NCBI GenBank assembly: GCA_937929815.1
Contig: CALFUW010000027.1
Coordinates: forward strand, 1-34,718
DNA length: 34,718 nucleotides
Direction: 5' to 3'
Source: an uncultured Flavobacteriales bacterium
GTDB lineage: Bacteria; Bacteroidota; Bacteroidia; Flavobacteriales; Schleiferiaceae
The stretch's first letter is position 1; every line of letters starts with the position of its first letter. The notes under the pieces are model-generated. The model ran no database searches. It was not told the DNA's origin and worked only from the letters and a program-made list of their open reading frames with translations. The position numbers were made by a program, and so were the translations under genes. Below, one piece after another: positions 1 through 34,718 of this stretch.

Positions 1-1207
1 GTATAGCCGGCTTCCTATTTTTCAAAGACAAGGAGATACAGCTTATAAGCCAGGGCTTGAACGTGCTCTTGCTCTGATGCACTGGCTTAATCACCCCTAT
101 AAGAGCTATCCATGTATCCATGTAGGAGGTACCAACGGAAAAGGTAGCGTATCCCACTTAATTGCAGCAGTGCTACAGTCTAAAGGACTTAAAACAGGAC
201 TATATACCAGCCCTCACTTATATGACTTTAGGGAGCGAATCAAAATAAACGGAAATAAAATTGATCAAAACTTTGTGCTTCAATTCGTTGAAAGGTTTAA
301 AAATGAAATGGCCTTCTCTGTAGAACCAAGTTTTTTTGAGCTTACGATGTCTATGGCTTTTGAATACTTTGCACACAGTGAGATCGATATCGCAGTTGTG
401 GAAGTCGGTATGGGTGGACGATTAGATTCTACCAATGTGATTACACCCATAGTAAGTGTTATTACCAATATTGGGTGGGATCATATGCAATTTCTGGGCG
501 ACTCTCTGCCAAAAATTGCCCTTGAAAAGGCTGGAATTATAAAACCCGAAGTACCGGTAGTCATTGGCGAACGACAACCAGAGGTGGCCGATATATTCGA
601 ACAGGTAGCATCTGTAAAACATGCACCTTTGTACTATGCATCCGATTTGTATCCAGAGCTGGACTTTGAGTGTGAGTTAAAAGGCGATTATCAGAAAAAA
701 AATACACGAACTGCCTATGCTGCTCTTCAGCTCTTGCCCAAAGATATAAAGCCCTCTCAGGAAGAAATCCTATCGGGATTTACTCATGTTAAAAAATACA
801 CCGGACTTCGCGGTCGTTGGGAGCTTCTATCAGAACGACCTTTGGTCATCGCAGACACAGCACATAATTTTGACGGTATCAAGGTGGTAATGGAGCAATT
901 ACAAAAAGAAAAACGTGGAAGACTATTTATGGTATGGGGCATGGTACGAGATAAAGATCCGGCTAAAATCTTTACACTTCTGCCAAAGGATGCATATTAT
1001 GTATTTACCACCCCGGACGTTCCAAGGGCCATGCCAATACCTGACCTAGAAATAAACGCCGATACATTCGAACTATCTTATGAATCTGTGCCAGGAGTCA
1101 TCCAAGCATATACCAAAGCATTACAACTGGCGACTGAAGAAGACACCGTGTATGTAGGAGGAAGCACATTTGTCGTCGGGGATCTTCTCAAAGAGTTGGA
1201 TCAATGA
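1..1207 (+). CDS. folC: Folylpolyglutamate/dihydrofolate synthase, 5' end cut off by window
   Basis: Mur-ligase-family enzyme that adds glutamate to (dihydro)folate using ATP, in the cytoplasm. The frame is open from base 2, before the first ATG at 77. The residues upstream of that ATG (SRLPIFQRQGDTAYKPGLER) match the usual FolC N-terminus, so the true start lies outside the window and 77 is not the start. About 401 residues are visible. Motifs are the P-loop GGTNGKGS, then TSPHL, EVGMGGRLD, NIGWDH, and a C-terminal DTAHNFDG in place of the more usual D-G-A-H-N. The stop lies 10 bp before the next gene on the same strand, so the two are probably co-transcribed. The family assignment is secure; whether it also has dihydrofolate synthase activity cannot be read from the sequence. 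Confidence 0.95.
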   Translation, partial: YSRLPIFQRQGDTAYKPGLERALALMHWLNHPYKSYPCIHVGGTNGKGSVSHLIAAVLQSKGLKTGLYTSPHLYDFRERIKINGNKIDQNFVLQFVERFKNEMAFSVEPSFFELTMSMAFEYFAHSEIDIAVVEVGMGGRLDSTNVITPIVSVITNIGWDHMQFLGDSLPKIALEKAGIIKPEVPVVIGERQPEVADIFEQVASVKHAPLYYASDLYPELDFECELKGDYQKKNTRTAYAALQLLPKDIKPSQEEILSGFTHVKKYTGLRGRWELLSERPLVIADTAHNFDGIKVVMEQLQKEKRGRLFMVWGMVRDKDPAKIFTLLPKDAYYVFTTPDVPRAMPIPDLEINADTFELSYESVPGVIQAYTKALQLATEEDTVYVGGSTFVVGDLLKELDQ

Positions 1208-1217
1208 TCATACAGCA

Positions 1218-3101
1218 ATGATCGAAACAGCTTACATTCTATGCGGGGGAAGAGGCACGCGGATGGGTACGATTTCGGAATCTATTCCCAAACCAATGCT
1301 TCCACTTCTTGGAAAACCCGTGCTCGAACATATCCTTCTCCAATGTAAGAGCAATGCGATTACCAATATCTGCTTGATTACCGGCCATCTGGGCCATGTG
1401 ATCAAAAATTATTTTAAAGACGGAAGTCGTTGGCATCTGTCCATTGAGTATTTCGAAGAGGAAGAACCACTGGGAACAACCGGTGCATTCAAATTTCTGG
1501 AAAATGAACTGCCGGAGACTTTCTGGATCTTTTACGGCGATGTCATTTTTGATGCTGATTTGATTCAAATGGTTCGGTATCACCGCGATAAAAAAGCTGA
1601 AATGACCATTGCGGTGCATCCGAATGACCATCCGTACGACAGCGATCTGATTGTGACCGATTCGACAGGCCGAGTCCTCCGCGTACATTCAAAACCCCAT
1701 ACTAGGCATTTAAAAGCGCGCAATCTCGTCAATGCCGCTTTGTATTTGACTGAAAAAAATGTAATCCGACACCTCCCATATGGAAAGAGTGACTGGGGTC
1801 GGGATCAATTACCGTTACTGACAAAAAAAATACCGGTGTATGCATGGCGTACCACGGAATACATAAAAGATATCGGTACACCTGATAGGATCAAAAAGGT
1901 GGAAAGTGATTTGATATCCGGAAAACCCTCCAGAAGGAATTTAAGAAATCTTCAGAAAGCTATTTTTTTAGACCGAGACGGGGTTCTCAATAAAGATATT
2001 GACTTAATCCATAGACCCGAACAACTCAAAGTTTATCCTTATACTGCCAGAGCTGTACGAAAAATAAATCAGAGCGACTATTTGTCCATCGTGGTCACAA
2101 ATCAAAGTGTGGTAGCCAGAGGTCTTGTGGATTTGGAAGGTCTGGACCAAATACACGCCGAATTGGATTATGCTCTTGCTCTGGAGCACGCCTATCTGGA
2201 CGATCTGTACTACTGTCCGCATCATCCGGATAAAGGATATCCGGGTGAGATTGCAAAGTTAAAAGTGGAATGCAACTGCCGGAAACCTGCCCCCGGAATG
2301 CTCTTGCAAGCAGCCGAAAAATACAATATCAATCTGGCAGATAGTTGGATTATCGGCGACCGACAAGCAGATATTGAGGCTGGAAAACTGGCAGGTTGTC
2401 AGACTGTTGGAGTTTTAACCGGCAATGCTCTGAAAAATATTTACATCGCGCCTGATTTTATTTTTCACAACCTTGAGCAGGCAATCGACTATATAATCGA
2501 AGACCCACACAAGAACCCCTCAAATGTCATCTACCGGAACTTTCTTCATTCTGACAAAAGACCCTATCTAATAGGTATTGCAGGAAACACAGGAAGCGGA
2601 AAATCAACTTTTGCAACCTATCTGACTAAATATTTTCAAAGAAGAAATGTAAAAGCAATCAAAATAGAACTCGACCACTGGATCCTGGCTCCTGAATTTC
2701 GCAGCGAAACTCATGACCTGAGAGAAGTATATCAGATTGACCGGATCGAAGAAGATTTGAAGAAGATTATAAGCGGGGAATCTATCATTCCTCCCGGATA
2801 TAAAAGACACCCAACGTGGAAAACCACCCCTCCGCGATATGAATTAACTCCTGATACTGATGTACTCATCGTGGAGGGTATAGTAGCATTTATGCCGGAA
2901 ATACTCAAATACAGATTTGACTACAAGGTTTTTTGTGAAGCTACTGAACAAAGATTTATGGATAATCTCTATAGCCTCAACAGTTGGAAAGGCAGAAGTA
3001 AGGAAGAAATCGGTTATCTGATCGAACGCAGGAAACAAACAGAATATCAGATAATCCAAAAACAAAAAAATATGGGAGACATGCAGCTCACTCTTAAATG
3101 A
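1218..3101 (+). CDS. Three-domain sugar-nucleotide enzyme: nucleotidyltransferase + GmhB-like HAD phosphatase + P-loop kinase
   Basis: 627 residues from ATG 1218. A longer start at 1170 would overlap folC and adds residues before the nucleotidyltransferase motif, so 1218 is preferred. Residues 1-235 are a sugar-1-phosphate nucleotidyltransferase (CGGRGTRMG near the start, then KPMLPLLGKP, YGDVIFDAD). Residues 247-410 are a HAD-IIIA histidinol-phosphatase/GmhB-type domain with LDRDG (D252, D254), TNQS, a CPH...CNC zinc-binding pattern, RKPAPGM and GDRQADIEAG. Residues 450-627 are a uridine-kinase/phosphoribulokinase-like domain with Walker A GNTGSGKST (456-464), EGIVAF and RRKQTEY. The first two domains recall HddC and GmhB of GDP-heptose synthesis; the kinase is not the GHMP-type HddA. 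Probably cytoplasmic and involved in making an activated sugar for surface glycans (inference). The substrate is unknown. Confidence 0.85.
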   Translation: MIETAYILCGGRGTRMGTISESIPKPMLPLLGKPVLEHILLQCKSNAITNICLITGHLGHVIKNYFKDGSRWHLSIEYFEEEEPLGTTGAFKFLENELPETFWIFYGDVIFDADLIQMVRYHRDKKAEMTIAVHPNDHPYDSDLIVTDSTGRVLRVHSKPHTRHLKARNLVNAALYLTEKNVIRHLPYGKSDWGRDQLPLLTKKIPVYAWRTTEYIKDIGTPDRIKKVESDLISGKPSRRNLRNLQKAIFLDRDGVLNKDIDLIHRPEQLKVYPYTARAVRKINQSDYLSIVVTNQSVVARGLVDLEGLDQIHAELDYALALEHAYLDDLYYCPHHPDKGYPGEIAKLKVECNCRKPAPGMLLQAAEKYNINLADSWIIGDRQADIEAGKLAGCQTVGVLTGNALKNIYIAPDFIFHNLEQAIDYIIEDPHKNPSNVIYRNFLHSDKRPYLIGIAGNTGSGKSTFATYLTKYFQRRNVKAIKIELDHWILAPEFRSETHDLREVYQIDRIEEDLKKIISGESIIPPGYKRHPTWKTTPPRYELTPDTDVLIVEGIVAFMPEILKYRFDYKVFCEATEQRFMDNLYSLNSWKGRSKEEIGYLIERRKQTEYQIIQKQKNMGDMQLTLK

Positions 3102-3295
3102 TAAACCAACATTTATCTCACCGGTAAAAACCCGTCGACACCTCTCTGCTTCACAGCCAAACACAATTAAAATACCTGTAAAACTCATTGCTGAAAATCT
3201 CTTGGAATTGGAAAGGAAATATTTTAAATTATATAAGAATCAAATTTTTAGTTTTGCAGTCCTTTTTTTTAAATTCGTTTAAATTTCAACTAATC

Positions 3296-3345
3296 ATTGC
3301 GTAGGACGAAGAAAATTAATATCTTTACTCATATACACGAGGAGG
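3296..3345 (+). promoter_or_regulatory. Candidate recQ promoter and strong Shine-Dalgarno
   Basis: A -33-like ATTG (3296-3299) is followed after 20 bp by TATCTTTA (3320-3327), one mismatch from the Bacteroidota -7 element TAnnTTTG. GGAGG at 3341-3345 stands 4 bp before the ATG at 3350. Such a clear Shine-Dalgarno is uncommon in this phylum and fixes the recQ start. The rest of the gap from 3102 is AT-rich and shows no gene or terminator to me. Confidence 0.45.
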
Positions 3346-3349
3346 AAAA

Positions 3350-5536
3350 ATGAATAATTCATCTTTAGGAGAAAGTCTGAAGAAATTTTTTGGGTTTAAT
3401 ACCTTCAAAGGAAATCAGGAAGCGGTCATCAAAAGTCTACTCGACGGAAACGACACATTTGTAATCATGCCCACCGGCGGGGGCAAGTCATTGTGCTATC
3501 AGCTACCTGCTCTGATGAGTAAAGGTACGGCCATCATAGTATCACCTCTGATTGCACTTATGAAAAATCAGGTAGATTCTATGCGGGGATTTTCCACGGA
3601 AAACGGTGTTGCCCACGTTCTGAATTCATCCCTTACCAAAAGGGAAATACAACAAGTAAAAGATGATATCACCAACGGGATTACAAAAATGCTCTACGTG
3701 GCTCCCGAGAGCCTGACAAAAGAGGAAAACATCGATTTTCTGAAATCGGTGACCATTAGTTTTTACGCTATTGATGAGGCACACTGCATCTCCGAATGGG
3801 GACATGACTTCAGGCCCGAATACCGCAATCTGCGGTCTATCATGACAAAAATTGGTAAGAAACCCATAATTGCACTGACTGCTACGGCTACACCCAAAGT
3901 ACAGAGCGACATACAGAAAAACCTTGGGATGGAAAACGCGCTTGTGTTTAAATCCTCCTTTAATAGAGAAAATCTGTACTATGAAATCCGACCTAAAGTA
4001 AATACCGAAAAGGAAATCATCAAATTTATCAAAAACAACATCGGTAAAAGCGGAATCATCTATTGCATGAGCCGTAAAAAAGTAGAAGAATTGGCTCAGA
4101 CCCTTCAGGTAAACGGAATCAAAGCGCTGCCATACCATGCAGGCCTCGACAGCAATACACGCGCACGGCATCAGGATGCCTTTCTCATGGAAGAAATTGA
4201 TGTAATCGTTGCAACCATAGCCTTCGGAATGGGTATCGATAAGCCCGATGTCCGCTTTGTGATCCATTACGACATGCCCAAATCGCTTGAAAGCTATTAT
4301 CAGGAAACAGGCCGCGCAGGTCGTGACGGGGGTGAAGGCAACTGCATCGCCTTCTATGCGTATCAGGACCTCGAAAAAATGGAGAAACTCATGGCCGGAA
4401 AACCCGTGGCTGAACTGGAAATTGGCAAGCAACTAATTGCAGAAACTATCGCCTATGCAGAAACCTCCGGTTGTCGTCGCAGATACCTGTTAAAATACTT
4501 TGGAGAAGAGTTTTCAGAAGAAAACTGCAATAACATGTGCGACAACTGCCGTAATCCCAAAGAAAAATTTGATGCCCAGGATGATGTTAAACTTGTTTTA
4601 GAAACAGTACTCTCCGGCCAAAACAGATTTAAGGCAGCTCAGATCGTTGCCATTTTGAAAGGAAATCTCAATCAACAACTGAGATCCTATAAAGTCGATG
4701 AATATGAACAATTCAATGAAGGTGCAGACAAGAGCGAACACTACTGGAACAGCGTCATACGGCAATGCATAGTCAACGGTTTGCTTGAAAAAGAAATTGA
4801 GACCTACGGTATATTAAAAATTACTCCCGAAGGCAGAAATTTCATAATGTATCCTCAACCCTTTATGATGGCAGAGGATACCAATTTCCAAGGGATTACG
4901 GATGATGACGATGATGTAATACTAGCAGGCAAAAGTGGAGCTGCTTTTGATGAAGTACTCTTCAAAATGCTCAAAGACGTTACTAAAGCAGAGGCTAAGA
5001 AAAAAGGAATTCCTCCTTATGCCGTATTTCAGGAAAGTGCACTGAATGAGATGGCTCTGCACTATCCGACGACGCTCGAAGAGCTAAAAAACATACCAGG
5101 GGTAGGTGAGGGCAAGGCAAAAAAATTTGGTCAACCCTTCGTCGATCTGATTGCTAAATATGTAAAAGAAAACAACATCGAAAAGCCAGAGGACTTTGTC
5201 ATGAAGTCTGTGGTCAACAAGTCCAGTCTAAAAGTATTCATAATTCAGTCAACCGACCGGAAGGTGGCCCTCGACGACATTGCCAAGGCCAAAGGGCTTA
5301 CGATGGACGAACTGCTTGACGAAATTGAGGCCATCGTCAACTCTGGTACACGAATTAACATCAATTACTACCTGGAGAAAAAACTAGACGAAGATCAGAT
5401 AGAAGAAATATTTGACTATTTTATGGAATCAGAAACCGATTCCATTCAAGAGGCTTGCAATGAATTTAGGGGAGAGTTTTCTGAAGAAGAAATTCGCATG
5501 GTCCGTATAAAATTTATGAGCGAGGTAGCAAATTAA
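3350..5536 (+). CDS. recQ: ATP-dependent DNA helicase RecQ
   Basis: Superfamily 2 3'-5' helicase for recombination and repair of stalled replication forks. 728 residues. Helicase core: Walker A PTGGGKS (41-47), DEAH (142-145) followed by CISEWGHDFRP, motif III ALTATATP, and motif VI QETGRAGRDG (around 318-327). A RecQ-Ct zinc site uses C375, C393, C397 and C400, followed by a winged helix. An HRDC domain (around 555-610) contains the helix-hairpin-like IPGVGEGKAKKFG. About 110 further acidic residues follow the HRDC; this longer C-terminus is common in Bacteroidota RecQ and probably forms a helix-turn-helix domain. The gene is alone on its strand, convergent with the dehydrogenase gene downstream. 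The start is set by a GGAGG ribosome binding site. Confidence 0.97.
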   Translation: MNNSSLGESLKKFFGFNTFKGNQEAVIKSLLDGNDTFVIMPTGGGKSLCYQLPALMSKGTAIIVSPLIALMKNQVDSMRGFSTENGVAHVLNSSLTKREIQQVKDDITNGITKMLYVAPESLTKEENIDFLKSVTISFYAIDEAHCISEWGHDFRPEYRNLRSIMTKIGKKPIIALTATATPKVQSDIQKNLGMENALVFKSSFNRENLYYEIRPKVNTEKEIIKFIKNNIGKSGIIYCMSRKKVEELAQTLQVNGIKALPYHAGLDSNTRARHQDAFLMEEIDVIVATIAFGMGIDKPDVRFVIHYDMPKSLESYYQETGRAGRDGGEGNCIAFYAYQDLEKMEKLMAGKPVAELEIGKQLIAETIAYAETSGCRRRYLLKYFGEEFSEENCNNMCDNCRNPKEKFDAQDDVKLVLETVLSGQNRFKAAQIVAILKGNLNQQLRSYKVDEYEQFNEGADKSEHYWNSVIRQCIVNGLLEKEIETYGILKITPEGRNFIMYPQPFMMAEDTNFQGITDDDDDVILAGKSGAAFDEVLFKMLKDVTKAEAKKKGIPPYAVFQESALNEMALHYPTTLEELKNIPGVGEGKAKKFGQPFVDLIAKYVKENNIEKPEDFVMKSVVNKSSLKVFIIQSTDRKVALDDIAKAKGLTMDELLDEIEAIVNSGTRININYYLEKKLDEDQIEEIFDYFMESETDSIQEACNEFRGEFSEEEIRMVRIKFMSEVAN

Positions 5537-5642
5537 TAGTGTGAGTTTGGTTTATCCTTTATGGTACAGTGTCTTTTCTATTGAGACATCTCCACCAGGT
5601 CTTTGGATTGCTGGTGCCGGAGGTCCTTTCATCAGATGATTT

Positions 5643-6785
5643 TTAATTAAATATGGGATCCAACCGGTAGATGATTCCGTTGGATTCATCTGAAAAATAG
5701 ATGAATCCATCCGTTGATTCAACCACATTTCGAATACGACCTTCACCTTTGAAATATCGGGTCTCCGATACAAGGCGTCGGTTGGAAAATGAAGTTCGGT
5801 TCAGATGTTGGCCAGCCAGGGCGCCGATCATCAAGAAACCCCTCCAGCCCGGATATTTGTCAGAAGATATGAATGCCATTCCGCAAGGTGCGATGCTGGG
5901 AGTCCAGTGATGAATCGGAGATTCTGTACCTGGATAGGTTGGATCAGCAATCTTTCCACCGCCGTACTGTTCGCCATAGGTAGCCAGCGGCCAGCCGTAG
6001 TTTAAGCCTTTCTGGATAATGTTAATTTCATCTCCCCCCTGAGGTCCATGTTCATGTGCCCACAGCTCGCCAGTAAGAGGGTGAAGAGCTAGTCCCTGAA
6101 TATTGCGGTGTCCATATGTCCAGATTTCGGGTAAGAAATCAGGGTTATTTACAAATGGGTTATCAGACGGTACAGATCCATCATCATTGAGTCGAAGTAA
6201 GCAGCCCATATGGTTTTTGGTATTTTGGGCCTGCTGCATGCTGCCACGATCTCCCAGTCCCAGGTAGAGGTGCCCTCTCTTGTCAAAAACCATTCTGCTT
6301 CCGAAATGCACACCTGCAGCAGTGAATGCATTGGCCACAAAAATTTCCTGAAAATCCTCCAACTTCTCGTTTAGGAAAGTTGCTCTCCCCACGGCTGTGG
6401 TATACAATCCATTGACCCATTTCGTGAAGCTGAAATAAACGAGGCCATTCTGTCTGAAAGACGGATGTAGCCTTATATCCATCAATCCCCCCTGTCCAAA
6501 AGGCACAGCCCCGGGCACTTTAAAAATTACTTTTTTCGAACCAGTGCGGACATTTCCGAGCAGTACGTCGCCGGATTTTTCAGTAATGAGCACAATACTG
6601 TCGTTGATAAAAACCATTCCCCAGGGGGTAGTAAGACCAGTTATAACCGGCGTTTTGACCACATCCTTTATTGGATTGTACCTGTCTGATGGTGGCATGT
6701 CCGTCGTATTTTTTTGACAGCTGAGCTGAGACGTCGCAAAAATGAACATACACACGACGACTGTTCGGATTTTAAAACCTCGCAT
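5643..6785 (-). CDS. PQQ-dependent aldose/glucose dehydrogenase (GSDH family), exported
   Basis: Six-bladed propeller enzyme of the glucose/sorbosone dehydrogenase family (E. coli YliI-like), which oxidises aldose sugars with PQQ in the periplasm. I start at 6785 (MRGFKIRTVV): it begins a hydrophobic export signal ending SQLSC, whereas the longer frame from 6854 starts upstream of the likely promoter. C23 could be lipidated, but Q at -3 is atypical for a lipobox. Family motifs: TTPWGM, GGLMDIRLHPSF, HFGSRMVFD, LYLGLGDRG, YGHRNIQGLA, HEHGPQGGDEIN, LNYGWP and WTPSIAPCGMAF. Length 380 fits the family. It is divergent from the starch-binding-module protein, so sugar use may be a shared theme (inference). 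PQQ synthesis genes are not in the window. Confidence 0.88.
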   Translation of the reverse strand: MRGFKIRTVVVCMFIFATSQLSCQKNTTDMPPSDRYNPIKDVVKTPVITGLTTPWGMVFINDSIVLITEKSGDVLLGNVRTGSKKVIFKVPGAVPFGQGGLMDIRLHPSFRQNGLVYFSFTKWVNGLYTTAVGRATFLNEKLEDFQEIFVANAFTAAGVHFGSRMVFDKRGHLYLGLGDRGSMQQAQNTKNHMGCLLRLNDDGSVPSDNPFVNNPDFLPEIWTYGHRNIQGLALHPLTGELWAHEHGPQGGDEINIIQKGLNYGWPLATYGEQYGGGKIADPTYPGTESPIHHWTPSIAPCGMAFISSDKYPGWRGFLMIGALAGQHLNRTSFSNRRLVSETRYFKGEGRIRNVVESTDGFIYFSDESNGIIYRLDPIFN

Positions 6786-6809
6786 GCAGATCGGATTAGG
6801 GTTGGCTTT

Positions 6810-6848
6810 CAAATATATTGCTAAAGTGTAAAATATACACTTATTTTG
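6810..6848. promoter_or_regulatory. Divergent promoter region with palindrome
   Basis: On the minus strand TATATTTG (6817 to 6810) is a perfect TAnnTTTG -7 element, 25 bp upstream of the dehydrogenase start. An inverted repeat AAGTGTA-AAATA-TACACTT spans 6824-6842, where the minus-strand -33 element would lie. On the plus strand TATTTTG (6842-6848) is one base short of the same -7 element and lies 18 bp before ATG 6867. The palindrome could be an operator for both genes. This is inferred from sequence only. Confidence 0.5.
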
Positions 6849-6866
6849 TGCCAAAGAGCTGATTCA

Positions 6867-8861
6867 ATGAAAAAAATATTACTTCTTTATTGTACCCTGA
6901 ATACAATATTGCTGAACGGACAGATGAGGACAGTTACCTTCCAAGTAGATATGAGCCAACAGACAGTTGATACAGCAGGTGTACATATTGCCGGCAGTTT
7001 TCAAAACTGGAATCCTGCCTCCTCACAAATGACACTTACCACTAACAACATCTACAGCTTCACTACACAGATCCCCCAGGGTACAACGATTCAGTTTAAA
7101 TATATCAATGGAAATTCATGGGCTGGTGAAGAGCAGGTGCCTTCTTCCTGTGGAGTATCCAATGGGTTCGGAGGATACAACCGAACACTAACTGTCACGC
7201 AGGATACTGTGTTGCCGGTCGTATGCTTTGCTTCGTGTACAGCATGTCAGGCACTGCCTCCGACCAAAATGGTCACATTTCAGGTAAATATGTCAAACGT
7301 ACCAACCGTGAGTCCGCTTGGAGTACGAATAGCCGGAAATTTTCAAGGTTGGAACCCTGCCTCCACGCCCTTGACCCAAAGCGGAAGCATCTGGAGTATC
7401 ACCGTTGCACTTCCCGTTGGTCAGTTGATTGAATATAAATTCATCAATGGCAATGCCTGGGGGCAGGATGAATCTGTACCGGCTGCATGTGGCACCGGTA
7501 CTCCGACCAACAGATTTCTGACCGTTCCCGGTAATGACACCGTTCTGCCAGCAGTCTGTTTTGGTACCTGCAATACCAATTGTCCGGTGATTCCACCAGC
7601 TCCTAAAAAGGCAGTAACATTCAATGTAGACTTGGGTCAGGTGACTGTAAGTCCCAATGGGGTTCATGTAGCCGGAAATTTTCAAGGTTGGAATCCTGCT
7701 ACTTCACCCATGTCGTTGGATACTACGACTGGCATCTTCACCCGGATCGACTCCGCTTCGGTCGGTGACACAATTTTTTACAAATTCATCAATGGCAATG
7801 CCTGGGGCCAGGATGAGGCCGTACCTGCTTCTTGTGGCCTGGGTAGTACTACTCCTAACCGATGGTTTGTAATGCCAAATACAGATACGATACTTCCGGT
7901 GGTGTGTTTTGGAATGTGTGGCCCCTGTCCGGTGCCTCAGCCTCGTAATGTAACCTTCAGAGTAGATATGAAAAACTTACCGGTCTCACCCAACGGAGTC
8001 TATCTGGCAGGAAGCTTTAATAATTGGTCTCCATCAGCCACACCCATGACTGCAAATGGCACAATTTACTCAATTACTCTGGTGATCAATGCCGGTACAT
8101 CCGTTCAATACAAATTCTTGAATGATTCGTCGTTTACGGCGGCCGAAATGGTGCCACCTGCCTGTGGGGTCAGTGATGGATTCGGAGGTTTTAACCGTGT
8201 GCTGAGTATTACGGAAGACACAGTACTTCCGGCCGTATGTTATTCCCAGTGCGACACTTGTCCGGTTCAGCTCCCAACCTCCAAAGTGACTCTCTCTGTC
8301 TTGACAAATGGCATACAGGTTTCACAACAGGGAATGTTTGTAGCAGGGACTTTTAATGGATGGAACTTCCTTCAGCATCAGATGAATCCGTCAGGTCCTG
8401 ATCGCTACGAAATTGCCCTTGACTGGCCTATAGGTGAGCAAATATTGTATCGGTTTTCAACAACAAATAGCCCTGTCGGGCAAGAATTTATCACTGGTCC
8501 TTGTGGATTTCTCGGTTCTCGCCAAATGACTGTGCCTGCCAATGACACGATTCTACCCGATGTGTGTTTTGAGCGTTGTGATTTGGTATGTACTTCGTTT
8601 AATGTCCATGAGACTGCCTTTACAGAAGTGTTTTCCAGGTATGCCAATGGTGTGTTAGAAATTTCAGGATTGCCCAAAGGGGGAATTCCGGTTGTCATAA
8701 GGATTACAGACATTTCTGGAAGAAGTATTTACCAGACTCAATTTAGCTCGACAGGTGTGTGGACTGACGCAATAGATCTATCCGCCGGTGTGTATCTGAT
8801 TCAGCTTTATTTTGATAAAAAAATTCATACCTTTAAAGTTCCTGTATTCACTGGTAGATGA
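6867..8861 (+). CDS. T9SS-secreted protein with five starch-binding-like modules
   Basis: 664 residues from ATG 6867, which begins the signal peptide MKKILLLYCTLNTILLNGQ; a TTG-initiated longer frame is rejected. Five tandem modules of about 113 residues start near 21, 134, 248, 360 and 472. Each opens with a V-T-F-x-V-D-M type strand and G-V-x-x-A-G-x-F-x-x-W-N-P, characteristic of CBM20/CBM48-like beta-sandwiches. Each ends with N-DTVLP-VCF..C..C. Four cysteines are conserved per module, suggesting disulfides outside the cell. The last 80 residues (ISGRSIYQ, LSAGVYLIQLYFDKK) are a type A T9SS sorting tail. There is no catalytic domain, so it is probably a glycan-binding or adhesive surface protein (inference). 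Modules 2 and 3 are nearly identical in DNA over parts of their length. Confidence 0.85.
   Translation: MKKILLLYCTLNTILLNGQMRTVTFQVDMSQQTVDTAGVHIAGSFQNWNPASSQMTLTTNNIYSFTTQIPQGTTIQFKYINGNSWAGEEQVPSSCGVSNGFGGYNRTLTVTQDTVLPVVCFASCTACQALPPTKMVTFQVNMSNVPTVSPLGVRIAGNFQGWNPASTPLTQSGSIWSITVALPVGQLIEYKFINGNAWGQDESVPAACGTGTPTNRFLTVPGNDTVLPAVCFGTCNTNCPVIPPAPKKAVTFNVDLGQVTVSPNGVHVAGNFQGWNPATSPMSLDTTTGIFTRIDSASVGDTIFYKFINGNAWGQDEAVPASCGLGSTTPNRWFVMPNTDTILPVVCFGMCGPCPVPQPRNVTFRVDMKNLPVSPNGVYLAGSFNNWSPSATPMTANGTIYSITLVINAGTSVQYKFLNDSSFTAAEMVPPACGVSDGFGGFNRVLSITEDTVLPAVCYSQCDTCPVQLPTSKVTLSVLTNGIQVSQQGMFVAGTFNGWNFLQHQMNPSGPDRYEIALDWPIGEQILYRFSTTNSPVGQEFITGPCGFLGSRQMTVPANDTILPDVCFERCDLVCTSFNVHETAFTEVFSRYANGVLEISGLPKGGIPVVIRITDISGRSIYQTQFSSTGVWTDAIDLSAGVYLIQLYFDKKIHTFKVPVFTGR
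7266..7943 (+). repeat. Two recently duplicated module units (modules 2 and 3)
   Basis: Within the five-module gene, a block starting AGCCGGAAATTTTCAAGG at 7331 recurs at 7670 (339 bp, 113 codons apart). A block starting AAATTCATCAATGGCAATGC at 7437 recurs at 7782 (345 bp, 115 codons apart). Divergence between the blocks is low compared with the other modules, which points to in-frame duplication or gene conversion. Confidence 0.75.
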
Positions 8862-9067
8862 TGATTTTTATCCGGATCTTTCTCTAAGTTTACAGAAACT
8901 CGCTTCCTCGTCGCTACCTTAATGTCATGAATTTAACTTTAGTTATAAAAGGTAAATGAACTTTTTCTTCGGGATTTACAATGAATCGGTTTTTCTTTAA
9001 CAAATGAATCGCCTGTAAATATATTTATCTGTTTTTGAGAAAGATATGTTTGCGTTAAACATTCATT

Positions 9068-10126
9068 TTACCTGGATTGCTGTTGTTTGTAATTTAATTT
9101 TTTAATTTTATATTCAATGATGTGTTCATCGGGATCAAAGGGTTTAACCTTATCCAGCCCCATAAGCTCGACGGCTTTCTGAACAAGCATTTCTTCGGAA
9201 TATTCATTAATGTTTCGGATAAATTTTCTTTCCATTATATATCGTGAACTTCTTAGAATTTCGGAGATCGGTACCATACCGACCAGCTCAGAGCCTTTTA
9301 GTTCGATACCTCTCCTTCGAGCCAAGGTTTCCGTTAGCAGATATACCTCGCCCATGCCGTTAACTGAGATATCTACCAGATTGAACGAAACCTGTGAAAG
9401 ATTAAATTCAGGGATATACCATCCAATGGCCTTTACACTTTTCAAAAGACCTGGGATGCGTACAAACCCACCGCCGGGAGCGGGAACAATCTTACCTAAC
9501 TCCCGTATTTCGTAGGCAATTTCATTGGCTATTTTGTCGTCTTTATCCAGCAGATTGACATTATAAGCTACTAAAACTCCGCGAGTGCCAATCACTGTTA
9601 CTCCAAATTTAGAAATTGTATTTGGGTGAATTGATCCGAAATCAGGCCTCCAGTCGCGTTGTTTTAGCTTTTCCTGAAGGCCTTCATACTCCCCTTTGCG
9701 GATGTTTGCCAGGTTGGATCGCAAGTTGCTTCGGGCATTTTTTTCATAAAAATATCCGGCTATGCCGAGTTCATTACCAACCCGATGAGCAAATTGTGCA
9801 ACTTTAGGAATCAATTCATTATCTGTGATGCCTTCCCATGCAACAAAAGGACATACATCGACTGCTCCGATTCGAGGGTGAGAACCCTGGTGCTTTGACA
9901 TATCAATTAGTTCTAAGGCAGTCTTATAAATCTGAAATGCTGCTTCGAAAACAGCGTTGACCTCTCCAATAAATGTGTACACAGTTCGGTTCGCAGAAAT
10001 CCCACTATCAATGTTCAGGAGCATGACATTCGGTATTGATGTAATAGCATCCGCTATAGTTTTGATAATTTCGGGGTTACGCCCTTCGCTTACATTGGGC
10101 ACACATTCGATCAGTGGGGTTGTCAT
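9068..10126 (-). CDS. ftcD: Glutamate formimidoyltransferase
   Basis: Transfers the formimino group of N-formimino-L-glutamate to tetrahydrofolate, the folate-linked last step of histidine breakdown; cytoplasmic. I choose ATG 10126 (MTTPLIECVPNVSEGRN), 4 bp after the hutG stop, giving 352 residues; the frame from 10150 would overlap hutG. Motifs: ECVPNVSEGRN at the N-terminus, NRTVYTFIG, HQGSHPRIGAVDVCPF and the formyltransferase C-terminal half with LTETLARRRGIEL. The cyclodeaminase domain found fused in animals is absent, and no separate fchA-like gene is visible here. Last gene of hutI-hutG-ftcD. The 206 bp after it, to the end of the convergent module-protein gene, show no clear terminator. 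Confidence 0.93.
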   Translation of the reverse strand: MTTPLIECVPNVSEGRNPEIIKTIADAITSIPNVMLLNIDSGISANRTVYTFIGEVNAVFEAAFQIYKTALELIDMSKHQGSHPRIGAVDVCPFVAWEGITDNELIPKVAQFAHRVGNELGIAGYFYEKNARSNLRSNLANIRKGEYEGLQEKLKQRDWRPDFGSIHPNTISKFGVTVIGTRGVLVAYNVNLLDKDDKIANEIAYEIRELGKIVPAPGGGFVRIPGLLKSVKAIGWYIPEFNLSQVSFNLVDISVNGMGEVYLLTETLARRRGIELKGSELVGMVPISEILRSSRYIMERKFIRNINEYSEEMLVQKAVELMGLDKVKPFDPDEHIIEYKIKKLNYKQQQSR

Positions 10127-10130
10127 AGGG

Positions 10131-11198
10131 TTAGCTTTGCTTGGTTTCAATACTTTTTATAACGTCGAGTACAATTTGGGCCAGAAATTTTCCTGCAGCC
10201 ATTTTTTCTATAGGAGTGGGGGCAAGCTCAGGGGCAGCTTCAGACAGATGCACATATTTGATCTGTAATAAGGATGCGGCTTTTTTAATCAGAGAGCGCA
10301 TCATCTCAGGAGAAAATCCGCACGGATTGTATGCGCTGGCGGGAAGTCCCGTCACTGCGTCGAGATCAACTTCCAGTCCGCAGGGTTCAATGCTGAAATT
10401 TTCCAGAGCTTTATCCATCATTATGAGCCACTCACTGCGTTTGACGGCCAGAAGATCGTCGTACGATGTATATGTGACTACACCGTTGTTTTGGATGGAC
10501 TGAATTATAAATTCGTTGTTAAACTCTGTCTGTAATCCAAAGATGTGGTAATACTTGACCAGCTGTTCGTGAATAGCGTAGCTGAATCCATTTCCGGAAT
10601 GACGACCTTCCATCGCTCTCAAGTCAGCATGCATATCAATGTTCATGACTGCCAGAGGTTTCGACAGGGCAGTAGAAAATCCTTTAATGATGGGATAGGA
10701 ATTGTTGTGACCGCCACCGATAGCAATCAGGATTTTACCATGCGAAGCAATATACTCTGCCATATCCGCCACTATGGTATCAATTTCGGATGTCAGCTCT
10801 CTTAGCTTGACCAGATCAGTATTACGGCCAGGCGACAGCCCAGAAGATGCGGCCATCAGGTCATTGAGATTCAAAGATCCTCCTATTGCAATGTTATGAC
10901 CGTTGTAAATGCGATTGCTTTGCATATTAAGCATGGCAGGCAGGAAATACCTCCACGCACTTTCAGCTCCGGATCTTCCGAAATTGGCACGTATTCCAAT
11001 ATCCTCAGGAATTCCTATGATCACATACTTTATTTGCTGATTTTGTATAATTTCATAAAATTCATTTTCGTTTTGGGGCACCCGGCATACCTGACCAATA
11101 CGGGTTTCCCCCGGCCTTTTAATCAACTGGGCGGATATTACCTCATCGCTCACAAAGGTGAGTCTCTCCATTATGGCCGAATCAATCCACTTTTCCAT
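10131..11198 (-). CDS. hutG: Formimidoylglutamase (ureohydrolase/arginase family)
   Basis: Binuclear manganese hydrolase predicted to split N-formimino-L-glutamate into glutamate and formamide. 355 residues. Metal ligands are all present: H164 in GGGHNNS, D188/H190/D192 in NIDMHADLR, and D278/D280 in EVDLDAV. A late conserved acid occurs in HLSEAAPE. The start at 11198 overlaps the hutI stop by 17 bp; MERLTF at 11171 is an alternative. Sitting between hutI and ftcD supports formiminoglutamate rather than arginine or agmatine as substrate. Note that hutG and ftcD use the same substrate by different routes. The exact specificity within the ureohydrolase family is inferred from context. Confidence 0.85.
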   Translation of the reverse strand: MEKWIDSAIMERLTFVSDEVISAQLIKRPGETRIGQVCRVPQNENEFYEIIQNQQIKYVIIGIPEDIGIRANFGRSGAESAWRYFLPAMLNMQSNRIYNGHNIAIGGSLNLNDLMAASSGLSPGRNTDLVKLRELTSEIDTIVADMAEYIASHGKILIAIGGGHNNSYPIIKGFSTALSKPLAVMNIDMHADLRAMEGRHSGNGFSYAIHEQLVKYYHIFGLQTEFNNEFIIQSIQNNGVVTYTSYDDLLAVKRSEWLIMMDKALENFSIEPCGLEVDLDAVTGLPASAYNPCGFSPEMMRSLIKKAASLLQIKYVHLSEAAPELAPTPIEKMAAGKFLAQIVLDVIKSIETKQS

Positions 11199-12423
11199 TT
11201 ATGATGGTTTTATATATGAGATTTTCTGAAAAAAAATACGGGATTTGACTGAAATCATCGATGTGCTCAGTGAGCAAAAATGAAGCCATCTTCCCACGCT
11301 CGATGCTGCCGTGAGTTTGTCCTAAATCCATGGCAAAGGCACCGTTTATCGTAGAGAAGGCAAGGGCTTCTTCAGGGAGCATTTTCATCTTGATGCAGGC
11401 CAAAGCTATTACAAAGTTCATATTTCCAGAAGGACAGCTACCGGGATTAAAGTCAGAAGCAAGTGCCACGGCTACGTTTTTCTTTTTCATTTTTTTATAA
11501 TCGGGGTAGGGCAGATTCAGAAAAAAAGCCGTACCCGGAAGCAATGTAGCAATTGTTTCGCTTTGAGATAAGGCGTCGAACTCTTCTTCGCCTGCACGTT
11601 CGAGATGATCAACACTTAAAGCCCCGTGCAATACACCTACTTGTACACCACCGGAGTAGTCTAGTTCGTTGGCATGAATTTTAGGCTTAAATCCATACTT
11701 TGAAGCAGCCTCCAGAATTCGGGCTGTCTGATCGACGGTAAAGAATCCTTTGTCACAAAAGACATCGACGTAATCGGCAAGTCCGCTGTCGGCTACCACT
11801 GGCAGCATTCTTTCAATTAGGTAGTTTACGTATCCTTCCTGATTGTTTTTAAATTCAGGAGGTACAGCGTGTGCTCCGAGAAACGTTGATTTGATGACTA
11901 CGTCGGTTAGTTCCTTTAATCTGCGAATCACCGTCAGCATTTTCAATTCGGAAGCCAGATCCAATCCGTAGCCGCTTTTGATTTCGACTGCGACGGTACC
12001 TGTCTTAATCATAGACTGAAGACGTTGCAGGGCGCCCTCAAGAAGTTCTGAATCACTCATCTTTCTGAGCATAAGGGCTGATTGTATGATCCCTCCTCCC
12101 TTTGCGGCAATTTCTTCGTAGGACAACCCTTTAATTTTATCCACAAACTCTTCATGTCGCGACCTGGGAAATATGATATGGGTATGGCTATCGCAGTATC
12201 CGGGCAGGATACTTCGTCCGGTGCAGTCGATGATATCAGCTTCCGTTTCGACATTTTTTAAATCATTCATAAGACCATAGTCGATGATTGTATCATCTTC
12301 GATTTTTAAATAGGCGTTTTCCAGGGTTTTCAGCTGCATGTATTCATTGCCTCGCAGGGCACGTGTGATCCCTTCGGATATTCCATAGATTTTAAAAACG
12401 TTTGTATAATATCGGATAGCCAT
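11182..12423 (-). CDS. hutI: Imidazolonepropionase
   Basis: Zinc or iron amidohydrolase that opens 4-imidazolone-5-propionate to N-formimino-L-glutamate, third step of histidine degradation. 413 residues, the usual length. Metal and substrate residues: H80 and H82 in CDSHTHIIFPRSRHEEF, IKSGYGL (149-154), FLGAHAVPPEF, H250 and E253 in KIHANEL, DHLERAG, and D324 in ASDFNPGS. First gene of the operon; its 3' end overlaps hutG. The upstream enzymes HutH and HutU are not in this window and must be elsewhere if the pathway is complete. Confidence 0.96.
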   Translation of the reverse strand: MAIRYYTNVFKIYGISEGITRALRGNEYMQLKTLENAYLKIEDDTIIDYGLMNDLKNVETEADIIDCTGRSILPGYCDSHTHIIFPRSRHEEFVDKIKGLSYEEIAAKGGGIIQSALMLRKMSDSELLEGALQRLQSMIKTGTVAVEIKSGYGLDLASELKMLTVIRRLKELTDVVIKSTFLGAHAVPPEFKNNQEGYVNYLIERMLPVVADSGLADYVDVFCDKGFFTVDQTARILEAASKYGFKPKIHANELDYSGGVQVGVLHGALSVDHLERAGEEEFDALSQSETIATLLPGTAFFLNLPYPDYKKMKKKNVAVALASDFNPGSCPSGNMNFVIALACIKMKMLPEEALAFSTINGAFAMDLGQTHGSIERGKMASFLLTEHIDDFSQIPYFFSENLIYKTIINGKVD

Positions 12424-12444
12424 TATGAAATAAAATATATGGGG

Positions 12445-12478
12445 CTAAGGTATCTAAGAATCGGATTTTGAATGTCAA
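12445..12478 (-). promoter_or_regulatory. Weak candidate promoter of the hut operon
   Basis: Reading the minus strand, TTGACA (12478 to 12473) is followed after 20 bp by TACCTTAG (12452 to 12445), one mismatch from TAnnTTTG and 21 bp upstream of the hutI ATG. The position is right but the match is imperfect. Nothing else is evident in the 150 bp gap to the glycosyltransferase stop. Confidence 0.3.
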
Positions 12479-12573
12479 CTACATACTAATTCTAACGTCT
12501 TGACGGAGGTATTTTTCCAAAGAGAACAAAATCAGACAGTCTGGCTTGTCCAAATACCGGCATAAAAGAGCGA

Positions 12574-13674
12574 TTATATGCGGATAAGTGATGAGTATAG
12601 CTTCATCCATTCATGCCCTACTTTTTCTGGAGTAAGACTCAAGGCGTGCTGACGAGCTTTAGCCGACAATTCGTCACGTAGAGAATCATTGTGCCAGAGT
12701 GTTTCTATGATTTGAATAAGGTCTTCTGTGCTACCTGATGTCTGGCATTCGGGCAGCCCTGAGGCTTCAGTAAGACAAGGTGATGGACCGGTGACACAAA
12801 CTTTGCCAGCTGCTGCTGCCTCTAGTGGAGGTAGTCCAAAACCTTCAGCTACTGATGGATAAACTACCAGTGAGGCATGTGCATACCATGCTGCCAATTC
12901 CCTTGTATCCTTCGGCTTTACATGATATAAAAGGTTGTTCTGACGCAGTCGGTTGTACATAGGATGCACCTCCTTTTCGTAACTTTTTTTTACATGACCC
13001 ACCAGTACAATGGGAATTTTTAAGTGATCGATTGCTCTGAGCAACGAGAGTGTATTTTTTCGGGGCTCTATGGTACCGACGGTTAGAATAAATCTATCGT
13101 AGGGGGGTGAGACTAAATATTTGAAGACAGGTGCATTGTAAAAATCAGGATGAACACTCTGATAAATGACTCTGCAGCGAGTATTAAGAATGTGGTAGTG
13201 AGCCACCAGTTCTGACATGGTCTGCCGGCTAATACAGTGAACAATGTCTGCTGCATCCAGTGCCTGTCTCAATTTGTAGTCATAGAGGGTGCGGTCAATG
13301 AATGAATAATCATAGGGACGGGTTTTGAAGAGCACATCGTGCACGGTGACAATTTTTCGTCCGGTAAATCGGTCTATATCAGAAGGAAGTTCGGCAGACA
13401 GCCCATGGTAAATACCGGCCCCGATACGCTGGGCTAATCTTCCAAGTGCAAATCGCCTCCAGAATACCGGAGAAAATTTCCAAGAAGATTTCGGAACTGC
13501 CGGATGAATCTTAGGATTCGACAGTCTCTCATCGTGTATTTTGATCCGAGGGGTGAAAGCTACGATGTTTTGTACTTCCCCGAAAGTAGACACCATGGCA
13601 AGGTGATTACGGGAATAACTGCCCAATCCCGTGGAGTTCATATAGGCTCTCTTAGCATCAAAAGCGATTGTCAT
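12574..13674 (-). CDS. Glycosyltransferase family 4
   Basis: GT-B fold retaining glycosyltransferase, cytoplasmic or membrane-associated, 366 residues. The N-terminal acceptor half has a glycine-rich loop (NSTGLGSYSRN) and VTVHDVLF. The C-terminal donor half has ILTVGTIEPRKN, IPIVLVGHV and the nucleotide-sugar-binding EGFGLPPLEAAAAGK with the E-x7-E pattern. Similar enzymes build lipopolysaccharide, capsule or exopolysaccharide, but donor and acceptor cannot be read here. It follows the TolC-like gene on the same strand after 50 bp, so it may be read through from the efflux operon without being functionally tied to it. Confidence 0.9.
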   Translation of the reverse strand: MTIAFDAKRAYMNSTGLGSYSRNHLAMVSTFGEVQNIVAFTPRIKIHDERLSNPKIHPAVPKSSWKFSPVFWRRFALGRLAQRIGAGIYHGLSAELPSDIDRFTGRKIVTVHDVLFKTRPYDYSFIDRTLYDYKLRQALDAADIVHCISRQTMSELVAHYHILNTRCRVIYQSVHPDFYNAPVFKYLVSPPYDRFILTVGTIEPRKNTLSLLRAIDHLKIPIVLVGHVKKSYEKEVHPMYNRLRQNNLLYHVKPKDTRELAAWYAHASLVVYPSVAEGFGLPPLEAAAAGKVCVTGPSPCLTEASGLPECQTSGSTEDLIQIIETLWHNDSLRDELSAKARQHALSLTPEKVGHEWMKLYSSLIRI

Positions 13675-13724
13675 GGTACAAGTATATGGAACAGGCGATG
13701 GAATGCGCTTGTGTTCGTTTTTAC

Positions 13725-15041
13725 CTATTGAGGTATGGATCCCGATATCTGGCCCGTAATCAGCATCAGCTGGACATAAGAGAGGAGGCTGTTCAGATAG
13801 GCTTCTTCCATCCTAAGTTTGGCATTGAGCAGAGATGTCTGGGAATTTCTGAATTCCAAATCGCTGATTCTTCCTTGTTTATACTGAATTTCAGAGATTT
13901 TGGTTTGTTCGGCTACCGTTTCCTGATTAGCGCGTTCGAGGTGGTAAATATTTATATTGGTTGCAAGTTGATTATAGGTGTTTTCGAAGAGTTCACGCAG
14001 TTCGAGTTCCAATTGCCTGGTTTGAAGTTCTGCATTTTCTGTTTCAATCATGAAGGCTTTTCTCCGATTGCGGTCGGCCAACCCATTAAAGAGGTTCCAT
14101 CGAAAGAGTAGCCCCGCGTTGGTACCATCGACGGCGAGTGATTTCAATACCCCAATTTCATTCTGCTGGCGCACCAGGCTGTATTCTCCGAAAAGACCTA
14201 CCTGAGGCAGGAAATCGGCAATGGTACCTTGGTCACGGTACTTCAATGACTTGTGACGCAATCTTGCACTTTGAAGTGAATTGTTTTGATTTTTCATGAG
14301 CTCAAGCCATTGATATTTTGGAGGTAATTCGATGGCTGGTAAAGGGGTGGCAGATAGCCCAGTCTGCTGCACAGCAACATCAGTAAGCCGAAGTAATCTC
14401 GCTGATAATTGTTGAAAAATCAACTCTTCACGGAGATAGGCGGCACTATCCTGATTGAAATCCTGTACTGCCTGAAGGTATTCAAACGATGAGATTCGAC
14501 CGATGGAGTACCTGGATTCCACCAGGCGCAACCGGGTTCGGCTGATTTCAAAATTTTCTTTTACATGAAGAAGAATATTTTGCTGAATTCTGGCCGAATA
14601 GTACGTAGTGAACAAATCGAGCAATGCATTTTCAACCGCAATTCTCAACTCGGTTTCAGCCAAAATTTCCTGAATCTGAAGTTCATTTTTGAGCGCAAAC
14701 ATTCTAAATCCGTCAAAAATCATCCATTCCAATCGGGCAGTAGCATTAAATCCCTGGCTTCGTGCATTGTTTGCCGAACTTTTCTGACCAGAAAAAAATT
14801 CCAGGTCTGTATTCTGTGTACTTTGGTTGGCTCCTGCCAGGATGTCGAGTGTCGGAAGCATACCTGCCTGTCCCGGATTATTCATTAGGTCGGCCATAGC
14901 CACAGTATTGCGTGCCATTTGTATTTGTGGGTGATTTACCAGTAACTTTTCAATTAGATGACTGATCAGCGTATCCTGCGCAAAAAGCAAGCTAAATGAA
15001 CTATTAAGAAAGGTAAATATCAGCAGGTTACGAATTTTCAT
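13725..15041 (-). CDS. TolC-like outer membrane efflux protein
   Basis: Outer membrane factor of a tripartite efflux pump. 438 residues with signal peptide MKIRNLLIFTFLNSSFSLLFAQ. The body is long amphipathic helices with many Gln, Asn and Ala residues and two repeated halves typical of the OEP family (SRTRLRLVESRYSIGRISSFEYL in part and EIQYKQGRISDLEFRN are equivalent positions in the two halves). The start overlaps the RND gene end by 14 bp, so translation is probably coupled. Fourth gene of marR-MFP-RND-OMF. Confidence 0.93.
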   Translation of the reverse strand: MKIRNLLIFTFLNSSFSLLFAQDTLISHLIEKLLVNHPQIQMARNTVAMADLMNNPGQAGMLPTLDILAGANQSTQNTDLEFFSGQKSSANNARSQGFNATARLEWMIFDGFRMFALKNELQIQEILAETELRIAVENALLDLFTTYYSARIQQNILLHVKENFEISRTRLRLVESRYSIGRISSFEYLQAVQDFNQDSAAYLREELIFQQLSARLLRLTDVAVQQTGLSATPLPAIELPPKYQWLELMKNQNNSLQSARLRHKSLKYRDQGTIADFLPQVGLFGEYSLVRQQNEIGVLKSLAVDGTNAGLLFRWNLFNGLADRNRRKAFMIETENAELQTRQLELELRELFENTYNQLATNINIYHLERANQETVAEQTKISEIQYKQGRISDLEFRNSQTSLLNAKLRMEEAYLNSLLSYVQLMLITGQISGSIPQ

Positions 15042-18000
15042 ATTTCTTTCGTCCAGACAAAATCAAATACAGTGATGGTATAATAAACAGCGTGAGCAAG
15101 AGGGAAAACAACAATCCCCCTATCACCACAATGCCCATAGGAACCCTGGAGGTGGCACCCCCGGCTAAGGCCAATGCAATAGGTACGGCACCTAAAATCG
15201 TGGCCAAAGAAGTCATCAGGATCGGCCTCATGCGCTGAACAGAGGCCTCCAGTACTGCCCGTTTTATTTTCAGGCCCTGCTGGCGTTTTTGATTGGCAAA
15301 CTCGACGATCAAAATGCCGTTTTTTGTCACAATTCCGATGAGAACAATTATGCCTATCTGACTGAAAATATTGAGAGTTTGACCTGTTAGATACAGTGAA
15401 AATACTGCTCCTGCAAGAGCCAATGGCACTGTAAACATAATAATTAGCGGGTCTCTAAAACTCTCAAACTGAGCAGCAAGCACCAGATATACAAGCAGCA
15501 ATGCGAAGACGAAAGCAAAGTTGAGGCTTCCGCTACTGTCCTCAAATTCTTCGGAAGGCCCGGCAAGTGAGTACGAAAACGTTTCATCCAGCACTTCCTT
15601 TCCGATGCGCTTCATCTCTTCTATTCCTTGCCCAAGGGTGACACTCTTGGCCGTATTGGCCGATACTGTAGCCGAAACATATCGGTTGTAGCGGTATAAA
15701 ACGGGTGGGGCAGCCGTTTCGGTGTATTCGATGACATTAGAGAGTGGAATCAGTTCATTTCGGTTATTTCTCACGTAGACCTTTTCAAAATCAGCCGGTT
15801 CATCGCGGTAGAGCCGATCTGCCTGACCGATTACTTGATATTGCTTGTTGTTCATTAAAAAATACCCGTACCGCTGGCCGGTGAACATCAGCTGGAGGCT
15901 CTGTGCTACATCTGCGATGGACACACCAAGTGTAGCTGCACGCTCTCGGTTGATCTGAATGTTCATCTCAGGCTTGTTAAATTTCAGGTTTACATCCACA
16001 AATTGAAATTTACCGGATGTATTCGCTCTTTCAATAAATTCCGGTAATACCTCTTTGAGACGGTTAAAATTAGGAGCCTGAATGACAAACTGGACAGGAA
16101 GACTAGTGAATCGATTGCCTCCAATGGTTTGATCCTGAGATACGAAGGTGCGCGAAAAATTGTATTTCTGTAAAATTGCACTTAATTCATCTGCAAGTTC
16201 TTGTTGGGATTTTTTCCTTTTGGAAGGATCCTTCAGCATTAGCCTTATGAATCCGCTGTTGACTGATACAGATGCTCCAAAACCAGGTGAAGTTACACAG
16301 AGAAGGTTTTCCTTCTCGGGGATAGTATCCATCAGCTCAATCAAGTCTGACATGTAGTCAAACATGCTTTCATAAGATGTTCCCTCCGGGGCAGTGGCAA
16401 TGATTCTTAACCGGCTTTTGTCTTCGAGAGGTGCCAACTCCGAGGGGACCTTTCGACCGACCAAAATTGTAATGGCTACTGTGACAAGCACAACCATTAG
16501 AGCTATTACCGGTTTATCTAAAAATTTTGAAAGCAAAAACTGATATCTGCGGTTAAGGATCAAAAAAAATGCTTCTGATTTTTTATAAAACTGCGTTTCT
16601 TTCTTTTGTTTTTTCAAAAGTCTGGAGCTCAGCATGGGTGTCAAGGTGAGTGAAATAAACGTAGAAATAATAATAGCCCCTGAAACAACGATGGCAAATT
16701 CTCTGAATAGTTTTCCCGTGATACCTTGTAAAAATACGATGGGTAGGAATACAGCAACCAGTGTGAATGTTGTGGAGATAATTGCAAAAAAGATTTCTGA
16801 AGCTCCAATATGTGCTGCTTTGATTGGTTTTACTCCTTTTTCTATTTTAGAGTAAATGTTTTCCATCATCACAATGGCATCATCTACAACCAGACCGGTA
16901 GCCAATACAATGCCGAGCAAAGTCAATATATTGATGGTGTAGTCAAATATGTAAATGACAAAAAACGTCCCGATGAGTGATATCGGAATTGCTATGATCG
17001 GGATCAGAGTAGTTAGCCAGTTGCGGAGAAAGAGAAAAATGATGAGCACAACCAGCAAAAAGGCGATCACAATAGTATTTTGCACTTCACTGATTGCTTT
17101 GCGTACCGGGACCGTGCTATCCAGAGCAATGCCCAGAATCAGATCGTCGGGAAGTTCCTTTTTGATCTGATTGACCTTTTCGTAGACCTTGTCGGCGAGT
17201 TCGATTACATTGACACCGGGTTGAGGAGTAATGGCTACGCCGATCATGGGCTGTCCGCCGTCACCACGAAGAATAGAACGCTCGTTTTCAGGTCTTAACT
17301 CTGCGATGCCCACATCCCTCAACCGAATAATCCTGCCGTCTCGTTCACGAAGAATGAGGTTGTTGAACTCTTCGGTGGTCGATAGCCTGCCGAGTGTCTT
17401 TACGGAGAGTTCTGTCCGAAATCCTTCTACGCGGCCTGCCGGAATTTCTACGTTTTCACGATTCAGAGCGTTTTGTATGTCCTGAGGTGTAATGTCGTAG
17501 TAGGCCATTTTGAGGGGGTTAAGGGTCAATTTCATTGAATATTTTTTCTCACCCCAGATATTAATTTCGCTGACACCCGAAATATTTTGCAGACGTTCTT
17601 TAAAAATGTTTATTCCTATATCCGTAAGCTCCAGAAGATTGCGTTGATCACTTTGCACGGTAATGGAGATAACCGGGTCTGCATTTGCATCCGACTTTAC
17701 TACTACAGGCGGATCACAGTCAGCCGGCAACCGCCGAATGGCTCTTGATACACGATCACGCACATCGTTGGCTGCATCTTCGAGTGAAGTTTCCAGGTCA
17801 AATTCTACACTGATGGTACTTCTTCCGTCACTACTCGTCGAGGTAATCGATTTTATACCCGAAATTCCGTTGATGGATTCTTCCAGCGGATCTGTGATCT
17901 GAGACTCGATGACTTCTGCATTTGCACCGGGATAATTGGTAGTGACCGTTACAACGGGCGGATCTACGGAGGGAAGTTCACGTACTCCCAGAAAGGTATA

Positions 18001-18099
18001 ACTGATTACCCCAAACAGTATAATGATCAATGAAAGTACAGATGCCAGCACGGGCCTGTCAATACTGATAGATGCCAGAGATTGCGAACGCTTACTCAT
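15028..18099 (-). CDS. RND efflux transporter, AcrB/MexB-like inner membrane pump
   Basis: Proton-driven exporter of the hydrophobe/amphiphile RND family, 1023 residues from ATG 18099 (MSKRSQSLASISIDRPV); the frame open to 18105 would begin with TTG. Twelve membrane segments are expected: one at the N-terminus, then a large porter loop (PGANAEVIESQITDPLEE), TM2-6 with the proton-relay Asp pair in TGLVVDDAIVMMEN, and TM8-12 with VTKNGILIVEFAN. It lacks the CusA heavy-metal signature as far as I can see, so the substrate is more likely drugs, detergents or bile-like compounds (inference). It starts 12 bp after the MFP stop. Confidence 0.96.
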   Translation of the reverse strand: MSKRSQSLASISIDRPVLASVLSLIIILFGVISYTFLGVRELPSVDPPVVTVTTNYPGANAEVIESQITDPLEESINGISGIKSITSTSSDGRSTISVEFDLETSLEDAANDVRDRVSRAIRRLPADCDPPVVVKSDANADPVISITVQSDQRNLLELTDIGINIFKERLQNISGVSEINIWGEKKYSMKLTLNPLKMAYYDITPQDIQNALNRENVEIPAGRVEGFRTELSVKTLGRLSTTEEFNNLILRERDGRIIRLRDVGIAELRPENERSILRGDGGQPMIGVAITPQPGVNVIELADKVYEKVNQIKKELPDDLILGIALDSTVPVRKAISEVQNTIVIAFLLVVLIIFLFLRNWLTTLIPIIAIPISLIGTFFVIYIFDYTINILTLLGIVLATGLVVDDAIVMMENIYSKIEKGVKPIKAAHIGASEIFFAIISTTFTLVAVFLPIVFLQGITGKLFREFAIVVSGAIIISTFISLTLTPMLSSRLLKKQKKETQFYKKSEAFFLILNRRYQFLLSKFLDKPVIALMVVLVTVAITILVGRKVPSELAPLEDKSRLRIIATAPEGTSYESMFDYMSDLIELMDTIPEKENLLCVTSPGFGASVSVNSGFIRLMLKDPSKRKKSQQELADELSAILQKYNFSRTFVSQDQTIGGNRFTSLPVQFVIQAPNFNRLKEVLPEFIERANTSGKFQFVDVNLKFNKPEMNIQINRERAATLGVSIADVAQSLQLMFTGQRYGYFLMNNKQYQVIGQADRLYRDEPADFEKVYVRNNRNELIPLSNVIEYTETAAPPVLYRYNRYVSATVSANTAKSVTLGQGIEEMKRIGKEVLDETFSYSLAGPSEEFEDSSGSLNFAFVFALLLVYLVLAAQFESFRDPLIIMFTVPLALAGAVFSLYLTGQTLNIFSQIGIIVLIGIVTKNGILIVEFANQKRQQGLKIKRAVLEASVQRMRPILMTSLATILGAVPIALALAGGATSRVPMGIVVIGGLLFSLLLTLFIIPSLYLILSGRKKYENS

Positions 18100-18111
18100 A
18101 ATCAATCTTAA

Positions 18112-19188
18112 CTATTCCTGTATTGAGAGAGAAGTCGTAGGTCTGACGGGGGTGCCTGACCTTACTAGTAATATCCCGGAGGCTACCAAAGTGTCTCCGG
18201 GATTCAATCCACTTAAGATCTCTACATACACGGCATCTCTGCGACCGACTTGAACGGTATTGGCTCGGGCCGTGCCATCATTTACAGTATACACAATCTG
18301 ACGCCCAAGTTGAGGGACTATACAGTCGGCCGGCACTTTTAGTACATTACTTTTACTTTTTACTTGTAAAGCAGCTTTGACATACACACCTGGAAAAAGA
18401 CCAGAGGATGGCTTACTGATTTTTGCTCGTATTTTGTTAGACCTTAGCACTCTGTCTATTACAGGTTCTACTGCATAGACTATTGCCACCGATGTATCTG
18501 AAAGATATTCCCCAAATATCTCTAGGGTGTCTCCCACTCGTACCAGACCGATAAAACGTTCAGGCAGATCAACTTCTATTTTTAATGGATGAATTTGCCA
18601 GAATTGTACAATAGATTGCTGATTGCTGACAAAGCTGCCGGGACTTAACTGCCTAAGACCTGCCACTCCCGTAAAGGGCGCACGTATGCTGTGTTTTTCT
18701 ACCAACACACTGGCCGCTGATACCTCCGCTTTAAGTTGTAGATACCGGCTCTTCGCTGTTTCGTATTCTTCTTCAGACGCCCCGCCGGTCCTGAGTAGGG
18801 TAGCAGTTCTATTGTAGACTTTTTCAGCCTGCTCGAACTGTGCTTCAAGGGATTGAAGACGAGCGATGGCCTCTCTGGCATCAAGTTGTACCAAAATATG
18901 CCCTTTTTGTACGATCTGACCCTCTTCAAAATGAATGGAAACCACCTTTGCAGCTACTTCAGAAGTGATGTTTACCTGCTCTGAAGGAAGTATCTCTGCA
19001 TTGGTAACAAAAAGTTCGGATGAGGACTCTGGATTTATAACATAATATGATACCTCCAAAGGTGCAGGGGATCTTTTCTCTGACCCGGCAGATGATGAGG
19101 TACAAGATGTAAATCCTAGTAATGTTGCAAAAGTTGCAATTAAGATTAATATGTAGTAAGAAGACGATTCTTGATCATTATCGGGCAT
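18112..19188 (-). CDS. RND periplasmic adaptor (membrane fusion protein)
   Basis: Periplasmic adaptor linking the RND pump to the TolC-like channel. 358 residues. The N-terminal hydrophobic stretch ends GFTSC; C29 is a possible lipidation site although F at -3 is unusual. Next come the lipoyl half-motif (VNITSEVAAKVVSIHFEEG, VQLDAREA), a helical hairpin (about 100-155), the second half RAPFTGVAGLRQLSPGSFV, a beta-barrel region with LPERFIGLVRVGD, and a membrane-proximal end with VGRRDAVYVEILSGLNPGD. Its start overlaps the marR end by 11 bp. Confidence 0.94.
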   Translation of the reverse strand: MPDNDQESSSYYILILIATFATLLGFTSCTSSSAGSEKRSPAPLEVSYYVINPESSSELFVTNAEILPSEQVNITSEVAAKVVSIHFEEGQIVQKGHILVQLDAREAIARLQSLEAQFEQAEKVYNRTATLLRTGGASEEEYETAKSRYLQLKAEVSAASVLVEKHSIRAPFTGVAGLRQLSPGSFVSNQQSIVQFWQIHPLKIEVDLPERFIGLVRVGDTLEIFGEYLSDTSVAIVYAVEPVIDRVLRSNKIRAKISKPSSGLFPGVYVKAALQVKSKSNVLKVPADCIVPQLGRQIVYTVNDGTARANTVQVGRRDAVYVEILSGLNPGDTLVASGILLVRSGTPVRPTTSLSIQE

Positions 19189-19675
19189 AATCGAGCTTTT
19201 TTCGGGATTTTTCCTGTTTGTAATTGATTTTTATAGACACTTTTGGTTCTTTCTCAATATTTTCAATTATTCTACCAAGAACTTTGTAAAAAGTTTCCTT
19301 TTCGTGCTCATCAATACCCACTAGACAAACGGTATTCAGATTTGCATACGCTTTTTTGATCTCTGGTATGGCCTTCATTCCTTTAGGTGTGAGATAGAGA
19401 TACATAGATCTCCTGTCCTCCGGATTAACTTCACGGCGGACATATCCTACACGGCAAAAATGATCTACAACTCTAAAAGTTGTGACCTTATCAGTCTGGA
19501 GTTTGTCTGCAAGCTGCTGCTGTGTGATTTCGGGCTGATGTTCGTAGATGGTGATCAGGGTGAAGAAGTAACGGTTAATGTCAAGATGCTTCAGTTTTTT
19601 TGAAACTGCCCCGATGTACTGTTTTGTCAAATAGGCAAAATACACTGCCAGTGGTTGATTTGGATCGATCTTCAT
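19178..19675 (-). CDS. MarR-family transcriptional regulator of the efflux operon
   Basis: 165 residues. Winged helix-turn-helix with ITQQQLADKLQTDKVTTFRVV as recognition region and a wing carrying VNPEDRRSMYLYLT, which includes the conserved D-x-R of MarR proteins. N- and C-terminal helices should form the dimer interface. It is the first gene of the operon and overlaps the adaptor gene, so it probably represses its own operon and releases it on binding a small lipophilic ligand (family knowledge plus inference). The C-terminus is lysine- and arginine-rich. Confidence 0.9.
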   Translation of the reverse strand: MKIDPNQPLAVYFAYLTKQYIGAVSKKLKHLDINRYFFTLITIYEHQPEITQQQLADKLQTDKVTTFRVVDHFCRVGYVRREVNPEDRRSMYLYLTPKGMKAIPEIKKAYANLNTVCLVGIDEHEKETFYKVLGRIIENIEKEPKVSIKINYKQEKSRKKLDYAR

Positions 19676-19724
19676 AGTTTTGGAGTTTATTAGTTATAAC
19701 GAATTGGTTGCTTTATTAATGATG

Positions 19725-19757
19725 CAAAGTTAAATTGGATGTAGATACAAATGTATC
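19725..19757 (-). promoter_or_regulatory. marR operon promoter with overlapping operator palindrome
   Basis: On the minus strand TAACTTTG (19732 to 19725) is a perfect TAnnTTTG -7 element, 49 bp upstream of the marR ATG. The perfect inverted repeat GATACA-AA-TGTATC (19744-19757) covers the place where the -33 element should be. A repressor bound there would block the polymerase, as expected for an autoregulated MarR protein. The remainder of 19758-19932 is AT-rich with no gene. Confidence 0.6.
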
Positions 19758-19932
19758 AGAAACATGTATGCTTTGCTGTATAGCATTGAATTAAAGATTA
19801 TTATAAATATGTTAAAAATTAATAATACAAATTTATTTTCAAAATTTATACAATCGGATTAATAAATAAAATTGAATATTCTGACATAAAGTGCTTTGTG
19901 CATCTCACTCAATGTTTGTCATTTATTAAGTT

Positions 19933-22833
19933 TCACTTAAGCAAGGCATCATAGATTAACTGTTGAATCCTCGTCCGATATGCGTGTTTTAAGAGTTTTT
20001 CATTCCCGGCGTCAGGATATACCCGGTTGGAAAGAAATATGTACACAATCTTTTCAGTGGGATCTGCCCATGCCAACGTACCAGTAAATCCTGAGTGTCC
20101 AAAGCTCTCCATCGACAAGCACCCACAGGTCGGTCCATCCCCAGAGAGCTGCGGTTTGTCAAATCCGATGCCTCTCCGATTGCCCTCTGTGCAAAACTGA
20201 CAGCGGATAAATTCATTAATAACGAGAGAATCAAACACTTCTAATTGTGCATATCTGCCATGAAATACGTACAACTGCATCAATTTGGCCAAATCGTAGG
20301 CATTTCCAAACAATCCGGCATGGCCTGCGACACCTCCGAGCATGGCTGCTCCCTGATCGTGAACATAACCATGAATCAACTGACGGCGGAAGGTATGGTC
20401 CAATTCTGTCGGAACGATTTCACTTCTTGAAAATTTTCTGATAGGATTAAAAAGCAGTCTGTCTGCACCAATCGGATGATAAATATTCCTTATAAGCCAG
20501 GAATCCAAAGGTTCATTCAGATGGCTTTCAACTACCTCTTTTAGAAGGTAATACCCTAAATCGCTATACTTGTATTTTCCATACTCGTGAAGGCCGGATT
20601 CGAGAATTTTTCCTAGGATGGTGTCTTTGTACTGCCGGTGTATGTACATACTGTCCGCTACCTGGTAGGGATATTCGTAAGATTTAGACGATGCATACAC
20701 ACCAGGCTTAAAATTGCCTTTAGAAAGTGTTGACTGATAAAACGGAATCCATGGCTGAAGGCCTGCCCGATGGGTGAGAATATCACGGATAGAAAGATTC
20801 TCCTTGTTTGTGCCCCTGGCTGCCGGGAGATGTTCGCCGAGTCTGTCGTCAAGGTTAATCTTACCAGTTTGGACCAGGTACATAATTGCTGGTACAGAGG
20901 CTGCTATTTTTGTAACAGATGCGAGGTCATACAGGTGGTCGAGCATTACTGGTAAAGAGGAGGGCTCATAGGTATGCCGACCAAAAGCTTTGTAATAAGC
21001 CACCTTCCCATTTCTCGCCACAAGAATCTGACAGCCCGGATATGCCCCCTGAGCAATGCCTTCCAGGGCCAGCTTGTCAATGCCAGATAGAATTTGCTGA
21101 TTGAATCCGCACAGATTGGGCGTAGCAAGCCCCAGCACTGGGAATTCAGGTGTTTGTATTCCATATCCTTGCGGAAAATCAGGAAGAATGCTTACTGGTA
21201 ATTTTCCTCGAATGGGGGTGTGACCAAAGAGGGTATTGATTACTGCGAGGCCTGTCTCCCGATTGTTTTGATACGCGACCAGCGCAGCTGATGTGTACCT
21301 TAGCTCTTCGAATGCACTCAGATCATAAGGATTTCCCATGTGAATATAGACTACCTTGGTTTGGAGCGATGCAAGATTGATAAGCTTTCTAAGGCTTTGA
21401 GGCACCGTATATCGCACCCAGGGATTGCCCCCTTGAGGAGATGTCATTACAAACAGGTAATCATGCTTCCAGAGATTATTGAGTACTTCCAGGGTTTTAG
21501 TGCTGTCAAATACTTGATGTGTAATGGGAATACTAATTTTCAGATGATGCAAAAAGAGAGAATCCAACGGACCTGTAGACAAGACCATGACAGATTTGGG
21601 GTAGGGAGGCAGTATGGGTAAGGTGCGTGCCTTGTTTACAAGCAGTGTGATGGATTTTTCAGCAGTTCGAAATCGAATGTTTTCAACTTCACTGGATTGG
21701 AGGTCCTGGTCTATCCGACCTGGATTTACAGGATTGTATGAGTGTAGTCCCATCCAGTATTTGGCCTGGAGAATTTTCCTGACTTTTAGATTCAATTGAT
21801 CTATGGTTAACTTTCCGGATTCGACAGCTTTTTTGATCGCAGAGATACCTCCGATCACATCTTGCGACATCAGCACTACATCTGCCCCTGCAGATACAGC
21901 CATCAGGTCGGTATGCTCCTGACCTTTAAATGTGGCTACCCCTTTCATATTCATAGCATCGGTAAAAATTAGTCCGTCAAATCCTATATTTTCAATCAAA
22001 AGATCACCTGTAATCTTTTTAGACAGTGAAGATGGCAATCCCGATGCATCCAGAGCCGGTACATTCAGATGAGCGATCATCACAGATCCGATTCCGGCCT
22101 CTGTCAAAGCCTTAAAAGGCCTTAACTCGACTTGGTGAAGCCGATCAAGCGGATGTTCTACTTTGGGCAAGGTGAGGTGAGAGTCATCTTTTGTATCTCC
22201 ATGTCCGGGAAAATGCTTGGCACAAGCCAGTATCCGAAGTCGCTGAAGTCCGTGAACGTAGGATGTGCTCATCCGAATGACCAGATCGGCATCCTCTCCA
22301 AAAGATCGGGCTCCAATGATCGGATTTTTTGGATTGGTATTGATATCCGCTACCGGCCCGAAATTTATGTGTACGCCCATACGTCTGCACTGACGCGCTA
22401 TCTCCCGCCCGACCTCAAAAGCTATAAGGGTATCATCCGTAGCACCGATGGTCATCGCCCAGGGAAGGGATTCAAGCATTTTGAGACGCATCGAAGGACC
22501 CCACTCCGCATCCATCGCGATCATCAATGGAATTTTTGAAATGGATTGAAGTGAATTGGTCATATCCACCTGTTTCGAGGGTGATCCCTGGAAGAATATT
22601 AACCCACCGATATGGTGCCGTTCTACCAGATTTCGGAGTTCACGTAGGTGCTTCTCATCCTTATTGCTGTAGGCTGCCACCATATAGAGCTGACCGATCT
22701 TTTGGTCTAAGGTCATGGTTTTCAGTATACTATCAGCCCATCTTTGGTCTTCATACCAGAAAACAGCCTTAGGCTGCTGAGCCAGAGCTACAGAGCCTGT
22801 CGCCAGAAGGGCTAAGAGGAGAATAGTTTTCAT
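19933..22833 (-). CDS. Secreted GH3 beta-N-acetylglucosaminidase fused to a beta-lactamase-fold hydrolase
   Basis: 966 residues from ATG 22833, which starts the signal peptide MKTILLLALLATGSVALAQ; the frame to 22872 adds an unlikely leader. Residues 25-370 are a GH3 NagZ-type barrel: FGPVADINTNP, ARSFGED, the KHFPGHGDTKDDSH loop (206-219) with the acid/base His-Asp pair, and the nucleophile D292 in FTDAMNMKG. A GH3 C-terminal-like sandwich follows (to about 570). Residues 590-966 are a class C beta-lactamase/esterase-type domain: SVTK (S639, K642), YSD (756-758) in the Y-x-N position, and GHSGFTG near the end. It probably acts on peptidoglycan fragments in the periplasm. Such fusions occur in Bacteroidota. 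Whether the second domain hydrolyses beta-lactams, peptides or esters is unknown. Confidence 0.92.
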   Translation of the reverse strand: MKTILLLALLATGSVALAQQPKAVFWYEDQRWADSILKTMTLDQKIGQLYMVAAYSNKDEKHLRELRNLVERHHIGGLIFFQGSPSKQVDMTNSLQSISKIPLMIAMDAEWGPSMRLKMLESLPWAMTIGATDDTLIAFEVGREIARQCRRMGVHINFGPVADINTNPKNPIIGARSFGEDADLVIRMSTSYVHGLQRLRILACAKHFPGHGDTKDDSHLTLPKVEHPLDRLHQVELRPFKALTEAGIGSVMIAHLNVPALDASGLPSSLSKKITGDLLIENIGFDGLIFTDAMNMKGVATFKGQEHTDLMAVSAGADVVLMSQDVIGGISAIKKAVESGKLTIDQLNLKVRKILQAKYWMGLHSYNPVNPGRIDQDLQSSEVENIRFRTAEKSITLLVNKARTLPILPPYPKSVMVLSTGPLDSLFLHHLKISIPITHQVFDSTKTLEVLNNLWKHDYLFVMTSPQGGNPWVRYTVPQSLRKLINLASLQTKVVYIHMGNPYDLSAFEELRYTSAALVAYQNNRETGLAVINTLFGHTPIRGKLPVSILPDFPQGYGIQTPEFPVLGLATPNLCGFNQQILSGIDKLALEGIAQGAYPGCQILVARNGKVAYYKAFGRHTYEPSSLPVMLDHLYDLASVTKIAASVPAIMYLVQTGKINLDDRLGEHLPAARGTNKENLSIRDILTHRAGLQPWIPFYQSTLSKGNFKPGVYASSKSYEYPYQVADSMYIHRQYKDTILGKILESGLHEYGKYKYSDLGYYLLKEVVESHLNEPLDSWLIRNIYHPIGADRLLFNPIRKFSRSEIVPTELDHTFRRQLIHGYVHDQGAAMLGGVAGHAGLFGNAYDLAKLMQLYVFHGRYAQLEVFDSLVINEFIRCQFCTEGNRRGIGFDKPQLSGDGPTCGCLSMESFGHSGFTGTLAWADPTEKIVYIFLSNRVYPDAGNEKLLKHAYRTRIQQLIYDALLK

Positions 22834-22947
22834 GTGCCGAACAGCAGTTTCAGCCAAAAAAACGAAGACCATGCCTGATAATTGATTGGTGAGGAAAAAG
22901 ATTTTAATATCCCGTTGTTATTGAAAATCGAAAATATGCATGGGACA

Positions 22948-24087
22948 TTATCTGACGCGGGTAATTACAAGATGAATGTCCGGTAGAATGTGATATTTGG
23001 AAGCCGGGAAGTCTTCCCATGGTCTTACCTCAAATTTTTGTTTCGAAGAGATTTCGGCAGAAAGCTCTTTTTCGACATATGCAATGCGCTGCTTCATAAG
23101 TGATTCATGGTCTGCCTTAATGTAAAAAACATATTTCATGGATTTGCTCTTTTCGATATCCATGGCAATCAATTTCAGATTGAAACGCGAGGCGGGAGGC
23201 ATGGTATTTTTTTGAGGAAAAAAACGCACTTCAAAAAGATCGAAGGTCCACGTATTGACAGGTTTAAAATCCGAAATCGCAATCTGCTCACCTGTATTGT
23301 ATAAGACCCGCGCCTCAATGCGTCTGTTTTTTGTGCGCGTTTCTTCATTTGTTTCTTTTTCTGCCGGCCTGCGGTTGCCAAAACCTTTGTATTGCAGGCG
23401 CTGAGGCTCGATTCCGTTGGTGGTTAAAAACTGCGTGATGTACTTTGCACGGGCTTCAGAGAGCCTGTGGTCATTGTTGCAGCACACATGTCCCTGGATT
23501 TCGATTTTTAGTCCCTTTTTCTGAAGCAGGGCAAAGAGGAGATCATTCATCACATCGAGCGAATACCAATGCGGGACTATTTGATTAGCGATAAAATGAA
23601 GATTCGGGAGGACGTAATTTTGTCCCGCCTCAAAGTCTAAATCTGCAATTTTTTCATCAGATACCGACGGAGAGGCATCTACAAACTCGGTGATCAGCTC
23701 ACATCGTCTGTTTCGGGCTTTGCCTTCCTCTGTGGCATTGCTGTATTTTGGTTTGGTTCGCCCGTAGTATTTCAAGGAGATGTCACCAAGTTCAATTCCT
23801 TTGCTGAGGAGATACAATCGGGTGTTTTCAGCTCTTCGACGCGATAGGTCCATGTTGTAATCGTCATCTCCGAGTGAATCACAGTGCCCAATTAGCTCTA
23901 CCGACATCAGTCGCAACCTATCTTTGCCAAAAAGCCAATCGTCGATCTGATTGCGCGCTTCACGGGTCAATTTATCAGAATTATAGATAAAATAAATTTC
24001 AAACTCTTTGATTTCAACATTTTGTGCAGAAATATATGACAAAAAAGCGACAAGAAGGTAAATTGTAAAAGAAGGTTTAGAACTCAT
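22948..24087 (-). CDS. Exported protein with two tandem OmpA-type domains
   Basis: 379 residues from ATG 24087 (MSSKPSFTIYLL), which begins a signal peptide ending YISAQ; the frame to 24144 puts 19 charged residues before it. Domain 1 (about 28-135) has GHCDSLGDDDYN, LSRRRAENT and ARNRRCEL, with the peptidoglycan-binding Asp (D70) and Arg (R85). Domain 2 (about 155-265) has GHVCCNNDHRLSEARA and TKNRRIEARV; the Arg is kept (R213) but the Asp position is C202. About 110 C-terminal residues are of unknown type. There is no beta-barrel domain and no lipobox, so it is probably a periplasmic cell-wall-binding protein (inference). It is divergent from the thioredoxin gene with 66 bp between. Confidence 0.82.
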   Translation of the reverse strand: MSSKPSFTIYLLVAFLSYISAQNVEIKEFEIYFIYNSDKLTREARNQIDDWLFGKDRLRLMSVELIGHCDSLGDDDYNMDLSRRRAENTRLYLLSKGIELGDISLKYYGRTKPKYSNATEEGKARNRRCELITEFVDASPSVSDEKIADLDFEAGQNYVLPNLHFIANQIVPHWYSLDVMNDLLFALLQKKGLKIEIQGHVCCNNDHRLSEARAKYITQFLTTNGIEPQRLQYKGFGNRRPAEKETNEETRTKNRRIEARVLYNTGEQIAISDFKPVNTWTFDLFEVRFFPQKNTMPPASRFNLKLIAMDIEKSKSMKYVFYIKADHESLMKQRIAYVEKELSAEISSKQKFEVRPWEDFPASKYHILPDIHLVITRVR

Positions 24088-24153
24088 TAAAAATCTTCGG
24101 TTTAATTTGTGGTATAATTTTAACCATCTAGACTCATAACACAAAGTAAAACT

Positions 24154-24711
24154 ATGTTAATGAATTTTTTTAAAATCCTGCTTCTCATGGTGAGCGTAGG
24201 AATTACACACCTGAGTGCCCAGTCCACGGTACAGTGGATTAAATTTAGTGATTTGCCTAAATATCAAAAAAAACAAAAAAAACTTGTTTTTGTGGATGTG
24301 TACACCAACTGGTGTGGTCCGTGCAAAATGCTGGATGCTCAGACCTTCAATGATCCAAGGGTCGCCGAGTATCTAAACACGCATTTCTATCCCGTAAAAT
24401 TCAATGCTGAAGGTAACGATACCATTTCTTTTCAGGACAGAGTTTATATCAATGAAAATTATGATCCCAGCCGTGCAATGAGCCGCAACTCTACACACCC
24501 ATTTGCGGGATATTTTGCCATCCAGGGCGGGGGATTGGCATATCCGACCACTGCCTATCTCGATCCCGAACTAAAGCATCTCTCCCAACCGGTGCAAGGA
24601 TTTCTGACCCCTCAAAAGATCGAACCTATCTTGAAGTATTTTGGCAGTAAAGCATATCTGACCAAAAATTACCAGGATTTTCTAAAGGATTTTAAACCGG
24701 AATGGAACTAA
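24154..24711 (+). CDS. Exported thioredoxin-family protein
   Basis: 185 residues; signal peptide about 1-23 ending LSAQ (an ATG at 24160 is an equal start option). Thioredoxin fold with the redox motif WCGPC (C54, C57) after LVFVDVYTN, and a cis-proline loop YPTTAYLD. About 60 residues between them, rich in Asn, Asp and Phe, form a longer insert than in thioredoxin itself, as in thioredoxin_7-type periplasmic proteins. Likely a periplasmic thiol-disulfide exchanger or reductase. Its partner is not evident, though the divergent OmpA-like protein has unpaired-looking cysteines. Confidence 0.88.
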   Translation: MLMNFFKILLLMVSVGITHLSAQSTVQWIKFSDLPKYQKKQKKLVFVDVYTNWCGPCKMLDAQTFNDPRVAEYLNTHFYPVKFNAEGNDTISFQDRVYINENYDPSRAMSRNSTHPFAGYFAIQGGGLAYPTTAYLDPELKHLSQPVQGFLTPQKIEPILKYFGSKAYLTKNYQDFLKDFKPEWN

Positions 24712-24739
24712 AAAAACAAGCCGCCATATCCGGCGGCTT
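24711..24739 (-). terminator. Rho-independent terminator of ndk
   Basis: Stem AAGCCGCC (24718-24725) pairs with GGCGGCTT (24732-24739) around a 6-base loop. On the minus strand the hairpin is followed by G then a T-run (24716 to 24711), so it ends ndk transcription. On the plus strand no T-run follows, so it is at best a weak stop for the thioredoxin gene. Confidence 0.8.
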
Positions 24740-24774
24740 ACATAGTTATGAAACATTAATGATTCGATCAGCAG

Positions 24775-25194
24775 TTAAAATCTCTCGCGCATTGAGAAGA
24801 AGAAATTCCCTTCGATGTATGCATTCTCATCACTATCACTGCCATGGATAGCATTGGCACTGATGCTTTTTGCAAAGAGTTTCCGAATAGTACCTTCTTC
24901 AGCCTTAGTCGGGTCTGTAGCGCCAATGAGCTTTCTGAAATCCTCGACTGCATTTTCTTTTTCGAGAATGGCTGCCACGATTGGTCCTGAGGTCATATAC
25001 TCCACTAATTCTCTAAAAAACGGGCGCTCGCGGTGAATTCCGTAAAATTTTTCGGCATCTGATTTAGACAATTGAGTTTTTTTCATCGCTACGATTCGAA
25101 ACCCTGCTCCCTCGATACGGCTCAGAATGGCTCCAGTATTACCATCTGCTACCGCATCCGGCTTGATCATAGTAAATGTGATATTTCCTTTCAT
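24775..25194 (-). CDS. ndk: Nucleoside diphosphate kinase
   Basis: Transfers the gamma-phosphate of ATP to NDPs via a phosphohistidine, keeping (d)NTP pools balanced; cytoplasmic. 139 residues from ATG 25194 ([15 protein letters not shown]), the usual length. The frame open to 25215 would run into the -7 element and is rejected. Active-site H117 lies in [12 protein letters not shown]; other signatures are [19 protein letters not shown] and SGPIVA. A single gene with its own promoter and terminator. Confidence 0.97.
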
Positions 25195-25212
25195 TTTTTG
25201 GTGATTTTCGGG

Positions 25213-25220
25213 CAAAAGTA
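25213..25220 (-). promoter_or_regulatory. ndk promoter -7 element
   Basis: TACTTTTG on the minus strand is a perfect TAnnTTTG, 18 bp upstream of the ndk ATG. No good TTTG stands at the expected -33 distance. The rest of the 308 bp gap to parE (25195-25502) shows no gene or clear parE promoter. Confidence 0.5.
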
Positions 25221-25502
25221 ACTTTTCAAATTCTCTAAAGTCTGAAATAAATCCTTTGATAAGCGTTAAAAAAAGATACTGATGTATAAACAGGCACGTA
25301 GGTCAAAACTGGTAAAATCTCTGGATTATGACGAAATATTGAATTTTTTACCGGGAGAAAAAGTAAATCAAATCAAGACGTGCTTCCATAGAATCACCGT
25401 GTACATAAAGTGGTTGATAAATTTTAATATGTCCCTGAAAATCGTATCGCTCTCAAAACTATCATTGAATACCTGTATATTACATATAAATAAATCCACC
25501 AA

Positions 25503-27401
25503 ATGTCTGAAAATCAAATTAAATATACCGAAGACAACATTAAAACTCTCGAATGGAAAGAGCATATCAGGCTCAGGCCGGGAATGTACATCGGAAAATT
25601 AGGCGATGGAAGCTCTCCAGACGATGGAATCTACATATTGCTTAAAGAAATTATAGATAACTCCATCGACGAGTTTGTGATGGGCTCGGGCAAGACCATT
25701 GAAGTCACTATCAATGACCGAACGGTAACCGTACGCGACTACGGTAGGGGCATACCCTTGGGCAAAACGGTAGATGTGGTCAGTAAAATCAATACCGGCG
25801 CCAAGTACGACAGTCAGGCATTCAAAAAATCAGTCGGTCTCAACGGTGTGGGAGCCAAGGCTGTAAATGCATTGTCTTCTTATTTTAAGGTACAAAGCAT
25901 TCGCGACGGCAAAACAAAATGGGCTGAATTTGAACGAGGAAACCTCATTTTCGAATCAGCCATTGAAGATACTACCCTGCGCAGAGGTACCCGAATAATT
26001 TTTACACCTGATGAAACCATCTTCAAAAACTTCAAATTTGCAGATGAATATATAGAGCGTATGTTATGGAACTATGCCTATCTGAATGCGGGTCTCACCA
26101 TTGTATACAACGGAAAAAACATCCGAAGCGAAAATGGGCTGAAAGACTTGCTTATACACAATATTGACTCACCCATCCTCCACGAAATCATTCACCTCAA
26201 AGGCGACGACATAGAAATTGCTCTGACCCACAGTGAGCGCTCTCAGTCAGAGGTTTATCACTCATTTGTCAATGGACAACACACTACTCAGGGGGGTACG
26301 CATCAGTCGGCGCTTCGAGAAGCTATGATTAAGACCATACGTGAATTTTACAATAAAAATTTTGACACCGCAGACATCCGCCAATCGGTCATAGCCGCAA
26401 TATCACTCAAGGTAATTGAGCCCGTGTTTGAATCCCAAACCAAAACCAAGTTGGGTTCTTCGGATATGGGGCCGGGGCTCCCAAGCATCAGAGCATTTGT
26501 GACGGATTTTGTAAAAAAAGAATTAGACAACTACCTTCACCGCAACCCGGAAGTCGCAGAAGCCATCCACCGAAAAATTATCACCGCTGAAAAAGAGCGG
26601 AAGGAACTTGCCGGCATTCAGAAACTTGCCCGTGAAAGGGCTAAAAAGGTGAGTTTACACAATAAAAAACTTCGCGATTGTCGTGTTCACCTCACCGATC
26701 TTAAAGATGAGCGCTCGTACGATTCCACGCTTTTTATTACAGAGGGAGATTCTGCATCAGGAAGCATTACAAAAGCCAGAGATGTAAATACCCAGGCAGT
26801 GTTTTCACTCAAAGGAAAACCCCTTAACTGCTATGGACTGACCAAAAAGGTAGTGTATGAAAACGAGGAATTCAACCTTCTCCAAGCAGCCCTCGATATA
26901 GAAGAGACTATCGAAAATCTTCGGTATAACCGTGTGGTCATCGCCACAGATGCCGATGTAGATGGAATGCATATCCGATTGTTGCTCATTACATTCTTTC
27001 TGCAGTTTTTTCCAGAGCTCGTGCGCGAAAATCATTTGTATATACTCCAGACTCCTCTCTTTAGGGTCAGAAATAAAAAAGAAACGATCTATTGCTATTC
27101 GGAAGAAGAAAAATTCGAAGCCTTGCGCAAACTTGGCAACAAAGCTGAAATCACCCGTTTCAAAGGTCTGGGCGAGATCAGTCCCGATGAATTCCGCAAC
27201 TTCATAGGTAAAGACATCCGTCTTGAGCCGGTCATTATCGGAAAAGAACAAACCATCGACGAAATCCTGGAATTTTACATGGGAAAAAACACACCCACCC
27301 GTCAGGAATTCATCATCGGAAATCTCAAAATCGAAAAAGGTGAGAATCCACTCAACGAAGAGCATAACACCTCCATTGAAATTCTTCAGGAACTATCGTG
27401 A
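25503..27401 (+). CDS. parE: DNA topoisomerase IV subunit B (ParE-type)
   Basis: ATPase and TOPRIM subunit of a type IIA topoisomerase; with ParC it decatenates daughter chromosomes. 632 residues. GHKL ATPase: [17 protein letters not shown] (N53 binds magnesium-ATP), DYGRGIP and [27 protein letters not shown] from E414, LKGKPLN, DADVDG (D483, D485, D487). The C-terminal conserved block is [12 protein letters not shown]. GyrB and ParE are close relatives; length and the [17 protein letters not shown] segment favour ParE. No parC is in the window, unlike the common parE-parC pairing. The stop overlaps the fmt start. Confidence 0.88.
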
Positions 27402-28366
27402 AAACCTACCCGAAAATCGTCTTCATGGGCACAGCTGAGTTTGCAGTGCCCGGCCTTAAGAAACTAGTATCAGCAGGTTATAATGTCGCAGCTGTAGTGA
27501 CCACTCCGGACAAGCCTGCCGGCAGAGGACTTAAGCTGCAATCAAGTCCTGTGAAAAAGGCAGCTCTTGAACTGAGATTGCCCATATTAGAACCCACCCA
27601 TTTGAAATCAGATGACTTTTTCAATCAGCTTAAAGCAATAAAGCCGGACATACAGATTGTGGTAGCATTCAAAAAACTGCCTGACCGAATCTGGAAATTA
27701 CCCCCGCTAGGGACATTCAATCTGCATGCTTCGCTCCTTCCTATGTACAGAGGCGCTGCTCCGATTAATTGGGCAATTATCCATGGGGAGGTTGAAACTG
27801 GCCTCACGACATTTTTCATAAATGATAAGATTGATGAAGGAAACATTTTGCTGCAATCCCGTATCCCCATCAGCGATGATATGACTGCTGGTCAACTGCA
27901 CGACGCAATGCTGGAGCCGGGTGCAGACCTGATTCTCAGGACTCTCGAAGGGATATTAGACGGCTCCATTCAGCCGAAAAAACAGGAGGTAAGTGACTCG
28001 GTAAAACCAGCACCTAAAATCTTTAGGCAAACGTGTCTGATTGATTGGAATAAAACAGCCTTTGAAATCCACAATTTTGCAAGGGGTCTCAGTCCGTATC
28101 CAGGTGCCTACACGCACTTCGAAATTCTAGGTAAGTCTATGACAATTAAAATATTGAAGACTCGTGTTGTTGAAAATCCGCACGATATTCCCCCGCCATT
28201 TCACATACACATTCTCAAAAAATCTCTTCTCATCGGATGCGGTCAGGGGGGAGCAATTGCAGTCGAACGTGTAATGCCGGAAGGCAAAATAGAAATGACT
28301 GTTTCCGATTTTATCAATGGTCTTTCCAATTCGTCCAAGTCTCTTCGATTATTGCTAAGAAAATGA
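27398..28366 (+). CDS. fmt: Methionyl-tRNA formyltransferase
   Basis: Formylates initiator Met-tRNA with 10-formyltetrahydrofolate. 322 residues. The start is GTG 27398, which shares bases with the parE stop (GTGA). The next ATG (27425) would cut off the first beta-strand KIVFMG, so GTG is right. Catalytic N108, H110 and D146 lie in [13 protein letters not shown] and INDKIDEGN. Other signatures: [18 protein letters not shown] and the C-terminal OB-fold region starting around residue 210 ([11 protein letters not shown]). Translational coupling to parE is likely. Confidence 0.96.
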
Positions 28367-28473
28367 CCCGTAAATCCTGAGAAGCATCTTGGATTAAAAT
28401 CAACCTAACCAATGCTATTTAGCCTGTTGTATATTCGATCATTTTGTAAATACCGTTTTATTTTGTTAATTCA

Positions 28474-28504
28474 TTTGGATTATTCATTCTTTCGGCTACT
28501 TTTG
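28474..28504 (+). promoter_or_regulatory. Strong Bacteroidota promoter of the HU gene
   Basis: TTTG (28474-28477), a 19 bp spacer, then TACTTTTG (28497-28504): an exact match to the -33/-7 consensus TTTG-N19-TAnnTTTG. The ATG is 35 bp downstream. The leader is A/T-rich without a Shine-Dalgarno, as in highly expressed genes of this phylum. Confidence 0.8.
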
Positions 28505-28539
28505 TCGAAAGAAAAATTTTTAACACAAAATTTACAACT

Positions 28540-28812
28540 ATGAACAAAACCGATTTTGTCGATGCAATTGCATCAAAAGCCGGAATGACCAAGGCGCACG
28601 CAAAAGCCGCAGTTGATGCATTTATCAGTACTGTAGGCGAAGCCCTTAAAAACGGAGACAAAGTGATTCTGACAGGTTTCGGAACGTTTTCTGTATCAGA
28701 GAGAGCTGCCAGAGAAGGACGCAATCCATCTAATGGACAGACTATCACCATTCCAGCAAAAAAGGTAGCAAAGTTCAAGCCTGGAAAAGAACTTTCGGAT
28801 AGTATAGGTTAA
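28540..28812 (+). CDS. hup: HU-family DNA-binding protein
   Basis: Small nucleoid protein that bends and compacts DNA as a dimer. 90 residues, the exact family length. Helices MNKTDFVDAIASKAGMTKA and AVDAFISTVGEAL are followed by LTGFGTFSVSERAAREGRNP and the arm ending ITIPAKKVAKFKPGK, with the conserved RNP tip. It is monocistronic with a consensus promoter and a Rho-independent terminator. HU rather than IHF is inferred because HU is the usual single-gene form. Confidence 0.95.
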   Translation: MNKTDFVDAIASKAGMTKAHAKAAVDAFISTVGEALKNGDKVILTGFGTFSVSERAAREGRNPSNGQTITIPAKKVAKFKPGKELSDSIG

Positions 28813-28844
28813 TATAAATGTAACTCTACTTCCTGAAAGCACTG

Positions 28845-28870
28845 ACCGGCCTGACAAAGCCGGTTTTTTT
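28845..28870 (+). terminator. Rho-independent terminator of the HU gene
   Basis: ACCGGC (28845-28850) pairs with GCCGGT (28859-28864) around an 8-base loop, followed by seven T (28864-28870). It separates HU from the convergent YopX-like gene. Confidence 0.85.
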
Positions 28871-28875
28871 ATTTT

Positions 28876-29286
28876 CTAATCATCACTCAGGCCCAGCATT
28901 TCCATAATCTCCGGATTGATAAACAGATAAGAATGGAACGTAAGGTCTCTGGAATTAAAGATCATTACCCCATCTACAGAAATGGGTAAAAATCCGGTGT
29001 CTTCCAGGTCTTTTATACAGAAGCATTGATCTTTTTTGTGCCACAAAATGACGCCCTTTCTAAGAGGGATATCCTTGTCAATACGATACTCTACAATATC
29101 GAGTTCGTACAAATGGCGGTCATTTTTATCTTTTAGACCACTAAATTCATCTATCTGTTTGTAATATAATGGATGACCTGTCCACCAGAGTCCGTTTCTT
29201 GAATAAAATTCGTAATTTTTCCCAATGACCCGTTTATAGCCAATAACCTTCTGATCAACACGAAGACGAAACCTCTTTTCCTCCAT
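28876..29286 (-). CDS. YopX-like protein
   Basis: 136 residues from ATG 29286 (MEEKRFRLR); 29295 is possible. The pattern F-S-GLKDKNDRHLYELDIVEY followed by a G-V-I-L-W strand and a late I-N-P-E-I-M-E matches the YopX fold, where the usual form is Y-T-G-L-K-D-K-N-G-x-x-I-Y-E-G-D-I-V and N-P-E-L-L. YopX proteins are typically small phage or prophage proteins of unknown function. Here no other phage gene is near. It sits between HU (convergent) and the PAP2 gene on the same strand. Confidence 0.6.
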   Translation of the reverse strand: MEEKRFRLRVDQKVIGYKRVIGKNYEFYSRNGLWWTGHPLYYKQIDEFSGLKDKNDRHLYELDIVEYRIDKDIPLRKGVILWHKKDQCFCIKDLEDTGFLPISVDGVMIFNSRDLTFHSYLFINPEIMEMLGLSDD

Positions 29287-29324
29287 AATAATCAATAAAC
29301 AATATTAGGTGCTATTGGTTTCGG

Positions 29325-30131
29325 TCAAAGTTTCACCTGAACAGACAATCTTCCGTATTGAAATGGATCTAAGGAAATAGATAATCTTTGATCATTCCTG
29401 TTAATGGCATGAAGTCGTGGAATGATATTTCCTATGGCATACCCGATCGCTGCACCTGTCATCACATCTGTCAGGTGGTGTACTCCTGAGCGATGCCGTA
29501 AAAATACCGATGTTAAAGCGGCTGCATATGCTGTGTATTTTAGATATGTAAACCAGATATTTTTTGGTAAAAATGCTGAATGACATGCATGGATAAATCC
29601 GGCTGCAGACATGGCCATAGCCGCGTGTCCGGATGGGAATGAATTTAAACTGTAAATACCACTGTATGTAGATATATCATAATCATCCGAGTACATATCC
29701 GGTCGAGGCCTACGCGTCAGATGTTTCAATGTCTGAATGGTCAGATAAGTTGTCATATATGTCTCAAGACCAATGACTCCGAGAGTGAACAATTCAACTC
29801 CCGATTGGCAGAGGGGTGCCAGCAGCAATGGCAGAGAAATGGTGGATAACATCACATAATGACTTGCCCTCTCAACGGAGTGGTTAAATGGCTGATAGGT
29901 AATTCGGTCAATAAAAAAAAGACGGTCTTTATCCAGCAAAAGGATTTGCTCCGGTGCCGGCACTTCAAGAGATCTCCTCAATACTGTGTTTAAACCGGTC
30001 AAAGCAATATTTCCTGTAAGTATTGAAACATCTGTCTGTGGACTTAATCGGAATGAAAACTGCCTCACCTGGCCAAAGCCACCGGTAATGGATAAAAATA
30101 GCAGAAGAATAATTTCTTTAATCCCTTTCAC
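29325..30131 (-). CDS. PAP2-family membrane phosphatase
   Basis: Type 2 phosphatidic acid phosphatase/haloperoxidase superfamily, with the site predicted at the outer face of the inner membrane. The likely start is GTG 30131 (VKGIKEIILLLF...GGFGQ), which begins a signal-like segment and overlaps the DUF3109 stop by 14 bp; ATGs at 30167 and 30182 would add a charged leader. 268 residues. All three catalytic motifs are complete: K136...R143-P144 (KHLTRRPRP), PSGH 166-169, and R212...H218...D222 (RHRSGVHHLTD). Possible substrates are undecaprenyl pyrophosphate or phosphatidylglycerol phosphate; the sequence does not decide. Confidence 0.85.
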   Translation of the reverse strand: MKGIKEIILLLFLSITGGFGQVRQFSFRLSPQTDVSILTGNIALTGLNTVLRRSLEVPAPEQILLLDKDRLFFIDRITYQPFNHSVERASHYVMLSTISLPLLLAPLCQSGVELFTLGVIGLETYMTTYLTIQTLKHLTRRPRPDMYSDDYDISTYSGIYSLNSFPSGHAAMAMSAAGFIHACHSAFLPKNIWFTYLKYTAYAAALTSVFLRHRSGVHHLTDVMTGAAIGYAIGNIIPRLHAINRNDQRLSISLDPFQYGRLSVQVKL

Positions 30132-30705
30132 TTTCCAACTGTTTGGCAGCTTCAGCGAGCTTTTCATACCATTCAGAACCATATTTTCTGATCAGGGCAT
30201 TTTTTAGAAAAGAATAGACCGGTATCTTAAGCTGTTTGCCCAATTCGCAGGCGGGGTCACATATTTCCCAACGGTGATAGTTTACTGCATCAAAGTTTTT
30301 GTAGGCGGTAATCCGGATCGGATAAAGGTGACAAGAAATAGGTTTTTGAAATGATGTGGCACCGGCTGACCATGCACGCTCGATGCCGCACTTTGCCGTA
30401 CCATCTTCTTCAAATACTACGTAGACACATTCCTTATTGTTAACCAGCGGAGTCACTGCCTCCCCGTCACGAGGATCTTTTACCCAAGTACCTTGCGCTT
30501 CGATGGCTTCAATTCCTTCTTGTCGAAGGTAGGGTCTGATTTTACTATATTCCGTTTCCAATATCCGCGTTTCATCCGGTTCCAATGGTGCACCAGCGTC
30601 ACCTTTTACACAGCACGCACCTTTACATTTTGACAAATTACAGACAAAATCGCGTGTCATCACATCCTCAGAAACGATAGCTCTATCAATTTCAACTGCA
30701 AACAT
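30118..30705 (-). CDS. DUF3109 family cysteine-rich protein
   Basis: 195 residues from ATG 30705 (MFAVEIDRAIVSED); 30726 is an alternative. The DUF3109 signature is clear: CNLSKCKGACC (C22, C27, C31, C32) followed by GDAGAPLEPDE, then further Cys in NKECVYV, AKCGIERAW, ISCHLYPIRI and ICDPACELG. The pattern suggests a bound metal or iron-sulfur cluster, as in related YkgJ-type zinc/iron-chelating proteins. Function unknown. Widespread in Bacteroidota. It overlaps the PAP2 gene, so they are probably co-expressed. Confidence 0.85.
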   Translation of the reverse strand: MFAVEIDRAIVSEDVMTRDFVCNLSKCKGACCVKGDAGAPLEPDETRILETEYSKIRPYLRQEGIEAIEAQGTWVKDPRDGEAVTPLVNNKECVYVVFEEDGTAKCGIERAWSAGATSFQKPISCHLYPIRITAYKNFDAVNYHRWEICDPACELGKQLKIPVYSFLKNALIRKYGSEWYEKLAEAAKQLESERD

Positions 30706-30814
30706 CTTTTTAATTTTCCCGGACAAAATAACACCAGGATTATTTTGTACTTTCTAAAAGGTTTATTACTCATTTATAATGAAGCCATGTAAAGCTAAAG
30801 CGGTAAATTCATAT

Positions 30815-30822
30815 TACATTTG
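30815..30822 (+). promoter_or_regulatory. ACMSD gene promoter -7 element
   Basis: TACATTTG is a perfect TAnnTTTG element, 30 bp before ATG 30853. No clear TTTG is seen at the -33 distance. It lies in the 147 bp divergent gap to the DUF3109 gene. Confidence 0.5.
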
Positions 30823-30852
30823 AACAGACTTATTTAGAATTATTGAAATCAG

Positions 30853-31905
30853 ATGTGCTCCCGACATCAACATATCTTCTCAATAGACATTCATACCCAT
30901 ATTCTACCCGAACACATCCCTGATTTTAAAAAAAAGTTTGGCTATGGAGGGTTTATTTTTTTGGAGCATCACGCTCCATGCCGTGCCAGGATGATGCAGG
31001 ACGGAAAATTTTTTCGTGAGATAGAGGACAATTGCTGGGATGCAGCTACTCGTCTGAAAGAATGTGGAATGCATCATTTAGATGTGCAGGTGCTAAGCAC
31101 TGTGCCCGTGATGTTTAGCTACTGGGCCATGCCAGAACACTGCTTGTACATATCAAGGTTTCTGAACGATCATATAGCAGAGGTCGTACACCGATATCCC
31201 AGTAGATTCGTCGGCCTGGGTACAGTGCCTTTGCAAGATACGGATTTAGCCATCTCTGAACTCGAGCGCTGTAAATCCATCGGATTGATCGGTGTAGAAA
31301 TCGGCACCCATGTCAACGACATGAATTTGGACGCGCCTCAATTATTCCCTTTTTTTGAGGCATGTCAGGACTTGAATATGGCCGTCTTTGTGCATCCCTG
31401 GGACATGATGGGCAAAGAAAAAATGCCTAAATATTGGCTTCCATGGCTTGTAGGTATGCCGGCAGAGAGCACATTAGCCATATGTTCGCTCATATTTGGC
31501 GGAGTATTGGAGCGGCTGCCGAACCTCCGGGTAGCCTTCGCTCATGGCGGAGGGTCTTTTGCTGCCACTTTTGGGAGGATTGCCCATGGATTTGATGTGC
31601 GTCCGGATCTTTGTGCCATTGACAATCCTTTTCATCCCAGCAAGTATTTGGGAAAGTTTTGGGTAGACAGCCTGGTACATGATATAAATATGTTGGATTT
31701 TATCATCAAAATGTTTGGTGCGGATCGGGTGGCATTGGGTACCGACTATCCATTTCCGCTCGGTGAGCATCGCCCGGGTGAATTGATCCACCAGTTGACT
31801 GACGATCGGGAGCTCAAAGAAAAACTGCTCCACGGTGCTGCACTACAGTGGCTTGACCTGAGCATCACGCATTTTCAAACGGAGCCAAAGCGAATGAGAA
31901 TCTGA
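30853..31905 (+). CDS. 2-Amino-3-carboxymuconate-6-semialdehyde decarboxylase (ACMSD)
   Basis: Zinc amidohydrolase-family decarboxylase acting on ACMS, the branch point of the kynurenine route of tryptophan breakdown, diverting it from quinolinate/NAD toward full oxidation. 350 residues. Zinc ligands: H14 and H16 in DIHTHILPE, H181 in FVHPWDM, D298 in GTDYPFPLGE; catalytic-type H231 in FAHGGGSF. Long stretches match what I remember of animal and Pseudomonas ACMSD (FGYGG, ENCWD-like DNCWD, STVPVMFSYWA, KYWLPWLVGMPAE, RPDLCA.DNP). It is a single gene: no other kynurenine-pathway gene is nearby. Its last 31 bp overlap the convergent biotin carrier gene. Gamma-resorcylate-type decarboxylases are relatives, but the match here is much closer to ACMSD. 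Confidence 0.92.
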   Translation: MCSRHQHIFSIDIHTHILPEHIPDFKKKFGYGGFIFLEHHAPCRARMMQDGKFFREIEDNCWDAATRLKECGMHHLDVQVLSTVPVMFSYWAMPEHCLYISRFLNDHIAEVVHRYPSRFVGLGTVPLQDTDLAISELERCKSIGLIGVEIGTHVNDMNLDAPQLFPFFEACQDLNMAVFVHPWDMMGKEKMPKYWLPWLVGMPAESTLAICSLIFGGVLERLPNLRVAFAHGGGSFAATFGRIAHGFDVRPDLCAIDNPFHPSKYLGKFWVDSLVHDINMLDFIIKMFGADRVALGTDYPFPLGEHRPGELIHQLTDDRELKEKLLHGAALQWLDLSITHFQTEPKRMRI

Positions 31906-32384
31906 TTTTTTTCTACGGTATCACCTTTTTTGACCAGAATGGAGGATATTCTGACATCTGCCGGAGCCTTGATGACATTTTCCATCTTCATTGCCTCCAG
32001 TGCAAGTAGGGGTGTACCTTTTGATACAATGTCTCCCTCCGATACCGTCACACGTGTAACCAGCCCCGGCATCGGAGCTTTCAAATCAGCCATTTTTGAT
32101 GGAGCACTGCTGGCGATACCCATTTTTTTTAGCAACAATTCCTGCTCACTGGTAATTTCAAACTCTACAGGCTTTCCATTTACGATCAGCTTTGCACGTC
32201 CGCTTTCAGGTATTGAAAATGGCTTCAATATCTTGTATTTTTTACCTTTGTAATGCACGATATACTCTCCTTCATATATCTCATGAAGGTGTATTTCATA
32301 ACTTTCACCATTGATCTCCCCTTTCTGACGGTTGTTTTTTCCGGGCTTAATGTCGAATACCCTGTCTCCGTATTTTATTTGCAT
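31875..32384 (-). CDS. Biotin carboxyl carrier protein of an acyl-CoA carboxylase
   Basis: 169 residues. The C-terminal biotinyl domain (about 100-169) has APMPGLV and the biotinylation motif EAMKMEN with K133. The N-terminal 90 residues are the beta-rich region typical of the separate carrier subunit in Bacteroidota acetyl-/propionyl-CoA carboxylases. The carboxylase and carboxyltransferase subunits are not in the window. The end overlaps the ACMSD gene tail to tail. A perfect -7 element lies upstream. Confidence 0.9.
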   Translation of the reverse strand: MQIKYGDRVFDIKPGKNNRQKGEINGESYEIHLHEIYEGEYIVHYKGKKYKILKPFSIPESGRAKLIVNGKPVEFEITSEQELLLKKMGIASSAPSKMADLKAPMPGLVTRVTVSEGDIVSKGTPLLALEAMKMENVIKAPADVRISSILVKKGDTVEKNQILIRFGSV

Positions 32385-32409
32385 AAAAGTACAATCACTT
32401 GATACCAGC

Positions 32410-32417
32410 CAAAGGTA
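32410..32417 (-). promoter_or_regulatory. Biotin carrier gene promoter -7 element
   Basis: TACCTTTG on the minus strand is a perfect TAnnTTTG element, 25 bp upstream of ATG 32384, in the 61 bp divergent gap to the M1-like gene. The -33 position shows no TTTG. Confidence 0.45.
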
Positions 32418-32445
32418 ATCAGATTTCTAATTTTATAGCTTTCAC

Positions 32446-34611
32446 ATGAAGGTGTGCTTGCGTTTGTTTATAGCGTCTTTTATATTATATTTCCCTCATG
32501 TAGAAGCGCAGAACACACATACAATTGAAGTAAATTTTGACTTCAACTTCACTCAAAATACAATACGAATCCAGTATATAATTTCTCCTCCCTACTCAAA
32601 AGAGTTATTTGAATACCAATTTAGACCGTATAGCATTCAGGACTTCAGGTCATATGTCTTAAAACCCCGAGAAGCAGCATCTTATATACTAAAGGACGGA
32701 AGGCTTGGTATTCAACACTCTGGAAATATTCATCACAAATATCAGTTTTACAGCGAGGTTACACTCGACCAGTTGATCACAGACCAACTCTTGATTGTCA
32801 CTTCCCGAGGCTATGAATTAAAGTATGCTGATGAAAATTCGGATAAAATATTCCCAAAACCAGTAAAGGGGAATCCTCAATATCAGATATCGGTGTGCTC
32901 CGATTTAAAAATGTCACTATCAGGCAAATCATCTGTTTTGTTTACTGATTCAAAAAGACAACGAGATTGCATTTTTAAGGTCGGTCTTTCAATGATGGAC
33001 CTTAGATCAATAGTCATTTCATTCTCTAGGCCTGCTGTAATCGCCTCCGATGCATCGGCTGAGCGACCTAAACCGCCATCAGCTGAAAACATTGACAAAT
33101 CCAGGGCACAAAAGCCGATTGATTACAGACAAATATTAACTGAAAACCCTCCGTGTAAAGTACGCGCATCATTGGCCTATTCAGATAGTTGCAGAGTGGA
33201 TTCAGCTGTCGTTCCAACGGATTTTTACCCGCCGTTTAATACCTATTATTATCTCACTGCCAGGTCTTTGGATCTGGATTTGTTCTGTATTAAGTCCGAG
33301 TTGATTTTGTGTGAACAACAGAACTGGGATATTCTGGAATTTTTGAACGCCTACGAATTGGTCACTGAACTTTTGAAGGACGAGAACAAACAGAATACTC
33401 AAATTACACTGCGAAATATCGTCGATAATCACACAAAAAATTCAGGATACTTCAATGCCACACGATTGTATTACATAGGTTTGATTTACAATTTATATTA
33501 CCACAACGGACTGGATGCCATTAAAAAAATGGTACAAACCTATGTGTATCAATATGCTAATAAGAGTGTATTCGATGTCATTAGAGAGCAGAATCTTTTC
33601 ACTGAATATGAAAAAACTCAATTTCAAATGCCTGCCAAAACACCCCTATCAATACGCTACGAACTAAACTACCATGCTACGTCCGGCGGATATCGGATAC
33701 ATTTTGCGGACTCTGCCGGTCTATTGAAACCCGGAATAAAACTTACCTGGGTCATCTACTTAAAAAATCAGAAGATTGATACTGTAACAACCACCACCAC
33801 CGGTAGTCAACACGTAATTTTTGATATTTCATCTGACTCTGAGATTGTATTTATATATCCCCAATGGGAGGAAAGCCTTATGGTTCCGACCGTAGAGAGA
33901 AGACCTGATTATCACGCCATACTGGAGCTCAACAATGGATATACACCTCTAAACCGATATCGGGCTTTTCGAACAATGATCTCCACCGGAAATCCGAATT
34001 TGCTGGCTACAGCGGTATCACTGGCACTCGACGACAGCCTCCCCCAGATACAAAGCATTGGATTTGATAGACTGGACGAGGTCCCTGAATATCAGGTTCA
34101 GAAAGTAAAGGATGGATTGCTTCGCAGCCTGGCAGTTTCTGACGCGTTTACACGACCTACAGCTTACCGTAATGCTGAGCGATTACATCTGATGGTCCGA
34201 AGACCGGTGATCAGCGATCAGTATAAATCCAATCTTTATGCAGATTTACAGGTGCTTAAGCAGTTTGAAGGCCTGAAGGCCATTGATCTTGCTCTTGAAA
34301 GTTTTATTGAAGGAAACAGCGATGAAGGATTGATCTGGTTTTTAGCAGAAAATGCCGAAAGAGAAGTCATAGATCTATTGCTCACTTTCGAATATGGCTC
34401 CGATCTCCGCGATATATTGAAACGACTCCTGGTCGTATATCAGGCACGATTATTCACTGCCGACAAGAGAAAAGGCGATTTTCTTCCCAATGCTTCTGAG
34501 TTGATTGATCGATTAAAATCAGCCGGTATTCCAACAGATGCTGTTAAAATATTACTTTCAAACCTTGAAATAAACACACAACTTTTTAAAGCATCTTTCA
34601 CCAATCGATAA
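32446..34611 (+). CDS. Exported M1-aminopeptidase-like protein lacking the zinc site
   Basis: 721 residues with signal peptide about 1-22 (ending HVEAQ). I do not recognise it as a named family by strong motif. The order resembles an M1 peptidase: an N-terminal beta-rich region (to about 200), a helical part with Y-F-N-A-T-R-L-Y-Y-I-G-L then a YVYQYANKSVFD segment (about 340-380), a beta-sandwich ending with FIYPQWEESL (about 475), then a helical repeat C-terminus with LNRYRAFRTMI and AVSLALDDSL. No HExxH, no downstream Glu motif and no GxMEN are present, and the stretch where the catalytic domain should be is short and carries a low-complexity linker (about 205-235). It is probably an inactive relative with a scaffold role (inference). 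It directly precedes a probable rseP. Confidence 0.6.
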   Translation: MKVCLRLFIASFILYFPHVEAQNTHTIEVNFDFNFTQNTIRIQYIISPPYSKELFEYQFRPYSIQDFRSYVLKPREAASYILKDGRLGIQHSGNIHHKYQFYSEVTLDQLITDQLLIVTSRGYELKYADENSDKIFPKPVKGNPQYQISVCSDLKMSLSGKSSVLFTDSKRQRDCIFKVGLSMMDLRSIVISFSRPAVIASDASAERPKPPSAENIDKSRAQKPIDYRQILTENPPCKVRASLAYSDSCRVDSAVVPTDFYPPFNTYYYLTARSLDLDLFCIKSELILCEQQNWDILEFLNAYELVTELLKDENKQNTQITLRNIVDNHTKNSGYFNATRLYYIGLIYNLYYHNGLDAIKKMVQTYVYQYANKSVFDVIREQNLFTEYEKTQFQMPAKTPLSIRYELNYHATSGGYRIHFADSAGLLKPGIKLTWVIYLKNQKIDTVTTTTTGSQHVIFDISSDSEIVFIYPQWEESLMVPTVERRPDYHAILELNNGYTPLNRYRAFRTMISTGNPNLLATAVSLALDDSLPQIQSIGFDRLDEVPEYQVQKVKDGLLRSLAVSDAFTRPTAYRNAERLHLMVRRPVISDQYKSNLYADLQVLKQFEGLKAIDLALESFIEGNSDEGLIWFLAENAEREVIDLLLTFEYGSDLRDILKRLLVVYQARLFTADKRKGDFLPNASELIDRLKSAGIPTDAVKILLSNLEINTQLFKASFTNR

Positions 34612-34665
34612 ACATTATATTCGGTTTTTTGTCGATTAAATCATGTATTTCAAACATTTATCTAA

Positions 34666-34718
34666 ATGGACCTTTTAATTCGCATAAGTCAGTTTGTTCT
34701 TAGTCTTTCCATCCTGAT
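34666..34718 (+). CDS. Start of a probable RseP-type membrane metalloprotease (cut by window end)
   Basis: Only 17 codons are visible from ATG 34666: MDLLIRISQFVLSLSIL. This matches the N-terminus of Bacteroidota site-2 protease RseP as I remember it, where the sequence then continues into the HELGH zinc motif. It lies 54 bp after the M1-like gene on the same strand. The call rests on a short hydrophobic stretch and context only. Confidence 0.4.
   Translation, partial: MDLLIRISQFVLSLSIL

What the first reader, a model, noticed from the sequence alone, without database searches (positions are those of the whole stretch)
1218..3101. Nucleotidyltransferase-phosphatase-kinase fusion
One protein carries three activities that normally belong to separate steps of activated-sugar synthesis: a sugar-1-phosphate nucleotidyltransferase, a GmhB-type phosphatase with its zinc motif, and a uridine-kinase-like P-loop kinase. 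The first two resemble the GDP-heptose pair HddC and GmhB. The third is not the usual GHMP sugar kinase, so this may be a compact route with a different kinase or a different sugar. Catalytic motifs of all three look intact.
Basis: partly seen in the sequence, partly recalled or inferred. Interest (0 to 1): 0.6.

Follow-up and report, generated by a model that had tools for sequence, protein, structure and literature searches.

The report
Heptose-activation enzyme with extra kinase domain
One bacterial protein joins the last two enzymes that make the activated sugar GDP-heptose to a third, uncharacterised kinase domain; the kinase is not the usual sugar kinase of that route, which most relatives still carry as a separate gene next door, so its substrate is an open question.

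Summary
The three-domain protein is real: ATG 1218, 627 aa, with a nucleotidyltransferase, a GmhB-type zinc phosphatase and a PRK/uridine-kinase-fold domain. The domain order recurs in about 40 proteins found here, mostly Flavobacteriales and Bacteroidales. The first two domains, without the kinase, are widespread.

The proposed "compact route with a different kinase" is not supported. The normal GHMP kinase HddA and the isomerase GmhA lie beside the fusion in most relatives. HddA occurs in 19 of 19 other three-domain genomes of the window's neighbourhood and 0 of 8 fusion-free family members. The kinase domain was lost at least twice while HddA and GmhA stayed. It is an add-on, not the C1 kinase. 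In the window's own 70%-complete genome GmhA was found but HddA was not.

The kinase domain is a distinct subfamily: below every NCBIfam cut-off, its own tree group (support 87), and found only fused in ~690 Bacteroidota and Thermodesulfobacteriota genomes. Its core residues are conserved and it is under purifying selection. Best reading: a GDP-heptose HddC-GmhB enzyme carrying an accessory (phospho)sugar kinase of unknown substrate. New variant of a known kind, moderate interest.

The parts
1218..3101 (+). Whole gene, 627 aa: nucleotidyltransferase - GmhB-like phosphatase - PRK/UCK-fold kinase
1233..1910 (+). Nucleotidyltransferase domain (residues 6-231; GGRGTR, PKPM, DIGTP)
   Evidence: Pfam PF00483 E 7.8e-30; motif positions
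1953..2501 (+). GmhB-like HAD-IIIA phosphatase domain (residues 246-428; DxD FLDRDGVLN, zinc motif CPHH...CNCRKP)
   Evidence: NCBIfam PRK08942 E 7.8e-46, TIGR01656 above cut-off; motif positions
2568..3086 (+). PRK/uridine-kinase-fold domain (residues 451-623)
   Evidence: PF00485 E 2.8e-14; AlphaFold2 pLDDT 94; Foldseek to UCK and PRK structures
2583..2609 (+). Walker A of the kinase domain, GNTGSGKST (residues 456-464)
   Evidence: Gly-456, Gly-461 and Lys-462 in 34 of 34 relatives, Ser/Thr-463 in all
2670..2681 (+). LDHW, subfamily signature with putative catalytic Asp-486 and invariant Trp-488
   Evidence: Asp and Trp in 34 of 34
77..1207 (+). Upstream neighbour (context, not part of the enzyme): folylpolyglutamate synthase-like Mur ligase; hddA and gmhA are not next door in this genome
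   Evidence: same upstream cluster in L102 and L103

Best explanation
The protein is a bifunctional HddC-GmhB enzyme. [quoted passage not shown] GmhA (isomerase) and HddA (GHMP C1 kinase), separate and in most relatives adjacent genes, supply the bisphosphate. To this a third domain is fused: a catalytically competent-looking kinase of a distinct PRK/uridine-kinase subfamily. It is not the C1 kinase of the route. Most likely it phosphorylates another small molecule tied to the same heptose supply, for example a free heptose or heptulose or its phosphate (salvage, feeding or modification). Shown here: architecture, gene linkage, co-occurrence, repeated loss, conservation. Inferred: catalytic activities and the nucleotide used. 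The kinase substrate is a guess.
For: Domains and motifs. hddA within three genes in 22 of 34 three-domain and 53 of 66 two-domain loci; directly followed by hddA then gmhA in 20 of 34 (cluster survey). HddA in 19 of 19 other three-domain and 6 of 6 two-domain genomes, 0 of 8 fusion-free family genomes; also in 9 of 10 further three-domain genomes. GmhA in the window's own genome at C43:7574-8137. Kinase lost at least twice inside the family while HddA and GmhA remained. Kinase subfamily found only fused in 395 Bacteroidota and 297 Thermodesulfobacteriota genomes. Core kinase residues invariant in 34; dN/dS about 0.12-0.25 in the three pairs where dS could be estimated.
Against: NCBIfam equivalog cut-offs for HddC (85 of 300 bits) and GmhB (156 of 178) are not reached, so the sugar and nucleotide are not fixed by sequence. 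HddA was not found in the window's own genome, nor at the site where its nearest relative has it, nor in G515. No direct evidence for any kinase substrate.
Confidence: 0.75

Rival explanations
1. Compact route: the third domain replaces HddA and phosphorylates heptose 7-phosphate at C1, so that one protein plus GmhA makes GDP-heptose.
For: A kinase is exactly the activity missing from a HddC-GmhB pair. In the window's own genome GmhA is found but HddA is not, and the place that holds hddA in the nearest relative holds other genes here. G515 also has no HddA hit.
Against: HddA is present in 19 of 19 other three-domain genomes of the neighbourhood, including the same-genus G001, and in most relatives next door. 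The third domain is lost where HddA stays. The window's genome is only 70% complete.
Confidence: 0.1
2. Plain uridine/cytidine kinase (nucleotide salvage) fused by chance.
For: Best profile match in PDB is uridine kinase; best folds are UCK2 and PRK. The window's genome and most of its family have no other PRK-family kinase.
Against: udk model 36 of 220 bits. Own tree group apart from UCK and PRK. Standalone PRK/Udk-type kinases coexist with the fusion in G507, G509, G510, G511 and G512, and the one in G511 groups with the Udk-type kinases (L013_alone). Fusion-free family genomes live without any PF00485 hit over the cut-off. The subfamily was found only fused to heptose enzymes.
Confidence: 0.08
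3. Redundant, regulatory or decaying appendage without a needed catalytic role.
For: The kinase domain evolves faster than the other two (about 9% of columns at least 90% conserved against 27-32%) and was lost at least twice. In the window's clade a lid Arg is Asn.
Against: Walker A, LDxW, Arg-495, Tyr-528, Gly-554, Trp-590, Arg-605 and Glu-609 invariant across 34 divergent sequences; dN/dS about 0.12-0.25 in the three pairs with usable dS.
Confidence: 0.12

Closest known systems
[quoted passage not shown]
   Same: Nucleotidyltransferase and zinc HAD phosphatase; linked to gmhA and hddA
   Different: Here the two are one chain, and a third domain is added; curated HddC and GmhB cut-offs not reached
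Two-domain nucleotidyltransferase-GmhB proteins (~430 aa) of many phyla
   Same: 41-51% identical over the first two domains, same gmhA/hddA neighbourhood
   Different: No kinase domain
Uridine-cytidine kinase (UCK/Udk)
   Same: Fold, Walker A, EG motif
   Different: Lacks the P-x-Y-D-[FY] element; lid differs; 36 of 220 bits for udk in the window
Phosphoribulokinase (PRK)
   Same: Best single-chain match of the window's domain (5b3f, archaeal PRK); similar C-terminal R...I....AD stretch
   Different: 57 of 236 bits; separate tree group; no C-terminal PRK part
1rz3 / PRK07667-type Bacillus kinases
   Same: SRSGK Walker A and DDxI...KR stretch align well
   Different: Standalone; the one 1rz3 row falls outside the fused group; function unknown

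Membership tests
GDP-heptose HddC-GmhB enzyme | Nucleotidyltransferase and GmhB-type HAD domains with their motifs | tested here: met
GDP-heptose HddC-GmhB enzyme | Linked to or co-occurring with gmhA and hddA | tested here: met
   Met in relatives. In the window's own genome gmhA only; hddA not found in a 70% complete genome
GDP-heptose HddC-GmhB enzyme | Score above curated HddC (NF049965) and GmhB (NF006506) cut-offs | tested here: not met
   85 of 300 and 156 of 178 bits; so not filed as a formal equivalog of either, only as working like the pair
GDP-heptose HddC-GmhB enzyme | Activity on heptose bisphosphate and with GTP | not testable with these tools
   needs enzyme assay
GHMP sugar kinase (HddA) | GHMP fold and motif in the third domain | tested here: not met
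   PRK/UCK fold
Uridine kinase (udk) | Score above udk cut-off and PxYD[FY] substrate element | tested here: not met
   36 of 220 bits; alignment columns
Phosphoribulokinase | Score above PRK cut-off, groups with PRK | tested here: not met
   57 of 236 bits; tree
PRK/uridine kinase superfamily (PF00485) | Above Pfam gathering score; fold | tested here: met
   53.8 bits against 22; Foldseek E 8.9e-11 to UCK2

The most novel reading that the evidence does not exclude
The third domain is an undescribed sugar- or sugar-phosphate-kinase subfamily dedicated to heptose metabolism, giving a phosphorylated heptose or heptulose (or salvaging free heptose) in addition to the normal GDP-heptose route.
Probability: 0.4. 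Interest if true: 0.5.

Novelty: new variant of a known kind. Interest (0 to 1): 0.37.

Why it matters
A kinase subfamily that in the genomes searched is seen only welded to the GDP-heptose enzymes, yet is not the pathway's kinase, points to an extra and so far unnamed reaction in heptose metabolism of many Bacteroidota. It also warns against assigning pathway steps from domain order alone: the expected kinase is next door.

Tried and rejected
Rejected: chance ORF or misassembly (same architecture in about 40 proteins). Rejected as general explanation: HddA replacement. Rejected: plain uridine kinase. dN/dS could not be computed for most pairs because dS is saturated. Not run: full-length structure prediction, and a test of anomer (alpha/beta) specificity of the GmhB domain.

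Full report
OBSERVATION. The gene runs from ATG 1218 to the stop ending at 3101 on the + strand, 627 residues; an upstream TTG at 1170 would overlap the preceding folC-like gene. Pfam finds a nucleotidyltransferase (6-231), a HAD phosphatase (246-428) and a PRK/uridine-kinase domain (451-623). NCBIfam puts the second domain next to GmhB (E 7.8e-46) and the first among mannose-1-phosphate guanylyltransferase, archaeal GlmU and HddC relatives, all under their equivalog cut-offs. The motifs are present.

DISTRIBUTION. A scan of genome contigs returned 17 full-length three-domain relatives (L002-L018) and 63 two-domain ones, mostly of about 430 aa. In the search of 60 relatives of the window's genome, 20 full-length three-domain proteins were listed, the window's own included, plus six two-domain ones. 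Others are G067 and G480, probably G069 and G068 (kinase part seen), and L016/G501 and G549 in Thermodesulfobacteriota. The window's family includes Owenweeksia-like Flavobacteriales (L003, titled Owenweeksia, matches contig G013:C39).

GENE NEIGHBOURHOOD. Clustering of neighbouring genes gave two dominant partners: a GHMP kinase with HddA-type sequence (cluster 1) and a SIS isomerase with GmhA-type sequence (cluster 2) (identified from sequence features and established family knowledge, not from a curated model). hddA lies within three genes in 22 of 34 three-domain loci and 53 of 66 two-domain loci; in 20 of 34 three-domain loci the next two genes are hddA then gmhA. L008 has the start of hddA at its contig end and is not in that count. 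G480 and G549 also have hddA directly downstream.

CO-OCCURRENCE. Among 34 genomes, HddA was found in all 19 three-domain genomes other than the window's and all six two-domain genomes, and in none of eight family members without a full fusion. These genomes are related, so this is not 33 independent observations. GmhA follows nearly the same pattern. Of ten more three-domain genomes nine have HddA; G515 does not. The window's own genome (1.45 Mb, 70% complete) has GmhA but no HddA hit. In the nearest relative, G001, hddA stands beside a flippase-like gene. The homologous place in the window's genome (C57) has that gene, but it is followed by a glycosyl-hydrolase-65-like gene and others (my reading of the sequences), with no hddA. 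So hddA has moved, is lost, or lies in the missing part.

EVOLUTION. A tree of the first two domains (102 rows) puts nearly all three-domain proteins in one Bacteroidota group, with two sets of two-domain proteins nested inside the window's family (G005/G032; G011 with L019-L021). That is most simply two or more losses of the kinase domain, while HddA and GmhA stay in those family genomes. The kinase is dispensable for the route. L016 and L168 sit elsewhere, so more than one gain or transfer is possible.

THE KINASE DOMAIN. 24 members were aligned (A1). Eleven columns are invariant, including Walker A glycines and lysine, D486, W488, R495, Y528, W590, R605 and E609 (numbered in the window protein). 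AlphaFold2 gives a confident model (pLDDT 94). Its best solved matches are uridine-cytidine kinases and phosphoribulokinases at about 19-26% identity. The window's domain falls well short of the NCBIfam cut-offs (udk 36 of 220, PRK07429 57 of 236). In a tree with standalone kinases and PDB references the 26 fused domains form one group (support 87) apart from UCK and PRK. With profile A1 the fused members score 117 bits or more and the next, standalone kinases about 75 or less in 395 Bacteroidota genomes. Among 297 Thermodesulfobacteriota genomes only the two fused members pass 1e-20. Five three-domain genomes carry a separate standalone PRK-family kinase as well. The domain is less conserved than the other two but under purifying selection where measurable (0.224, 0.249 and 0.115). 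In the window and its two closest relatives the lid position 583 is Asn instead of the common Arg.

MECHANISM. By established knowledge of the route (Campylobacter HS:2; PMC10680097): GmhA makes heptose 7-phosphate from sedoheptulose 7-phosphate, HddA phosphorylates C1, GmhB removes the 7-phosphate, HddC couples the 1-phosphate to GTP. The window protein fits steps three and four. The third domain is then an extra kinase. Its conserved arginines and Tyr/His pair recall PRK, which binds a sugar phosphate; this is a lead from memory and sequence alignment, not a test. A (phospho)sugar linked to heptose supply is the most natural substrate given exclusive fusion, but no substrate is demonstrated.

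VERDICT. Observation confirmed. I found no description of this architecture in the open-access library searched; subscription literature was not searched.

Noticed in passing
19933-22872 (-): Glycoside hydrolase family 3 fused to a beta-lactamase-type domain (979 aa); a combination I recall from other Bacteroidota, not checked.
   Followed up: partly
13725-19675 (-): RND efflux set: outer membrane factor, AcrB-type pump, HlyD-type adaptor and a MarR-type regulator in one run.
   Followed up: partly
9068-12423 (-): Formiminotransferase, arginase-family and amidohydrolase genes in a row, which looks like histidine degradation.
   Followed up: partly
window residue 583 (2964-2966): Lid position of the kinase domain is Asn in the window where 30 of 34 relatives have Arg; this clade also lacks hddA and gmhA next door.
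   Followed up: partly
L190:3787-8006 (window genome contig C57): Where the nearest relative has hddA, the window's genome has a glycosyl-hydrolase-65-like gene, a phosphoglucomutase-like HAD gene, a methylglyoxal-synthase-like gene and a sugar-kinase-like gene.
   Followed up: partly
L102:7394-7894: Tandemly repetitive stretch just downstream of the fusion in the same-genus genome G001.
   Followed up: no
32446-34611 (+): 721-aa ORF with no Pfam match at 1e-5.
   Followed up: no
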